Shown in pieces: positions 1 through 64,000 of a stretch of 64,000 nt of DNA. Origin of the DNA: Natronococcus sp. A-GB1 (GTDB taxonomy: Archaea > Halobacteriota > Halobacteria > Halobacteriales > Natrialbaceae). How positions within the stretch are numbered: the first letter of the stretch is position 1; every line of letters starts with the position of its first letter. Below the pieces are notes generated by a model. The model saw nothing but the letters and a program-made list of their open reading frames with translations, was not told where the DNA came from and ran no database searches. The stretch spans positions 1-64,000 of the forward strand of contig NZ_JARUKW010000014.1 in the NCBI RefSeq assembly GCF_029688845.1. The letters run 5' to 3'. A program made the translations under genes and the position numbers.

Positions 1-217
1 TAGAAAGCAAGACCGTTTCCGCCCCTCAAAGGGAGGCTTGTCGGACAGTACGATCGGCCACCGTCGAAACGATGGTCGTGGTTTAATACGGGTTCCATGG
101 ACGGCCAAAACGAGCACTCACGGGGAGGTGGTGGACACGCCCTAATACTACGGGGCGCCACCGAGAGTCGAAGCCAGTGGCGACGCCACCGACCCGTACG
201 TGCTCGGAGAACAAAAA

Positions 218-676
218 ATGAGCGACGAGAAAACCTACTCACGACGAGGCGTTACGGCACTCGCAGCAGGACTGCTCTTCACCGGCTCCGCCGGGACCGC
301 TGCAGCTGACAGCCATAAGAAAGATAAGAAAGACAAAAAGGACCACGATCGGAAAAAAGACCGACACGGTGGTCAGCAGCAGAGCCAGAACGTGTACCAG
401 TCCAACAAGGCGTACAACAGCGGTAACGCTAAAGCGCGCGCGGGTAAGGGGGGACACGCCCACGCCCAGGGATCCAACGTCCAGGCGAACTGGAACGCAC
501 AGCGCCAGCACGGCGGTCGCTGGCGAAGAGGCGGCCAGAAACAGCACCAGAACGTGTACCAGTCGAACAAGGCGTACAACAGCGGTAACGCCAAGGCGAC
601 GGCAGGAAAGTACGGAACCGCTAGGGCCTACGGAAACAACGAACAGTACAACTCGAACTCGCAGAGCCAGAGCTAG
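218..676 (+). CDS. Probable exported protein with two long near-identical repeats
   Basis: 152 aa from the ATG at 218; an upstream in-frame start at 200 is possible. The N-terminus has a Tat-like signal (SRRG then a hydrophobic run ending in AAA) with likely cleavage near residue 30. A Lys/Asp/His-rich stretch follows, then two copies of a module beginning QNVYQSNKAYNSGNAKA, separated by a Gly/His/Arg-rich linker. The tail is rich in Asn, Gln and Ser. The Gln/Asn/Gly spacing recalls curlin-type or other beta-stacking repeats, but I cannot assign a family. No enzyme motif is visible. The mature protein is basic and Asn/Gln-rich, unlike the acidic proteins around it. A surface or extracellular matrix role is a guess from composition. 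Confidence 0.7.
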   Translation: MSDEKTYSRRGVTALAAGLLFTGSAGTAAADSHKKDKKDKKDHDRKKDRHGGQQQSQNVYQSNKAYNSGNAKARAGKGGHAHAQGSNVQANWNAQRQHGGRWRRGGQKQHQNVYQSNKAYNSGNAKATAGKYGTARAYGNNEQYNSNSQSQS

Positions 677-1368
677 CGCGAGCAGCCGAGACGGAATCGG
701 CCTCTCGACTGGGTGATGGACGTACTATTCGTTCCGTCCACCCGTATTTTTGAAGCGATCCGGTACAGATACGTCTGGATCAGTCGTCGGTATCACCGAA
801 GAGGCACCGCCAAGTAAGACGAGCGGTGGCCTACGGCAGATCCACTGAAGCGGATCCTCGAGGTCGCGAGACGATTTGTAAGGAACGGTAGCCCTCGAGA
901 CCCATCCAGAAAGCGAGGACTGCGGATCTGAAGGCCAAACCGTGAGCGCTGTGGAAATTCGTCTCGAGGCGAGCACTACACCACCGGTACTGTCTCGCCG
1001 AGCGCTCTCGCTCGTGTCCGAAGATGCACGACTAGCTACTCGTGGGTATTTCACGAGTTCCGGTATTTCCCACGTCCCTCACCGATCGGGAGCGAGTTGT
1101 ACCCGCCTACCCGAATTCGGCGGTTCGTTTGAGCGTTCAACTGGCGACTACCGGTGAAACGATTTCCGCTGTTCAAACCGAATCGGGTCGACCGACGAAC
1201 CAGCGAGGTTCCGATCGAGAGCGCTCGATGTAGACGGAACCGACACGACTCGGCGGAAAGTGAGCGTCGTCCTCCTCGGCGCAGCGTTCACTGTTGCCGT
1301 TCCGGAGGAACAGAACCACTCGTAGCCCGTCCGAGAGACGCGAAAGACCAGCCGTCAGAGGCTCTACA
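677..1368. other. Intergenic stretch without a recognisable gene
   Basis: About 690 bases between two repeat-protein genes. Short open frames on both strands translate to Arg/Ser-rich, non-acidic sequence that does not look like haloarchaeal coding DNA. No tRNA, IS end or strong terminator was seen. Confidence 0.5.
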
Positions 1369-1947
1369 ATGATCGAAACCGAATTTCCCTGGGGAACGGT
1401 AATCCACGGGACCGAGTCGAAAACAGGAGAAACAACCGTCGAGATAACCGTCGAGTCCGAAAACAGCGTCTCCGTCGAGACGATCGCGGCTCCAGACGCG
1501 AGGACAGACTTCTTCGATGGGGACGACCCGACCGACGGCAATCGGGACGCCGAGATGGAGACGTTCCAGTGGGGGGCAGTGACTTACGAGAGCGATCCTG
1601 ACGCCGGCGTAACCGACGTCAGGGTGATCGTCGACGCCGAAGACGACATCGATCTCTCGGTGACCACGATTTCCGGCGGCGCCGAGTCGACCTCGAGGTC
1701 GATCGTTCAGACCGACGATTTCGGTGATCGGTTCCCGGGCGACGAAAGCACCGCCGTCTCCCGATCGACCAGCAGCAGCACGTCGGTCTCCCGTTCGACG
1801 AACGTCTCACGATCTTCGAAGCTCTCGCAGTCTTCGAGTGTCTCACAGTCGACGAACGTCTCGCAGTCTTCGACCACGTCGTCCGGGGACGACTGGGACG
1901 ATTCGACCTCGATCCCGATCGACGACACCGGCGACGAGGACGAGTGA
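1369..1947 (+). CDS. Acidic protein with duplicated N-terminal domain and Ser-rich repeat tail
   Basis: 192 aa from the ATG at 1369. The first ~100 residues contain two related segments, each with F-x-W-G-x-V followed by beta-rich sequence (FPWGTVIHG and FQWGAVTYE), so a small domain appears duplicated. Residues ~125-175 form a run of short repeats of the type V-S-[RQ]-S-[TS]-[NS], and the end is Asp-rich. There is no signal peptide or membrane segment. I do not recognise the family. The repeats resemble beta-solenoid or low-complexity linkers. With the repeat protein at 218-676 it forms a small repeat-protein region. An in-frame start at 1294 gives an Arg-rich, unlikely N-terminus. Confidence 0.65.
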   Translation: MIETEFPWGTVIHGTESKTGETTVEITVESENSVSVETIAAPDARTDFFDGDDPTDGNRDAEMETFQWGAVTYESDPDAGVTDVRVIVDAEDDIDLSVTTISGGAESTSRSIVQTDDFGDRFPGDESTAVSRSTSSSTSVSRSTNVSRSSKLSQSSSVSQSTNVSQSSTTSSGDDWDDSTSIPIDDTGDEDE

Positions 1948-2101
1948 ACGACCCTACCCTACTCGCTCACGATCGCCGTCGTTCGCTCCTCGAGGGTCCC
2001 GAGAAAGCTGCTATCGAAGGCGCTCGAACCGGTCGACCGCGAACGAATCGGCCGGCCGCCGTCGACCGACACTGTCCCGTCGACACTCGGTGACCTCCTC
2101 G

Positions 2102-3463
2102 TCACCGGTCAGTCTCTTCGTCTAGAACGATGGCTTCGGCGCGGCGAGCGATCTCCCGAACCGGGAGGTCGATCGCTCGAGCCACCCGCGCGGCATCGTC
2201 GTACTCCGCGCTGACGTCGTACACCTCACCGTCGGCGTCGCTCGCGATCTTGACCGTGATCTCGTGGTGATCGCCCTCGAGGTCGAGCTCGACGGTCTCA
2301 AACTCCCGATCGGCGATCCAGCGGTGGGTCGCGCCGGCCTCCCTGACGCCGAGCGTGCCGGTCTCTTCGGCCAGCGTTCGCGCGACCCGCTTCCTGTCTT
2401 CGGGTTTGCAGATCACCTTCACGAGGTGGCCGGGTCGAGACTTCTTCATCGTTGCCGGGATGATCGTAACGTCGCGCGCGCCCGCGTCCGCGAGCGTTTC
2501 CTGAAGGCCGCCGAGCACCTCCGGCGTCGCGTCGTCGAGGTTCGTCTCGAGGACGGCGATGTCGTCTCGGACGAGTTCGCTGCCGCCGTCACCAACCAGC
2601 ACTCGGAGCACGTTCGGATGGGGATCGAGATCGTAGCCGCCGGCGCCGTAGCCCGAGGCCTCGAGCTCCAGTGCGGGCAGTGACTCGACGCCGTCGGCGA
2701 GGTGGCCCAGGATCGCCGCCCCGGTCGGCGTCAGCAGTTCGACGTCGACGGGACCGCCCCGCAGCGACCAGTCGGCGCGCTCGGCGATCTCGATGACGGC
2801 AGGGGTGGGGACGGGGTACTCGCCGTGGCTCATGCCGACGCTGCCGCCGCCGGTCGCCAACGGGGTGGTAACGATCCGCTCAGCCCCGAGATCGTGGACG
2901 AGCGCGACCGCGCCGACGACATCGGCGATGGCGTCGTCGGCGCCGACCTCGTGGAAGTGGATCTCCTCGAGGGATTCGCCATGGACGCTCGCCTCGGCCT
3001 CACCGAGCAGCTCGAAGATCGCGAGGGCGTCGCGTTCGATCGCTTCGTCGAGACCCATCCCTTCGACGATCTCGCAGACCTCGAGGTAGCTGCGGTGGGG
3101 GCCGTGGCCCTCGGCTGGAACCGCGTCGCTCGAGGCGTCGTGATCGTGGACGTGACCGTGGCCATGCTGATCCGGATCGTCGTGGTCGTGGATGTGACCG
3201 TGGCCGTGGGACTCCGGGTCCCCTCGATCGTGATCGTGGACATGACCGTGGCTCGAGTCGGAGTCCTCGTCGGCATCGGTCAGAACGACGTCGACGGTGG
3301 TCGCCGCGATCCCGCATTTGACGGTGTCGTCGATCCGGTACTCGAGGTCGAGTTCGTTCGTGACGGGCTCGAGGGCGGCCGGATCGGCGCCGGCGTCGAG
3401 CAACGTGGCGAGGAGCATGTCGCCACTGGCACCCAGTCGGCCGTCGAACGCGAGCGTGTGCAT
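2102..3463 (-). CDS. larC: LarC-like nickel-pincer cofactor biosynthesis protein
   Basis: 453 aa. The start at 3463 gives the characteristic N-terminus MHTLAFDGRLGASGDMLL; an upstream in-frame start adds nine poor residues. LarC is the CTP-dependent nickel insertase that completes the nickel-pincer nucleotide used by lactate racemase-type enzymes. The C-terminal half carries the conserved ETNLDDATPEVLGG stretch and a ferredoxin-like region (IIPATMKKSRPGHLVKVIC). Residues 71-123 are a low-complexity loop with 16 histidines in HGH/HDHD runs, probably for nickel binding or storage. No larB or larE is in the window. It is divergent from cdc48, with about 200 bp between the starts. Confidence 0.88.
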   Translation of the reverse strand: MHTLAFDGRLGASGDMLLATLLDAGADPAALEPVTNELDLEYRIDDTVKCGIAATTVDVVLTDADEDSDSSHGHVHDHDRGDPESHGHGHIHDHDDPDQHGHGHVHDHDASSDAVPAEGHGPHRSYLEVCEIVEGMGLDEAIERDALAIFELLGEAEASVHGESLEEIHFHEVGADDAIADVVGAVALVHDLGAERIVTTPLATGGGSVGMSHGEYPVPTPAVIEIAERADWSLRGGPVDVELLTPTGAAILGHLADGVESLPALELEASGYGAGGYDLDPHPNVLRVLVGDGGSELVRDDIAVLETNLDDATPEVLGGLQETLADAGARDVTIIPATMKKSRPGHLVKVICKPEDRKRVARTLAEETGTLGVREAGATHRWIADREFETVELDLEGDHHEITVKIASDADGEVYDVSAEYDDAARVARAIDLPVREIARRAEAIVLDEETDR

Positions 3464-3660
3464 ACTCGTAGGGGCGACTGGTGTGGGCAAAAAGCCACGC
3501 CTCTTGCGGGCGAGAGGTGCCCGCGGCCGAAGGCGGTACCTCTATGTGTCTTGCCACCTCAGTTAGATATGGTGACAACTAGCACGGTGTGGGTTCACGG
3601 TAGCAAAAAGCCTATCCGGTACCGAATCGGAATCACTGACATCGCCGTCCATCCCGAATC
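3464..3660. promoter_or_regulatory. Divergent larC/cdc48 intergenic region
   Basis: This 197 bp interval must hold the promoters of both genes. Reading towards larC there is a T-rich GGCTTTTTGCC box about 25-35 nt before the ATG. Towards cdc48 there is a short AT-rich box (AAAAAGCCTATCC) roughly 45 nt before the ATG. Neither is a perfect haloarchaeal TATA box. Confidence 0.4.
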
Positions 3661-5889
3661 ATGAACGAAGTCCAACTGGAGGTTGCGAAAGCGTACCCGA
3701 ACGACTCGGGTCGCGGTATCGCCCGACTCGACCCGGACACGCTGTTACATCTAAAGCTGAGTCCGGGCGACATCATCGAGATCGAAGGCGCGGATACGAC
3801 CGCCGCGAAGGTGTGGCGTGCGGATCGACAGGACTGGAACACGGACACCGTCCGGATCGACGGCTTCACCCGACAGAACGCCGACGTCGGTATCGGCGAG
3901 CGAGTGACGATCCGGAAGGCCGAGGCGACGAAGGCCGACGAGCTCGTCCTCGCACCCCCCGAGGAGGCGTCGGTCCAGTTCGGTTCCGACGCCGCTGGCA
4001 TGGTCAAACGCCAGATCCTCAAGCGCCCGGTCGTCGGCCGCGACATCGTCCCCGTGATGAGTTCGACGAACCACCCCTTCATGCGCTCGCCGGGGCAGGC
4101 GATCCCGCTGATCGCCGTCGAAACCGAGCCCGAGGGCGTGGTTTTGATCACTGAGGACACCGACGTCGAACTCCGCGAGGAACCCATCAGCGGTTTCGAA
4201 AAGACCGGCGGCGGGATCACCTACGAGGACATCGGGGGCCTACAAGACGAGATCCAGCGGGTCCGCGAGATGGTCGAGCTGCCGATGAAACATCCCCAGA
4301 TCTTCAAGAAACTGGGGATCGAGCCGCCACAGGGCGTCCTGTTGCACGGCCCGCCCGGCACCGGGAAGACCCTGCTCGCCAAGGCGGTGGCCAACGAGAC
4401 CTCGGCGAGTTTCTTCTCCATCGCCGGACCGGAGATCATCTCGAAGTACTACGGGGAAAGCGAACAGCAACTCAGGGAGATCTTCGAGGACGCAAGCGAG
4501 GAGTCGCCCGCGATCATCTTCATCGACGAACTCGACTCCATCGCGCCCAAGCGTGAGGACGTCACCGGCGAGGTCGAACGCCGGGTCGTCGCCCAGCTGC
4601 TGACGATGATGGACGGCCTCGAGGCTCGAGGCCAGGTGATCGTCATCGCCGCGACCAACCGGGTCGACAGCGTCGACCCCGCCCTGCGTCGGCCGGGTCG
4701 GTTCGACCGCGAGATCGAGATCGGTGTCCCCGACGAGGTGGGTCGCGAGGAGATCCTCCAGATCCACACGCGCGGAATGCCGCTGTCGGACGACGTGGAT
4801 CTGGCCCACATGGCCGACGAAACCCACGGCTTCGTCGGCGCCGACATCGAGAGTCTGACGAAGGAGGCCGCGATGAAGGCCCTGCGCCGATACCTGCCGG
4901 AGATCGATTTGGACGAGGAGGACATCCCGCCGAGCCTGATCGACCGGATGATCGTCAAGCGCCAGGACTTCCGTGGCGCCCTGAACGAGGTCGAACCCTC
5001 GGCGATGCGGGAGGTGCTCGTCGAGCTGCCGAAGATCTCCTGGGACGACGTCGGGGGCCTCCACGACGCCCAGGAGCAGGTCCAGGAGTCCGTCGAGTGG
5101 CCACTGAACAATCCCGATCGGTTCGAGCGGCTGGGGATCGATCCGCCGGCTGGCGTCTTGCTGTACGGGCCGCCCGGGACGGGGAAGACGCTGATGGCGA
5201 AAGCCGTCGCCAACGAGACGAACGCCAACTTCATCTCGGTTCGGGGTCCACAGCTGCTCAGCAAGTGGGTCGGCGAATCCGAGAAGGCGATCCGCCAGAC
5301 GTTCCGCAAGGCCCGACAGGTGTCGCCGACGGTGATCTTCTTCGACGAACTCGACGCGCTGGCGCCCGGGCGGGGCGGCGAGACCGGTTCGAACGTCTCC
5401 GAGCGGGTCGTCAACCAGCTGCTGACCGAACTCGACGGGTTAGAGGAGATGGAGAACGTGATGGTCATCGGCGCGACCAACCGACCCGACATGATCGACC
5501 CCGCCCTGTTGCGGTCGGGGCGGTTCGACCGACTGGTGATGATCGGCGAACCCGACGTCGAGGGTCGCGAGCGGATCCTCGACATCCACACCCAGGGGAC
5601 GCCGCTGGCCGCGGACGTCAACCTCCAGGAGATCGCCGAGATCACCGACGGCTACGTCGGCAGCGACCTCGAGTCGATCGCCCGCGAGGCCGCCATCGAG
5701 GCACTGCGCGAGGACCACGAGGCCGACACCGTCGAGATGCGCCACTTCCGCCAGGCCATGGAGAACGTTCGGCCGACGATCACCGACGACATCCTCGACT
5801 ACTACGAGCGGATCGAAGAGGAGTTCCAGGGCGGCTCGAGCGGCCCGGATCCGACCGGTCGCCGCGGCAGCCGGATCGGGTTCCAGTAG
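3661..5889 (+). CDS. cdc48: Cdc48/p97-family AAA+ ATPase
   Basis: 742 aa, the normal length for archaeal Cdc48 (VAT). The N-terminal substrate/cofactor-binding domain (~1-190, double-psi barrel plus 4-fold region) is followed by two AAA modules. D1 has Walker A GPPGTGKT at 230-237 and Walker B FIDELD with D289/E290. D2 has Walker A at 503-510 and Walker B FFDELD with D562/E563. Both have arginine-finger regions (RRPGRFD and LRSGRFD). Cdc48 unfolds proteins in the cytosol, and in archaea it can feed the 20S proteasome. The C-terminus (SRIGFQ) lacks an evident HbYX motif. A GTTTTGCTG T-rich tract follows the stop. Confidence 0.97.
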
Positions 5890-6265
5890 CGACTCGACCC
5901 CGTTTTGCTGACGATAGGGTTCGGTTTACGCTCCGTTCGATCGCTACCGACCCGGTTTCCGAACGGTTTCGTTTCCGCGACGACGCCGCGCCGTCGGTCG
6001 GTTCGAACGGTTCGACGTTCGTTTCCGGTGGTTCGATCGGTCGTTCGCTCGACTGAACAGTCGGAACCTTTAGCTACACAGTCATATTCTCGATCCGTGG
6101 CTCTGAGGACGCGCTGCGAGCGCAACCGCTCTCACCGACCGCGAGTCCGCGTTCGGTTCGGTTCAGTTCGACCCTTATTCGGATGAACCGTATACAACCG
6201 GTCGAAACGGTCGCGCCGATATATGTGGCGCCGGGTGGGAACGCGAGACGTGGTCAGGTGTTTCG
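5890..6265. other. Intergenic stretch without a recognisable gene
   Basis: About 375 bases between cdc48 and the small membrane protein gene. It has a T-rich tract just after cdc48 (possible terminator) and AT-rich sequence near 6170-6200. No coding or RNA feature was recognised. Confidence 0.4.
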
Positions 6266-6526
6266 ATGGCTAACTCTTCAACGACCCACGACTCCCGCCC
6301 CGAGAGTACCGAGGGACCGGACGGTGATCGGCTCCTCGAGCGACTCGCCCCCCACGTCGCCGACTCCGTTCGGAAGGCCGGCTTCTGGTCGGCGATCGTG
6401 CTCCCCTTTCTGTACGTCCCGCTTCTGGCGACCGGCCTGTCGACGGCGACCGAGACCGCCACGTTTCTGGCCCTGCTCGGGCTCAACCTCGCCGCACTCT
6501 ACGTCGGCCACGCGTACGGTCGGTAG
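6266..6526 (+). CDS. Small two-helix membrane protein
   Basis: 86 aa. The hydrophilic, acidic N-terminal ~40 residues (STTHDSRPESTEGPDGD) are followed by two hydrophobic helices at roughly 40-60 and 63-82, ending in HAYGR. It looks like an integral membrane protein with a cytoplasmic N-terminus. The family is not recognised. It converges on the DMT transporter gene, with 9 bp between the ends. The acidic composition and hydrophobic periodicity support a real gene. Confidence 0.6.
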   Translation: MANSSTTHDSRPESTEGPDGDRLLERLAPHVADSVRKAGFWSAIVLPFLYVPLLATGLSTATETATFLALLGLNLAALYVGHAYGR

Positions 6527-6535
6527 GACGCGCCG

Positions 6536-7459
6536 TCAGCTCGATCCCCACCGCCTGACCGCGGCGACCTCCTGACCGATCGCGCGACGCTTTACGAGGA
6601 CGAACCCGCAGGCGATCAGCGCGAACCCGGCGACCGTCGCCGCGTCGATCACCTCGCCGAGGTACAGCCAGCCGACGATCGCCGTGAACACCGGGGCGAC
6701 ATAAGAGACCATGTTGATCTCGACGGCGCCGAGTCGCTCGAGCAGATCGAAGTACAGCAGAAAGCCGAGCGCGCTCGCGACGAGCGAGAGGTACGCGAGC
6801 GCGCCGATCGCCTCGAGATCGGCCCAGGCGGCCGGCTCGATCGGTTCGCGGAGGCCGAGGCTCACGAGGTGCATCAGGGCGGCCCCGCCGAGCATCGACC
6901 AGGCCTCCATCGTCTCGATCGGCAGATCGGCCTCGAGTCGCCTCGTGAGGACGCTGCCGAGCGCGAACGCCGCGGCCGCACAGAACACCAGCAGCTTCGC
7001 GACGGCGTCGGTCGCGAACAGGTTCGACGGGTCGGGCTGGACGACGACGCCGACCCCGACGAGGCCGACGCAGACGCCGGCGACGCCGACGGCCGACAGC
7101 GCATCCGACGGAACGAGCGCCCGCGCGAACCCGGTCGTCAACACCGGGGAGAGGCTCACCAGCACCGCCGCGGCGGCGGCGGTCGTGTGTTGCTGGCCGA
7201 CGAAGAGAAAGACGTGGTAGGCACCGATCAACAGCGCCGCGCCGACCGTGACGGTCGCCCACTCCTCGCGCCCGGTGGGTCGCCAGTGATCGACGGCATA
7301 GATCGCGTACCCGAGCATCACGACGCCCGCGATGTCGTAGCGAAGCGCCGCGAACAACACCGGTGGAAAGTGATCGAGCCCCGCACTGATCGCGACGAAC
7401 GAACTACCCCAGGCGGCGGCAAGAACCAAGAAGAGAGCGAGATTTCGGTAGCGGCTCAC
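6536..7459 (-). CDS. EamA/DMT-family transporter
   Basis: 307 aa with ten predicted transmembrane segments arranged as two EamA repeats. The N-terminal signature includes AAAWGSSFVAISAGL and LRYDIAGVVMLGYA. The second repeat carries ALAYLSLVASALGFLLYF and a GEVIDAATVAGFALIACGF segment. Members of the drug/metabolite transporter superfamily export metabolites or drugs across the cytoplasmic membrane; the substrate cannot be read from sequence. The start is GTG at 7459, giving MSRYRN before the first helix. The Arg/Ala-rich short tail after the last helix is ordinary. Confidence 0.88.
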   Translation of the reverse strand: MSRYRNLALFLVLAAAWGSSFVAISAGLDHFPPVLFAALRYDIAGVVMLGYAIYAVDHWRPTGREEWATVTVGAALLIGAYHVFLFVGQQHTTAAAAAVLVSLSPVLTTGFARALVPSDALSAVGVAGVCVGLVGVGVVVQPDPSNLFATDAVAKLLVFCAAAAFALGSVLTRRLEADLPIETMEAWSMLGGAALMHLVSLGLREPIEPAAWADLEAIGALAYLSLVASALGFLLYFDLLERLGAVEINMVSYVAPVFTAIVGWLYLGEVIDAATVAGFALIACGFVLVKRRAIGQEVAAVRRWGSS

Positions 7460-7498
7460 GGTCGCCGTTTCGCGGGCGACCTGCTATGCGTTTCGGAT

Positions 7499-7858
7499 CT
7501 ACAGCAGCGGCTTCTCGCGGATCTCCGGCTCCGATTCGGTCTGCTTGAACTGCTCGAGCAGCGGTCGGATGTCGTCAAACCCCTCCGTCAGGACGATATC
7601 GCCGCTTCGGAGGTCGTAGTCGACGATACCGTAATCGGCCAGTCGTGGGAGGTGGTTGTGGATCAGCGAGACGTATACGCGCTGTCTGTCCTCCGAGTCG
7701 ATCGAGCCGTCCTCGCTGCGCTCCCAGGCGGCGATCTCGGAGACGACGTCCTCGAGGTTTCCCCGCCGCGTCTCGGCTAGCTGGTAGAGGAGGTACCGAC
7801 GCTCGGACTCGGCCAGCAGCGAACAGGCAGCTTCCATACGAGATGGGGTCTGCGTCAT
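7499..7858 (-). CDS. DUF7344 haloarchaeal winged-helix-type regulator
   Basis: 119 aa from the ATG at 7858 (MTQTPSRMEAA). The core has the DUF7344 pattern: LLAESERRYLLYQLAE, then VVSEIAAWE, then RVYVSLIHNHLPRLADYGIVDYD. This is a winged-helix-like fold common in haloarchaea and presumed to regulate transcription. A second, divergent member of the family lies at 24016-24429. Upstream (7879-7888) is the perfect palindrome TGTAATTACA, a candidate operator. A longer start at 7933 would add a basic segment spanning the palindrome and is less likely. Confidence 0.75.
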   Translation of the reverse strand: MTQTPSRMEAACSLLAESERRYLLYQLAETRRGNLEDVVSEIAAWERSEDGSIDSEDRQRVYVSLIHNHLPRLADYGIVDYDLRSGDIVLTEGFDDIRPLLEQFKQTESEPEIREKPLL

Positions 7859-7878
7859 ATCTGAGGGAAGCCGCCATT

Positions 7879-7888
7879 TGTAATTACA
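7879..7888. promoter_or_regulatory. Palindrome TGTAATTACA upstream of the DUF7344 gene
   Basis: A perfect 10-bp AT-rich palindrome about 20 bp before the start codon in otherwise GC-rich DNA. It could be an operator or part of the promoter. There is no further evidence. Confidence 0.35.
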
Positions 7889-7944
7889 CCTGCTGCCAAA
7901 ACGGTTTGGGCCGAGCGAGTGATACTCTCGCATTCGGCTGCTCG

Positions 7945-7951
7945 AAAAAAA
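7945..7951 (-). terminator. T-tract terminator of the dpp operon
   Basis: On the minus strand seven consecutive T residues occur 12 nt after the dppF stop codon. Archaeal RNA polymerase terminates at such T-runs. It is the only long T-run near the end of the operon. Confidence 0.6.
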
Positions 7952-7963
7952 GTGGACGGCCGA

Positions 7964-9564
<1,601 letters not shown>

Positions 9565-9568
<4 letters not shown>

Positions 9569-10842
9569 CGCCGCTCACCCCCCGAGCTCTCGACGGTCGA
9601 CTCTGCCCGCTCGGGCTGGACGTCGTCCTCGAACCCGTCGGGGTCGGCGTGTTTGTCGACCGCCGTCCGGTCGTCCTTCCCGAAGTAGTCGGCCGACAGT
9701 GCGCGCGCCTCGGAGTACTCCTGGGTTGCGAGGACACAGCGCACCTCGTGTTCGTCGGTACCCCTCCCCTCGTACTCCGGAGGATGAGAGAGGCAGTCCT
9801 CCATCGCCTTCGGACAGCGATCCGCGAAGTAACACTGATCCGGCATCTCGTGGTCGAGCAGGCTCGGCACGTTGCCCGGAATCGGCTCGAGTCGATCCCC
9901 TGCACTCTCAAGGTCAGGAATCGACCCGAGCAACCCCTCAGTGTAAGGGTGGACGTGGTCGTCGAAGACGTCTTCGAGCGTGCCCCGCTCGACAATCTCG
10001 CCGGCGTACATGACGCCGACGCGGTTGCACATCCGGGCGACGACGCCCAGGTTGTGCGTGATCAGCAGGATCGTCATGCCGGTCTCGTCCTGTAAGTCGT
10101 CGAGCAGGTCGAGCACCTGGGCCTGGATCGTTACGTCCAGAGCCGTCGTGGGCTCGTCGGCGACCAGGATGTCGGGCTCGCCGGCCAACGCCTGAGCGAT
10201 CATCGCCCGCTGGAGCATCCCCCCGGAGTACTCGTGGGGGTACTCGTCGGCCCGCTCGACGGGGTCGGGGATGCCGACTAGCTCGAGCAGTTCGATCGCC
10301 CGCTCGCGGCTGGCCTCGCTGACGTACTTCTTCGAGGGTAACACCGTCGAGAGCATGAGCGTGCCAAGCGAGTACTCCTGGGTCTTCGCCCGTGTCGACC
10401 GGGGGTTCGCGCTCGCCCGCTGTTGGACTTCGACGGCCTCGGCGATCTGTTCGCCGACGGTGAGGCTCGGGTTGAAGCTGCTTTCGGGATCTTGGAAGAT
10501 CATGCTGAACGACGAGCCCCGAAGCGACCGCCGGACCCGCTTTGGCACCTCGAGCAAGTTCACGAACGAGCCGTCGACGGCCTCGGGGTGGTCGCCGGCG
10601 ACCGCCTCGGCGAGGTCGGGTTCGTTGAACCAGATCTCGCCATCGGTGATCTCGCCCGGCGACTCGATGAGGTCGATCACCGATCGGGCCGTGACGCTCT
10701 TCCCGCTGCCACTCTCGCCGACGATCCCGACCACCTCGCCCCGTTCGATCCGGAGGTCGAGGTCCGAGACCGCGTTTACCTGTCCCTGTTCCGTGAAGAA
10801 TCGCGTCGATAGTCCGTTTACGCGGAGAATATCCTCTGTCAT
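9565..10842 (-). CDS. dppD: Peptide-type ABC transporter ATP-binding protein (DppD-like)
   Basis: 425 aa from the ATG at 10842, preceded by GGAGG with ~11 nt spacing; an in-frame GTG at 10851 sits too close to that ribosome-binding site. It has Walker [10 protein letters not shown]-loop [12 protein letters not shown], signature YSGGMLQR, Walker [11 protein letters not shown] and an H-loop in LLITHNLGV. The C-terminal OppD/DppD motif with the RCPK cysteines ([14 protein letters not shown]) is intact. An extra ~45-residue segment rich in charged residues follows the Q-loop ([14 protein letters not shown]). The carboxy-terminal ~60 residues are a charged extension. The start lies one base after the permease stop. 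Confidence 0.92.
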
Positions 10843-10843
10843 G

Positions 10844-11842
10844 TTAGGCACCCCCTCCTTCGCCCTCGATGTTCGGATCTAGCGAGTCCCGGAGCCAGTC
10901 ACCGAGGAGGTTGATACTGATCACCGACAGCACGATCCCGATTCCGGGGACCGTCGAGACCCACCAGGCCGTTCGGAGGTAGTCCTGGCCCTGCTGGATC
11001 TCGTACCCCCACGAGAGGGTCGTCCCCGAAAAGCCCAGGTACGACAGCGAACTCTCGAGGAGAATGATCGCGGCGACCTGAATCGTCGCGAGCACGATCA
11101 CCGGCGTCAGGCTGTTCGGCAGCACGTGTTTGAGCAGGATCGTTGCGTTGCTCGCGCCGAGGCTACGCGCGGCCTTGACATACTCCTCGTTGCGGATCGC
11201 CATCGCCTCCCCGCGGGCGACCCGGGCGAACCACACCCACGTGACGAGCCCGACCACGACGGTTATCGTCCCGGGCAATATCGTCGCCGAGGGCATCCCC
11301 TCGGCGAAGCCGGCCGTCACGATCGGGTCGGGGACGGGTATCGACATCGAGCCGAACACGCCGATCAGCGCCAGCGCCAGCACGAGCGACGGGAACGCGA
11401 GCATGACGTCCGCGACGCGCATCATTGCGTCGTCGACCCGGCCCCCATAGTAGCCGGACACCAGCCCGAACGGGACGCCCATCACCACCGCGAGCCCGGT
11501 TCCGAGTATCCCCACGAGTAGGGAGGTGCGGGCGCCGTACAGTAGCCGCGAGAAGACGTCCTGTCCGACGTTGTTCGTGCCGAGGTAGTGGTCGGTCGAG
11601 TACTCGACCGAGTAGGGCTCGCGCTCGCCGTCGACGACCTCGTAGGAGTCGTAACTGGTCCCTATCGGTGGGTAGGAGTTGCCGTCGTCGAAGTGGCCCG
11701 TCGTGTTGGGGTTGTGCGTCGCGAGGACGGGAGCGAAAAGCGCCATCAACACGACAACGACGAGGATCGCGAGCCCGAGTTTCGGAAGCAGGTTTCGCCG
11801 GAACTCCTGTCTGAGGTTAGATTTGATTCGGTCCGAAATCAT
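10844..11842 (-). CDS. dppC: Peptide-type ABC transporter permease (DppC-like)
   Basis: 332 aa. An N-terminal transmembrane anchor (LGLAILVVVVLMALFAPVLATHNP) is typical of OppC/DppC. A periplasm-facing segment follows, then the BPD_transp_1 core of five helices. The EAA-type cytoplasmic loop reads EYVKAARSLGASNATILLKHVLPN, the contact with the ATPases. It forms the membrane channel with DppB. The start overlaps the dppB stop by four bases (ATGA). Confidence 0.93.
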   Translation of the reverse strand: MISDRIKSNLRQEFRRNLLPKLGLAILVVVVLMALFAPVLATHNPNTTGHFDDGNSYPPIGTSYDSYEVVDGEREPYSVEYSTDHYLGTNNVGQDVFSRLLYGARTSLLVGILGTGLAVVMGVPFGLVSGYYGGRVDDAMMRVADVMLAFPSLVLALALIGVFGSMSIPVPDPIVTAGFAEGMPSATILPGTITVVVGLVTWVWFARVARGEAMAIRNEEYVKAARSLGASNATILLKHVLPNSLTPVIVLATIQVAAIILLESSLSYLGFSGTTLSWGYEIQQGQDYLRTAWWVSTVPGIGIVLSVISINLLGDWLRDSLDPNIEGEGGGA

Positions 11843-12828
11843 TCGTCTAGCACCCGCGGGTTGAGCTTCGCGTAGATCGCGTCGACGCCGATATTGATGA
11901 TCACGTAGCTAACACCGATGAAGATAATGATGCCCTGAATGAGCGGCCAGTCCAGGTTGTGTATCGCGCTGATGAGCCGCAGCCCGAGGCCGGGCCAGGA
12001 GAAGACGGTCTCCGTGACGACCGCGCCGCCGATCAAGGTGCCAAGCTGCAGTCCCAGCACCGTGATGATCGGAATCATCGTGTTCCGGAGGACGTGTTTG
12101 TACCGGACCAGCGTCTCGGGAATCCCCTTGGCCTCGGTCGCGGTCACGTACGGCTTCCCGTACTCGTCGAGCATACCGCTTCTGGTCAGTCGGGTGATCA
12201 ACGCGGTGAAGTACGTTCCCAGGGTGACCGCCGGGAGGATGATGTGGTGGAGCCAGGTGAGCAGATCGCCGACGTAAAACGTCGTCAGGAACGTCCACAA
12301 GGCGTCGTGGAACGCCACCGGGCGACGGCCCGTCGGGAACACGTCCAGCTGAACGGCCAGCAGCAGGATCAACATGATCCCCAGCCAGAAGTTCGGCGTA
12401 CTGATCCCCAGGAGCGAGAACGACGTCGCACCGTAGTCGGCGGGCTCGTTGCGACGGGTTCCGCTGATGACCCCGAGCGGGATCGCGATCACGAGTGCGA
12501 CGATCGTCGCTGCGATCGCAAGCTCTAGCGTCGCGGGAACGCGCTCTATGACCATCGTTGAGACCGGGCGGCTCGCCTGGTAGGAGTAGCCCAGGTCTCC
12601 AACTAGTAGGTCCTGCAAGTAGTCGGCGTACTGTACGTAGATCGGTTGATCCAGTCCCAGTTCCTGTCGGATCCGTTCACGGGTTGCCTGGTCGACGGCC
12701 GGGTCGACGATCAGGTTGACCGGGTCGCCGGGCGTCACTGCCCGGAGCCCGAACAACACTGTCACGACCCCCCAGACGACGAGGATCCCCTGCAAGGTCC
12801 GCTTGAGCAAGAATTTTCCAAAAGCCAT
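11839..12828 (-). CDS. dppB: Peptide-type ABC transporter permease (DppB-like)
   Basis: 329 aa. The N-terminal helix (LKRTLQGILVVWGVVTVLFGLRAVTPGDP) is the DppB signature. An extracellular segment follows, then the core helices, with the EAA loop PYVTATEAKGIPETLVRYKHVLRN. It pairs with DppC in the membrane. It is the first gene after the binding-protein gene, 112 bp downstream of it, so dppA may be expressed at a higher level by partial termination or processing in that gap. Confidence 0.93.
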   Translation of the reverse strand: MAFGKFLLKRTLQGILVVWGVVTVLFGLRAVTPGDPVNLIVDPAVDQATRERIRQELGLDQPIYVQYADYLQDLLVGDLGYSYQASRPVSTMVIERVPATLELAIAATIVALVIAIPLGVISGTRRNEPADYGATSFSLLGISTPNFWLGIMLILLLAVQLDVFPTGRRPVAFHDALWTFLTTFYVGDLLTWLHHIILPAVTLGTYFTALITRLTRSGMLDEYGKPYVTATEAKGIPETLVRYKHVLRNTMIPIITVLGLQLGTLIGGAVVTETVFSWPGLGLRLISAIHNLDWPLIQGIIIFIGVSYVIINIGVDAIYAKLNPRVLDE

Positions 12829-12940
12829 TGGTATGTCGATCGAACGCCGTTAGACGTATCGGTAGCCGAATTTTTTGCCAGGAGTATGTGGTTCTTCCGG
12901 AACAGCGATCTGAAACGTTTCTACCCCTCCCTTCGGAGTC

Positions 12941-14518
12941 TCAGCTATCGAGCTCCCAGAGGTAGATGCTCTCGTCGGTCCGGGGCTCCCAGTCGAGGTC
13001 CTCGCGGACCCCGTAGACGCTGTCCTGGGAGTGGAGGAACACCCACGGCGCCTCCTCCCGGAGCTCCTCGTTGATCTCCTGGAGCTGCTGTTCGCGTTCG
13101 TCCTCGTCCTCGATCGTCTGGCTCTCGAGGATCGCCTCGGAGATCTCCTCGTTGCGAAGCGTCTCCTGTGGTGCCTCCTCGACGAAGAACGGTGCGAGCC
13201 CGTAGTCGGAGTCGCCCGTGATGACGCCCCAGCCGATCAGGAAGAACGGCATCTCCTCGTCGTCGTAGCCGGCGCTGTTGGCGTCGGAGATGTCCGGAAA
13301 CGGTGCGGTGTCGAAGCTACAGTCGACGTTGTCGAGCTGGTCGATCTGGTCGGCAGCCATCTGGGCGACGTCGGCGTCGTTGAGGTACCGGCCCTCCGGG
13401 GAGTACAGCGTGATCTCCTCGCCCGCGTAGCCGCTCTCCTCGACCAGCTCCTCGGCCTGCTCTAAGTCCTGCTCGTAGGTGTCGAGGTCCGGGTTGTGGC
13501 CGAACACACCATCGGGAATCGGCTGGGTCATCGCCTCGCCGTACCCGCCCAGCGCGTCGGAGATGATTCCCTCGTTGTCGACGGCGTAGTTCATCGCCTG
13601 GCGGAACTCGGTGCTGTCGAACGGCTCGACGCCCGATTTCATCACGAGGAAGACGTTCCGGAGGCTGGTCTCTTCGCGAATCTCGACGCCGTCGGCATCG
13701 TCGACGCCCGGCACGTCCTCGGGAATGATGTTGTCGACGATGTCGCTCTCGCCGGTTTCCAGCGCGTTCGCGCGACCGCTGGACTCGCCGTCCTGGTTGA
13801 AGACGACCCGTTCGAGGGTCGCTTCGTCACCCCAGTAGTCCTCGAACGGCTCGAGGACGACCTGGACGTCCGGCTCGTACTCGACGACCTCGTAGGGACC
13901 GGTGCCGTTGAACGCCTCCTCGTCGTCGCCGGCGACGGGCTGTTCCTGATCCTCGATCCACTCCTGGTTGACGACGCGGCCGTAGTTGGCGTACTCGAAC
14001 TCCGCCAGCGACGGCGCGACCTCGTGTTCCAGGAGAACGGTCGTGTCGTCGAGCGCCTCCGCGTTGTCGATCGCGCCCAGCCCGGCTGCCTGGTCGCTCT
14101 CGATGCCGAGATCGGGGTCGATCATCCGGTTGAACGTGTAGGCAACGTCCTCGGCGGTCATCTCGTCGCCGTTGTGGAAGACGACGTCGTCCCGAAGCGT
14201 AAGCTCGGCGCCCTCGTCGGTGTCCTCCCACTCCTCGACGACACGGGGTTCGAACTCGAACTCCGGCGTCACGTTGAACAGCGGTTCGTAGACCGGATCG
14301 AGGACGTTGAAGTACGGTCCCGTGATATGGTCGTTGGGATCCGGGTTCTCGATGATCTCCCCCTGCGTGATCACGATCTCGTCTAGGTCGTCGTCGTCGT
14401 CGCCCTCGGGGTCGTCGAGACAGCCCGCGATGGCGCCCAGACCGGCCGTTGCACCGATTACGCCGGTGGCCTTCAGCACGGATCGCCGACCGGAGTACAG
14501 GTTGTCAGCACCCTTCAT
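12941..14518 (-). CDS. dppA: Peptide-type ABC transporter substrate-binding lipoprotein
   Basis: 525 aa SBP_bac_5 family protein. The N-terminus has a Tat signal with twin Arg at 11-12 (GRRSVLKATGVIG) and a lipobox AGC with Cys33, so it is probably exported folded and lipid-anchored outside the membrane. An Asp-rich linker (~36-46) follows. Family landmarks include LRDDVVFHNGDEMTAEDVAYTF and FRQAMNYAVD. It binds the ligand (peptide, nickel or another small molecule; not decidable here) and delivers it to DppBC. It heads the minus-strand dpp operon. A TATA box and a palindrome lie immediately upstream. Confidence 0.93.
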   Translation of the reverse strand: MKGADNLYSGRRSVLKATGVIGATAGLGAIAGCLDDPEGDDDDDLDEIVITQGEIIENPDPNDHITGPYFNVLDPVYEPLFNVTPEFEFEPRVVEEWEDTDEGAELTLRDDVVFHNGDEMTAEDVAYTFNRMIDPDLGIESDQAAGLGAIDNAEALDDTTVLLEHEVAPSLAEFEYANYGRVVNQEWIEDQEQPVAGDDEEAFNGTGPYEVVEYEPDVQVVLEPFEDYWGDEATLERVVFNQDGESSGRANALETGESDIVDNIIPEDVPGVDDADGVEIREETSLRNVFLVMKSGVEPFDSTEFRQAMNYAVDNEGIISDALGGYGEAMTQPIPDGVFGHNPDLDTYEQDLEQAEELVEESGYAGEEITLYSPEGRYLNDADVAQMAADQIDQLDNVDCSFDTAPFPDISDANSAGYDDEEMPFFLIGWGVITGDSDYGLAPFFVEEAPQETLRNEEISEAILESQTIEDEDEREQQLQEINEELREEAPWVFLHSQDSVYGVREDLDWEPRTDESIYLWELDS

Positions 14519-14520
14519 AC

Positions 14521-14550
14521 CCTATGAAATAGGTGTATGCAATATAAAGG
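14521..14550 (-). promoter_or_regulatory. dppA promoter with operator-like palindrome
   Basis: On the minus strand CCTTTATATT (14541-14550) is a good haloarchaeal TATA box about 25-30 nt before the start codon, implying a nearly leaderless transcript. Between it and the ATG lies the palindrome CCTAT-GAA-ATAGG (14521-14533), perfectly placed over the expected start site for a repressor. Confidence 0.6.
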
Positions 14551-14715
14551 TTGGTTGTTTGTTACGCGGTTTTGGGCCAGATCCGTTCAGGTATCGACAG
14601 CAGAAAGCGATACTGCACAACTATTTACAACGGAGCTCGAGTTTGCAACCATCGTTCGACTGCTCCGGCTGATACCGGCCGCAAGCTTAAGTGAGCTAGA
14701 TAACCTACATCCAGT

Positions 14716-15354
14716 ATGGCCGCTCACGGCCGGTCTGCCCTGCGGGACCTGTTCGACGAGTCGCCCACGCCCCACATCGCCCACCCTCCACGAACCCACC
14801 ACCGCGACTTCTACGTCGCTACCGATGGGTCGTTCCGCGAGTCGGGTGGTGGCCTGGGCGCCGTCATCGAAACGCGCGACGGCACCCGCGTCGCTCGGAT
14901 CGCGACCGCGGACGCGCCGCCGGACAACAACGTCGCCGAGTACCGAGCGCTACATCTCGGTCTCGACGTACTGGCGGCTCGAGCCCCGGCGGACGCTCGA
15001 GTTGGCGTTCTCATCGATCACGACGCCCTCGCCAGCAACGTCAACAACACCGTCCTCGCCATCGGTCACCCCGATCGGAAGCCGCCACAGCCGATCTCGG
15101 TACCGACGGCGACACGGTATCACTGGCGCGGGATTCAGGCACGACTCAACGGATTCGCTGAGATCCGCGCCGCACGGATCGACAGCGATCAGAACCCCGC
15201 TCATCCGCTCGCGAACGCGCCGGCACAGTACCAGCACGTCAACCGCGAACCCGACCGCTGTGTTCTCCCCGAACCGCCGGAGGCGACCGCACCGGCCGAG
15301 TTCCCGCCACCCTCCCGCGCCGACCGCAACGGGGGAGGTCGCGCCTCGGACTGA
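14716..15354 (+). CDS. rnhA: RNase HI-like protein
   Basis: 212 aa. RNase H fold landmarks are YVATDGSFRESGGGLG (first Asp), NNVAEYRALHLGLD (Glu) and VLIDHDALASNV (second Asp). The enzyme cleaves RNA in RNA/DNA hybrids. The position that usually supplies the fourth acidic residue (N-x-x-[AC]-D) reads NPAHPLAN, so the Asp seems replaced by His. This may be normal for this haloarchaeal branch. The N-terminal ~30 residues are an extension, and the Pro/Arg-rich tail after VNREPDRCVLP is low complexity. The stop codon is shared with the end of a dispersed palindromic element (15354-15435). Confidence 0.8.
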   Translation: MAAHGRSALRDLFDESPTPHIAHPPRTHHRDFYVATDGSFRESGGGLGAVIETRDGTRVARIATADAPPDNNVAEYRALHLGLDVLAARAPADARVGVLIDHDALASNVNNTVLAIGHPDRKPPQPISVPTATRYHWRGIQARLNGFAEIRAARIDSDQNPAHPLANAPAQYQHVNREPDRCVLPEPPEATAPAEFPPPSRADRNGGGRASD

Positions 15355-15435
15355 TACGGTTTACTGTACGTCAGTACCGGCGCAACCGCGACCCGTGCGG
15401 CGGTTGCGCCGGGACATCGTTGCAGCAATCCGTAT
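15354..15435. repeat. Dispersed palindromic element, copy 1
   Basis: An 82 bp near-palindrome. The outer ends are ATACGGTTTACTGT and GCAGCAATCCGTAT (imperfect inverted repeat). The inner stem CCGGCGCAACCG / CGGTTGCGCCGG is perfect. The first A is also the last base of the RNase H stop codon. Related copies lie at 57485-57566 and 62730-62810. Confidence 0.8.
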
Positions 15436-15488
15436 GAGCCCGGCCGGAACCGCCACCGTTTTTCCGTCCCTCGAGAGAGTCGTCCTCG

Positions 15489-15941
15489 ATGAGTCTTCGC
15501 GTCGCCGTCGCAGCCCCCTTCATCCAGCACGGAACCGACCGCCTGCAGGAACACGCCGTCGTCGTCGCGCTCTCGCTGGATCGCGACTGGTTCTCGCCCG
15601 ATCAGGCGAAGCGGCTGATCGACGTCGCGACCCAGGAGGGGCTGCTCGACCACGAGGACGGCGACCTCGTCGCCGCCTTCGATCCGACCGACGTTCGGAT
15701 CCCCGAGGAGTTCGTCCCCGACGAGGACCTGCTTCGGGAACGGTCGGCGTTCGAGCGGGTTCTCGACGGTCTCGTCGCCGAGGGCGTCGAGAAACACGAG
15801 GCAGTCGGCGCGATAAACGGTCTGCAGGGAGAGCTGGGGGTGACGATTGAAACTGCGGCCGTCGTCTACGCTCGCCGCCGGGGGATCGACGTCTCCGAAC
15901 TCGTCCCGGTCGCTCGCTCGGCGCTGATCGAAGAGCGTTAG
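15489..15941 (+). CDS. DUF2240 family archaeal protein
   Basis: 150 aa. The sequence matches the archaeal DUF2240 pattern: an N-terminal helical, winged-helix-like region (VVVALSLDRDWFSPDQAKRL, GLLDHEDGDLVAAFDP), then a C-terminal helical region (LVAEGVEKHEAVGAINGLQ and ETAAVVYARRRGIDVS). No function is known to me; the N-terminal half resembles a DNA-binding fold. It is followed after 23 bp by an unknown gene on the same strand and the two are probably co-transcribed. Confidence 0.8.
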   Translation: MSLRVAVAAPFIQHGTDRLQEHAVVVALSLDRDWFSPDQAKRLIDVATQEGLLDHEDGDLVAAFDPTDVRIPEEFVPDEDLLRERSAFERVLDGLVAEGVEKHEAVGAINGLQGELGVTIETAAVVYARRRGIDVSELVPVARSALIEER

Positions 15942-15964
15942 GTTGCCGACGACCGACCTCGGCC

Positions 15965-16351
15965 ATGGTCGAGGAACGAACCACCGACGGCCGACGGATC
16001 GCCGAACTGCTCGCCTCGGAGCTCGACGGGCGCGAGGACGGGGCACTGGAGAGCGTTTCGGTCACGGACGCAGACCGGAACGTCGAGCCGTCGGCCGACG
16101 GCGCGCGGGCGTACGACCTCGTCGCCGGAACGGAAGCCGACCGAATCGCCCGGGTGTTCGTCCACCCGGATCGACTCCGACTCGAGTTCGAGCGCGGGCA
16201 GGAGCTCGCGGCCGAGACGGCGACGAACCTCGAGTTGCGCGTCCGACCGAAGGCGTCACAACCCCCGAAAACGCTGGTGTTCGTCGAGAGCGGCGCTGCG
16301 GTAAAACGAGCGACCGACGTCGTCGACGCCGTCGTCGACGCCGACGCCTGA
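15965..16351 (+). CDS. Conserved-looking haloarchaeal protein of unknown function
   Basis: 128 aa, acidic, with no membrane segment. The middle reads as alternating beta strands (ARAYDLVAGTEADRIARVFVHPDRLRLEF) followed by a strand-helix (KTLVFVESGAAVKRATDVVDAVVDA). I do not recognise the family. It sits 23 bp after the DUF2240 gene on the same strand and converges with a HAD hydrolase gene, 9 bp away. Haloarchaeal codon use and acidity support a real gene. Confidence 0.7.
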   Translation: MVEERTTDGRRIAELLASELDGREDGALESVSVTDADRNVEPSADGARAYDLVAGTEADRIARVFVHPDRLRLEFERGQELAAETATNLELRVRPKASQPPKTLVFVESGAAVKRATDVVDAVVDADA

Positions 16352-16360
16352 CCCTGAGCG

Positions 16361-17044
16361 CTACGATCCGCTCGTCGAGTTCGTCCCCTCGAGCGCGGCG
16401 ACCGCCTCGGGGACCGCCGTCGCGACGGCCTCCTGTTCGACGTGGGCGGCCGCACGCGGGTCGGGCTCGGGGCCGTCCTCAAGCAGGATCTGGATCGCGG
16501 TCATCCCGGCTCCGGTCGCACCCTCGACGTCGGCCTCGACCTCGTCGCCGACGTACACCGTTCGTTCGGGATCGACGGCGAGTTCGTCCGCGATCGCCTC
16601 GAAGGCGCGGACGTCGGGCTTGCCGGCCTCGAGTTCACCCGTGACGAGCGCCGCGTCGAAGGCGTCCTCCCAGCCCAGCGTCTCGAGTTTATCCCGCTGG
16701 GCGCGGACGGGACCGTTTGTCAACAGTCCGATTCGGTAGCGCTCGTGTAGCGTCGCGAGCATGGACTCGACGCCCGGCAGGGGCTCGAGGTCGGCGGCGA
16801 TCTCCTCGCGGTAGGCCGCGGCGACCTCGGCCGGCTCGGCCTCGGTCTCCCGGTCCTCGAGCAGCTCGGTGAAGATCGGTTCCCGGGTTTCCTGCGTGAG
16901 GTTCCGGCGATGGGCCTCGAGGTAGTCGGCTCGGGACAGTTCGGGTGCGCCGGCGGCGTCGGTCGCCGCCTCGAGGATCGTCGTCCGATCCCGCTGGGGA
17001 ACCGCGAGCGTGTAATCGAGGTCGAAGACGACCGCCTGTAACAT
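16361..17044 (-). CDS. HAD-superfamily hydrolase
   Basis: 227 aa. Motif I is VVFDLDYTLAVP (nucleophile Asp plus general-acid Asp). Motif II is in GLLTNGPVRAQRDKL (T-N-G). Motif III Lys is in GELEAGKPDVRAF. Motif IV is VYVGDEVEADVEGATGAG. A helical C1 cap lies between motifs I and II, as in phosphoglycolate phosphatase- or haloacid dehalogenase-like members. It is probably a small-molecule phosphatase of unknown substrate. A second HAD gene lies at 29951-30631. It is divergent from a small membrane protein gene (104 bp gap). Confidence 0.88.
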   Translation of the reverse strand: MLQAVVFDLDYTLAVPQRDRTTILEAATDAAGAPELSRADYLEAHRRNLTQETREPIFTELLEDRETEAEPAEVAAAYREEIAADLEPLPGVESMLATLHERYRIGLLTNGPVRAQRDKLETLGWEDAFDAALVTGELEAGKPDVRAFEAIADELAVDPERTVYVGDEVEADVEGATGAGMTAIQILLEDGPEPDPRAAAHVEQEAVATAVPEAVAALEGTNSTSGS

Positions 17045-17148
17045 ATCCGACCGAAGGGGTTCGACTCGTTTGAAGCTACCGTTCGGTCGGAGCCCGCCGG
17101 GCGGCGCGAAAGGCCGGATTTACTAGCGGGTCCGCCGTATCGACGACT

Positions 17149-17343
17149 ATGCTCGACTCAGTCGCCGCCGCCGATCTCGTTCGAAACCTCGGAATTTACG
17201 CCGTTGGGGTCGGACTCGCCGTGTTCGGAGCGCTCGCGCTCGCCGACGCGATAGAACTGTCCGGACTCCTCGCGATGGTGCTGTTCGTCGGCGGGCTCGC
17301 GCTCGTCGTCGTCGTCCACGAGTACCTCGGGGGTCCCGTCTGA
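17149..17343 (+). CDS. Small two-helix membrane protein
   Basis: 64 aa from the ATG at 17149. After LDSVAAADLVRN two hydrophobic helices follow (~14-34 and ~38-57), ending in HEYLGGPV. Family unknown. A TTTACTAG AT-rich box ~30 nt upstream could be its promoter. It is short but compositionally coherent as a membrane protein. Confidence 0.55.
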   Translation: MLDSVAAADLVRNLGIYAVGVGLAVFGALALADAIELSGLLAMVLFVGGLALVVVVHEYLGGPV

Positions 17344-17431
17344 GGACTCGAACGAACTCCTGTACGACGTTTCCGAAAGCGAGCGCAACCAGTCGCGTGG
17401 TCGCCCTAATAACTAGTTCCAGTAAACCGTC

Positions 17432-19144
17432 TCAGCCGTCGCTGAACCGCGTGGCGAACCCGTAGCGCTCGAGCGTGGCGAGGGTGTCCCGGTGTTCTTC
17501 TCGGAGCGTCTCCCGCGAGCGCTCGTCCGCGACCACCGTCTCGACGGTCTCGACGAGCTGATCCGCCGCGAGGACGTTCGGAACGTTGACGAACGTCGCT
17601 CCCTCGTCGAGCAGTTCGCGACCCTCCCGCGAGGTTTCGGCCCGGAGGATCGTATCGCAGTCCGCCTGCTCGAGGATCGCATCCGAGACGGGTCGGTGCT
17701 CGACGGTCGAGACGACGAGCGACGCCGCGTCGACGTTCGCTTTCTGCCAGGGGTACCGAGCCATCGCGTCACCGAGCACGTAGTTGCGACACTCGGCGCG
17801 GAGGTCGTCCCAGATGACCGGGTCGTTCTCGATGACGACGTACTCCGCGTCGATCCGTTCGAACGTCTCGACGAGCCACCGGCCCTGGCGTCCGTAGCCG
17901 ACCAGAACGATGTGATCCTCGAGCCCGTCTCTGACGTAGCTGCGCTCGTCGATCTTTCTGGTCTGGCGCCTGCCGACGAACCGGTTGACGACCCGCTCGT
18001 ACACGGCGTCCTCGTAGCGTCTGGCGACCGAGGTGAGGATCATCGTGACCGCCGCGGCGAGGATGATCGCGTCGAACAGGGTCGGGGCGATGGTTCCGAG
18101 AAGCAGCGCCTGAATCGCGATGACGAGTGAAAGCTCGCTGACCTGGTTCAGGCTCGAGCTGGCGAGATAGCCCGTGCGGGCGTCGTACCCTTCGTACGTG
18201 AAGGCGAGCATGAGGACGATCGGATTGACGACGAGCACGAGACCGACGAGCGCGAGCGCGATGGTCGCCATCTCGACGGTGGGAAACTGGACGAGCGCGC
18301 CCACGGTGACGAAGAAAATGGCGACGAAGAAGTCCCTGATCGAGCTGATCCCGTTTCGAACGCCGAGCGACTCGGCGCCCTCGCTGCGGACGGCGATCCC
18401 GGCCGCGAACGCGCCGACGACGATCGAGATACCGACATACTCCGCGGCGGCGATGAAGCCGATGAGAATCGAGATGCTCCCCATCAGGACGAGTTCCTCG
18501 ACGCCATCGGCCAGCCGAATCAGGAGCGGGAACCCGTGGCGATAGATGAGCAGCGCCGCGATCAGAAACAGGACGCCGTACCCGATCTGTGACGTAACGA
18601 CGTCCGCGGTAAACGCCTCGGCCGAGAGGATCAGGATGAGCCCGATCGCGACGAGGTCGTCGAAGAAGTGGATCGAGTTGGCGAGCCGTCCGTGGACGAG
18701 GTTGTCGCGGATCTCCGTCTCGAGCAGTCCGGCGCCGACGATCGTCGAGCTCAGGGTCGCCGCGGCGCTGAAGTAGATCGCGTTTCTGACGGGATCGGCG
18801 AAGCCGGACCACTCGCCGAAGAGGTAGCCGATGACGAACGCGATCGGCGCGACGACAACCAACAGCGTGATCGCCGCCCCCTCGCCGTCCCTGATAACGG
18901 ATCGGAGCGCGTCGAACTCGACGCGGATACCGAAGACGAACACCAGGAAGGCGATTCCCCACTGGGCGAGTTCGACGAGATCGGTCTGCTCGATCGTGAC
19001 CACTCCCATCTCGCCAGCGAAGCCGACGATCAGGCCCGCGATGATGTAAAACGGGATCGGCGAGAGTCCGAAGTGGTTCGCGAACAGCAACAGGATCCCG
19101 GCGGTAACGAAGACGACCGAGAGGGCGATGACCAGCTCAGCCAT
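17432..19144 (-). CDS. CPA2-type cation/proton antiporter with intact RCK (TrkA-N) domain
   Basis: 570 aa. About 12 transmembrane helices (residues ~1-375) have the CPA2 pattern, with helix pairs such as GIRVEFDALRSVIRD and a half-helix with FFDDLVAIGLILIL. A cytoplasmic RCK-type nucleotide-binding domain begins VLVGYGRQGRWLVETF and has the full GxGxxG motif plus an acidic E at the end of strand 2 (YVVIEND). It probably exchanges K+ or Na+ for H+ under nucleotide control. The ATG at 19144 is chosen because GAGGTGA lies 5 nt upstream; an in-frame GTG exists at 19153. It overlaps the end of the next antiporter gene by 8 bp. Confidence 0.9.
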   Translation of the reverse strand: MAELVIALSVVFVTAGILLLFANHFGLSPIPFYIIAGLIVGFAGEMGVVTIEQTDLVELAQWGIAFLVFVFGIRVEFDALRSVIRDGEGAAITLLVVVAPIAFVIGYLFGEWSGFADPVRNAIYFSAAATLSSTIVGAGLLETEIRDNLVHGRLANSIHFFDDLVAIGLILILSAEAFTADVVTSQIGYGVLFLIAALLIYRHGFPLLIRLADGVEELVLMGSISILIGFIAAAEYVGISIVVGAFAAGIAVRSEGAESLGVRNGISSIRDFFVAIFFVTVGALVQFPTVEMATIALALVGLVLVVNPIVLMLAFTYEGYDARTGYLASSSLNQVSELSLVIAIQALLLGTIAPTLFDAIILAAAVTMILTSVARRYEDAVYERVVNRFVGRRQTRKIDERSYVRDGLEDHIVLVGYGRQGRWLVETFERIDAEYVVIENDPVIWDDLRAECRNYVLGDAMARYPWQKANVDAASLVVSTVEHRPVSDAILEQADCDTILRAETSREGRELLDEGATFVNVPNVLAADQLVETVETVVADERSRETLREEHRDTLATLERYGFATRFSDG

Positions 19145-20882
19145 CGGTCTCACCTCTGCTCTCGGCTCGCGCCGATTCCGGTTGCAGTTCGTCCGCTTCG
19201 ATACGCCCCTCGCGTCGAATCCGCTCGATATCTTGCTCGATGGCGTCCATGAAGGCTGCTCGGTCGGTGACGTACTGCTCGAGGAACTCGCTCAGCTTTT
19301 CGGCGGTCAGGTACGTGCTCATGATGACGTACGCCGCGCCGCGATCGTAGAGCTCGCGAGCATCGTCGATCCGCTCGGCCTCGACGAACACCGTCGCGTC
19401 GTCCGGAGCTTCGTCCAGGACAGCCTTGTTGACGTCGACCTGAACGCTCGAGCTCAGGACGAAGCTCGCGTTCTTCAAGTTCGCCGCCTTTCGGACCTCG
19501 CCGTGGCGGAAGTCCCCGAAGATGTGGTCGTAGCGTCCCTCGCGTTCGATCTCGTCGATATGTTCGGTCTTGCGGTCGATGACGACAACGGTCCCGTACC
19601 GCTCCTCGAGGACCGGAAGCGCTCGCTCGGTGACCTCGTCGTATCCGATCGCGATGGCGTGGTTCTTGTACTCCGCAAGGTCGGTGTCGATCTTCTCCTC
19701 GGACTCGAACCGACTGAACCACGGCTTCACCCAGCGGTAGATCGTGTGGTTGTACGAGATGATGTACGTGGAGACGCTCATCGTCAGCAGCGCCATCAGG
19801 CTCAGGTAGCCCAGCACGTCGGAGTCGATGTACCCCTGTGCAAAGGCAAGCGCGCCGACGACCAGGGAGAACTCGCTGACCTGGACCATGTTGATCGAGC
19901 CCAGGAACGAGGTCTCGACGCTGAAGCCCTCCCGGTCGATGAGGTAGAACATGATCCAGAAGTTGCCGACCATCAACACCAGCGAGGCGATGATCGCCTC
20001 CTGCCAGTAGGCCAGCAGAGCGCTGACGCCCTCGATCTGGAGCCCGATGCTCGCGAAGAACACGAGGATGAAGAAGTCGGTAATCGGCGTGATCCGATCC
20101 TCGAGTTCCTTGCTGTAGGGGAGCTGTGCGAGGCTGATCCCCGCCAGGAACGCGCCGACCTCGACGGAGAGATCGAACCCTTCCGCGATCGCGATAAAGA
20201 GAAACGCCCAGGCGATCGCGACGATCAGGAAGACGTCCTTGTTGTTGGCGATCCGCCGGAAGACCCGCGGCAGGAGGTAGCGCGAGGAAGCGATCGAGAA
20301 GAGGCCGATGAAGCCCATCATGACGAAGATCACGGCGAGCGTCGTGGCGATCTCGCCCGCGTTGTCGAGCGAGTCGGCGCTGAAAAGCGCCAGTACGACC
20401 ACGAGGTAGATGTCCTGAACGATGAGCACCCCGACGTCGATCTTCCCGGGCAGCGACGTGATCTCGTCCTTGTCGGTGAGCACCTTGACGATGATCGGCG
20501 TCGCGCCGAAGACGGTCGCCAGCGCAATGACGAGCACCTCGGTCGTGCCGAAGCCGAGGACGAGCGCGACCAGGAACGCGAGCGCGGTCTGGAGCACCGT
20601 CTGTCCGATCGCGACGTTCGTGATCGGACGGAGGATCTCCCGGATGTCCTCGAAGCGCATCTTCATCCCCAGCAAGAACAGCAGAAAGCCGAGCCCGAGT
20701 TCGGCCATCAGGTCGACGAGCCCCTCGTCGGTGACGACGTCGAACATCACCGGACCGAGGATGATTCCGGTCAGAATGTAGGCGATGATCGTCGGCTGGC
20801 CCGTCTGCCGGGCGATCAGTCCGACGGCTGTGGCGACGACGATGATGATAGCGAAGTCGGCGGCGAGCGCGATCTCACTCAT
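19137..20882 (-). CDS. CPA2-type cation/proton antiporter with degenerate RCK domain
   Basis: 581 aa, a paralogue of the overlapping downstream antiporter. The membrane region (~1-390) includes LGFLLFLLGMKMRFEDIRE and DVGVLIVQDIYLVVVLALF. The C-terminal RCK-like domain starts AIAIGYDEVTERALPVLEE: strand 1 is present, but the glycine motif reads GYDEVT rather than GxGxxG. Strand 2 ends in VVIDRK, so acidic D is kept. The last ~50 residues are a charged helical tail. It is first in a two-gene operon, and the 8-bp overlap argues for coupled, near-equimolar synthesis and possibly a mixed complex. Confidence 0.9.
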   Translation of the reverse strand: MSEIALAADFAIIIVVATAVGLIARQTGQPTIIAYILTGIILGPVMFDVVTDEGLVDLMAELGLGFLLFLLGMKMRFEDIREILRPITNVAIGQTVLQTALAFLVALVLGFGTTEVLVIALATVFGATPIIVKVLTDKDEITSLPGKIDVGVLIVQDIYLVVVLALFSADSLDNAGEIATTLAVIFVMMGFIGLFSIASSRYLLPRVFRRIANNKDVFLIVAIAWAFLFIAIAEGFDLSVEVGAFLAGISLAQLPYSKELEDRITPITDFFILVFFASIGLQIEGVSALLAYWQEAIIASLVLMVGNFWIMFYLIDREGFSVETSFLGSINMVQVSEFSLVVGALAFAQGYIDSDVLGYLSLMALLTMSVSTYIISYNHTIYRWVKPWFSRFESEEKIDTDLAEYKNHAIAIGYDEVTERALPVLEERYGTVVVIDRKTEHIDEIEREGRYDHIFGDFRHGEVRKAANLKNASFVLSSSVQVDVNKAVLDEAPDDATVFVEAERIDDARELYDRGAAYVIMSTYLTAEKLSEFLEQYVTDRAAFMDAIEQDIERIRREGRIEADELQPESARAESRGETDG

Positions 20883-21007
20883 TTCGGGCCACGTCGTCTC
20901 CGTGTTTGCACAGTCCGGTTTTATGTATTGTGTTCCGATCGTGCAACCAGCCTGCGGGCGATCCAGTCCGCAGACGATCGATCCTGGACGACCGGAATCG
21001 ACCGCGG

Positions 21008-21376
21008 CTACCCGGCGAGTCCCTCGATGAGGAACTCCGCCGAGGCGAGATTCGTCGCGATCGCCGTGTCGTGGACGTCACAGATCCGCAACAGCGCCGA
21101 GATGTCGGGCTCGTGAGGCTGGGCACGAAGCGGATCCCGTAGAAAGACGATTCCGTCGAGCCTGCCCTCGGCGACCTCCGAGCCGATCATCAGGTCGCCG
21201 CCGAGCGGACCCGACTGCTTGCGATCGATCTCGAGGTCGGCCTCCTCCATCAGTCGCTTTCCGGTGGTTCCGGTCGCGATCAGCTCGTACTCCTGGAGCT
21301 GGTCCTCGTGGTTCTGTGCGAATTCGATCAGGTCCGATTTCTTCTCGTCGTGGGCGATGAGTGCGACGCGTGTCAT
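21008..21376 (-). CDS. mgsA: Methylglyoxal synthase
   Basis: 122 aa. The family is clear from ALIAHDEKKSDLIEF, GTTGKRLMEE and SGPLGGDLMIGSEVAEG, with the DPLRAQPHEPD loop near the end. The enzyme converts dihydroxyacetone phosphate to methylglyoxal and phosphate in the cytosol, a bypass of lower glycolysis under phosphate limitation or sugar excess. It is divergent (85 bp) from a VOC/glyoxalase-fold gene that could act on methylglyoxal-derived adducts. Confidence 0.93.
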   Translation of the reverse strand: MTRVALIAHDEKKSDLIEFAQNHEDQLQEYELIATGTTGKRLMEEADLEIDRKQSGPLGGDLMIGSEVAEGRLDGIVFLRDPLRAQPHEPDISALLRICDVHDTAIATNLASAEFLIEGLAG

Positions 21377-21461
21377 AGGCCGGTATTGTCACAGGGAACC
21401 ATAACGCTGGCCGAACCGGAGAACGGAAGCGCTTTTGGGAGTCGATCGTACGAACGACACC

Positions 21462-21881
21462 ATGACGGAACTCAGTGCACACCACGTCGGTGTCACCGTC
21501 GACGATCTCGAGGAGACGCTCCCGTTCTACCGCGACGTCCTCGGACTCGAGGTGCTCGACCGGTTCTCGGTCGAGGGTAAGGCCTTTGCCGACGCCGTCG
21601 GCGTCGACGGCGCGGGCGCCGACTTCGTCCACCTCGATGCGAACGGCGTCCGCCTCGAGCTCGTCGAGTACGACTCCGAAGCCAACCCCCGATCGACACC
21701 GGAACTCGACGAGCCGGGCGCGACCCACGTCGGTCTCGCGGTCGCGGACCTCGAGGGGTTCTACGCCGACCTGCCCGAGGACGTGCCGACGATCAGCGAG
21801 CCCCGGACGACCGCGAGCGGGACGTCGATCTGCTTTCTCCGGGATCCGGAGGGGAACCTCGTCGAAGTACTGGAAACGTAA
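21462..21881 (+). CDS. VOC-family protein (glyoxalase I / methylmalonyl-CoA epimerase-like)
   Basis: 139 aa. There are two beta-alpha-beta-beta-beta modules: SAHHVGVTVDDLEETLPFYRDVLG and GATHVGLAVADLEGFYADL. Metal-ligand-like residues are His in HHVGV, Glu in RLELVEY, His in THVGLAV and Glu in NLVEVLE, so a single divalent metal site is plausible. The C-terminal CFLRDPEGNLVEVLE is typical. The family covers glyoxalase I, epimerases and dioxygenases. The neighbouring mgsA favours an aldehyde-detoxifying role, but methylmalonyl-CoA epimerase is an alternative. The start at 21462 follows an AT-poor leader. Confidence 0.83.
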   Translation: MTELSAHHVGVTVDDLEETLPFYRDVLGLEVLDRFSVEGKAFADAVGVDGAGADFVHLDANGVRLELVEYDSEANPRSTPELDEPGATHVGLAVADLEGFYADLPEDVPTISEPRTTASGTSICFLRDPEGNLVEVLET

Positions 21882-21894
21882 CGTAAAGAGGAGC

Positions 21895-22461
21895 TTAGCT
21901 CAGCAGGAACCGGAGCTTCGGGAAGCGCTCGACGAGCGCCTCGCCGCCGACCTGGATCCGCGCGATGTAGCGGTCCAGCCCGAGGATCCGGCCCGCGCCG
22001 AACGCCGCCAGCGCCAGGAAAACGACGGCGTAGATCAGCGTGTAGTCGAACGCCGCGAGCCAGGCGCCCTCCCAGCCGCCGAGGTAGAACATGCTCATCT
22101 GGATGGCTCCCCCCAGGGCGGCCAGCCGGACGAACGCGCCCGCGATCAGCGCCACACCGATCAGCACCTGCGTAACCGGAACGACGACGTTGATGACCTC
22201 GAGCACCATCGCGTTACCCGCCATCGCGGCGTACAGCCCGCTGACGGGGCTGGTGGGGTCGACGCCGTGGACCAGGAAGCCGCTTGCATCGAACGCCTCA
22301 CCGCCGACGAACGCGAACTTCCCCAGCCCGGCGAGCAGCATCATTCCGCCCATCACGAACCGCAGGGCGACGACGAACCACGCGCTGAGCGCGTGGGGTT
22401 CGCCGAGGAGGTCGATCCCCCCGTATCGGCTCTCGAGCCGGTTTCGAGTTGTTGTAGACAT
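21895..22461 (-). CDS. DoxX-family membrane protein
   Basis: 188 aa. Four transmembrane helices: FVVALRFVMGGMMLLAGLGKF, MVLEVINVVVPVTQVLIGVALIAGAFV, LAALGGAIQMSMFYLG and FDYTLIYAVVFLALAAFG. The HGVDPTSPVSGLYAAM loop and late RILGLDRYI are typical of haloarchaeal DoxX/DoxD-like proteins. The family includes the thiosulfate:quinone oxidoreductase subunit DoxD, but most members are of unknown function. It converges with the VOC gene (13 bp). Confidence 0.85.
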   Translation of the reverse strand: MSTTTRNRLESRYGGIDLLGEPHALSAWFVVALRFVMGGMMLLAGLGKFAFVGGEAFDASGFLVHGVDPTSPVSGLYAAMAGNAMVLEVINVVVPVTQVLIGVALIAGAFVRLAALGGAIQMSMFYLGGWEGAWLAAFDYTLIYAVVFLALAAFGAGRILGLDRYIARIQVGGEALVERFPKLRFLLS

Positions 22462-22636
22462 TGTTGGTCACCGTTACAGTTTACCGTTGGCCACCCACCG
22501 TCCGATACAGGGAACTCGATTTTCGCGGCCGGAGAAATCAACCAAAGGTTTAGAGTTGTTTTCCGTCCGACCATCCTCAGTCGGGGTCGCCCGCAAGGAT
22601 GGCAATCTTTTCGACCGGCCCGGACCACGGTCGAGC

Positions 22637-23440
22637 ATGAACTTCTTCGATCGCCTTCGCGACCGCATTCGAACGGTCGACAGCGTCGTCTCGGTCGGAC
22701 TCGATCCGGACCCCTCGAGGATCCCCGACCATCTCGCCGAACACGACCTCCCGCGGTGGGCGTTCAACCGGCGAATCATCGACGCCACGCACGACCACGC
22801 GGCCGTGTTCAAACCGAACGCGGCGTTCTACGAGGACCCCGACGGCTGGCGAGCTTTAGAGGAGACGATCGCCTACGCACACGGAAAGGGCGTTCCCGTC
22901 CTGCTCGACGCCAAGCGGGCCGACATCGGAAACACGACTCGGCAGTACGCCGAATTGCTCGAGCGTGCGGACGCGATCACGGTCAACCCTTACATGGGTC
23001 GGGACTCGCTTCAGCCGTTTCTGGCCGAGGAGGAGGCGGGGGTGTTCGTCCTCTGTCGCACATCGAACCCGGGCGGGGAGGACCTCCAGGACCTCGAGCT
23101 CGCGAGCGGCGAGGCCGTTTATGAGCGCGTGGCCGCGCTCGCGGATCTCTGGAACGAGAACGACAACGTCGGGCTCGTGGTCGGCGCGACGAAACCCGAG
23201 GAACTCGAGGACCTGCGCGAACAGGTACCCGAACTCCCCTTCCTCGTCCCTGGGATCGGCGCCCAGGGTGGCGACGCCGAGGCCGCCGTCGAGTACGGAC
23301 TCGCGGACGGGGTCGGGCTGGTCAACTCCTCGAGGGGGATCATCTTCGCGGGCGAGGACAGGGGGGAGGCGTTCGCGAACGCTAGCGGCCAGGCGGCAAA
23401 ACGGCTCAAGAAACGACTGAACCGGTACCGCGACGCCTGA
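22637..23440 (+). CDS. pyrF: Orotidine 5'-phosphate decarboxylase
   Basis: 267 aa, type 2 (longer) family. The start at 22637 gives MNFFDRLRDRIRTVDS followed by SVGLDPDPSRIP. The catalytic stretch VLLDAKRADIGNT has the Asp-Lys-Asp array. VFKPNAAFYED, TVNPYMGRDSLQPF and LVPGIGAQGGD are substrate-loop motifs. It decarboxylates OMP to UMP in pyrimidine synthesis. No other pyr gene is nearby. It is divergent from the DoxX gene. Confidence 0.95.
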   Translation: MNFFDRLRDRIRTVDSVVSVGLDPDPSRIPDHLAEHDLPRWAFNRRIIDATHDHAAVFKPNAAFYEDPDGWRALEETIAYAHGKGVPVLLDAKRADIGNTTRQYAELLERADAITVNPYMGRDSLQPFLAEEEAGVFVLCRTSNPGGEDLQDLELASGEAVYERVAALADLWNENDNVGLVVGATKPEELEDLREQVPELPFLVPGIGAQGGDAEAAVEYGLADGVGLVNSSRGIIFAGEDRGEAFANASGQAAKRLKKRLNRYRDA

Positions 23441-23455
23441 CCGTTCGCGTCGATC

Positions 23456-23734
23456 CTACTCGGTTCGAGCGTCGGTGTCGGCGCCCCCGCAAGCCGTCGA
23501 GACGACCCGTCCCGCGATCATGCCGTCGACGACCCGGCCGACGATCTCGACCTCAACCGGCTCTCGAGGCGGCTGTTCCTCGAGTTTCTCGAGCCCTTCG
23601 ACGACGGCGACGTCCATCGGACTGGCGTCGTGAGGGTGGGCGGCGACGAGGATTTCGTCTCGCTGCTCGAGTTCGAGGCGGAACCGCTTGCCGACGGCAA
23701 GGGAGTCGCCCAGCAGGTCGCGGATCGACGTCAT
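23456..23734 (-). CDS. Small acidic protein of unknown function
   Basis: 92 aa. It starts MTSIRDLLGDSLAVGKRF, and the middle (EILVAAHPHDASPMDVAVVEGLEKLEEQ) and end (EVEIVGRVVDGMIAGRVVSTA) look like a mixed beta/alpha fold. No membrane segment, signal or catalytic motif was recognised. It lies 18 bp downstream of a small zinc-finger gene on the same strand, so the two are probably one transcript. Confidence 0.6.
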   Translation of the reverse strand: MTSIRDLLGDSLAVGKRFRLELEQRDEILVAAHPHDASPMDVAVVEGLEKLEEQPPREPVEVEIVGRVVDGMIAGRVVSTACGGADTDARTE

Positions 23735-23752
23735 CGGCGGGTACCTGCCATC

Positions 23753-23932
23753 TCAGAACCGGTGGACGTCGACGTCGTCGGACTGACGGTCGGGCTGGCC
23801 CTGGGCCACGCAGTCGGTACACAGCCCCGGTCCCGGCTCGTAGTGTTGTTCACACGTGAGCGTCCCGCAGTTGGCACACCGCTCCTGAGCCGGCTCCGAC
23901 TCACAGATCTGGCAGAGGCCACTGATGCTCAT
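23753..23932 (-). CDS. Small zinc-finger protein (CPxCG-type)
   Basis: 59 aa read from an ATG at 23932 to TGA at 23753, too short for routine ORF calling. The sequence has CQIC, CANC, CEQH and CTDC, i.e. two pairs of zinc-binding knuckles in B-box-like or CPxCG-like spacing. An Asp-rich tail ends in VDVHRF. Haloarchaea encode many such zinc micro-proteins, some with roles in biofilm and motility, but none can be inferred here. It is probably co-transcribed with the downstream 92-aa protein gene. Confidence 0.75.
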   Translation of the reverse strand: MSISGLCQICESEPAQERCANCGTLTCEQHYEPGPGLCTDCVAQGQPDRQSDDVDVHRF

Positions 23933-24015
23933 GATAGATCGTACGGACCCGAGTGGCTTGAAAGGGGGCCCGGCACGACCGTTCGAACGGGTCGACCATC
24001 AGGGTGGAGACGAGG

Positions 24016-24429
24016 TTACGGGCTCGCGGCCTCGAGTTCGTAACAGCGCTCGAGCAGCGTCTCGAGTTCGTCGCCGACCGTGGACCATCTGACGGTTCCG
24101 CTCCGCTGGTCGTACTCGATCAGTCCCCGATCCGCCAGTTTCGGGAGGTGGGTGTGATAGAGGTCGATCAGTAGCCGCTCCCGATCGTCGGGGGAAACCC
24201 GTTCGGCAGGGACTGATACCTCGCGAGCGGCGATCGACGTTGCCAGCGACTCGATGCTCGCGACCTCCGTTTCGGAAAGGCAGTAGAGTACGTCGCGTCG
24301 TCGCCGGCTACTGAGAAGCGAGAGGGACTCGTCCACCGACGATCGCTGCCCACCGACGGCGGGTAGTTCGACATCCGATTCGGCCGTCGTAGCGTGGTCC
24401 TCTCGGTCTTCCGAGCGATAGTCGACCAT
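24016..24429 (-). CDS. DUF7344 haloarchaeal winged-helix-type regulator
   Basis: 137 aa. After a ~35-residue acidic, unstructured N-terminus the DUF7344 core follows: SLLSSRRRRDVLYCLSE, LATSIAAREVSVP, then RERLLIDLYHTHLPKLADRGLIEYDQRSGTVRW. It presumably regulates transcription. A TATA-like TTTATTAACG on the minus strand (24455-24464) about 26-35 nt upstream suggests a short or absent leader. It is divergent from the HalOD1/DUF7504-protease operon and shares a 187 bp AT-rich region with it, so it may regulate that operon. Confidence 0.78.
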   Translation of the reverse strand: MVDYRSEDREDHATTAESDVELPAVGGQRSSVDESLSLLSSRRRRDVLYCLSETEVASIESLATSIAAREVSVPAERVSPDDRERLLIDLYHTHLPKLADRGLIEYDQRSGTVRWSTVGDELETLLERCYELEAASP

Positions 24430-24616
24430 ATATCTGTCCGAACTCGACCGACGTTAATAAACTTGCTAGAGAGCTGTTACGCTGGAACGTACGAAATCAA
24501 TACAAAAACTAGCCTGGAAAATTAAATAAATTTGCTTATTTCTGACTTAGTATTATTCTCAGAAGTTGCATAACATCCGCGAGCTTTTCCTAAGCGACCG
24601 TCGTACCCGGTGACGG
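24430..24616. promoter_or_regulatory. AT-rich divergent promoter region
   Basis: Positions ~24455-24575 are far richer in A/T than the surroundings. On the minus strand TTTATTAACG is a TATA candidate for the DUF7344 gene. On the plus strand ATTAAATAAATTTGC (~24520-24536) and a second AT-run near 24548 precede the HalOD1/DUF7504 gene. GGTGACGG just before 24617 supplies a weak Shine-Dalgarno. Confidence 0.5.
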
Positions 24617-25840
24617 ATGACGAACGACCGATCCCGGAACGAGGCCGGAGTCGACGAGAGAGACGGAACAGCCCCCGGGATCCGGTCTCGTCCGAGTATC
24701 TCGATCGTCGAACGGGTCGCGGACGGAACCGATCGGTCCCCCCTCGAGTTGCCGCCGTTAAACGAGACGGTAGACGTCGACGCGCTCGACCGACTGCTTG
24801 AAGCCGACGATCCGGACAGTCCGTGGCCGACCGTCGTCTTCCGGTACGCGAACCGCCGGGTTCGGGCGACCGCCGACGGAGTGATCGAGCTCACGAACCC
24901 GGATGAGACCGACGTCTCCGCCATCGACGAGTGGACTCACGTCTCGATCGTCGCGGAACCCGACGAGCGAGCCGTCGCAGTACGCATCGCGTCGGCCATC
25001 GCGAGTCGATCCGGTTGGAATCGGGACCGAGTACGGACGGCGATCGAAGACGTGATCGATCCGGACGCACTGGCCCGCCTCAGCCAGCAGCGGGAGAACG
25101 GGATCTCGCGCCCCGGCGCGACGGTCTTATTCTCGGTGCTCGGCCACGACGTCGTCGTCGACCCCGGTGGGACGGTCAGCGTTGGCTCCACGCTCGGACG
25201 GCTGAAGCGAACGGGCGGGAACGTGCTGATCGCCGGCGGCGTCCCCGACGACCTCGTCGACCTCGCCAGCGCGAACCTCCTCGGCGATCCCGACCGAAAC
25301 CGCCGTCACCTCCTCGCGCTGCTCGATCGCGACCGACGGGTCGTCTCCGATCGACTGGCGCCGACCGACGTCGCATCGGCACAGATCGTCGACTACGCGA
25401 TGACCGCACGTTCGGTCGCGTCGGCGGGAGCGCCCGTCGCCGACGCGGTCGCTGTCGTCGACGAACCCACCGATCTCGACGAACTCGAGAGGACCGTCGA
25501 TGCACGGATCCGCGCGTTCGGAACCGAAACACGCCTCTCCGAACCCGGAGACCTCCGGCTCTGTATCGACTCGCTGCGGCCGATGCTCGACGAGCGCGGG
25601 ACCGACGGCACCGTCGCCCTCCTCGAGCCGATCTGCGAGGCGGTCCGGGACGTCTCGGGACTCGGCCACTACGTGTTGCCGGTCGACCGCGACGAGCCCC
25701 TCGTCGACGCTCTCGAGTCGCTGTTCGACGCGACCGTCGAACTTCGCGTCGGCGACTGCGGTCCCCAGCAGCGCTGGCACCTCCACGAGAGCGGGTATAC
25801 GACCGCCTGGATCGGACTCGCCCGATCCGACGAACGATGA
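24617..25840 (+). CDS. Tandem HalOD1 / DUF7504 signalling protein
   Basis: 407 aa, soluble. Residues ~28-93 form a HalOD1-like module (SISIVERVADG, DVDALDRLL, VVFRYANRRVRATADGVIEL). Residues ~118-190 form a second one (VAVRIASAIA, VIDPDALARL, ATVLFSVLGHDVVVDPGGTVSVG). Residues ~200-400 match DUF7504, a haloarchaeal family resembling a KaiC/RecA fold without nucleotide-binding motifs (NVLIAGGVPDDLVDLASANLL, LRLCIDSLRPMLDE, GHYVLPVDRDEPLVDALESLFDATVELR). HalOD1 is regarded as an output domain. The stop overlaps the start of the caspase-like gene (ATGA), so the two are translationally coupled. The exact biochemical role is unknown. Confidence 0.75.
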   Translation: MTNDRSRNEAGVDERDGTAPGIRSRPSISIVERVADGTDRSPLELPPLNETVDVDALDRLLEADDPDSPWPTVVFRYANRRVRATADGVIELTNPDETDVSAIDEWTHVSIVAEPDERAVAVRIASAIASRSGWNRDRVRTAIEDVIDPDALARLSQQRENGISRPGATVLFSVLGHDVVVDPGGTVSVGSTLGRLKRTGGNVLIAGGVPDDLVDLASANLLGDPDRNRRHLLALLDRDRRVVSDRLAPTDVASAQIVDYAMTARSVASAGAPVADAVAVVDEPTDLDELERTVDARIRAFGTETRLSEPGDLRLCIDSLRPMLDERGTDGTVALLEPICEAVRDVSGLGHYVLPVDRDEPLVDALESLFDATVELRVGDCGPQQRWHLHESGYTTAWIGLARSDER

Positions 25841-27906
25841 CCGCCGATCCGAGGTTCCAGCCGTTCGACGACGGCGCCGGACTCACCGTCGTCGATCCGA
25901 TCGAAAACAGGCAGTGTCCGTTCCGAACCGACGACCCGGTCTCGCCCCGGTCGATCGAACCCTCTGGATTCTCCCGCCCCGTCGACGGCGCCGTCGAGCT
26001 GACGGCTTCCGAACTGGTCTTTCCGTACGTCGTCCCCGTGTACGTCCGCGACCCGACCGGCGAGATGTTGCTCGAGACCGACTCCTGTGCCTACGAACGG
26101 CTCCCCGAGGGAGAGTACGTCCTCGAGCTGATGGCCCCGATCCAGCTCTACGTTCGCGTTCGGAGCCCGGTGACGATCGCGTCGGCCGACGACCGGCTGG
26201 CGTTCGACTTCGGCGAGTCGACGACGGTGGGTCTCGGGGCGCGGTCGCGACACGAACGCCCCGCCGCCATGGTTACGACGACGGCCGAGCCGGCGGACCT
26301 GGCACGTGCCGTCTCGACGTTCGGCTCGGCGTTGAAGACCCACAGCTGTGATCGCTCGCTACCGTCGCTTCGGGGCCACCCGCCCCGACTGGAGCTGGGG
26401 TCGGCGGTTCGAATTCCGTCGGCAGTCGAAACGCCCGACTCGGGCGTCCGCCTCGTCGTCCCCCCGGACCGGTCGGCGATCTACGCCGCTAGCCCGCTTG
26501 CGTACTACCTCGCGGCGACGGTCGAGACCGGGCCGGACCCGCGGATCGAAACCGAGGACGGATTCGTCCATTCGCTCGGAGACACGACCAACGCCGTCGT
26601 CAGATCGATCGAACGCGTGCTCGAGCAGGTGTTCTTCGTCGACTGCGTGGCCCGGACGGAGGGGCTCTACCGGGTCGATCTCCACGAGCGTGATCGGTTC
26701 GAGGAGCGATTCGATCTCGCGCTCGACGACCTGTACGAGGCCGAGCTCGCCGACCGGCTCGAACCCGTCCTCTCGATTCCGTACGACTCGATCGCGGACC
26801 TCCTGCCGCGGTGGAACCTCGTTACGCACGCGACAGCCGAACCGGAGAACGCGACCGTGCTTCCCTACCTCGCCGACGAGCTGTCGATCGTACGACCGGC
26901 ACCCGAAGATCGGTCCGGGACCGACCCGACCCCGCCCACCGCGCTCGCGATAGACGAGTTCACGCGTTCTCGCGCGGGAGTCGACCGGGGGGCGGAGTTT
27001 TCGTACGTCTCCCCGCCGCCGACCGACGCCTTCGGCCAGGCATGGCTGGGCGAGGGCGTCCCGATCGGCGCGACCAAGCTCCTGCGAAGCGCCTTCGAGA
27101 ACGGACTCGAGCGCTCATCCTCGGGCGACGCCGTCGAGGTAGCGATCGTCTGCAACGACCCCGAGATGGCCGCGGAGTTCGATACGACCGACGGCACCCT
27201 CTACGGGGAGCGCGAGAAGCTCCCGTTCGAGGTGACGGTACACAGATCCGTCTCCGCCGAGGAGCTCCGGGAGCTGTTCGCGGCCGACCTCGACTTCCTC
27301 CACTACGTCGGCCACGTCGAGAACAGCGCCTTCGTTTGCTCGAATGGAGTGCTCGAGGCGCGAGCGCTGGCCGACGTCGGCGTCGACGCGTTTCTGATCA
27401 ACGGCTGTCGATCGTACGACGTCGGCGTTCGTGTGATCGAACGGGGCGGCGTCGGCGGCGTCGTCACGCTCAGCGATGTCGGTAACCGGGACGCGATCGC
27501 CGTCGGCCGCCTCGTCGCACGGCTGTTGAACAACGGGTTCTCGATCCGGGACGCGACCTCGATCGCCCGCAGTCAGCGCCTCGTCGGCAACCAGTACACC
27601 GTCGTCGGAGACGGAAGCATTACTGTCGGCCAGGCCGGTAGCGGAGTCCCGAACACCGCCCGGATCGAACCGATCGGCGACGGCGAGCGCCGGCTGCGAC
27701 TTGAGCTTCACCACGTCGATAGCGGACCCGGCGCCCAGTACGTCCCCTACATCGACGGCGTCGATCGGCACTTCCTCGCGGGCACCGAACTCCCGCCAAT
27801 CGACGTCTCCGGCGGAGCACTCTCGCGGTTCCTCAGGCTGGCGGAGATTCCGGTCCGCTGGGGGGAAGAATGGTACTGGTCGACGGACGATCGGTTCGTC
27901 TGGTAA
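25837..27906 (+). CDS. Caspase-like (CHAT-type) cysteine protease candidate
   Basis: 689 aa. The C-terminal third has a clan CD-like core: LFAADLDFLHYVGHVENSAFVC gives a beta strand ending in H-Y-V-G-H (His489, His493), then VDAFLINGCRS places Cys524 after a second strand, then GVGGVVTLSDVGNRDAIAVGRLVARLLNNGFSIRDATS, the region that follows the catalytic Cys in CHAT proteins. Residues 1-~430 are an unrecognised, mostly beta-rich acidic region, and ~570-689 form another beta-rich region. No transmembrane segment is seen. It probably cleaves a partner protein in response to the coupled HalOD1/DUF7504 gene product. Activity is an inference from the His/Cys pair. Confidence 0.65.
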   Translation: MTADPRFQPFDDGAGLTVVDPIENRQCPFRTDDPVSPRSIEPSGFSRPVDGAVELTASELVFPYVVPVYVRDPTGEMLLETDSCAYERLPEGEYVLELMAPIQLYVRVRSPVTIASADDRLAFDFGESTTVGLGARSRHERPAAMVTTTAEPADLARAVSTFGSALKTHSCDRSLPSLRGHPPRLELGSAVRIPSAVETPDSGVRLVVPPDRSAIYAASPLAYYLAATVETGPDPRIETEDGFVHSLGDTTNAVVRSIERVLEQVFFVDCVARTEGLYRVDLHERDRFEERFDLALDDLYEAELADRLEPVLSIPYDSIADLLPRWNLVTHATAEPENATVLPYLADELSIVRPAPEDRSGTDPTPPTALAIDEFTRSRAGVDRGAEFSYVSPPPTDAFGQAWLGEGVPIGATKLLRSAFENGLERSSSGDAVEVAIVCNDPEMAAEFDTTDGTLYGEREKLPFEVTVHRSVSAEELRELFAADLDFLHYVGHVENSAFVCSNGVLEARALADVGVDAFLINGCRSYDVGVRVIERGGVGGVVTLSDVGNRDAIAVGRLVARLLNNGFSIRDATSIARSQRLVGNQYTVVGDGSITVGQAGSGVPNTARIEPIGDGERRLRLELHHVDSGPGAQYVPYIDGVDRHFLAGTELPPIDVSGGALSRFLRLAEIPVRWGEEWYWSTDDRFVW

Positions 27907-27913
27907 GGACGGC

Positions 27914-28063
27914 TTACCAGGTGCCGCCGCCGTTGCCGGCGATCCCGACGTCCGCCGCGGCCGTTCCGACCTGCGAGAGCAGGAGGCAGGTCGCGAACAG
28001 GGCGCCGATCAGTCGTGGATGCTCCGCGAGGAACGTCCGTAACATGTCGTTGTTTGAGGGCAT
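27914..28063 (-). CDS. DUF7503-like hydrophobic micropeptide
   Basis: 49 aa from the ATG at 28063. It has a short polar N-terminus (PSNNDMLRTFLAEHPRLIG), one hydrophobic helix (ALFATCLLLSQVGTAAA) and a Gly/Asn tail (GNGGGTW). This matches my recollection of DUF7503, micropeptides often found beside DUF7504 genes. It could be a secreted peptide after cleavage at TAAA or a single-span membrane peptide. It is convergent with the protease candidate, with 7 bp between the stops. A longer start at 28171 would add a non-hydrophobic stretch that does not fit. Confidence 0.6.
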   Translation of the reverse strand: MPSNNDMLRTFLAEHPRLIGALFATCLLLSQVGTAAADVGIAGNGGGTW

Positions 28064-28290
28064 CGTGTCGAACGATACCGCTTCACGAGCAATACCTATT
28101 ATTCGGTTAACTACGCCCGGATCGATAGTCGTTGTTCCGAACGGGTCGCACGCTCGATCGAGAGTAGACACCTGTTACCGACTCGCAGGCGGAGTTAATC
28201 AGCTATTGTGACCGACGAAACGGGCTCGCCGTCGGCTACGCTCCCCGTCGACCGACAGAGTGCCGTGCTAACACGTCTCTCCGCCGGGAA

Positions 28291-28300
28291 GTTTTTATCG
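28291..28300 (+). promoter_or_regulatory. TATA box of the GTPBP1-like gene
   Basis: GTTTTTATCG lies ~25-30 nt before the ATG at 28322 in otherwise GC-rich DNA. The spacing implies a leaderless or nearly leaderless transcript and supports the start at 28322 over an upstream in-frame start at 28208. Confidence 0.55.
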
Positions 28301-28321
28301 GCTCGCCAGTTACCCCCACCC

Positions 28322-29923
28322 ATGAGCCGTGACCGGGTCCTCCTCGAACGGGCCCTGGACCGTGGCGAACAGGACGGCGGAAGCGTCGAGTTCAAGGAAC
28401 GGCTCCTCCGGGACGTCCACCTCGAGGGCGGACGCCGGGAGAGTCTGGCCGCACAACTTCGACATCGCCTGCTGTCGGGTGACGGCGAGGCGACGTACGT
28501 CGTCGGCGTCACCGACGACGGCGGGCTCGCCGGCATCGACCACGACACCTTCTCCGAATCGATGGACGTCCTCTCCCTGCTCGCCGAAGAGGCCGACGCC
28601 CACATCGATGACGTCCAGACCTGGGGCGTCGAGGATGGGCTCGTCGGCGTCGCGCAGGTCCGGGACGGATCGATCCTCGAGACCGACGACGAACACCTTG
28701 TCGTCGGAACGGCCGGCCACGTCGACCACGGCAAGAGCACGCTGGTCGGATCGCTCGTCACCGGCACCGCCGACGACGGCGACGGCGCGACCCGCGCGTA
28801 CCTCGACGTCCAGCCCCACGAGGTCGAACGCGGGCTCTCGGCGGATCTCTCCTACGCCGTCTATGGCTTCGACGACAACGGTCCCGTCCACGTTCGGAAT
28901 CCCGATCGCAAGGCCGACCGCGCGAAGGTCGTCGAGGAGGCCGATCGACTCGTCTCGTTCGTCGACACCGTTGGGCACGAGCCCTGGCTGCGAACGACGA
29001 TCCGCGGGCTCGTCGGCCAGAAACTCGACTACGGGCTGCTCGTCGTCGCCGCGGACGACGGACCGACCCAGACGACCCGCGAACACCTCGGCGTCCTGCT
29101 GGCGACGGAACTCCCGACGATCGTCGCGATCACGAAGACCGACGCCGTCTCCGACGAGCGGTGCGAGGAGGTCGAACGCGAGGTCGAACGCCTCCTCCGG
29201 GATGTCGACAAGTCGCCGCTGCGGGTCGCGCGCCACGGCGTCGACGCCGCCGTGGAAGAGATCAGCGAGCGCGTCGTCCCGATCGTGACGACCAGCGCGA
29301 TCACGATGGACGGGCTCGACACGCTCGACGAGCTATTCGATCGACTGCCGAAGACCTCCCAGGACGCCGGGGAGTTCCGGATGTACGTCGACCGGAGCTA
29401 CTCCGTTACCGGCGTCGGCGCCGTGGCGTCGGGCACCGTCATGTCCGGCGAGGTCGAGGCCGGCGACGAACTCCTGCTTGGGCCGATGCCCGACGGGCGC
29501 TTCCAGGAGGTGGAGGTTCGCTCGATCGAGATGCACTACCACCGGGTCGACCAGGCCAGCGCCGGCCGGATCGTCGGGATCGCGCTCAAGGGCGTCAAAG
29601 AGAGCGCGATCGAGCGCGGAATGGTGTTGCTCCCCCGCGAGGCCGATCCCGATCCGGTTCGCGAGTTCGAGGCCGAAGTGATGGTGTTAAACCACCCCAC
29701 CAGGATCGGCGACGGCTACGAGCCGGTCGTCCACCTCGAGACGATCGGCGAGGCTGCCTCCTTCTCGCCCGAGAACGGGCGGCTGCTGCCGGGCGACACC
29801 GGCGAAACCACGGTCCGATTCAAGTTCCGTCCGTACCTGATCGAGGAGGGCCAGAAGTTCGTCTTCCGAGAGGGCCGAAGCAAGGGCGTCGGCACCGTCA
29901 CCGATGTCCGTCCGGCCAATTAG
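28322..29923 (+). CDS. GTPBP1-like translational GTPase
   Basis: 533 aa. A ~110-residue N-terminal domain (MSRDRVLLERALDRG, then VEFKERLLRDVHLEGG) precedes an EF-1A-like GTPase: G1 GTAGHVDHGKSTL, G3 DTVGHEPWL, G4 AITKTDAV and G5 TSAIT. Two beta-barrel domains follow (RSYSVTGVGAVASGTVMSGEVEAGDELLLGP and a C-terminal barrel ending VFREGRSKGVGTVTDV). The archaeal GTPBP1/2 family is conserved, but its translation-linked role is poorly defined. It stands alone in its transcription unit, convergent with a HAD gene. Confidence 0.9.
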   Translation: MSRDRVLLERALDRGEQDGGSVEFKERLLRDVHLEGGRRESLAAQLRHRLLSGDGEATYVVGVTDDGGLAGIDHDTFSESMDVLSLLAEEADAHIDDVQTWGVEDGLVGVAQVRDGSILETDDEHLVVGTAGHVDHGKSTLVGSLVTGTADDGDGATRAYLDVQPHEVERGLSADLSYAVYGFDDNGPVHVRNPDRKADRAKVVEEADRLVSFVDTVGHEPWLRTTIRGLVGQKLDYGLLVVAADDGPTQTTREHLGVLLATELPTIVAITKTDAVSDERCEEVEREVERLLRDVDKSPLRVARHGVDAAVEEISERVVPIVTTSAITMDGLDTLDELFDRLPKTSQDAGEFRMYVDRSYSVTGVGAVASGTVMSGEVEAGDELLLGPMPDGRFQEVEVRSIEMHYHRVDQASAGRIVGIALKGVKESAIERGMVLLPREADPDPVREFEAEVMVLNHPTRIGDGYEPVVHLETIGEAASFSPENGRLLPGDTGETTVRFKFRPYLIEEGQKFVFREGRSKGVGTVTDVRPAN

Positions 29924-29950
29924 CCGGCCTCACGCCGGTCGCAACCAGCG

Positions 29951-30631
29951 TTACCGCCAGGGCGGGGATTGTAGTTCGGCCAGCGACTCGAGGACGTAGC
30001 TCGGCCGTGGGTCCGGATTCGTCGTTTCCGTTCCTCGAGGAACCCACACCGAATCGAGTCCTGCGGCTCGAGCGCCGGCGACATCCGATGAGAGGGAGTT
30101 CCCGACGTACACCGCCCGCCCCGGCCTCGAGCCGAGTTCGTCGAGGGCGACCGAGAACGGTTCGGGATCGGGCTTCGGCGCGGTGTCTTCCCCCGCGAAC
30201 ACGGTCGTCTCGAACGCGCGCTCGAGCCCGGTCGCCTCGAGTTTCTGTTGTTGCATCGCTGACATCCCGTTCGTGATCAGCCCCAGCGCGTACTCGTCGG
30301 CCAGCGCCTCCAGCGTCGTCGCCGCTCCCGGTAGTACCTCGACGTTGCGCTGGTCGCGTTCCTCGCGGAACTCGCGGGCGACCGCGACGCCGTCCGCGCG
30401 ATCGTGGCCCGCCTCGACGGCCAGATCGCCGAAACACCGCTCGTGGAAGTCGGCGAAGCCGTCGGCCCGCTCCAGGTACTCTCGGTACCGGGCGTAGTAG
30501 GTCGCCGGTTCGAAGACGGGACCGACGCCCGAGCGCTCGAACGCGACCTCGAGCACCTCGTCAGCGCCGCGGCGATACCGACAGAGGGTGTCGTCGAGAT
30601 CGAAAAGAACGGTGTCAATCGAATCGCTCAT
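29951..30631 (-). CDS. HAD-superfamily hydrolase
   Basis: 226 aa. Motif I is VLFDLDDTLCRYRRG, motif II is in LGLITNGMSAMQQQKLE, motif III Lys is in DTAPKPDPEPF, and motif IV is VYVGNSLSSDVAGARAAGLDSVWV (here Gly-Asn-Ser rather than Gly-Asp, with the Asp two residues later). The helical cap region is ~20-90. It is probably a phosphatase acting on a small metabolite. The 62-bp gap before mch on the same strand leaves co-transcription possible. Confidence 0.87.
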   Translation of the reverse strand: MSDSIDTVLFDLDDTLCRYRRGADEVLEVAFERSGVGPVFEPATYYARYREYLERADGFADFHERCFGDLAVEAGHDRADGVAVAREFREERDQRNVEVLPGAATTLEALADEYALGLITNGMSAMQQQKLEATGLERAFETTVFAGEDTAPKPDPEPFSVALDELGSRPGRAVYVGNSLSSDVAGARAAGLDSVWVPRGTETTNPDPRPSYVLESLAELQSPPWR

Positions 30632-30693
30632 CGATCGTCGGAAGGCGCGATCGGACGAAAAAGCGGTCGATCGCCGGTGACCCTCGGATCGGC

Positions 30694-31626
30694 TTACAGG
30701 CCGAACGACTCCGCGAGGAGTTTTTCATCGGTTTCGCCGTGGCTGTAGGTCGGTCCGCCGAGTACGTCGACGGTGACCGCCGCAGGCGCGAACAGATCCG
30801 CGGGAACCTCTTCGAACTGCCAGTCGAGATCGTCGAACACCTCTGCGAACGGACGCCCGTGTGCGTCCGCAGCGGTCGAGGGAATCGAGTCGAAGACGTC
30901 GTCGTCCTTCCGGACCGTCAGGTGGGCCCGGCCGCCGTAGGCCAGCGCGTCGTTCGTCCGGGCGATCGCGGTCTGTTCGTCGCCCGCGATCGGCGCGACC
31001 GGCGCCCGACCCGTCGCGGAGACGATATCGTTCGGGTCGTACCCGAGCTCCGTCAACCGATAGGTCGCGAGCTCGGCCGCGCGCGCGGCCGACGTGATGC
31101 TTCCCGCCAGACTCGCCGTTCGGTAGGCGAGCAGAAAGACGCTGCTGGGTTCGACCTCCGCGAGTTCGGCGACCTGTTCGGCGGCCGACGCCGGCGGCAG
31201 CTCGTCGCTCTCGACGGCCAGCGCGGTCAGATCGAACGCGTCGGTGTAGCCGACCCGTCGAAACTCCTCTTCGCGCGCGACGAGCGCGCGTGCGGGTCCG
31301 CTGCCGAGCCCCTCGAAGTCCTCGGTGGCGAGTTCCCAGCCGGCCTTCTGTGAACACAGCAACGAGAGCGCGGGCTGGTCGGTCGTCAGCTCGACGTAGG
31401 GGATCGAGGTGCCGTCGACCTCGCCCAGCAGGTGGCTCGGCGTCGCCATCCCCGCGGTCTGGATCTCCGTCAATAGCAGTCCCGCCTCGACCCCGCCGTC
31501 GAACTCGACGCCGAAGTCGAGCACGGTCGCCTCGTTCTCGAGGTCGAACCCGCCGATGTTCAACTCCTCGGCGTAGTCGAGGGCTTCGTCGACCAGCTCG
31601 ATCGCCATCCGGTTGAGACTCTCCAT
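30694..31626 (-). CDS. mch: Methenyltetrahydromethanopterin cyclohydrolase
   Basis: 310 aa, full-length for the family. It begins MESLNRMAIELVDEAL, with LEVDGTSIPYVELTTDQPALSLLCSQKAGW (order: GEVDG then SIPYVEL), LGSGPARAL and EPSSVFLLAYRTASLAGSITSAARAAE. The enzyme interconverts 5,10-methenyl- and formyl-tetrahydropterin in C1 metabolism. Haloarchaea keep it without methanogenesis, probably for folate-type C1 carriers. A T-rich GTTTTACGCC box and an AGAGGGAAGG ribosome-binding site precede the start. Confidence 0.95.
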   Translation of the reverse strand: MESLNRMAIELVDEALDYAEELNIGGFDLENEATVLDFGVEFDGGVEAGLLLTEIQTAGMATPSHLLGEVDGTSIPYVELTTDQPALSLLCSQKAGWELATEDFEGLGSGPARALVAREEEFRRVGYTDAFDLTALAVESDELPPASAAEQVAELAEVEPSSVFLLAYRTASLAGSITSAARAAELATYRLTELGYDPNDIVSATGRAPVAPIAGDEQTAIARTNDALAYGGRAHLTVRKDDDVFDSIPSTAADAHGRPFAEVFDDLDWQFEEVPADLFAPAAVTVDVLGGPTYSHGETDEKLLAESFGL

Positions 31627-31682
31627 ACCTTCCCTCTAGCGTCTGGCGTAAAACAGTTTGTCAGTTCGCTTCCTCGACCGTC

Positions 31683-31889
31683 TCAGGCGTCAGCCTCGTA
31701 CCCCGCGTCCTCGATCGCGCTCCCGATCGCGTCGACGGGCGTCCCCTCGTCGTGTTCGACGCGTACCTCGTCGGTCTCGTGGTTCGCGGTGGCCGACGAC
31801 ACACCCTCGAGCGCCTCGACCGCGTCGGTGACGTTCTCCTCACAGCCGACACAGGACATCCCGCGTACGTCGATGGTCGTCTGTTCCAT
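31683..31889 (-). CDS. Heavy-metal-associated (HMA) domain protein
   Basis: 68 aa from the ATG at 31889, a stand-alone HMA fold. The metal motif GMSCVGCEENV has the CxxC pair, then AVEALEGVSSATANHETDEVRVEHDE and SAIEDAGYEADA. Such CopZ-like proteins carry Cu(I) to P-type ATPases. No copper ATPase is in the window. The gene is divergent from the frameshifted stress-protein gene. Longer upstream reading (to 32357) is basic and not credible. Confidence 0.85.
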   Translation of the reverse strand: MEQTTIDVRGMSCVGCEENVTDAVEALEGVSSATANHETDEVRVEHDEGTPVDAIGSAIEDAGYEADA

Positions 31890-31991
31890 ACTCCCGGTCG
31901 CGACTCGGGACAGTTCGGTCTTCCGCATCGGTCGGCTGGGTGCCAGAGACCGACTCGTGGTTTGACATGCGTCCCGGCAGTCGGTTCGAGC

Positions 31992-32430
31992 ATGTACACG
32001 GTTCTGGTTCCGGTCGACGGCGACGACGACCGGATCGACGCACAGCTCGAGGCCGTCCGCGAGCTGGCCGCGGGAACGAATCGATCGCCGTCGACGTACT
32101 CCACGCGCGGGAAGAACTCGACTTCTCGGCCGAGGACATCGACGATGTCGCCGTCGGTACGCTCGAGGAGGAGCTAACTGCCTCGAGGGACTCCCGGAGA
32201 CGGTCTCGAGAATCGCTACGGCATTGCGGGAGGCGGGGACCGAGACCGACGTCCACGCGGCGACCGGCCGTCCCGAGCCGACAATCCTCGACGCGGCCGA
32301 GCGATTCGGTGCGGACCTCCTCGTCCTCGGCGCTCGCCGTCGATCGCCCGTCGGCAAGGCGGTATTCGGGAGCGTCGCCCAGTCGGTGCTACTCGAGACG
32401 GAGCGCCCGGTGACGGTCGCCCCGACCTGA
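31992..32430 (+). pseudogene. Universal stress protein with two frameshifts
   Basis: Three frames together read as one UspA domain. MYTVLVPVDGDDDRIDAQLEAVRELAAG (from 31992) continues in a second frame as NESIAVDVLHAREELDFSAEDID (from ~32076), then in a third as LEGLPETVSRIATALREAGTETD and LLVLGARRRSPVGKAVFGSVAQSVLLETERPVTVAPT to 32430. Each junction fits one missing base, near 32071-32080 and 32172-32180. The ATP-binding GARRRSP...GSVAQSV end is intact, so decay looks recent. Sequencing error is the main alternative. Either way no full-length product is encoded as given. Confidence 0.75.
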
Positions 32431-32434
32431 TCGG

Positions 32435-32746
32435 CTACCGGTCACTCGAGGCCGAACGGCCGAGGGCCTCCTCGACGGCCTCCACCTTCTCCGAGGCGGC
32501 GGTGTCCCGGATTCGCTTGTCATCGATCTTCAACACGGTGCTCACCCGATCGCCGTCGACGGCCTCGTGGGCCGCCTGGGCGGCCGCGAACAGCTCGTCG
32601 GTCGAGTCGGCCTCGATCACCGTCCCCATCGGGTTCGTCTCGTAGCCGACGTCGTACTCCTCGAGGGCCTCGACGGCCTTCGCCACTTCGTCTGCCATGC
32701 TCTGTTCGGTTACCGGTGCGACGCTGAGTAGTGCGACGACAGTCAT
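32435..32746 (-). CDS. MTH1187-family (thiamine-binding type) protein
   Basis: 103 aa from the ATG at 32746 (MTVVALLSVAPVTEQSM). The ferredoxin-like fold is seen in ALLSVAPVTEQSMADEVAKAVEALEEYDVGYETNPMGTVIEADS and RVSTVLKIDDKR. Relatives bind thiamine or hydroxymethylpyrimidine, or are annotated YkoF-like. Function here is unproven. It converges with the stress-protein pseudogene; the ends are 4 bp apart. Confidence 0.85.
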   Translation of the reverse strand: MTVVALLSVAPVTEQSMADEVAKAVEALEEYDVGYETNPMGTVIEADSTDELFAAAQAAHEAVDGDRVSTVLKIDDKRIRDTAASEKVEAVEEALGRSASSDR

Positions 32747-32848
32747 ATTCGACACTGTCCGCACTGCGGCCCGTAAATTCGATCCCTGCAGACGACGCCC
32801 GACGCACTCTCGGGCTCGAGAAAAGCAGCAGACGAACTCGAGGAGAGG

Positions 32849-33202
32849 TTATCGACGTGGTTCCGGCCGACGGGTTTCGGCGGGCGGGTAGATGACGATG
32901 TCGCCGTTGGCGTAGACGTACACCTCGTGCTCGAGGGCCGTGAAGGCGATGTGGCCGCCGGTGCGCTCGGTGCCGTCGGCTTTCGGCCGGAAGATCCGAT
33001 CGAGGGCATCGGGATCGATGCTGTCGTACAGCGAGAACTCCCCCTGGGAGACGTCCGTGTCCGCGATCGACGCGAGCGCGTGGACGATCGTTGCGGTCAG
33101 CGTCGCCGTATCGTCGTCGTCGTAGTGGAAGACGTAGCGGTCGTCGCCCTGTTCGTACTGGAGTTCGCCGCTCTCGTCTCTTGATGTGGACTCAGTTTGC
33201 AT
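32849..33202 (-). CDS. Single-domain HalOD1 protein
   Basis: 117 aa. It contains one HalOD1 module: VFHYDDDDTATLTATIVHALASIADTDVS, EFSLYDSIDPDALDRIF and GHIAFTALEHEVYVYANGDIVIYP. This matches the output modules in the larger protein at 24617-25840. The N-terminus is acidic and disordered. It could be a diffusible output component of a haloarchaeal signalling system. A good TATA box, GCTTTTATA, lies on the minus strand at 33249-33257, giving an estimated 5' leader of ~20 nt. Confidence 0.8.
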   Translation of the reverse strand: MQTESTSRDESGELQYEQGDDRYVFHYDDDDTATLTATIVHALASIADTDVSQGEFSLYDSIDPDALDRIFRPKADGTERTGGHIAFTALEHEVYVYANGDIVIYPPAETRRPEPRR

Positions 33203-33248
33203 GGGAACCTGTTCGTTCGGCTGTTCGCTGGTGGGTATCGTCCCGGAG

Positions 33249-33257
33249 TATAAAAGC
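33249..33257 (-). promoter_or_regulatory. TATA box of the single-domain HalOD1 gene
   Basis: GCTTTTATA (read on the minus strand) is the only AT-rich box in the 180-bp upstream region and matches the haloarchaeal TATA consensus. Confidence 0.6.
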
Positions 33258-33381
33258 TACTCGCAGTCGGAAACGCTTCTCGGAACCGACAGTCGTGGGC
33301 GTTGATCGCTCCGGCGAGCGGCGTCGATACGTCGCGGTTGGATTCGTGCGACGACCACGCTTGTCTCGCCCTGAGTTCGGG

Positions 33382-33708
33382 TCAGAACGACTCGTGGGGC
33401 CACTCCTCGCGCTCGCCCAGTGCCGGCGGGGTTCGGTCGCTGTACCCCTTCCGTCCGATCGCCCGATCGCCGACGGTGTTGAAGATCGCGACCCGCGCGT
33501 CCGCCGCGGACTCGAAGCGCTCGTCGGGGACCAGCTCGAACAGCTCGCGCAGCGTCTGCTCGCCGTTCGGGAGTCCCAGTACCGCGTCGCCGTAACGCTC
33601 GACCAGTTCGTCGCTCGTCGCCGGATACTGATGCTCCTCGAGTTCGTGAGCGAGCGGTCCGAACTCGACACCCAGCTCTCTCGTTCGCTCGTCGTCTGGT
33701 CCGATCAT
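33382..33708 (-). CDS. DUF5789 family protein
   Basis: 108 aa from the ATG at 33708 (MIGPDDERTRELGVEFGPLAHELEEHQYPATSDEL, given here only as its start motifs). The conserved core is SDELVERYGDAVLGLPNGEQTLRELF, FESAADARVAIFNTVGDRAIGRKGYSDR. The family is widespread in haloarchaea and of unknown function. The longer start at 33759 would add non-conserved residues. It stands alone between the HalOD1 gene and the tRNA region. Confidence 0.8.
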   Translation of the reverse strand: MIGPDDERTRELGVEFGPLAHELEEHQYPATSDELVERYGDAVLGLPNGEQTLRELFELVPDERFESAADARVAIFNTVGDRAIGRKGYSDRTPPALGEREEWPHESF

Positions 33709-33947
33709 CCCGGGTTCGATGCCGCCACGAACCGACTTAAAGCCCACCAGTGGTTTCACGTCGGCGTCGAGTGCGACCGCGGTTCATCTCGAGTTACCCG
33801 CGCCAATCGACGGTTGGCAACTCGCCGTCGAACCGTGCGACTCGAGGGCGAACGGTTTCCAGGAGCTCGGAACGGAAGACTCGGTCGTGAAAGCAGGGAG
33901 TTCTCGAGGAGGTCTCGGGGTCCTCGAAACGTTTCTGGAAGCGGTAT

Positions 33948-34085
33948 GCTGGCTGGGATTTGAACCACGGCCAGACGTGCTCGCTGCGCTGCGCGCGACT
34001 GGCCTGATTCAAATCCAGATCCGATTTTTCGGACTACGGATACTCGCACTGCTACGCAGTGCTCGCGGTGTTGTAGTCGGAGAAA
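33948..34085. repeat. tRNA-Gly-derived hairpin unit downstream of the first tRNA
   Basis: On the minus strand, directly after the tRNA-Gly 3' end, lies a hairpin (stem around CGACTAC/GTAGTCGG, with inner CACTGC-TAC-GCAGTG). Next is an inverted repeat opening CTGGATTTGAA and closing TTCAAATCCCAGCC, the second arm being an exact copy of the tRNA 3' half (T-arm to acceptor). The unit spans about 138 bp, and related units follow the second tRNA. Confidence 0.7.
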
Positions 34086-34156
34086 TGCGCTGGCTGGGAT
34101 TTGAACCCAGGTTGTGACCATGGCAAGGTCACGTGATACCACTACACTACCAGCGC
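34086..34156 (-). tRNA. tRNA-Gly (GCC), copy 1
   Basis: Reading the minus strand, a 71-nt cloverleaf begins GCGCTGGTAGTG and ends CCAGCGCA. The acceptor GCGCTGG pairs with CCAGCGC, the anticodon arm GACCT-TGCC-AGGTC contains anticodon GCC, and the T-arm carries GGTTCAAATCC. There is no encoded CCA. It is identical to the copy at 34586-34656. Confidence 0.95.
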
Positions 34157-34322
34157 TCTGTTACAGTTTTACGTCTCTCGAGTGAATTGATAAGGGTTAC
34201 GAATCGCTCGACTCGAGCCCGGATCGGACCTCCCGATCCCGTCCCGGTAATCGACAGCGACCTGGATCGCTTTGGTAGGCACTCGAGTTGCTCGAGCGAC
34301 TCGAGGCGTTCGTCGGTGTCGT

Positions 34323-34585
34323 GCGGTGGCTGGGATTTGAACGACGCGAAGACGGTCACCTCGCTTCGCTCGGCGCTGCGACTTCTCTTGTTCAGATCCA
34401 GGTCCGATTTCTGTCGCTCACGGGTTTGTTCGCGACAGAAATGCGCTGGCTGGGATTTGAACCGCTCCCGAGAACCTGCTCGCTTCGCTCGCAGAACCTC
34501 GGTATGCTTCAAATCCAGATCTGATTTCTCCGACTACGGATACTCGCACTGCTACGCAGTGCTCGCGGTGTGGTAGTCGGAGAAA
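34323..34585. repeat. Two tandem tRNA-Gly-derived hairpin units downstream of the second tRNA
   Basis: Two units (about 120 and 144 bp spacing) follow the second tRNA on the minus strand. Each has a hairpin (TTTCTCCGACTAC/GTAGTCGGAGAAA at 34525-34585; ATTTCTGTCGC/GCGACAGAAAT near 34410-34443) and an inverted repeat ending in the tRNA 3'-half sequence TTCAAATCCCAGCCAGCG. The hairpin after this tRNA is almost identical to that after copy 1. Confidence 0.7.
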
Positions 34586-34656
34586 TGCGCTGGCTGGGAT
34601 TTGAACCCAGGTTGTGACCATGGCAAGGTCACGTGATACCACTACACTACCAGCGC
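34586..34656 (-). tRNA. tRNA-Gly (GCC), copy 2
   Basis: Same 71-nt sequence as copy 1 with anticodon GCC. The strong downstream hairpin starts within two bases of the tRNA 3' end on the minus strand. Confidence 0.95.
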
Positions 34657-34890
34657 CCTGTTGCACTCTCACCTATCTCTGGTAGCTGTATAAGGATTGC
34701 GAATCGAGGGATGTGTGACTCGTCCAGGCGTACCATTCGTCGACCGCTCACCGTCCCGTAGTGGCCGTCTCACGGTCTCAAGGGCGCGCCAGCGCGAAAA
34801 ACGGGTCGTCACTCGTGACAGTGTGCCCCGAAGACCCGTATGCGCCGATTTCCCACCTGTGAGCCGTTCACAGCCGGAATCGAATCCGCT

Positions 34891-34902
34891 ACCCTTTTAA
34901 GA
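34891..34902 (+). promoter_or_regulatory. Promoter of the S10-spc ribosomal operon
   Basis: ACCCTTTTAAGA about 55-65 nt before the SPOUT methyltransferase start is the best TATA candidate for the long plus-strand operon. The sequence between it and the ATG would form the leader. Confidence 0.45.
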
Positions 34903-34955
34903 CTTTGTCGGCAAGACATCGCTACAGTCTAGTGACGCGGCGCCGAAGCGTGGGC

Positions 34956-35828
34956 ATGACCGTCAGCGTGCTCGTGCCGTCGTCGCTCACCCGCGAAGCC
35001 GAGGACAAACGCGAGGCAACTCGCAAGCTCGGATACGTCGCCCGCGCGGCGACCGTATTCCGGGCGGATCGGCTCGTCGTCTTCCCCGACCGGGAGGGCG
35101 AACGCGGGCGATTCGGCGGCGAGTTCGTCGACACCGTCTTGCGGTACGCGACGACGCCCCCCTACCTCCGAAACGAGGCCTGGGGGATGCGCGACGAACT
35201 CGAGTACGCGGGCATCCTGCCCCCGCTCCGCGCCGTGTCACAGACCGGCTCCGAATCGAACGGTTCGGGGTCGTCAAGACAAGGAATCGTGACCGAGGTC
35301 GGACCTGATCAACGCGTGCGGGTCAATTGCGGCTTGCAACACCCGATCTCCCTCAACGTGCCTCCCGGTATGGAGGTCGAGGAGGGGGAGCGCGTGACCG
35401 TCAGGATCTCTTCGCGACGACCGGTCCGGGCGAAACTCGAGGACGAACCCCTCCCGGGGCTCGACGTCGAGCGGACGGACCTCCAGGCAGCACTCGGCCG
35501 TGAGGACGCCGGCGTCCGCATTGCAGCCTCTCGATTCGGTGCAGAACTCACCGTCGGGCGGCTGAGGACGCTGGCCGGACGCCGCGAGCGCGACGGGATG
35601 ACCGTCGTCTTCGGGGCACCCGAGAGAGGGCTGCCGGACATCCTCGGAATGGACGAGGAGGCCGTCGACGCGCTGTCCCGTTGGGACGGCGTCGACGGTG
35701 ACGGAGTCGAACCCATCGATCCGGGGTTCGACCTCTGGCTGAATACGGTTCCGGACCAGGGAAGCGACGTGGTGCGAACGGAAGAGGCTCTGTTCGCAAC
35801 GCTCGCCTCCCTCACTCTCAGAGAGTGA
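34956..35828 (+). CDS. SPOUT-fold RNA methyltransferase (archaeal, head of the L3 operon)
   Basis: 290 aa from the ATG at 34956. SPOUT landmarks are SVLVPSSLTREAEDKREATRK, then RADRLVVFPD, VLRYATTPPYLRNEAWG, a mid OB-fold-like insert (GLQHPISLNVPPGMEVEEGERVTV) and a knotted C-terminal half ending MTVVFGAPERGLPDIL. In archaea and eukaryotes this gene sits just before uL3 and is thought to methylate rRNA or tRNA. The stop is 4 bp before the uL3 start, which suits co-expression. Confidence 0.85.
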   Translation: MTVSVLVPSSLTREAEDKREATRKLGYVARAATVFRADRLVVFPDREGERGRFGGEFVDTVLRYATTPPYLRNEAWGMRDELEYAGILPPLRAVSQTGSESNGSGSSRQGIVTEVGPDQRVRVNCGLQHPISLNVPPGMEVEEGERVTVRISSRRPVRAKLEDEPLPGLDVERTDLQAALGREDAGVRIAASRFGAELTVGRLRTLAGRRERDGMTVVFGAPERGLPDILGMDEEAVDALSRWDGVDGDGVEPIDPGFDLWLNTVPDQGSDVVRTEEALFATLASLTLRE

Positions 35829-35832
35829 TAGA

Positions 35833-36852
35833 ATGCCACAACCAAATTCACCACGCAAAGGCTCACTCGGGTTCGGCCCACGACAGCGCGCCTCCTCGGA
35901 GGTTCCGCGCTTTAACTCGTGGCCGGACGACGACGGACAGCCGACGCTCCAGGGTTTCGCGGGCTACAAGGCCGGCATGACCCACGTCGTGATGGTCGAC
36001 GACGAAGCGAACTCGCCGACCGAGGGGATGGAGGAGACCGTCCCCGTCACGATCGTGGAGACGCCGCCGATGCGCGCGGTCGCCCTGCGTGCGTACGAGG
36101 ACACACCGTACGGAAAGAAACCGATCACCGAGGTCTGGACCGACGAGTTCGTTCCCGAACTCGACCGCGTTCTGGACCTTCCCGGTGACGACTACGACGC
36201 CGACGCGGCTGAAGACGAGCTTCGAGAGCTGCTCGAGGATGGCCGCGTCGACGACGTTCGCGTCATCACGCACACGGTGCCTTCGGCGGTACCATCGGTA
36301 CCGAAGAAGAAACCGGACGTGATGGAAACGCGCGTCGGCGGCGGCTCGGTCGACGAGCGCGTCGACTTCGCACTCGAGCTGATCGCCGACGGCGGGGAAC
36401 ACGTCATGAACGACACGTTCCGCGCTGGCGAGTACGTCGACGCGAGCGGCGTCACGAAAGGGAAAGGGACCCAGGGTCCCGTCAAGCGATGGGGCGTCCA
36501 GAAACGCAAGGGCAAACACGCCCGGCAGGGCTGGCGCCGTCGCATCGGCAACCTCGGCCCCTGGAACCCCTCCCGCGTCCGCTCGACGGTCCCCCAGCAG
36601 GGCCAGACCGGCTACCACCAGCGGACGGAACTGAACAAGCGCCTCGTCGACATCGGCGACGGCGCCGACGCGACGGTCGACGGCGGCTTCGTCAACTACG
36701 GCGAGGTCGACGGACCGCACGCGTTGATCAAGGGCTCGCTCCCCGGGCCGAACAAGCGTCTCGTACGCTTCCGCCCGGCGATCCGACCCGGAGACCAGCC
36801 GCGCCTCGATCCCGAGGTCCGGTTTGTCTCCACCGCATCCAACCAGGGATAA
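35833..36852 (+). CDS. rpl3p: Ribosomal protein uL3
   Basis: 339 aa, archaeal length. It has the N-terminal PNSPRKGSLGFGPRQRASSEVPRFNSW, then YKAGMTHVVMVDDEANSP, and the central TKGKGTQGPVKRWGVQKRKGKHARQGWRRRIGNLGPWNPSRVRSTVPQQGQTGYHQRTELNKR loop (described only by its start GTQGPVKRWG and end GQTGYHQRTELNK) that reaches the peptidyl-transferase center. It is an early-assembly 50S protein. It precedes uL4 by 3 bp. Confidence 0.96.
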   Translation: MPQPNSPRKGSLGFGPRQRASSEVPRFNSWPDDDGQPTLQGFAGYKAGMTHVVMVDDEANSPTEGMEETVPVTIVETPPMRAVALRAYEDTPYGKKPITEVWTDEFVPELDRVLDLPGDDYDADAAEDELRELLEDGRVDDVRVITHTVPSAVPSVPKKKPDVMETRVGGGSVDERVDFALELIADGGEHVMNDTFRAGEYVDASGVTKGKGTQGPVKRWGVQKRKGKHARQGWRRRIGNLGPWNPSRVRSTVPQQGQTGYHQRTELNKRLVDIGDGADATVDGGFVNYGEVDGPHALIKGSLPGPNKRLVRFRPAIRPGDQPRLDPEVRFVSTASNQG

Positions 36853-36855
36853 CAC

Positions 36856-37608
36856 ATGGACGCAACAGTACGCAACCTGGACGGCTCGGACGCGGACACG
36901 ATCGAGCTCCCGGCGGTCTTCGAAACCCAGTACCGCCCGGACCTGATCGCTCGTGCCGTTCGTGCCGCCCAGGCCAACCGAAAACAGGACTACGGCGCCG
37001 ACGAGTTCGCCGGCATGCGAACGCCGGCCGAATCGTTCGGTAGCGGCCGCGGGATGGCCCACGTCCCCCGACAGAACGGACGCGCCCGACGCGTTCCCCA
37101 GACCGTCAAGGGACGAAAGGGACACCCGCCGAAAGCCGAGAAGGACTGGACCGAATCGATCAACACGAAAGAGAAGAAGCTGGCCGTCCGCAGCGCCATC
37201 GCCGCGACGACCGACGCCGAGCTCGTCGCCGACCGCGGTCACGAGTTCGACGCGGACGTCGAGGCACCGATCGTCGTCAGCGACGAGTTCGAGGACCTCC
37301 AGAAGACGAAGGAGGTCGTCGAGTTCCTCGAGGCCGCCGGTCTCGCCGACGACGTCGAGCGAGCCGACGAGGGTCGCAGCGTGCGCTCGGGTCGCGGAAA
37401 GACCCGCGGACGCAAGTACAAACAGCCCAAGTCGATCCTCTTCGTCACCTCCAGTGAGTCCGGCCCGTCCCGTGCGGCCCGGAACCTCGCCGGCGCGGAC
37501 GTCACGACGGCCGCTGAGGTCAACGCGGAGGATCTCGCACCGGGCACCCAGCCCGGTCGACTGACCGTTTGGACCGAGAGCGCACTCGAGGAGGTGGCCG
37601 ACCGATGA
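36856..37608 (+). CDS. rpl4p: Ribosomal protein uL4
   Basis: 250 aa. The N-terminus ATVRNLDGSDADTIELPAVF and the long basic loop (VFETQYRPDLIARAVRAAQANRK, SFGSGRGMAHVPRQNGR, VKGRKGHPPKAEKDW) that lines the exit tunnel are clear. It is a 50S assembly protein. Its stop overlaps the uL23 start (ATGA). Confidence 0.96.
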   Translation: MDATVRNLDGSDADTIELPAVFETQYRPDLIARAVRAAQANRKQDYGADEFAGMRTPAESFGSGRGMAHVPRQNGRARRVPQTVKGRKGHPPKAEKDWTESINTKEKKLAVRSAIAATTDAELVADRGHEFDADVEAPIVVSDEFEDLQKTKEVVEFLEAAGLADDVERADEGRSVRSGRGKTRGRKYKQPKSILFVTSSESGPSRAARNLAGADVTTAAEVNAEDLAPGTQPGRLTVWTESALEEVADR

Positions 37609-37859
37609 GCGGCGCGATCGACCACCCGCTCGTGACGGAGAAGGCGATGAACGACATGGACTTCGAGAACAAGCTCCAGTTCGTCGCCAACCCCGACGCC
37701 ACCAAACCCGAGATCCGAGAGGAAGTCGAGCGACGCTTCGAGGTCTCGGTCGATAGCGTCAACACACAGATGACGATGAACGGGAAGAAGAAAGCAACCG
37801 TCAAACTGTCCGAGGACGACGACGCCCAGGAAGTCGCCTCGCGTATCGGGGTGTTCTGA
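37605..37859 (+). CDS. rpl23p: Ribosomal protein uL23
   Basis: 84 aa from the ATG at 37605. The sequence AIDHPLVTEKAMNDMDFENKLQFVANP and the basic VNTQMTMNGKKKATVKL are typical. It binds 23S rRNA at the tunnel exit, where SRP and chaperones dock. An upstream in-frame start gives only the frame of uL4's end. Confidence 0.95.
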   Translation: MSGAIDHPLVTEKAMNDMDFENKLQFVANPDATKPEIREEVERRFEVSVDSVNTQMTMNGKKKATVKLSEDDDAQEVASRIGVF

Positions 37860-37861
37860 GA

Positions 37862-38584
37862 ATGGGACGACGAATTCAGGGACAACGACGCGGTCGCGGG
37901 ACCCCGACGTTCCGTGCCCCGTCGCACCGATACAAGGCGAAGCTCGACCACAAGAAAGAGGAAGACGACGACGTGATCCGCGGGACCGTCGTGGACATCG
38001 AACACGACCCCGCTCGCTCGGCGCCCGTCGCGGCCATCGAGTTCGAGGACGGCGACCAGCGCCTCGTGCTGGCGCCCGAAGGGATCACTGTCGGCGAGGA
38101 GATCCAGGTCGGCGTCAGTGCAGAAATCAAGCCCGGCAACACGATGCCGCTGGCCGAGATTCCGGAGGGAGTTCCGGTCTGCAACATCGAGGCCAACCCC
38201 GGCGACGGCGGTCGATTCGCCCGCGCCTCGGGTGTCAACGCGGACCTGATCACCCACGACCGAAACGCCGCGGTCATCCAGCTTCCCAGCGGCGAGGTCA
38301 AGCGCCTCGATCCGCAGTGTCGTGCCACCATCGGCGTCGTCGCCGGTGGCGGACGCACGGAGAAGCCGATGGTCAAAGCCGGAAACAAGTATCACAAGAT
38401 GAAAGCCCGGGGTACCAAGTGGCCCCGCGTCCGCGGTGTTGCAATGAACGCGATCGACCACCCGTTCGGTGGCGGTGGCCGACAGCACCCCGGCAAACCG
38501 AAGTCCGTCTCGCGGGATGCCCCGCCGGGACGGAAGGTCGGTGACATCTCCTCGCGCCGTACCGGCCGAGGTGGAAACAAATGA
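37862..38584 (+). CDS. rpl2p: Ribosomal protein uL2
   Basis: 240 aa. It begins [20 protein letters not shown]. The SH3-like core and the C-terminal RNA-binding end ([41 protein letters not shown], described by GVAMN and HPFGGGG) are intact. It is a peptidyl-transferase-center protein. Its TGA overlaps the uS19 ATG. Confidence 0.96.
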
Positions 38585-39003
38585 GTCAGGAGTACAGAAC
38601 CGGCCGCGAAGGTGAGTTCACCTACCGCGGTCACACGCTCGAGGAGCTGCAGGAGATGGAGCTCGACGAGGTTGCGGAACTGCTGCCCGCACGCAAGCGG
38701 CGAAGTATCACGCGCGGACTTTCCGTCGAGCAGGAGAAGCTGCTCGAGAAGGCCCGCGAGAAAGGCGAGGAAGAGACCGCCAACGCGCCGATCCGAACGC
38801 ACCTGCGCGACATGCCGGTGCTGCCGGAGTTCGTCGGACTGACCTTCTCCGTGTACAACGGACAGTCCTTCGAGCGCGTTCGCGTCGAACCCGAGATGAT
38901 CGGACACTATCTCGGCGAGTTCCAGCTGACCCGCACCTCCGTCGAACACGGACAGGCGGGTATCGGCGCAACTCGATCGTCGAAGTTCGTCCCACTGAAG
39001 TGA
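38581..39003 (+). CDS. rps19p: Ribosomal protein uS19
   Basis: 140 aa, archaeal/eukaryal length. The N-terminal extension [20 protein letters not shown] leads into the RNA-binding core [34 protein letters not shown], with the C-terminal [12 protein letters not shown]. It sits in the 30S head near uS13. Confidence 0.96.
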
Positions 39004-39010
39004 TCACCGT

Positions 39011-39490
39011 ATGGGAATCAACTACTCAGTCGACGCGGATCCGGACTCCACCGCGAAAGCGATGCTCCGGGAGCGTCACATGAGCCACAAGCACAGCAAG
39101 GAGGTCGCCCGCGAGATCAAGGGCCGAACCGTCGCGGACGCCCAGGCGTACCTTCAGGACGTAATCGACGAGGAGCAGTCGGTACCCTTTAAGTCCCACA
39201 ACTCCGGTGCGGGTCACCGCTCGGACGTCGAGGGCTGGGACGCCGGTAAGTACCCCGAGAAGGTCTCGGGCGAGTTCCTCGATCTGCTCGAGAACGTCGA
39301 ATCCAACGCCGATCACCAGGGTTTCGACGGCGCCTCGATGGAGATCGTTCACGTCGCCGCCCACAAGGTCGGCGAGTCCGTCGGCCGCAAGCCCCGCGCA
39401 ATGGGGCGTGCGACCGCCTGGAACACGCCGGAGGTCGACGTTGAGATCGTCGTCGAGGAAGCCGACGAGAACGAGGAGGATGAGAACTAA
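39011..39490 (+). CDS. rpl22p: Ribosomal protein uL22
   Basis: 159 aa. It starts MGINYSVDADPDSTAKAMLRERHMSHKHSKEVAREIKG, and the tunnel-lining beta hairpin region contains the GRATAWNTPEVDVEIVVEE end. The acidic tail EDENEEDEN is a haloarchaeal extension. Its TAA overlaps the uS3 ATG by one base. Confidence 0.95.
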   Translation: MGINYSVDADPDSTAKAMLRERHMSHKHSKEVAREIKGRTVADAQAYLQDVIDEEQSVPFKSHNSGAGHRSDVEGWDAGKYPEKVSGEFLDLLENVESNADHQGFDGASMEIVHVAAHKVGESVGRKPRAMGRATAWNTPEVDVEIVVEEADENEEDEN

Positions 39491-40416
39491 TGGCTGACGA
39501 ACACCAGTTCATCGAAAACGGCCTGCAGCGGTCTCAGATCGACGAGTTCTTCGAAGAAGAGCTCGGCCGCGCAGGCTACGGCGGTATGGACGTCGCCAAG
39601 ACGCCGATGGGTACCCAGATCGTTCTCAAGGCCGAGAAGCCAGGGATGGTCATCGGCAAGGGCGGCGAGAACATCCGGAAGGTCACGACGGCTCTCGAGG
39701 AGAAGTTCAACCTCGAGGACCCCCAGATCGACGTCCAGGAGGTCGACGAACCCGACCTCAACGCACGGATCGTCGCGGACCGACTGGCCAACGCACTCGA
39801 GCGCGGCTGGTACTTCCGGAAGGCCGGACACACGACGATCGACCGGATCATGGATTCGGGCGCGCTCGGCGCAGAGATCGTCCTCTCCGGAAAGGTCACG
39901 GGCGCTCGCTCGCGTGTCGAGAAGTTCAACCGCGGCTACATCAAGCACAACGGCGAGCCCGCCGAGGAGGTCGTCGACCACGGCCAGGGCGTCGCGGTCA
40001 TGAAACTCGGCACGATCGGCGTCGACGTGAAGATCATCCCGCCGGGTGCCGAGCTCCCCGACGACTTCCAGGTCCACGACGAGATGGACCCCGAAGAGGT
40101 CGTCCCCGATGCCGTCGAGGCCAACGAGGCCGAGGGCGTCGAGGAGCTGCTCGAGGGCGAGCCCGAGGTGGCCGAGGCCGCCGAGGAAGGCGCCGAAGCC
40201 CCCGCCGAGGACGCCGTCGAGCCCGAACCCGAGGAAGAGGACATCGAAGAGGTCATCGAAGCGGAGGTCGACGCCGCCGAGGACGACGTCGACATCCCCG
40301 ACGAGGCTCCGATCGAGGAGGACTTAGACGAGCTCGAGGAGGACGTCGAGGCCGAGGCTGAGGAGCTGATGGCCGAGATGGACGAGGAAGACGAAGACGA
40401 GGGAGGTGACGCCTGA
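39490..40416 (+). CDS. rps3p: Ribosomal protein uS3 with long acidic tail
   Basis: 308 aa. The KH domain carries [20 protein letters not shown], followed by the C-terminal S3 domain ([30 protein letters not shown], quoted by [14 protein letters not shown]). From about residue 220 to the end it is almost purely Glu/Asp with Ala. This very acidic extension of ~90 residues is haloarchaeal and probably solvent-exposed. It sits at the mRNA entry. SD GGAGGTGAC for the next gene lies in this tail. Confidence 0.95.
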
Positions 40417-40634
40417 TGGCGATCCTCCACGTCGAAGAGATCCGCGACATGACCGCCGCCGAACGCGAGGCCGAACTCGAGGAGCTCGAGACCGAGCTGC
40501 TCAACCAGAAGTCCGTCCTCGCCGCCGGTGGTGCCCCGGAGAACCCGGGTCGAATCGGCGAACTGGGTCGCACTATCGCCCGGATCAAGACGATCCAGCG
40601 AGAGGAAGGCGACTTGGACGAAGACGACGAATAA
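40416..40634 (+). CDS. rpl29p: Ribosomal protein uL29
   Basis: 72 aa. Helical: [25 protein letters not shown], then the [20 protein letters not shown] motif. It contacts 23S rRNA at the exit tunnel beside uL23. The start overlaps the uS3 stop (TGATG), and SD GGAGGTGAC is 6-7 nt upstream. Confidence 0.93.
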
Positions 40635-40644
40635 CAGACAAACG

Positions 40645-41112
40645 ATGGCACTGACACCCGAAACGCTGCCCCGACACGAACTCAACGGCCTGCCCGTCCG
40701 CGTCGTCGAGAGCGACGACGCCTCGCGGGTCGGCCTCGAGGGACGGGTCGTCATCGAGACGACCAACACCCTCTCGATAGAAGTTCGAGAGCAGGGCGCG
40801 TCTCGGGTCGTGATGGTGCCGAAGTCGGGCTCGACGTTCGAGTTCGCGATCACAGATGACGCCGCCGACGCCGCGAAGGCGTCGGGGACCGCGTCCAAAC
40901 TGGCCGACACTCAACCTGCAGGGGCGGACGATTCGTCCGTCCTCGCAGACCGAGTCGGCGGCGATGCCGCCGACTGTCGTGGCGACGATTCTTTACGGAA
41001 TCGCCGCCACGCTGCCGGCGAGGACGTGGCCTACGTTACGGTCGATGGCTCGCGACTGCTCTCACAACCCGCCCGACGCACGGAAACGAATGGTGACTCA
41101 CCATGGCAATAG
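40645..41112 (+). CDS. rnp1: RNase P protein component 1 (Rpp29-like) with hairpin-rich insert
   Basis: 155 aa. The Rpp29/Pop4 core is RHELNGLPVRVVESDD, GLEGRVVIETTNTLSIE, VVMVPKSGSTFEFAI, then VAYVTVDGSRLLSQPA at the end. Archaeal RNase P needs this subunit for tRNA 5' maturation. Residues ~93-122 are an insert relative to a short linker, encoded by three consecutive DNA hairpins (40922-41011). The last 10 bp overlap the start of uS17. Confidence 0.85.
   Translation: MALTPETLPRHELNGLPVRVVESDDASRVGLEGRVVIETTNTLSIEVREQGASRVVMVPKSGSTFEFAITDDAADAAKASGTASKLADTQPAGADDSSVLADRVGGDAADCRGDDSLRNRRHAAGEDVAYVTVDGSRLLSQPARRTETNGDSPWQ
40922..41011. repeat. Three consecutive hairpins inside the rnp1 coding sequence
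   Basis: Hairpin 1 (40922-40942) pairs GGGCGGACG with CGTCCGTCC around ATT. Hairpin 2 (40953-40975) pairs AGTCGGCGGC with GCCGCCGACT around GAT, perfect. Hairpin 3 (40978-41011) pairs CGTGGCGACGATTC with GAATCGCCGCCACG with one mismatch. The whole block is ~90 bp, a multiple of three, so the frame is kept. Confidence 0.7.
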
Positions 41113-41552
41113 GATTAGACGTTGAAACCCCTCCGGAACCGGAAAACCCGGAGGAATACGACTACGAGAAGTGTCCGTTCTACGGCGAGCTCTCCGTTCG
41201 AGGTCAGATCCTCGAGGGGACCGTCATCTCGACGGACATGGACAAGACCGTGGTCGTCGAACGAGAGTACGACGTGGCGGTTCCGAAGTACGACCGCCAG
41301 ATGAAGCGTCGCTCGCGCATCCCGGCCCACGTACCGGGCGTGCTCGAGCCGCTCTCGGTCGGTGACACGGTCAAGATCGCAGAGACCCGACCACTGTCGA
41401 AGACGAAATCGCACGTGGTCGTCGAAGTAACCGAAGAGGCAACCGCGGAGGACATCGCCGCGCTCACCCGTCAGGCCGAGCCTGACCGTGAGCTTTCGAC
41501 CGGCGACGTCACCGAGGGTACCGAGGAGGAAGCCGTCGAGGGTGATCAGTGA
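41103..41552 (+). CDS. rps17p: Ribosomal protein uS17
   Basis: 149 aa with an archaeal N-terminal extension ([25 protein letters not shown]) before the OB-fold ([34 protein letters not shown]). The C-terminal ~45 residues are an acidic tail. It is a primary 16S-binding protein. Overlap with rnp1 (10 bp) and with uL14 (TGATG). Confidence 0.95.
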
Positions 41553-41950
41553 TGGAGGCGATGAAAGCCGACGTCACCCAGGGACTCAAGAAGGGGTCGC
41601 TGGTCACGTGTGCCGACAACACCGGCGCACGCGAGCTGAAGGTCATCAGCGTCTCGGGCTACCAGGGCACCAAGAACCGCCAGCCGAAGGCGGGACTCGG
41701 TGACAAGGTGACCGTTTCGGTCACGAAGGGTACCCCCGAGATGCGCCGCCAGGTCCTCGAAGCCGTCATCGTCCGCCAGCGGAAGTCGATCCGCCGGCCC
41801 GACGGGACGCGCGTGAAGTTCGAGGACAACGCGGCGGTCATCATCGACGAGAACGAAGAGCCCCGCGGAACGGAGATCAAGGGCCCGATCGCTCGCGAAG
41901 TCGCCGAACGCTTCGGCGCGATCGCCTCGACCGCAACGATGATCGTCTGA
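41552..41950 (+). CDS. rpl14p: Ribosomal protein uL14
   Basis: 132 aa. The barrel begins [31 protein letters not shown] (recognised by [11 protein letters not shown]); [16 protein letters not shown] is close to the C-terminus. It contacts the 30S at the intersubunit bridge. The start at 41552 overlaps the uS17 stop; a GTG three bases earlier is unlikely. Confidence 0.95.
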
Positions 41951-41952
41951 GT

Positions 41953-42336
41953 ATGAGCAAACAACCACACAAACAGCGAACGCAGACGGAGCGTGCACCG
42001 CTGCACAAGCGACAGAAGCAGCTTCACGCGACGCTCTCGGATGACCTCCGCGAGGAGTACGACACGCGACGGACCCGCGTCAACGCGGGCGACACCGTCG
42101 AAGTCATGCGCGGCGACCACGCCGGCGAGACCGGCGAGGTCCTTCGCGCGATCCTCGAGGACGGCACGATCCACGTCGAGGACGTGACCATCGAGACGGC
42201 CGACGGCGAGGAGGTCCCGCGGCCGCTCGACCCATCGAACGTCCGAGTCACGGATCTCGACCTCGAGGACGAGCGCCGCGAGGCGCGCCTCGAGGGCGAC
42301 ACGAACGAAGACGGCACCGAAGGTGATAGCGAATGA
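41953..42336 (+). CDS. rpl24p: Ribosomal protein uL24
   Basis: 127 aa. The KOW segment [26 protein letters not shown] is evident after a basic N-terminus. The C-terminus is strongly acidic ([14 protein letters not shown]), a haloarchaeal trait. It initiates 50S assembly with uL3. It overlaps eS4 by 4 bp. Confidence 0.94.
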
Positions 42337-43043
42337 CGAAACATCAGAAACGACTGTCCGTGCCGAAGTCCTGGCCAGTCGAGCGAAAGACGAACGTCTT
42401 CACGGTCAAGGCCGACTCCGGCCCGCACGGTGAGGACGGCGTTCCGCTCGTCGTCCTGCTTCGGGACGTGCTCGGCTACGTCGACTCGAAGAAGGAAGCG
42501 CGGTACGCCCTCTCGCAGGACTCGATCCTCGTCAACGGGGAACCGATCAACGACGAACAGCGCCCGATCGGCATGTTCGACATCGTTGCGTTCCCCGGTC
42601 GCGAGGAGTACTACCGGGTCTTCCCCGACGAGGGCGGCCGACTCGCGCTGACCGAGATCGACGCCGACGCCGCCGACAGCCGCCTTGGCAAGATCGAGGG
42701 CAAGCGTCAGGTTCCGGGTGGCGACACCCAGCTTACGCTGCACGACGGAACGAACATCCTCGCCGAGGAGAGCGAGTACAGCACGAACGACTCGGTCGTC
42801 GTCGACAACGACGACAAGTCGGTCGTCGCACACTTCCCCTACGAGGAGGGTGCACTCGTCACGGCCATTAGCGGCAACCACGGCGGAAAGATCGGCGAAG
42901 TCACCGAGATCGACGTCACCCCCGGTAGCGGATCGAACATCGTCACCGTCGACGCTGACGACGGCGAGTTCGAAACCGTCGAGGAGTACGTCGTCGTGAT
43001 CGACGAGAACTTCACCAACGAGGACGGTGATGATGATGAGTAG
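42333..43043 (+). CDS. rps4e: Ribosomal protein eS4
   Basis: 236 aa. The basic start [19 protein letters not shown] is followed by the S4-like RNA-binding domain ([34 protein letters not shown], quoted by its [15 protein letters not shown]) and a KOW domain near [17 protein letters not shown]. It is an archaeal/eukaryal-specific 30S protein. The end overlaps the uL5 start region by 8 or more bases. Confidence 0.95.
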
Positions 43044-43575
43044 CGAAGCCGAGGGCGAGTTCCACGAGATGCGCGAGCCCCGCGTCGAGAAGGTCGTCGT
43101 CCACATGGGCGTCGGCCGCGGTGGCCGCGAACTCGGCAAAGCCGAAGACATCATCGAGGAGGTCACGGACCAGCAGAGCGTCCGGACCCAGGCTAAGCGG
43201 ACCGAACCCGACTTCGGCATCCGACAGGGCGACCCGATCGGCACGAAGGTTACCCTTCGCGGCGAGGACGCGGCCGAGTTCCTCGAGACCGCTCTGCCGC
43301 TGGCGACGCTGGCCGAGAACCAGTTCGACAACACTGGGAACTTCAGCTTCGGGGTCGAGGAACACACCGAGTTCCCGAGCCAGGAGTACGACCCGAACGT
43401 CGGGATCTACGGGATGGACGTGACCGTCAACCTCGTCCGCCCGGGCTATCGCATCGCCAAGCGCGACAAGGTGACCCGATCGATCCCGTCGAAGCACCGA
43501 CTTACCCCCGAGGACGCGATTCGGTACCTCGAGGCGAACTTCGACGTCAACGTAGAGGAGTCCACGGATGAGTGA
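43036..43575 (+). CDS. rpl5p: Ribosomal protein uL5
   Basis: 179 aa from the ATG at 43036. Four candidate starts lie in a row (GTG 43027, ATG 43030, 43033, 43036) within the eS4 end; the last gives [27 protein letters not shown]. The family motif [16 protein letters not shown] and [16 protein letters not shown] are present. It binds 5S rRNA. It overlaps uS14 by 8 bp. Confidence 0.92.
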
Positions 43576-43750
43576 AAGCGACGTAGAAAACGACCAGACG
43601 GGCGAGCACGCGGCAAAGCGCACCGGCCAGATCGAGGAGTGCCAGCGCTGTGGCCGCAAACAGGGACTCGTCGGCAAGTACGACATCAACCTCTGTCGAC
43701 AGTGTTTCCGAGAGATCGCCCGCAACATGGGATTCAGGAAGTACCGATAA
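43568..43750 (+). CDS. rps14p: Ribosomal protein uS14, zinc-binding
   Basis: 60 aa with two CxxC pairs ([11 protein letters not shown] and [20 protein letters not shown]), a zinc-ribbon S14. It sits in the 30S head. The start overlaps the uL5 stop. Confidence 0.95.
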
Positions 43751-43751
43751 C

Positions 43752-44144
43752 ATGACCGGAAACGACCCACTCAGCAACGCGCTCTCGGGCATCGACAACG
43801 CCGAGAGCGTCGGGAAACTGAGCCACGAGGTAACGCCCGCTTCGAACGAGATCGGCAGCGTGCTCGAGGTCTTCTACGACCGCGGGTACATCGACGGCTT
43901 CGAGTTCGTCGACGACGGTAAGGCCGGTCAGTTCGATGTCGAACTGAAAGGAGCGATCAACGAGTGTGGCCCCGTCAAGCCCCGCTACGCCGCCGGTGCC
44001 GAAGACTTCGAGAAGTGGGAGAAGCGATACCTCCCGGCTCGAGACTTCGGTGCGCTCGTCGTCACGACGAGCAGCGGCATCATGAGCCATTACGAGGCTC
44101 GTGAGCAGGGGATCGGCGGCCAGGTGATCGCATACGTCTACTAA
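43752..44144 (+). CDS. rps8p: Ribosomal protein uS8
   Basis: 130 aa from the ATG at 43752. The pattern is [37 protein letters not shown], then [37 protein letters not shown] (last part quoted by [15 protein letters not shown]). It binds the 16S central domain and is a known feedback regulator in bacteria. An upstream start would read into the uS14 region. Confidence 0.95.
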
Positions 44145-44146
44145 CA

Positions 44147-44680
44147 ATGCGAGTCGAACTGGAAATTCCCGAAAACGTAACTGTCGAGGTAGATCATCTC
44201 GACGTGACCGTCGACGGACCCGAGGGCGCCGTGACCCGGCGTCTCTGGTACCCCGACGTGACCGTCGAAGCCGAAGACGACCAGGTGGTCATCGAAAGTG
44301 CAGCCGAGGACGCGAAGACGAACGCGACCGTCGGCACCTTCGAGAGCCATCTGAACAACGCCTTCCACGGCGTAACCGAGGGCTGGGAGTACAAGATGGA
44401 GGTCTTCTACTCTCACTTCCCGATGCAGGTCCGCGTGGAGGGCGACGAGGTCGTCATCGAGAACTTCCTCGGCGAGAAGGCACCGCGACGCACGACCATC
44501 CACGGTGAGACCGACGTCTCCGTCGACGACGAACGGCTCGTCCTCTCCGGCCCGAACAAGGAGGACGTCGGCCAGACGGCGGCGGACATCGAGCAGCTGA
44601 CCCGAGTCAGCGGCAAGGACACCCGCGTCTTCCAGGACGGGGTTTACATCACCGAGAAGCCCGCGAAAGGAGGTGCCTGA
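44147..44680 (+). CDS. rpl6p: Ribosomal protein uL6
   Basis: 177 aa with two L6 domains: VTVEVDHLDVTVDGPEGAVTRRLWYP and MQVRVEGDEVVIENFLGEKAPRRTTIHG (quoted by VDGPEGAVTR and ENFLGEKAPR). It lies near the sarcin-ricin loop. The intergenic gap to eL32 is 3 bp. Confidence 0.96.
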   Translation: MRVELEIPENVTVEVDHLDVTVDGPEGAVTRRLWYPDVTVEAEDDQVVIESAAEDAKTNATVGTFESHLNNAFHGVTEGWEYKMEVFYSHFPMQVRVEGDEVVIENFLGEKAPRRTTIHGETDVSVDDERLVLSGPNKEDVGQTAADIEQLTRVSGKDTRVFQDGVYITEKPAKGGA

Positions 44681-44683
44681 TAG

Positions 44684-45442
44684 ATGGCTGACGACGAACC
44701 AGAAACCGAGACCGAGGACGCCACGGCCGAAGCCGAAGAGGGTCCACAGGATCTCGAGGACATCAGCGGTGTCGGCGCGAGCAAAGCCGACGCGCTCCGC
44801 GACGCCGGCTTCGAGACGATCGACGACGTCAAGGAGGCCGACCAGGAGGACCTGGCGGAAGCCGACGGCGTCGGGAACGCACTCGCCGCCCGAATCAAAG
44901 CCGACGTCGGCGACCTCGAGGTAACCGAGGAGACCGAGGCCGAGATCGAAGACGAGGGCGCCGAGGAAGAAACAGAGCCGGAATCGGACGTCGAGACCGA
45001 ACTGCAGCCCCGCGGGCTAACCGAGAAGACGCCCGAGCTCTCCGAGGACGAGCAGCGTCTGCTCACCCGACGCAAGCAGGCGGGCAAACCGCAGTTCAAT
45101 CGACAGGACTACCACAAGAAAAAGCGGACGCCCGAATCCTGGCGCCGTCCCCGCGGCCAGCTCTCGAAGCAGCGCCGCGGCATCAAAGGCAAGGGCCCGA
45201 AGGTCCAGGCCGGCTACCGAACCCCCGAAGCGGTTCGTGGCAAACACCCGAGCGGATTCGACGAGGTCTACGTCGAGAACACGGACGACCTCGAGGGTGT
45301 CGACGGCGACACGGAGGCGGTCCGCATCTCCTCCTCGGTCGGCGCACGCAAGCGCGAGCGCATCGAGGAGCAGGCCGAGGAGCAGGGCGTTCGCGTCCTG
45401 AACCCGACCTACGAGGAAGTCGAGGTGGAATCCAATGACTGA
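44684..45442 (+). CDS. rpl32e: Ribosomal protein eL32 with helix-hairpin-helix extension
   Basis: 252 aa. The N-terminal ~110 residues are not part of the eukaryotic core: [48 protein letters not shown] is a helix-hairpin-helix-like domain ([14 protein letters not shown]), followed by an acidic linker. The core eL32 starts about [25 protein letters not shown]. Such an extension is a haloarchaeal feature and may bind RNA or another ribosomal protein. It overlaps eL19 by 8 bp. Confidence 0.95.
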
Positions 45443-45884
45443 TCTCTCCGCACAGAAGCGACTGGCAGCCGACGTCCTCGACGTCGGCAAGAACCGCGTC
45501 TGGATCGACCCGGACGCCCAGGGAGACATCGCCGAGGCAATCACCCGCGACGAGATCCGCGAACTCGTCGAGGACGGCCGCATTCAGGCCAAAAACGCCC
45601 GCGGCAACTCCCGAGGCCGCGCCCGCGAGCGCAACGCGAAACGCGCCTACGGCCACCGCAAGGGCCAGGGCAAGCGCAAGGGCAAGAAGGGCGCCCGTCA
45701 GAGCGAGAAGGACGAATGGCAGGACAAGATTCGTGCACAGCGACGGAAGCTGCGCGAACTCCGCGACAAGGGCGAGATCACGCCCACGCAGTACCGCGAG
45801 CTCTACAAGAAGGCTGGCGGTGGCGAGTTCCGTAGCGTCCGGTATCTGTTGAACTACATCGACGAAAACTACGGTGACCAGTAA
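45435..45884 (+). CDS. rpl19e: Ribosomal protein eL19
   Basis: 149 aa. It starts [25 protein letters not shown], with the long basic [20 protein letters not shown] helix in the middle. It contributes to the intersubunit bridge. It overlaps uL18 by one base. Confidence 0.95.
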
Positions 45885-46432
45885 TGGCGACAGGACCACG
45901 ATACAACGTTCCAATGCGCCGTCGCCGTGAGGTCCGGACGGACTACCATCAGAGGTTGCGCCTGCTGAAATCGGATAAGCCACGCCTCGTTGCTCGGAAG
46001 AGCAACAAGCACACTACGGCGCAGCTGATCGTTCCCGGCCCACAGGGCGACGAAACGCTTGCGAGCGCACACTCGAGCGATCTCGAGGAGTACGGTTGGG
46101 AAGCACCCACGAGTAACATTTCCGCGGCCTATCTGACCGGCCTGCTGGCCGGGAAGCGAGCCGTCGACGCCGGCCTCGAGGAAGCGGTCCTCGACATCGG
46201 CCTCAACAAGGCGACGCCGGGCAACAAGGTGTTCGCCGTCCAGGAGGGGGCGATCGACGCCGGCCTCGAGATCCCGCACAACGATAGCGTGCTCGCGGAC
46301 TGGTCGCGTACCCGCGGCGAGCATATCGCCGAGTACGCCGAACAGCTGGACGAGCCGCTGTACGGCGGCGAGTTCGACGCGACAGAGCTACCAGAACACT
46401 TCGACGAGGTACGAGAGGCGATTCTCGAATGA
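45884..46432 (+). CDS. rpl18p: Ribosomal protein uL18
   Basis: 182 aa. Motifs [37 protein letters not shown] (described by [17 protein letters not shown]) and [21 protein letters not shown] are characteristic. It binds 5S rRNA with uL5. It overlaps uS5 by 4 bp. Confidence 0.95.
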
Positions 46433-47085
46433 GTGGAAACAACTACAACGACGGTGGATGGGAGCCCGTCACCCGTCTCGGCCGAATGGTCCAGGAGGGC
46501 GAAATCGACACGATGGAAGACGCTCTCAACTCGGGCCTCCCGCTGAAGGAGCCCGAGATCGTCGACCAGCTCCTCCCCGGACTGGACGACGAAGTGCTGG
46601 ACATCAACATGGTCCAGCGGATGACCGACTCCGGACGGCGCGTGAAGTTCCGCTGTGTCTGTGCAGTCGGCGACCGCAACGGTTTCGTCGGCTACGCGGA
46701 AGGCCGCGACGACCAGGTCGGGTCCGCCATCCAGAAGGCGATCGGTATCGCGAAGTTGAACATCATCAAAGTGCCCCGCGGATCGGGCTCCTGGGAGGAC
46801 CGCTCGGACCGCCCACACTCGCTGACCCGACAGACGACCGGCAAGGCCGGCTCCGTCGAGGTCGAGCTCATCCCCGCCCCCGAGGGGCTGGGGCTGGCCG
46901 CCAGCGACACGGTTCGCGCCGTCCTCGAACTGGCCGGCATCGAGAACGCCTGGACGAAGAGCCACGGCAACACGCGAACGACGGTCAACCTCGCGAAGGC
47001 GACGTTCAACGCGCTCGAGAACGCTTCCCAGTCGCGCTACCCGAGTTCCCGGGGTCAGGAGGAAGCGGAGGTGGCTGACCAATGA
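46429..47085 (+). CDS. rps5p: Ribosomal protein uS5
   Basis: 218 aa. Double-stranded RNA-binding-like region ([24 protein letters not shown]) and C-terminal domain ([32 protein letters not shown], quoted by [17 protein letters not shown]). It sits at the mRNA entry channel. It overlaps uL30 by 4 bp. Confidence 0.96.
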
Positions 47086-47549
47086 GAGCAGTCGTACAGG
47101 TACGCGGCGAGGTCAACCGCAAGACCGACATCCAGGACACCCTGGAGATGCTCAATATCCACAGCGTCAACCACTGCGCGCTCGTCCCCGAGACGGACAC
47201 GTACGACGGGATGGTCGCCAAGGTCAACGACTACGTCGCGATCGGCGAACCCGATCAGGACGTCCTCGAGACCGTACTCGCCAAGCGGGCGGAACCGCTC
47301 GAGGGACGACAGGCAGACGTCGACGAGGAGTGGCTCGCCGAGAACACCGCATACGACGACTTCGGTGCGCTCGCCGAGGCGCTGCTCGCCGAGGAGACGA
47401 CCCTTCGCGAGGAGGGGCTCTCCCCGACGCTGCGTCTCCACCCCCCGCGTGGCGGTCACGAGGGGATCAAGAAGCCGACCGCGGAGGGCGGCCAACTCGG
47501 AAAACATACAACCGAGGAGATTAATCAACTGTTAGAATCGATGCGATAA
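47082..47549 (+). CDS. rpl30p: Ribosomal protein uL30
   Basis: 155 aa, archaeal length. It begins [37 protein letters not shown] (quoted by [12 protein letters not shown]), with the [26 protein letters not shown]-terminal region. It is 3 bp upstream of uL15. Confidence 0.95.
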
Positions 47550-47552
47550 ACC

Positions 47553-48065
47553 ATGACGAGTAAAAAACGACGCCAGCGCGGATCCCGGACGCACAGCGGC
47601 GGCTCCCACAAGAACCGCCGAGGAGCCGGCCATCGCGGCGGACGCGGACGTGCCGGCCGCAGCAAACACGAGTTCCACAACTACGAACCGAAGGGCAAAC
47701 ACGGCTTCAACCGACCGGACGAGCTTCAGGCCGACGTCGCCGAGATCGACGTCCAGAAGCTCGACGAGGACGCGGTCCTCTACGCCGCCGAGGGTGAGGC
47801 CGAAGAGACCGACGACGGCTACCGACTCGACGCGCGCGACGTCGTCGACAGCGGCCACGACGTCGATATCGTGAAGGTACTTGGCTCCGGCCAGGTCCGG
47901 AACACACTCGAGGTCACGGCGGACGCCTTCTCGGCGGCCGCTCAGGCAAAGCTCGAGGACGCCGGCGGGAAGGCGGTGCTCTCCGAGCGAGCCCAGGAGG
48001 AAGCCGAGGCCGAAGCTGAGGCCGAGGACGACACCGACGACGAGTCAGAACAGGTCGAGGACTAA
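47553..48065 (+). CDS. rpl15p: Ribosomal protein uL15
   Basis: 170 aa. The Gly/Arg-rich N-terminus (TSKKRRQRGSRTHSGGSHKNRRGAGHRGGRGRAG, quoted by GGSHKNRRGAGHRGGRG) threads the 50S. The C-terminus is a Glu/Ala-rich acidic tail. secY follows after 3 bp. Confidence 0.95.
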   Translation: MTSKKRRQRGSRTHSGGSHKNRRGAGHRGGRGRAGRSKHEFHNYEPKGKHGFNRPDELQADVAEIDVQKLDEDAVLYAAEGEAEETDDGYRLDARDVVDSGHDVDIVKVLGSGQVRNTLEVTADAFSAAAQAKLEDAGGKAVLSERAQEEAEAEAEAEDDTDDESEQVED

Positions 48066-48068
48066 CGC

Positions 48069-49523
48069 ATGGGATGGAAGGAAGCCGCTGAACCGGTTCT
48101 GACACGGATGCCGACGGTCCGACGCCCGGAGGGGCACGTCCCCTTCAAGCGAAAGCTGGCGTGGACGGCCGGCATCCTCGTGTTGTACTTTTTCCTGACG
48201 AACATCGCCCTGCTTGGGATGCAGGCCGAGGGCGCGACTGACCTCTTCGGGGAGTTCCGTGCGATCCTTGCGGGTGAGCACGGCTCGCTGCTCCAGGTCG
48301 GTATCGGCCCGATCGTCACGGCGAGCATCGTGATGCAGTTACTGGGCGGAGCGAACCTCCTTGGTCTTGATACCGACGACCCGCGGGATCAGGTTCTCTA
48401 CCAGGGGCTCCAGAAGCTTCTGGTCATCATCATGACGGCGCTAACCGCGCTGCCGATGGTGTTCGCCGGCGGCTTCCTCCCGGTCCAGCAGTCGCTGTCG
48501 CTCGGCGGGCTCACGTTCGACAGTACGCAGCTCCAGGTGCTGATGTTCCTCCAGATCTTCATGGGCGGGGTGCTCATCCTGTACATGGACGAGGTCGTCA
48601 GCAAGTGGGGCGTCGGCAGCGGGATCGGCCTGTTCATCATCGCCGGCGTGAGCCAGCGACTGGTCACCGGATTTATCCAGCCCGCGGAGGGCGGATTCTT
48701 CTACGACTGGTATCAGATCATCTTCGGCGACGTCGATCTCGCCGGGGACACGCTGAACACGCTGTTGCTCGGTGAGGGCCAGATCATCGCCCTCCTGACG
48801 ACGATTCTGATCTTCGCGATCGTCGTCTACGCCGAGTCCGTTCGGGTCGAGATCCCGCTCAGTCACGCCCGTGTGAAGGGTGCCCGCGGTCGCTTCCCCG
48901 TGAAGCTCATCTACGCGAGCGTCCTGCCAATGATCCTCGTTCGGGCGCTGCAGGCGAACATCCAGTTCATGGGTCAGATCCTCGACCGAACGTGGGCCGG
49001 TATGCCCGCCGTCCTCGGTCAGTACAACGCACAGGGAGAGCCCGTCAGCGGGTTCTTCTACTACACCGCGCCGATCTACTCGCCGGAAGACTGGATGTGG
49101 TGGACTGGCGAGGTGGCCCAAGAGACGTGGATGGTGTTGATCCGGATCTCCGTCGACCTGACGTTCATGGTCATCGGCGGGGCGATCTTCGCCATCTTCT
49201 GGGTCGAAACGACGAACATGGGCCCCGACGCGACGGCCCGACAGATCCAGAACTCCGGGATGCAGATCCCCGGGTTCCGACAGAACGTCGGCGTCATCGA
49301 GAAGGTCATGGAGCGGTACATCCCGCAGGTGACCGTCATCGGCGGCGCCCTGGTCGGACTGCTCGCCGTCTGGGCGAACATGCTGGGCACCATCGGCGCC
49401 GTCACCGGGACGGGGCTGCTGCTCGCGGTCTCGATCACGTACAAGCTGTACGAGGAGATCGCCGAGGAGCAGATGATGGAGATGCATCCGATGATGCGCC
49501 AGATGTTCGGCCGCGAAGACTAG
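48069..49523 (+). CDS. secY: Preprotein translocase subunit SecY
   Basis: 484 aa with ten transmembrane segments; the plug/TM2a region follows GMQAEGATDLFGEF. Landmarks are IVTASIVMQLLGG, MDEVVSKWGVGSGIGLFIIAGVSQ (quoted by SKWGVGSGIGLFI), VRVEIPLSHARVKGARGRFPVKLIY and LGTIGAVTGTGLLLAVSITYKLYEEI. It is the core of the Sec channel, moving unfolded proteins through or into the membrane. It ends the plus-strand ribosomal operon, followed by a T-run. In many archaea adk follows secY, but not here. Confidence 0.97.
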   Translation: MGWKEAAEPVLTRMPTVRRPEGHVPFKRKLAWTAGILVLYFFLTNIALLGMQAEGATDLFGEFRAILAGEHGSLLQVGIGPIVTASIVMQLLGGANLLGLDTDDPRDQVLYQGLQKLLVIIMTALTALPMVFAGGFLPVQQSLSLGGLTFDSTQLQVLMFLQIFMGGVLILYMDEVVSKWGVGSGIGLFIIAGVSQRLVTGFIQPAEGGFFYDWYQIIFGDVDLAGDTLNTLLLGEGQIIALLTTILIFAIVVYAESVRVEIPLSHARVKGARGRFPVKLIYASVLPMILVRALQANIQFMGQILDRTWAGMPAVLGQYNAQGEPVSGFFYYTAPIYSPEDWMWWTGEVAQETWMVLIRISVDLTFMVIGGAIFAIFWVETTNMGPDATARQIQNSGMQIPGFRQNVGVIEKVMERYIPQVTVIGGALVGLLAVWANMLGTIGAVTGTGLLLAVSITYKLYEEIAEEQMMEMHPMMRQMFGRED

Positions 49524-49531
49524 CAGCTCCG

Positions 49532-49538
49532 TTCTTTT
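49532..49538 (+). terminator. T-rich terminator of the ribosomal superoperon
   Basis: GTTCTTTTTGC lies ~10-15 nt after the secY stop. A short T-run after a stop is a typical archaeal terminator. Confidence 0.5.
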
Positions 49539-50414
49539 TGCTGCGCTCGAGTACGGGACACACTCATCGCTCGAGACGTGTTGCGTTCTCCGGACGCGCC
49601 TCTTGGGCTCACGTGTAGACCTGTACGGAGTCGGGCTCCGCTCTGTCGGTATCAGTTGCAGGGTGCGGAGCACTCGTGAGAGCGCGCTCACGGACACTCG
49701 AGCGTGATCTGGGAGCGACGGCTCCGTCGGAGACGCGACCGCCGTCGGTTGCAGTGAGGCGACGAGAGAGCGTCTTCCGATCGGAACGATATAGGGACAG
49801 CCGTGACTCGAGCCGGGCTGCGAGCTCTCGAGGGGATCACCACCTCCATCAAGCGGGATCAAGGACGGATCGGTCGCTTCTCGGCGAGAAGTTGCTGTCG
49901 CACCGAGACGGGCGCGTGAGCCACGTCAGTCCGAGCAACAGGTCCAACGCTCGAGCGTATCGAACGGCGACGAGGCGCGACCCTCGCCGTCTACAGGCGG
50001 AGGCTGGCCGGGTGCGTCGAGTCGTTCGGACACCCCCGGTCTTCCGTGACCTGAATGGGACGCCGATCCACGAACCCCTCGGTCTCGCTCGGTGACGGCG
50101 CGCTGCCGACACCTCGACTCACTCGGCCTCGGAGCGGTTCAGCGTACAGACTCAGCTGCCCCTCGAGGTCGGCACGGGCGGAGCTGGAGGAGCAATCGCG
50201 TCTCGAGTGGCTGCTCGTCGGACTGCCGATCTATCAAAGGCATCGAAACGAGTTCCGCGCCGCTCACACTCGAGCAGGAGTGCGATGGCTTGTGACGACC
50301 ACACAGGGCAGAGATCGGCGATCCGGCAAGAACCGTCCGCGCGGCGGTGTCGGTCGAGTTCGAGGGAGCCGACGCTGGCCGAGCGTAGCGTCGAGAGAGA
50401 AGTTTGGAAATCGC
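49539..50414. other. Long stretch without a recognisable gene
   Basis: About 880 bases between secY and the subunit IV-like gene. Six-frame reading gives only Arg/Ser-rich frames without family matches; CTCGAG hexamers are frequent. No tRNA, SRP RNA, RNase P RNA or IS end was recognised. It may be decayed coding DNA or hold an unannotated RNA. Confidence 0.5.
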
Positions 50415-50681
50415 TTACTGGATCGAGTAACCCGCGGCGATGGTCAGCAGGAAGACCATGAACACGGCGATTCCCATCATGTAGGTGATCGCGCGGGGCT
50501 CCTCGATCAGGTGCTGGTAGTAGGCGGCGATCAACAACACCTTGATTACGGCCAAGATGATCGTTCCGCCGATCGCGGCGGCCTCCGGGAATATTTCTGG
50601 GAACTGAAAGAAGACGAACTTTCCGGTACCCAACACCAGCAGTACGACGTAAATGAGGGTGTACGTACGAACGTCGGCCAT
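50415..50681 (-). CDS. Cytochrome oxidase subunit IV-like membrane protein
   Basis: 88 aa from the ATG at 50681. Three hydrophobic helices: RTYTLIYVVLLVLGTGKFVFF, AAAIGGTIILAVIKVLLIAAYY and ITYMMGIAVFMVFLLTIAAGY, with the YYQHLIEEPRA loop typical of COX IV/CyoD-like proteins. It probably belongs to the terminal oxidase whose I+III and II genes are on the same strand at 51220-54563. Upstream starts would add a basic, non-membrane segment. Confidence 0.8.
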   Translation of the reverse strand: MADVRTYTLIYVVLLVLGTGKFVFFQFPEIFPEAAAIGGTIILAVIKVLLIAAYYQHLIEEPRAITYMMGIAVFMVFLLTIAAGYSIQ

Positions 50682-51219
50682 TGGTGAGCAATGAGTGTGT
50701 GGACCACTTATACCTTCCTCATGCGGGCGGTGGAGGACGAACTCGAAGCGAGCGAGGCGATCACGTTCGGCCGATTCGTCCATCTCGGGTCGGAGACGAA
50801 CGAGACGGTGAGCGCTTCGATTCCGCCCGTGAAGCACCGCGAGGGTAATGAGGTCTGACAAGGGACCTTCTCCCTCCGGAGTCGTCGACGCCGACGAGTC
50901 GGGGTGGGACACCCCAAGGGATCGCTATCTCGAGTTCTACCCCGGCTCGACGGCCGAACCGGAAAGCCCGTTGTAGCGACGCCGTTCTCCGAAGATGCTG
51001 CATCGAAAATAGCGGCCGGTCTGAGAACTGAGATCGGCCCACACCGCAAGTAGTCGGCGACTCGAGCGAAGCGTCCGCGGCCGGTATCGCAGAGCTCGAA
51101 CGAACGTATCGCCCAGCAGCGTCCGTGGACGAGGCGACCGGCGATCGCGGAGCTCACGCGGGTGGTGAGCGATTAAAAGAGAATCGTGTTCTCGAACGGG
51201 CCGATGTAGCGGCGAACCG
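50682..51219. other. Intergenic stretch between the two oxidase units
   Basis: About 540 bases. Possible short frames (for example 50721-50858, 45 codons, plus strand) have no family match. AT-rich CACTTATACC just before 50721 is a weak TATA candidate. Nothing else recognised. Confidence 0.4.
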
Positions 51220-53703
51220 CTACATCAGGTAGAACAGCGGGAAGAGGATGACCCAGACGATGTCGACGAAGTGCCAGTAGAGCCCGAAGAACTCCACCGG
51301 ACGGTGATCCTCGAGGTAGGCGTCGATCGACCAGATGCGGTAGATCATGAAGATGGCGATCAGCAGTCCAAGGATCACGTGCAGGGCGTGCAGCCCGGTC
51401 GTGACGAAATAGATGGAGTGCTCGATGCTGGTCCACCAGTACTCGTCGATCTGGAACTTGTAGGCGTACTCGTATGCCTTCACGCCCATGAACGTGAGTC
51501 CGAGCGCGAGGGTTGCCCCCAGCGTCGCGAGCAGGCCCCGCTTGTTCTTGCGTTCGGCCATCACTAGCGCGAGGATGACCGTGAAGCTCGAGGTCAGCAG
51601 GACGTAGGTGTTCAGCAGGCCGGGCCAGGAGGCGAACGGAATCGTCTCCCAGTCGCCCCAGCCGGTGTGAAGGCGCATGAAGATGAACGCCCCGATCGCG
51701 GCACCGAAGACGACGACGTCGGACGCCAGGAACACCCAGACGCCGAACTTCGTGTTACCGACGCCCTCGAACGGCCAGCGCTCGGCGATCTGCATCTCGG
51801 GGGCCTCGAACCGTTCGACGCCGAACTTGAACAGCGTGTACGCCATGATCGCCAGCCCGAGCGCCGTGATCACGGGATACATGATGTTCGGCTCGGCTGC
51901 CGTTCCGGTGAGACCCTCGGGCGGAGCGGCGGTTCCCTCGGCGAACTCGACCATGTACGGCGTCAGACCCGAGAGACCGAGGAAGAACGTGAACAGACCG
52001 ACACCGATGCCCAGCGGCCAGATGCTGGCGTGGTCGGCGTGTTCTTCCTCGTGGGTTCCCTCGGTCTTGGCGACCGTACCCTCTCCGTATTCGGCGCCGC
52101 CGTCGGGGACGGCCTTCGAGTCCTCGACGAACTCGAGGGATCCCGAGGCGTAGCTGGGACGGCCATCCCAGTTCTCGAGCGGCGGGGGCGAGGGGATAGC
52201 CCACTCGGCCGTGCGGGAGAACTCCCAGGGGTTCTCGGGCGCTCGTGGACCGGCGACGAAGCTGTGTGCGAGCGTCCCGAGGACGAGCAACACACCCGCG
52301 CCGAGGACGAACGCACCGACGGTTGCGACCTGGTGGTAGATCTCGACGCCCTCGGCGAAGTGGAAGACGCGTCGCGGCGTCTCCCAGGCGAGGAACATCG
52401 GGAAGTACAGCAGGTTGAAGCCGAGGAAGTACACCGCGAAGCTGAGCTTACCCAGCGCCTCGGAGTACATCTTCCCGGTGATTTTCGGCCACCAGTAGTA
52501 GAGGCCGCCGATCAGGGCAGTAACCCCGGAGACCATCACGTAGTGGAAGTGAGCGACGACCCAGTAGGTACCACGGAACTCGTAGTCGAGCACGACGGCA
52601 CCCAGGAACACCCCGGTGATCCCGCCCAGGATAAACAGGACGAGTGCGCCGAGGCTGAAGAGGAACGGTGTCGTGAATCGGACCCGTCCCTTGACCATCG
52701 TGTAGATCAGCGCGAAGACCATCAGGTCGAACGGTAACGAGATCCCGATCGTCGTCGCCATCATCAGCGTCTTGATCTCTAAGTTGATGGTCGTCAGGAA
52801 CATGTGGTGCATCCAGACGAGGAACGACTGGACCGCGACGAGGACCATCGAGATGATGACCCACTTGCGGCCGACAAGTCGCCGTCCCGTGAAGGTCTGG
52901 AACGTCTCGAACATGATCCCCAGCGCGGGGAAGAAGACGATGTACACCTCCGGGTGTCCGAAGAACCAGAACAGGTGCGCCCACAGTAGTCCCGACCCCT
53001 GATCGGTCGCGAAGTACTGGGTCAGGAACAGCCGATCGATAGAGAGCAACAGCAACGCAGCCAGCAGCGCCGCGAACGCAAAGAGCATCATCCAGACGGT
53101 CAGCAGCCACGACCACGTGAACAGCGGCATGTTCCACAGGCCGAGTCCCTCCGCGCGTGCGCGGTGGATCGTCACGAGGAAGTTGACCGTCCCGATCGTG
53201 ATCGAGAAGACGAACAGCATCAACGCGAGGATGGTCGCGTTGCCACCGGCCGTCGCCTCGAGTGCGGGCGTGTACGTCGGCACGTTCAGCGGGGCGTACA
53301 TCGTCCAGCCGGCAGACCACGACCCGCCCTGGAAGAACGAGATCCCGAGCAGGAGGCCCGAGAACAGGTAAAACCAGTAGCTCAGGGCGTTCAGTCGCGG
53401 GAACGCCAGGTCCTTCGCCCCGATCTGTAGCGGGACGAAGTAGTTCGCGAACCCGGCTGCAAACGGCGAGAGGAACCAGAACACCATCAGCAGTCCGTGG
53501 GTCGACACGGCCTGGTTGAACTGGTTGTCCGTCAGCAGTCCGGTTCCGCCGCTCTCCCAGAGATGCACACGGAACAGCAACGCCAGCACACCGCCCAGCA
53601 GCAGGAAGAACAGGGCGGTTCCGAGATAGAGAATCCCGACGTCCTTGTGGTTGGTCGTGACGAGCCAGCGCTTGACGGATGTCATCGGCGGCAGATCACC
53701 CAT
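51220..53703 (-). CDS. coxAC: Heme-copper oxidase subunit I + III fusion
   Basis: 827 aa. Subunit I (~1-555) has heme and copper ligands: His69 (low-spin heme) in AVSTHGLLMVF, His250 and Tyr254 (CuB and Tyr crosslink) in WFFGHPEVYI, His299/His300 (CuB) in VWMHHMFLT, His385 (heme a3) and His387 (low-spin heme) in VVAHFHYVM. A Glu/His-rich linker (EGTHEEEHADHASIW) joins to the subunit III part (~565-827), which keeps the helical LASDVVVFGAAIGAFIFMRLH and HALHVILGLLIAIFM patterns. It reduces O2 to water and pumps protons. The start overlaps the coxB stop by one base. Confidence 0.95.
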   Translation of the reverse strand: MGDLPPMTSVKRWLVTTNHKDVGILYLGTALFFLLLGGVLALLFRVHLWESGGTGLLTDNQFNQAVSTHGLLMVFWFLSPFAAGFANYFVPLQIGAKDLAFPRLNALSYWFYLFSGLLLGISFFQGGSWSAGWTMYAPLNVPTYTPALEATAGGNATILALMLFVFSITIGTVNFLVTIHRARAEGLGLWNMPLFTWSWLLTVWMMLFAFAALLAALLLLSIDRLFLTQYFATDQGSGLLWAHLFWFFGHPEVYIVFFPALGIMFETFQTFTGRRLVGRKWVIISMVLVAVQSFLVWMHHMFLTTINLEIKTLMMATTIGISLPFDLMVFALIYTMVKGRVRFTTPFLFSLGALVLFILGGITGVFLGAVVLDYEFRGTYWVVAHFHYVMVSGVTALIGGLYYWWPKITGKMYSEALGKLSFAVYFLGFNLLYFPMFLAWETPRRVFHFAEGVEIYHQVATVGAFVLGAGVLLVLGTLAHSFVAGPRAPENPWEFSRTAEWAIPSPPPLENWDGRPSYASGSLEFVEDSKAVPDGGAEYGEGTVAKTEGTHEEEHADHASIWPLGIGVGLFTFFLGLSGLTPYMVEFAEGTAAPPEGLTGTAAEPNIMYPVITALGLAIMAYTLFKFGVERFEAPEMQIAERWPFEGVGNTKFGVWVFLASDVVVFGAAIGAFIFMRLHTGWGDWETIPFASWPGLLNTYVLLTSSFTVILALVMAERKNKRGLLATLGATLALGLTFMGVKAYEYAYKFQIDEYWWTSIEHSIYFVTTGLHALHVILGLLIAIFMIYRIWSIDAYLEDHRPVEFFGLYWHFVDIVWVILFPLFYLM

Positions 53704-54563
53704 CAGTCGTCACCCCCGTCGTCTTCCTCGTCGTCCTCGTCGTCGGTCTCTTCTTCCTCATCGTCCTCGTCATCACCGTTTTCGTCGGCTTCGTCGTCGT
53801 CACCGTTCTCTTCGTCGTCAGCCTCGTCATCACCGTTTTCGTCCTCCGCTTCCTCGTCGTCGCCGTTCTCGTCATCGTCCGGCGCTTCGTCCTCGAGGAA
53901 CTCCTCGAACTCCTCTTCCTCGACGACGTCGAGAGTGCCGTCCATCGCGGAGTGGCCGTCGCCACAGAGTTCGAAGCACTCGATCGTGTGGGTTTCACCG
54001 GCCTCCTCGGTCATGAACCACGTCTCGGACTGCTCGCCGGGGATCGCGTCGGCTTTCACGCGTAGATCAGAGATACCAAACGTGTGCCAGACGTCACCGG
54101 CAGTGACGTTGATCCACACCGGCGTATCCTCCGGAACTGTCATGGTATTAGTCGTCTCGGCACCGTTCTCGTACTCGAAGTGCCAGGCGAAGCCATCACC
54201 CTCGACGTCAATCTCGATAGCGTCGTCCTCTGGGATGTCGTCACCCGGATCCTCGACGTACAACAGCATTCCGTACGTCCAGATCACGAGCGAGATCACG
54301 ACGATCGCGCTCAGGCCGAACGATAGGAACAGTTTCTTGCCGCCCTCTCCACCCGTCGGTAACTCCCCGAGTACTGGCGTGTCCTCGTCGGACGTCTTCG
54401 CAGCGCCGTCGCGATACTTGTACGCGTTGTACAACGTGTACGCGACGACGACGACGCCGATGAGCGTTCCGAGTCCGAGAAAGACCAGGAAAATCTGCTC
54501 GAAGACGTCAACACGCGTTTGCACTTCCAGGGGAATTGTAGCTGTGCTGAAGATTGTGTTCAC
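53703..54563 (-). CDS. coxB: Cytochrome c oxidase subunit II with intact CuA site and acidic tail
   Basis: 286 aa. Two N-terminal helices (~22-42 and ~78-102) precede an extracytoplasmic CuA domain. Its ligands are His160 (DVWHTFG), Cys196, Glu198, Cys200, His204 and Met207 in ECFELCGDGHSAM. It accepts electrons from a small donor (halocyanin or cytochrome) and passes them to heme a. From ~213 the chain is almost pure Glu/Asp with Asn-Gly, a haloarchaeal extension. GTG start. A TATA box ~20-25 nt upstream suggests a leaderless transcript. It heads the coxB-coxAC unit. Confidence 0.95.
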   Translation of the reverse strand: MNTIFSTATIPLEVQTRVDVFEQIFLVFLGLGTLIGVVVVAYTLYNAYKYRDGAAKTSDEDTPVLGELPTGGEGGKKLFLSFGLSAIVVISLVIWTYGMLLYVEDPGDDIPEDDAIEIDVEGDGFAWHFEYENGAETTNTMTVPEDTPVWINVTAGDVWHTFGISDLRVKADAIPGEQSETWFMTEEAGETHTIECFELCGDGHSAMDGTLDVVEEEEFEEFLEDEAPDDDENGDDEEAEDENGDDEADDEENGDDDEADENGDDEDDEEEETDDEDDEEDDGGDD

Positions 54564-54580
54564 CTCGTTTGAAGACTGCT

Positions 54581-54589
54581 TATATGTCG
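54581..54589 (-). promoter_or_regulatory. TATA box of the coxB-coxAC operon
   Basis: CATATAAGC on the minus strand, ~18-26 nt before the GTG start of coxB; the spacing implies a leaderless mRNA. Confidence 0.5.
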
Positions 54590-54824
54590 GTCGATGGTTT
54601 CCGTGGGCACTTATCTATTTGGAAACGCACCCGGGTAATTCGCATTGCGGCGCGCTGTCGGGTGGATATTGCCTCCCTCGACCGACCCGCTCGACCGTTT
54701 CCATGTCGATCCATCACGAGCCAGTTGGAGTGGGGAACCTTTTTTCTGTCGCTTGTGTCCCCTACTCACAGACGGCCGTCTGATAGGACCGTCGAACGAA
54801 CGAACAGGTTCGGGCGAAGCGGGT

Positions 54825-57182
54825 TCAGTCCCGTTGGTCGCCTAGGACTCGCTCGCGAAGCGACCGCGAACTTTCCTTCTCCGCGAGCAGAACCGGGACG
54901 TCGAGGTCGGTCGCCGCGTCGAAGACGAGCGATCCGCGCACGAGTCGAGAGAGTACGCCCCGTCTGGTCGCACCGAGAATCACCAGCGAGTGGTCCGACG
55001 CCGCGCGCTCGATCGCCGCGCCGACGTCTCCGGAGTCGTCGACGATGTGTGTGGTTTCCTCGAGCCCCTGCTCGGTGGCCCACTCCTCAAGGAAGGCCGC
55101 CCCCTCCTCGCGCTCGTCCGGATCGTCGACGACGTGGAGCAGGCTGATCTCGCTACCGTACTCCGTCTGAAGCGCGCGTGCGACGGCAGCGCTGACCTCC
55201 GAGCCGCTTCCGCCCGCGGTCGGGAGGAGGATTCGATCAGCCGTTATCTCCTCGCCGTCGAGGATGACGAAGTCACACGGCAGGTCGTGTGTGAGCTCGT
55301 CGAGCGGACGCTCGACGCGACCCTCGCCGACGGTCGATCGACCCCAGCCCATGACGACGGTGTCGACGTCGTACGTTCCGGCGGCGTCGAACACCTCCTC
55401 GAAGGACCGGTGGGAGACGATCGTTCTCGTCTCGACATCGGCGTCGAACGTCTCGGCGGACGCCTCCGCGTCGGCCAGCAGCCGCTCGGACTCGGCGCTG
55501 ATCTGATCGATCTGCTCGGCACCCTTCTGCAGGGGCGTCTGGTCGGGAACCTGAACGATGTGGGTCGCGAGGACGGACCCACCCTTCGCTTGCGCGATAG
55601 CGCTACCGAGCGTGATCAGCGCCTGCTCGGTACGTGGGTTCGCGATGGCGACCATGATACGGGGCCCCGACTCGCCGTCGCCGATCGGCTTCACCGCGGT
55701 CGCCGCGGACACCGCCGGCTCGGGCATCTCGTCGGATCGATCGAGGATGTAGGCGGTGAGGATCCCCTCCCGATCGGTTTCAGTGCGTGCATAGAAGAAG
55801 TACCAGAGGATGGCGAAGACGACGAACAGACCACTGATCGCGGTCGCCACGTTACCCATGAAGTAGATGAGTGCGAGCGAGAGTACGAAGCCCGCGATCG
55901 GGGTAAACGGGTAGAACGGCACCTCGAACTCGGGATCGTACTCCGGGACGTCGGCCTCTCGAAACACGATCAGCGACGCGTTAATCAGCGCGTAAACGAC
56001 CAGGTGGAGGACACTGGCGGCGCTCGCGAGAATCTCGACGGTCTCGCCGAGCGCGATGATGAAGACGATGATCATCAGCCCCGTGAGCGCGATCGAGCGG
56101 TACGGCGTCGCGTAGTTGGGGTGGATCTCGTTGAGCCAGTCGGTGACGATCTTGTCCCGCCCCATCGCGAAGTTGATCCGGGCTGAAGCGAGGATCGAAG
56201 CGTTCGCGCTCGAGGCCGTCGCTAACAGCGCAGCGAGCGTGATCGAAGTGACTCCGATACCGAGGATCGGAATCTCGAAGCCGACGACCGCGAACTCGTA
56301 GTCGAAGACGGTCTCGGCCGCGTAGGACATCGGCGCGTTCTCGGCCTGCTCGATAAAGAACTCGCTGTGGGGGATCAGCCCCATCAGGAGACCGACAAGG
56401 ATCGTGTAGATGGTCATCACGATCACGACGCTGCCGACGATCGCGATCGGAAGGTTCCGACCGGGATTTTTCAGCTCTTCCCCGATCGTCGCGATCTTCG
56501 CGTAGCCCAGATAGGAGACGAACACGAGCGCGGCGCCCGGAAGGATCGCGCCCGTTCCCTCCGGAGTCAGCCCGCCCTCGGCGGTGACCGTTGCCCAGTC
56601 GAACGAGAAGAAGCCGACGACCGCGAAGATAGTCAGGATCCCGAGCAGGATCGTGACGATAACGGTCTGGATGCTACCGGTCTCCTTGGCGCCGATGTAG
56701 TTGACGCCGACGAATACCGCACCGGCGATGATTGCGCCGATCTGAATCTCGTTCAACGTGAACGGACCGAGCGCGATCGTCGGCAACAGCGAAACGGTTC
56801 CGAGAACGGGTAACGAGACGACGACGCCGTCCAGAAGGTCGGCGAGGTAGCCGCCGAACCCGATCGAGTAGAAGGCGCTGGCGAAGGCGAGTCCGATCCA
56901 GTCGCCCATGCCCGAGATCGAGCCGAACAGCGGTCCGAGCGCGCGGTTGATGTAGTAGTAGGCGCCGCCGGCTTTCGGCATCGCCGTCCCGAGTTCGCTC
57001 ACCGAGAGGGCGTTGATCAGCGCGATCATGCCGCCGATAACGAACGAGAGGACGACGGCGGGTCCGGCTTCCTGGGCGGCGATCCCCGGCAGGACGAAAA
57101 TCCCCGCGCCGATCATCGTCCCGATACCGATCGTCAGCGCCGAGAGGAGTCCGAGGTCCTTCGCGAGCTCCTCGTCACTCAT
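54825..57182 (-). CDS. APC-family amino acid permease with tandem UspA domains
   Basis: 785 aa from the ATG at 57182. Residues ~1-440 form 12 helices of an APC-superfamily transporter ([21 protein letters not shown], then AGGAYYYINRALGPLFG, the conserved sodium/amino acid region). From ~465 two UspA-like domains follow (first VMVAIANPRTEQALITLGSAIAQ with VVMGWGRSTVG; second ILLPTAGGSGSEVSAAVARALQ with [19 protein letters not shown]). Such cytoplasmic tails probably bind nucleotides and regulate uptake. It is a paralogue of the gene at 58107-60428. Confidence 0.92.
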   Translation of the reverse strand: MSDEELAKDLGLLSALTIGIGTMIGAGIFVLPGIAAQEAGPAVVLSFVIGGMIALINALSVSELGTAMPKAGGAYYYINRALGPLFGSISGMGDWIGLAFASAFYSIGFGGYLADLLDGVVVSLPVLGTVSLLPTIALGPFTLNEIQIGAIIAGAVFVGVNYIGAKETGSIQTVIVTILLGILTIFAVVGFFSFDWATVTAEGGLTPEGTGAILPGAALVFVSYLGYAKIATIGEELKNPGRNLPIAIVGSVVIVMTIYTILVGLLMGLIPHSEFFIEQAENAPMSYAAETVFDYEFAVVGFEIPILGIGVTSITLAALLATASSANASILASARINFAMGRDKIVTDWLNEIHPNYATPYRSIALTGLMIIVFIIALGETVEILASAASVLHLVVYALINASLIVFREADVPEYDPEFEVPFYPFTPIAGFVLSLALIYFMGNVATAISGLFVVFAILWYFFYARTETDREGILTAYILDRSDEMPEPAVSAATAVKPIGDGESGPRIMVAIANPRTEQALITLGSAIAQAKGGSVLATHIVQVPDQTPLQKGAEQIDQISAESERLLADAEASAETFDADVETRTIVSHRSFEEVFDAAGTYDVDTVVMGWGRSTVGEGRVERPLDELTHDLPCDFVILDGEEITADRILLPTAGGSGSEVSAAVARALQTEYGSEISLLHVVDDPDEREEGAAFLEEWATEQGLEETTHIVDDSGDVGAAIERAASDHSLVILGATRRGVLSRLVRGSLVFDAATDLDVPVLLAEKESSRSLRERVLGDQRD

Positions 57183-57565
57183 CGATCGTCCACCTCGAGC
57201 GACAGCCGGTCTCGCGAAGCCCACAACCGTTATCGATCGGAAGCGGGGGGCCACACTCTGACCGCGGCACTTAGGACACCTCCGCCGATCGTTCCTCTCG
57301 CAAACGGACCGGTTCGGTCGAAGATACGTGGGTAACCGTGCCGGACGATGGGTGCATACTCGGGTGAAGTTACCTAATCGGTATAAGTTGGCCGGAATCG
57401 ATCGCGGTACGTTTCGCCACGTTCTGTCTCGGAACCGTTCACCTGCTCGAATCCGAGCGCAGCGTCGACGACGCGGGTACTGTCATACGGGTTACTGTGA
57501 GCCATTTCCAGCGCAACCGCAACCCGGTCGGCGGTTGCAACGGAAACTCGGTACGGCAATCCGTA
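57183..57565. other. Intergenic stretch carrying palindromic element copy 2
   Basis: About 380 bases upstream of the APC gene. It holds the element at 57485-57566 and an AT-rich segment near 57370-57390 (CCTAATCGGTATAAGTTGG), where TATAAG could be a promoter. No other gene was recognised. Confidence 0.45.
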
Positions 57566-57566
57566 T
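57485..57566. repeat. Dispersed palindromic element, copy 2
   Basis: 82 bp: outer ends ATACGGGTTACTGT and GGCAATCCGTAT, inner stem TTCC-GCGCAACCGC / GCGGTTGC-GGAA with small mismatches. Its last T is part of the (minus-strand) stop codon TGA of the adjacent universal stress protein gene (57566-57568). Confidence 0.8.
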
Positions 57567-58012
57567 CAGATACCAGCAACGTCGTCCTCCCGTGGCGGGA
57601 GGACCAAAACGGGAACAGTCGTGTTCGAGATGAGGTTGTCGGTGACGCTACCGGTGACGAGTTTCACCCATCGGCTCGCACCCCGTGGAGTGAACACGAT
57701 GGCGGTGGCGCCCAGTTCCCGCGAACCGTCGGCGATCGTCTTCCCGACGTTTCGGCCGTACAGGGTGCGCCGTCCCACCAGTCCAGGGCCCCGCCCCAGC
57801 ACGTCGAGAAAGACCCGATAGGCGTTCTCGGCGAACTCCTCTCGTTGCTCGAGCGACGCCTTGTCGGGGACGCCTTCCCCCTTGGGAACGACGTGAACGA
57901 CGATTATTTCGGAGTCCGGGTCGAGGTGCGATCGAACGGCTCGGGCGGTCTGGCGCGCGTCGGCCGGATCCGCGATCGGAACCAGTACTGTCTCGAAGAG
58001 TTCGTCGACCAT
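57566..58012 (-). CDS. Universal stress protein (single UspA domain)
   Basis: 148 aa from the ATG at 58012. The motifs are VLVPIADPADARQTARAV, then EIIVVHVVPKGEGVPD, and the ATP-binding loop AIVFTPRGASRWVKLVTGSVTDNLI, with a G-x9-GS. It lies between two APC-UspA genes on the same strand, so it may work with them in stress or nutrient sensing. Its stop is embedded in the palindromic element. Confidence 0.88.
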   Translation of the reverse strand: MVDELFETVLVPIADPADARQTARAVRSHLDPDSEIIVVHVVPKGEGVPDKASLEQREEFAENAYRVFLDVLGRGPGLVGRRTLYGRNVGKTIADGSRELGATAIVFTPRGASRWVKLVTGSVTDNLISNTTVPVLVLPPREDDVAGI

Positions 58013-58106
58013 ACGACGTCTTGGGAACGATCGGTCAAATAGTACCGACACTACCTGTTTTTCGAGCGATCGCTTCAGTCGTGGCAAGCGACGAGTTCGG
58101 TTGACG

Positions 58107-60428
58107 TCAGCGCTTCTCGTCTTCCTCTAGCGTCCTCGTGACGCCAGTTTCGGACGGTGAATCGTCTTGCTCGCCGGAGCCAGCGAACCGACTGAGCACG
58201 CCGCGATCGTGTTTTTTCTCCGCGAGAAGCACCGAACACTCTACCTCGTTGAGCACATCGAGCACCAACGACCCGCGGACCAGCCGAGAGAGAACTCCTT
58301 TCTCCGTGGCGCCGATGATCAACAGCGTCGCATCCTCGGCGGCCCGCCCGATACTCTCCTCGACGTCGCCGCTTTCGACCCGTCGCTCGGCGTCGGACAG
58401 GCCGTGTTCTGTGGCCCATTCCGCGAGGAACGTCCGGCCCGCGTCCTCGTCGTCGGCGACGTGCAGGAGGGTTACCTCGGCGTCGAACTCCAACTCGAGC
58501 ATCCGGGCAACCGCAGCCGAGAGGTCGGAGTCCGGGCCGCCGGCGGTCGGGACCAGGATTCTCGACGGATCGAACCCGCGGTCGCGGAAGACGAGGAAGT
58601 CACACGGCAACGAGTGGGCCAGTTCGTCGATCATCGGCTCGGCGCGTCCCGGCGCTCCGTGAGACTCCGGCCCCCACCCCATAACGGTGATGTCGGCACC
58701 GTAGGTATCCGCCGCGTTGAACACCTCCTCGAAGGCACGGTGTGAGAGGACGACGTGCGTCTCCACCTCAACGCCGAACGTTTCCGAGTCGTCCTGGGCC
58801 CGATCGAGCAGGTCGTGGGCCGCGTTGTGGGCCCCCCGATCTCGAGCGGCCTCCAGAGACGTCTGGTCGGGGACGTTCGCGACGTTGACCGCGACGACCG
58901 TCCCGTCGTGCTGGTTTGCGATGGCCGACGCGAGCGTGATGAGGTGTTTCTCGGTCGCGGGATTCGACAACGGGACCATCACGCGGTAGTCGTCGCCCTC
59001 GGGCTGAACCGACGTCATAGCCGACACTGCGGGCTCCGGAAGCTCCTCGGAGCGATCGAGCACCCAGTTCGCGAGAACGCCGGTATTCTCGACGCGCGAG
59101 CGAGCGTACAGGAAGTACCAGAGTGCGGCGAAGCCGACGAACGCGACCGAGAGACCGATGACGAGGGGCTCGATATACGCGATCAGCGCGAACGACGTTA
59201 CGGCGCCGATGATGGGGACGAACGGATAGAACGGGACCTCGAACTCCGGATCGTACCCGTCCGGTTCCGCTTCCCGCATTACGATCAGTGCAACGTTCAG
59301 CAGTCCGTAGACGATGAGGTGAAGTACCGAGCCGGCCGTCGCCAGCAGCTCGAGGTTGCCAACCAGCAAGAAGAGAACGATGAGAGCGCCGGTGATGGCG
59401 ATCGATTTGTACGGCGTTCCAAATCGGGGGTGAATCTCGTTGAGCGACGGCGTGACGATCTTCTCGCGTCCCATCGCGAAGTTGATTCGGGACGACGAGA
59501 GGATCGAAGCGTTCGCGCTCGAGGCCGTCGCCAGCAGTCCGCCGAACAGCAGTAGCGCCCAGCCGACGACCCCCATCTCTACTCCGAAGAAGCTGTACTG
59601 GCCGAACAGCAGCTGAGCCGCGTCGACGACGGCGGTGTCGTTGCCGGCGACGAGTTCCGTCGGCACCGCCGCGAGCAACACGGCGAGAAACAGCGCGTAC
59701 ACGACTGTGACGATCAGGACCGAACCGATGACCGCACGCGGAAGGTTCTTGCCCGGATTCTTGATCTCCTCGGCGACCGACGTGATCTGGACGAACCCGA
59801 GGTAGGAGACGAAGATGATAGCGGTCACCGGGAGGATCTCCCCCGTCGTCCCTGGCGGCGCAACTGGAGTGAGCGTCTCGAAGTCGGCGTTCAGCAGACC
59901 GACGACGGTAAAGATCGTGAGGATCCCCATCAGCAGGAGTACGATGACGATCTGCAGTCCTCCGGTTTCCTTGGCGCGGAAGTAGTTGACACCGATAAAC
60001 AGCAGCGCCCCTACTAACCCGATGAGCTGGGCGGCTTCCAGCGTGAGCGGACCGAGCGCGATCGCGGACATACCGATAAACGTGTTGACGTACTCGCCGA
60101 GCCCGTACATGTAGAACGCGGAGGCGAACGCGAGTCCCATCCAGTTGGCCCACCCGCTGATCGAGCCGAACAACGGCCCGAGCGCGTGGTTGATGTAGAA
60201 GTATGCGCCGCCGGATTTCGGCATCGCGGTACCGAGCTCCGACGCCGAAAGCGCGGTAAACAGCGCGATGACGCCGCCGAGGACGAACGTGAGCGCCGCG
60301 AGCGGTCCCGCTCGCATCACCGCAGTTCCGGGGAGCACGAAGATCCCTGCGCCGACCATCGTGCCGATTCCGATCGTCAGGGCGGCGAGCGGTCCGAGGT
60401 CTTTCGCGAGTTCTTCGTTATCGCTCAT
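58107..60428 (-). CDS. APC-family amino acid permease with tandem UspA domains (second copy)
   Basis: 773 aa, closely related along its whole length to the gene at 54825-57182. It opens [30 protein letters not shown] and shares the [22 protein letters not shown] block. The first UspA tail begins [25 protein letters not shown], with [13 protein letters not shown]; the second has [20 protein letters not shown] and [19 protein letters not shown]. Substrates of the two permeases are probably different cationic or neutral amino acids. No operon partner beyond the two stress proteins is apparent. Confidence 0.92.
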
Positions 60429-60809
60429 GGCCGCTCACCGCTCGTTGAGTGTTTCGTATCATTTTGGCGGGGGCGTATCGTCGCGAAAGCTCTCGAATAT
60501 AACTGAGAGGGTTCGTAGCTACGGATCACATCGACGTAGCCGAGACGGCGCCGTGCGTATGGCGTTGCGTTCGTACTCTCTCGTCGGGAGGGATAAGTGC
60601 AGTTGATTCGGAATACGTTCGAGGACGGGTTCCGCCGAGCGATTTGGCTCGGGAGGCGTCGTGAGCGATCGGTCGCATTGGGGGGAACAGGGTGACGGCG
60701 TGAACGCCACAGCTCGAGCCGAGAGAACCGAAAGAGGGAGTTCGTAGTGGAGAGCAGGAGGCAACTCGAGAACCGATGACCGGACGGCAGTCGGTAGGCG
60801 GACGGCGGC
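60429..60809. other. Intergenic stretch without a recognisable gene
   Basis: About 380 bases between the second APC gene and trkA. On the minus strand a CTCAGTTATATTCG AT-rich box (near 60492-60506) is a promoter candidate for the APC gene. No gene was recognised. Confidence 0.4.
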
Positions 60810-62144
60810 CTACAGCATCTCGAGGACCTGATCGAGAACCGTCGCGTCGACGAAGATGACGACGTGGTCTCCGGGTTCGACAACGGTCGTGCCACGGGGC
60901 GTGATCAGATCACCCCGCCTCGAGATCGCACCGATCACGACGCCGTCGGGAAACTCCGCAGTCGCCTCGGCGATCGGCCGTCCGGTGAGTGCGCTGTCTT
61001 CGCTGACCTCGACCTCGATGACCTCGGCGCGGTCGTGTTCGACCATCGCGATTTTCTCGGTGTGGTCGGCATGCGTAAAGCGGATGATTTCCTCGGCTGT
61101 TTCCTCGCGGGGATTGATCGCGACGTCGACGCCGACCTGCTCGAAGAGTTCGGCATACTGGAGGTTCTCGATGACCGCGATCGTTCGATCGACCCCCAGC
61201 CGTTTGGCCAACAGCGAGACGAGCAGGTTCTTCTCGTCGCCGTCGAGCGCGGCGATGACGATGTCGGCCTCGTCGACGTGTTCCCGGACGAGAAAGTCCG
61301 TGTCGGTCGCGTCGCTTTCCATCACCATCGTGTTCGGCAACGCCTCTGCGACCTCTCGGGCGCGGTCGTGGTCTTGCTCGATCAGACGGGGTTCGTAGCC
61401 GTGGTCCTCGAACTCGCGGGCGGTCTGGAAGCCGATCTCGCTGGCTCCGATGATGACGATCTCCCTGTTTTCGCCGTGATCTGGCTTCGTGATGTCCGAG
61501 GCGAATCCTTTCACCGAGTCGGGGCTTCCGATGACGACGACCCGATCCCCGGTGCGGATGATCGACTCCCCGCTCGCGACGGTCATCTCCCCTTCTCGGA
61601 AGATTGCGGCGAACGTCATCGAATCGTACCGGTCCGCCTCCTGAATAGAGAGGTCGGCGACGGGGCTGTCCGGGCCGATCTCGAACTCCGCCATGCGGAC
61701 GAGCCCGCCCGCGAACATGTTGACGTCCTGGGCTGCCGGCAGCCCGGAGATCCGGAAGATCGTCTGGGCCGCGAGCAGGTCCGTACAGACCATGAAGTCG
61801 ACGCCGAACGCACCCTGGGTTCCCTGCCAGGTCTCGAGCAACGTCCGGCGTCGAACCCGAGCGATCGTGAACGCGTCGCTTTCGGTCTTGGCGGCCCCGC
61901 AGATCACGACGTTCGACTCGTCGTTGTCAGTAGAGGCGATAACGAGGTCTGCGTTCTCGATACCCGCCTCCCGCAACGTCGAGATATCGGTTCCGTTCCC
62001 CTGGATCGCGAGGACGTCCATCGAGTATGTGAGATCTTCGACGATCTCTTTGTCCCGGTCGACGACAACGACCTCGTGAGATTCCTGCAGGTTCTCCGCA
62101 ATCGACTGGCCGACCTCGCCGGCGCCGGCGATGATTACGTACAC
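60810..62144 (-). CDS. trkA: TrkA-type K+ uptake regulator
   Basis: 444 aa from the GTG at 62144; GGAGGTG lies ~6 nt upstream. Two RCK_N and RCK_C pairs: the first has YVIIAGAGEVGQSIAENL (GxGxxG) with VVVVDRDKEIVEDL, the second IVIIGASEIGFQTAREF with an altered glycine motif. RCK_C segments include MTVASGESIIRTGDRVVVIGSPDSVKGF and ISRRGDLITPRGTTVVEPGDHVVIFV. It binds NAD(H) or ATP and gates a TrkH/KtrB-type K+ channel; no such channel is in the window. An upstream in-frame start would add a Ser/Val-rich stretch. Confidence 0.92.
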   Translation of the reverse strand: MYVIIAGAGEVGQSIAENLQESHEVVVVDRDKEIVEDLTYSMDVLAIQGNGTDISTLREAGIENADLVIASTDNDESNVVICGAAKTESDAFTIARVRRRTLLETWQGTQGAFGVDFMVCTDLLAAQTIFRISGLPAAQDVNMFAGGLVRMAEFEIGPDSPVADLSIQEADRYDSMTFAAIFREGEMTVASGESIIRTGDRVVVIGSPDSVKGFASDITKPDHGENREIVIIGASEIGFQTAREFEDHGYEPRLIEQDHDRAREVAEALPNTMVMESDATDTDFLVREHVDEADIVIAALDGDEKNLLVSLLAKRLGVDRTIAVIENLQYAELFEQVGVDVAINPREETAEEIIRFTHADHTEKIAMVEHDRAEVIEVEVSEDSALTGRPIAEATAEFPDGVVIGAISRRGDLITPRGTTVVEPGDHVVIFVDATVLDQVLEML

Positions 62145-62436
62145 GACGACACCTCCGGATCGGCGATCGACTGCGGACACTGGAGGTGCTCGTGGCGAGA
62201 CGACGATCGACAGTGCGGAGATCTGGGAGACGTCATGCGTAACAAGCGAAGACCCGCCGTTCCGAACGGGCAACGTTCGAATCCGTAGACCGGAGCGAAC
62301 CGGTCGCGAGTGTGTTGTTCTCTCTCTTTCGGGATGCGATAAATCCAGCGACTGGACGGACCGACCGGCTTTCGCTCGCTCCCGTCGATCAGAACTCGGC
62401 GACAGGTTCTATACCCGATAGCCCCTCCGTTCTCGT

Positions 62437-62727
62437 ATGCCAGAAGAAGTGCTGTTCAAGTTCGAACAATCGATAGACCGCGACGAGATCGCCGACTACC
62501 TCCGGTCGGTCGCCGACTCGATCGACGGCGGCGGCGACATCTCCCTCGAGGCCGGCGGCGAGTCGGTCACGATGTCTCCGCCCGCTCGCCCGACCTTCGA
62601 GATCAAGGCCGAACGCGAAACCTCAAGTTCGGGCGGCCCTGCCGAGCTCAGCGTCGAGTTCGAACTCGAGTGGGACGAGGGAAGCGAGGGCGAGGACGGC
62701 TCGGGCGGCGAGCTCCGAATCGAGTAA
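62437..62727 (+). CDS. Amphi-Trp domain protein
   Basis: 96 aa. The sequence VLFKFEQSIDRDEIADYLRSVADSIDGGGDISLEAGGESVTMSPPARPTFEIKAERE (quoted by its FEQSIDRDEIADYLRSVAD) and the ELSVEFELEWDE strand are typical of the haloarchaeal amphi-Trp family; the C-terminal tail is acidic and Gly-rich. Function unknown. It precedes palindromic element copy 3 by two bases. Confidence 0.82.
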   Translation: MPEEVLFKFEQSIDRDEIADYLRSVADSIDGGGDISLEAGGESVTMSPPARPTFEIKAERETSSSGGPAELSVEFELEWDEGSEGEDGSGGELRIE

Positions 62728-62729
62728 CC

Positions 62730-62810
62730 TCACGGACCGCTGTTCGTCAGTCCCGGTGCAACCGCGACCGCCCTGCGGTTGTACCCGGCAAATAGTACAA
62801 CAGACCGTAT
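62730..62810. repeat. Dispersed palindromic element, copy 3
   Basis: 81 bp: outer ends TCACGGACCGCTGTTCG and GTACAACAGACCGTAT, inner stem CCCGGTGCAACCG / CGGTTGTACCCGG with one compensatory-looking change. The last T belongs to the minus-strand TGA stop of the adjacent unknown gene (62810-62812). Confidence 0.75.
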
Positions 62811-63220
62811 CAGAGATCGACAACCCAGACGTGAAACTCCTCGGGAAGCCCGTAGACGCGGGCGAAGACGGCATCGACGAACTGTCCGATCCGGTTCGGA
62901 TCGGCCTTCGCGCTGATCCGAACGTTGACACCCTCGACCTCCTCGGAGCGGTGAATTTCGTCGATTTTGAACACGGGAAACTCCGAGAGCAGTCCCTTGA
63001 GAGCCTCGAGTTCCTCGTCGGTGCAGTCGACGTTGATCGTGCCGTCGGCGAACTGGACCCACGGCGTTCCCAGTTCGGGGTCGAGGTCCTCGGCCGCCGA
63101 GACGAAGTCCGTATCAACCTCGAACGTGACGAACCCGTCTCCTCGCTCGCGGTGTGCCTGGATTCCGTCGGCGTACAGCTTCCGTCGCTCGGCCGGCTCG
63201 TCGGCGTCGAATCGCGTCAT
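62810..63220 (-). CDS. Conserved-looking haloarchaeal protein of unknown function
   Basis: 136 aa, soluble and acidic. Strand/helix pattern: [92 protein letters not shown] (quoted by [15 protein letters not shown] and [17 protein letters not shown]). There is no signal peptide, transmembrane helix or catalytic motif. I cannot name the family. It is divergent from adk; the 59 bp between their starts contains the AT-rich CTTTAAGCCTTTATG. Its stop lies inside the palindromic element. Confidence 0.7.
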
Positions 63221-63240
63221 ACCCGTACCGACGTGCCCGA

Positions 63241-63257
63241 TTCTTTAAGCCTTTATG
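63241..63257. promoter_or_regulatory. Divergent promoter of adk and the unknown gene
   Basis: TTCTTTAAGCCTTTATG is the only AT-rich sequence in the 59 bp between the start codons; it is ~25-38 nt before the adk ATG and ~22-37 nt before the opposite start, so it can serve as TATA for either direction. Confidence 0.5.
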
Positions 63258-63279
63258 TGACGGTGCTGAACGGGGGAAC

Positions 63280-63915
63280 ATGGCACAGCCACACATCCTG
63301 ATCCTGGGCGCACCCGGGGCGGGAAAAGGGACACAGAGCGCGAACATCGCCGAAGAGTTCGACGTCGAACACGTCACGACCGGCGACGCGCTCCGCTCGA
63401 ACAAGGAGATGGATATCTCCGACATGGACACGGAGTACGACACGCCGGCGGAGTACATGGACCAGGGCGAACTCGTCCCCGACGAGGTCGTCAACGCCAT
63501 CGTCGACGAGGCGCTCTCCCAGGCCGACGGCTACGTGCTCGACGGCTACCCGCGGAACTTAGAACAGGCCGAGGAGCTCTCGGAGATGACCGACCTCGAC
63601 GTCGTGCTCTACCTCGACGTCGACGAGGAGGAGCTGGTTCACCGGCTGACGGGTCGTCGGATGGATCCCGAGACCGGCGAGATCTACCACGTCGAGTACA
63701 ACCCGCCGGAGGACCCCGAGATCGAGGGTCGCCTCGAGCAGCGCGAGGACGACACCGAGGAAACGGTCAAGGAACGACTGCGAGTGTACCGGGAGAACAC
63801 GGAGCCGGTCGTTGAACACTACGAGGAGGAGGGCGTCCTCGAGCGCGTCGACGGCAACCAGGCGCCCGACGAGGTCTGGGCAGACGTGAAGGCGACGATC
63901 GAAGACGCCGCGTAG
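63280..63915 (+). CDS. adk: Adenylate kinase
   Basis: 211 aa, long (LID-containing) type. P-loop [20 protein letters not shown]-binding region ([11 protein letters not shown]), [16 protein letters not shown] and the LID domain ([23 protein letters not shown]). It interconverts AMP, ADP and ATP. In many archaea adk follows secY in the spc operon; here it stands about 14 kb away, divergent from a small unknown gene. The start is fixed by the gap to the upstream AT-rich promoter. Confidence 0.96.
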
Positions 63916-64000
63916 AACGACGTCTCAAACGTGACGTCCGGTGAGATCGACTCCCAACACTCGAGGCTTGAGGCTTCTCGAGGTGGTTCGAACCGGATCC

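Follow-up and report, generated by a model that had tools for sequence, protein, structure and literature searches.

The closest described relatives of the locus reported here are the CHAT proteases (PF12770), among them Craspase Csx29 and the SAVED-CHAT proteins, with which it shares the fold, the order of the strands, an invariant His and Cys and a regulator partner. Bacterial CHATs serve in defence, and the bacterial CHAT–gasdermin pairs resemble our locus in having a CHAT protease encoded beside a possibly membrane-seeking protein. Gingipains and separase are specific for Arg and cleave themselves after Arg; they have a prodomain or, like separase with securin, a dedicated inhibitor. It has been stated that archaea lack clear caspase homologues. 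Strong caspase-like activity, with no known gene and a preference for Asp at P1 (LEVD, IETD), has been described in Haloferax volcanii (PMC3615174). In the literature searched, outside which most subscription papers lie, the terms ‘CHAT domain’ and ‘haloarchaea’ never occur in one paper, DUF7344, DUF7503 and DUF7504 are not named at all, and we found no description of the micropeptide pairing, the shared tail or the linker motif presented below.

The window, that is, the whole stretch of 64 000 nucleotides analysed from Natronococcus sp. A-GB1, contains four genes that a sequence-only reading had grouped into a protease-signalling module. All four are real and lie where that reading put them, with open reading frames that give clean translations, and Pfam agrees with the domains proposed. 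They are a winged-helix-like DUF7344 gene (24016..24429, minus strand; E 1e-24), which is divergent; a 407-aa protein composed of two HalOD1 stretches (E 4e-26) and a DUF7504 domain (E 5e-42; 24617..25840, plus strand); a predicted CHAT-like (clan CD) cysteine protease of 689 aa (25837..27906, plus strand), the start of which overlaps the preceding gene by ATGA at 25837–25840; and a 49-aa DUF7503 micropeptide (27914..28063, minus strand; E 5e-17). The micropeptide gene converges on the protease gene, and its stop at 27914 lies 7 nt past the CHAT stop. Two further genes were observed nearby: one for a zinc-finger-like protein of 59 aa that gives a B-box-like match in Pfam (23756–23932, minus strand), and a stand-alone HalOD1 gene about 5 kb downstream of the module (32852–33202, minus strand). 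Several Natronococcus loci have such a HalOD1 gene at a comparable distance.

Neighbour counts were made on the 79 named loci of Halobacteria. A DUF7503 gene is present on the opposite strand just past the CHAT stop in 69 of them, and in 47 the CHAT gene is preceded by a DUF7504 gene of the same orientation; this part of the proposed four-gene module is supported. The other part found no such support. DUF7344 is divergent upstream of the CHAT gene in only 18 of the 79 loci and near about one-third, too few for a core partner, and is probably a lineage-specific regulator. HalOD1 is often absent, since many partners, in Haloferax and elsewhere, consist of DUF7504 only (about 235–260 aa), and was therefore rejected as the core sensor. 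HalOD1 and DUF7344 are lineage-specific extras.

Of 41 related genomes, 36 encode homologues of the 689-aa protein, mostly more than one (1–11 copies per genome), and the family comprises at least 79 named loci in Halobacteria. It spans the Halobacteriales, Haloferax species included. The window protein itself has no match in Pfam or NCBIfam, and a search of PDB sequences with single proteins and with a profile gave no relevant match. Three relatives (L112, L113 and L114) do exceed the Pfam CHAT cut-off, and the first of these (G031:C23) matches the window protein with an E value of 5e-116. Nearly all CHAT matches in the sampled Halobacteriales genomes have the protein size of this family. NCBI already labels a few plasmid-borne members ‘caspase family’ or ‘CHAT domain-containing’ protein, so the protease fold has not gone wholly unnoticed.

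Both motifs on which the sequence-only reading had based its protease assignment, H-Y-V-G-H (His493) and N-G-C-R-S (Cys524), are present. In an alignment of 74 homologues with a mean column identity of about 45 per cent, H489, G492, H493, N522, C524 and S526 are invariant, which at this level of identity exceeds chance. In the predicted structure, the putative catalytic histidine, His493 (27313..27315, plus strand), follows the strand formed by residues 485–491, and the predicted catalytic cysteine, Cys524 (27406..27408, plus strand), follows the strand formed by residues 516–522. The AlphaFold2 model obtained from the 74-sequence alignment is confident (mean pLDDT 88, pTM 0.89) and, analysed with DSSP, shows the catalytic domain with the His behind strand 3 and the Cys behind strand 4, as in clan CD. 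All strong structural matches in the PDB belong to this clan: gingipain RgpB (Z 18.9), DdvA (17.1) and separase (16.9), with SAVED-CHAT (16.1) and Craspase (14.7) as further matches. Because of the model, these matches and the relatives that pass the Pfam cut-off, we classify the 689-aa protein as a divergent CHAT protease, a predicted fold that is well supported. It differs from CHAT PF12770 in being too divergent for Pfam, in lacking a TPR or SAVED part, in having its own beta-rich N-terminal region with the strongly conserved motif SALKTxxxERSxPTLRGHPP, and in its paired micropeptide.

The micropeptide, whose place was underrated in the sequence-only reading, is the most constant partner of the protease. 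Of the 59 DUF7503 genes in the 41 genomes, 57 are convergent with a CHAT gene, and one of the exceptions lies at a contig end; the pairing is well supported. The order is represented by 19 sampled genomes, 14 of which have DUF7503; it was found in none of the 101 others in the phylum sample. The window peptide consists of a hydrophobic helix and the short Gly-rich tail GNGGGTW. In 74 aligned DUF7503 peptides, Pro20 and Arg/Lys21 never vary; the hydrophobic helix is conserved, its Gln35 and Gly37 being nearly invariant, and the short tail is rich in Gly and usually ends in GP. Most DUF7503 peptides look N-in/C-out, or even secretory-signal-like, with AxA before the tail. There is one case of two DUF7503 genes side by side on one strand (G078:C1:486534–486796).

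CHAT paralogues without DUF7503 often lie opposite another short ORF ending in SxYxGP, and the micropeptides other than DUF7503 that face CHATs have the common C-terminus (Y)xGP. A convergent ORF ending in GP is found within 250 nt of 78 of 149 CHATs, a set enriched in CHATs without DUF7503, versus 0.55 per cent of 14 617 background ORFs. The tail of the window peptide and its close relatives (GNGGGTW) and those of several Haladaptatus peptides (GTTIS or GGTIR) have no final GP, and are the same tail minus these two residues. Several members of the SxYxGP subfamily of CHATs have, immediately upstream, a gene for a protein of some 500 aa in which Pfam recognizes no domain (L131:2934–4556; L133:4969–6462 and L134:6261–7751, both minus strand).

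The partner in Haloplanus ruber (L080), encoded just downstream of the CHAT gene at 10001–12058, on the minus strand, is a leaderless protein of 13 tandem TADGNSGGISGP units with identical amino acids. Among the codons of these units, 11 of 12 third positions vary and all first and second positions are invariant. Because the repeats vary at third positions only, the tail is under selection as a peptide. A leaderless tandem TADGN(S)GG..SGP protein replaces the micropeptide both here and in a Haloplanus MAG, which has two units (L058). Lys and Arg are both missing from the repeat units. A protease specific for Arg would therefore bind these units without cleaving them, and a role as regulator or inhibitor is thereby favoured over that of substrate. 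Taken across the order, these patterns allow the tentative proposal, which we regard as possible but still rather doubtful, of an archaeal caspase-like protease controlled through a micropeptide tail, (Y)xGP or GNxGxIxGP, present in one lineage as a 13-fold repeat.

The presence of the micropeptide follows that of the active site. It is found near 113 of the 127 CHATs with both His and Cys, leaving 14 dyad-intact CHATs for which none was found, and near none of the 19 that lost one or both residues. Fisher's p for this association (2.6e-15) is inflated, since the losses represent about two independent events and not nineteen: the dyad-lost proteins fall into about two clades, with His and Cys lost together in two outlying clades, and the association rests on these two events. 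Because copies that lost the active site lack the peptide too, the pattern suggests that the protease is under the control of its own micropeptide or acts on it. The dyad-lost proteins are possibly pseudo-proteases with another role; those without micropeptide or linker motif are L137, L138, L139, L146, L181, L182, L184, L185, L187–L195 and L197. In L138, a GAF–PAS histidine kinase gene (6908–8473, minus strand) lies directly upstream of the dyad-less CHAT gene.

A third feature is lost with the dyad and the peptide. The linker that joins the first alpha/beta half to the CHAT domain, predicted to be disordered (pLDDT <50 at 360–386), contains the motif [FY]xR in 107 of 117 dyad-intact proteins, compared with 25 expected by shuffling (at most 40 in 500 shuffles). 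The following residue is mostly Ser, Gly, Asp or Ala. The motif is present in one of the 19 dyad-lost CHATs and, where CHATs form tandem pairs, in two of 10 second copies; [FY]xK occurs in only eight proteins. In the window protein, F375-T-R377-S378 (26959..26970, plus strand) lies in this linker, and the enrichment of the motif and its loss with the dyad make R377|S378 a candidate autocleavage site. By analogy with gingipains and separase, we read [FY]xR as a candidate site of autocleavage after Arg; alternatively, it could serve in docking and not be cut. At L130 (4370–8778; G000:C1) and at L148–L153, two CHAT genes stand in tandem with a single DUF7503 gene in the middle, and their second copies keep the dyad and mostly lack the linker FxR.

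The DUF7504 domain of the 407-aa protein has the fold of the KaiC/RecA-superfamily ATPases (Z 15.8 over 179 residues). Unlike these, it has no Walker A motif in its sequence, and is probably a pseudo-enzyme. R265-S266 (25409..25414, plus strand) is a weak candidate for a substrate site of the protease: R265 is invariant in 42 CHAT-linked partners and lies inside a variable, low-confidence loop, and RS is present at this site in 37 of the 42 linked domains versus seven of 40 unlinked ones (the Pfam DUF7504 domains L199–L238, HalOD1-only matches being left out). As Arg is also present in this column in an unlinked DUF7504 subfamily, we dropped R265 as a proven substrate site and keep it only as a lead.

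The reading that we favour, with a confidence somewhat short of even, is that the locus encodes an Arg-specific zymogen protease module regulated by a dedicated micropeptide, with DUF7504 as a relay or target. The 689-aa protein would be a cytosolic CHAT-like cysteine protease with the dyad His493/Cys524, synthesized as a zymogen and probably matured by a self-cut that follows the Arg of the linker motif FxR|S/G/D, immediately ahead of the catalytic domain. Its dedicated ligand would be the convergent micropeptide, of which the C-terminal tail, xGNxGxI-S/Y-(GP) or, in the sister subfamily, SxYxGP, would be the part recognized; most likely the peptide would hold the protease inactive or gate it, as securin does separase. 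The micropeptide differs from securin in its length of 40–50 aa and has no evident similarity to it, and its inhibitory role here is a proposal. The KaiC-like DUF7504 protein, fused to HalOD1 in some lineages, might relay a signal to the protease or be its target. The orientation of most DUF7503 peptides is what strains the model of a ligand for a cytosolic protease most, since an N-in/C-out or signal-like leader would put the tail outside the cell; the leaderless forms should be cytosolic.

The same retention of the peptide only beside an intact dyad would be expected if the protease cut the micropeptide to free a membrane-active peptide, for example after the invariant Arg/Lys of [NH]-P-[RK], where the hydrophobic helix begins, making the locus a minimal counterpart of the CHAT–gasdermin pairs. 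The invariant P20 and R/K21 and the nearly invariant Q35 and G37 agree with this, but a hydrophobic helix is missing from both the SxYxGP peptides and the repeat form of Haloplanus, the repeat units offer no basic residue and NPRM is unlike FxR-S/G/D, so we consider such an effector unlikely. The partner here also differs from that of the CHAT–gasdermin pairs in being a peptide of 40–50 aa whose helix is missing in some lineages, and no gasdermin, the kind of partner suggested by the sequence-only reading, was seen among the neighbouring genes examined with Pfam. The rejected view that the convergent ORFs are conserved non-coding 3' elements could appeal to their fixed position beside the CHAT stop. 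It is highly improbable given the codon pattern, with variation at the third positions only in the repeats and free synonymous variation at the GP codons, and DUF7503 is a curated Pfam family.

A short adjacent precursor with a conserved C-terminal tail is also what peptide-pheromone systems have. The last 7–12 residues might be released, possibly secreted, and sensed, with the CHAT protein maturing or sensing them in a layout comparable to the bacterial Rgg–SHP or PlcR–PapR systems. The hydrophobic leader, the AxA, the short tail with its exact C-terminus conserved and the multi-copy repeat precursor speak for such a signal; yet the leader is conserved far beyond the need of a signal peptide and is missing in some peptides, the tail hardly diversifies, and no transporter or receptor is linked, which leaves a peptide signal rather improbable. 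We give as little credence to a toxin–antitoxin or abortive defence system with the protease as suicide effector and the micropeptide as antitoxin. Its multiple copies per genome, the tie between micropeptide and dyad and the part played by bacterial CHATs in defence would fit. However, PADLOC gave no match for the protease, the DUF7504 protein or the micropeptide, and for the DUF7344 protein only a weak one to Csa3 (E 0.016); no relatives were found in viral contigs, and the family is broadly present across the order.

The Asp preference of the H. volcanii activity contrasts with the Arg suggested by the linker motif, and for this reason we raise the link between that activity and the present family as a question and not as a claim. 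H. volcanii, included as a control, carries DUF7503, which suggests a CHAT partner there. Haloferax is a genus with good genetics, so the question of the protease is directly testable, as is now the role of DUF7503 and DUF7504, two Pfam families whose function is unknown. The Halobacteriales possess an order-wide family of predicted caspase fold with an invariant dyad, a micropeptide as its specific partner and a predicted site of cleavage. If the proposed control is true, this would possibly be the first peptide-signalling or securin-like control circuit in Archaea.
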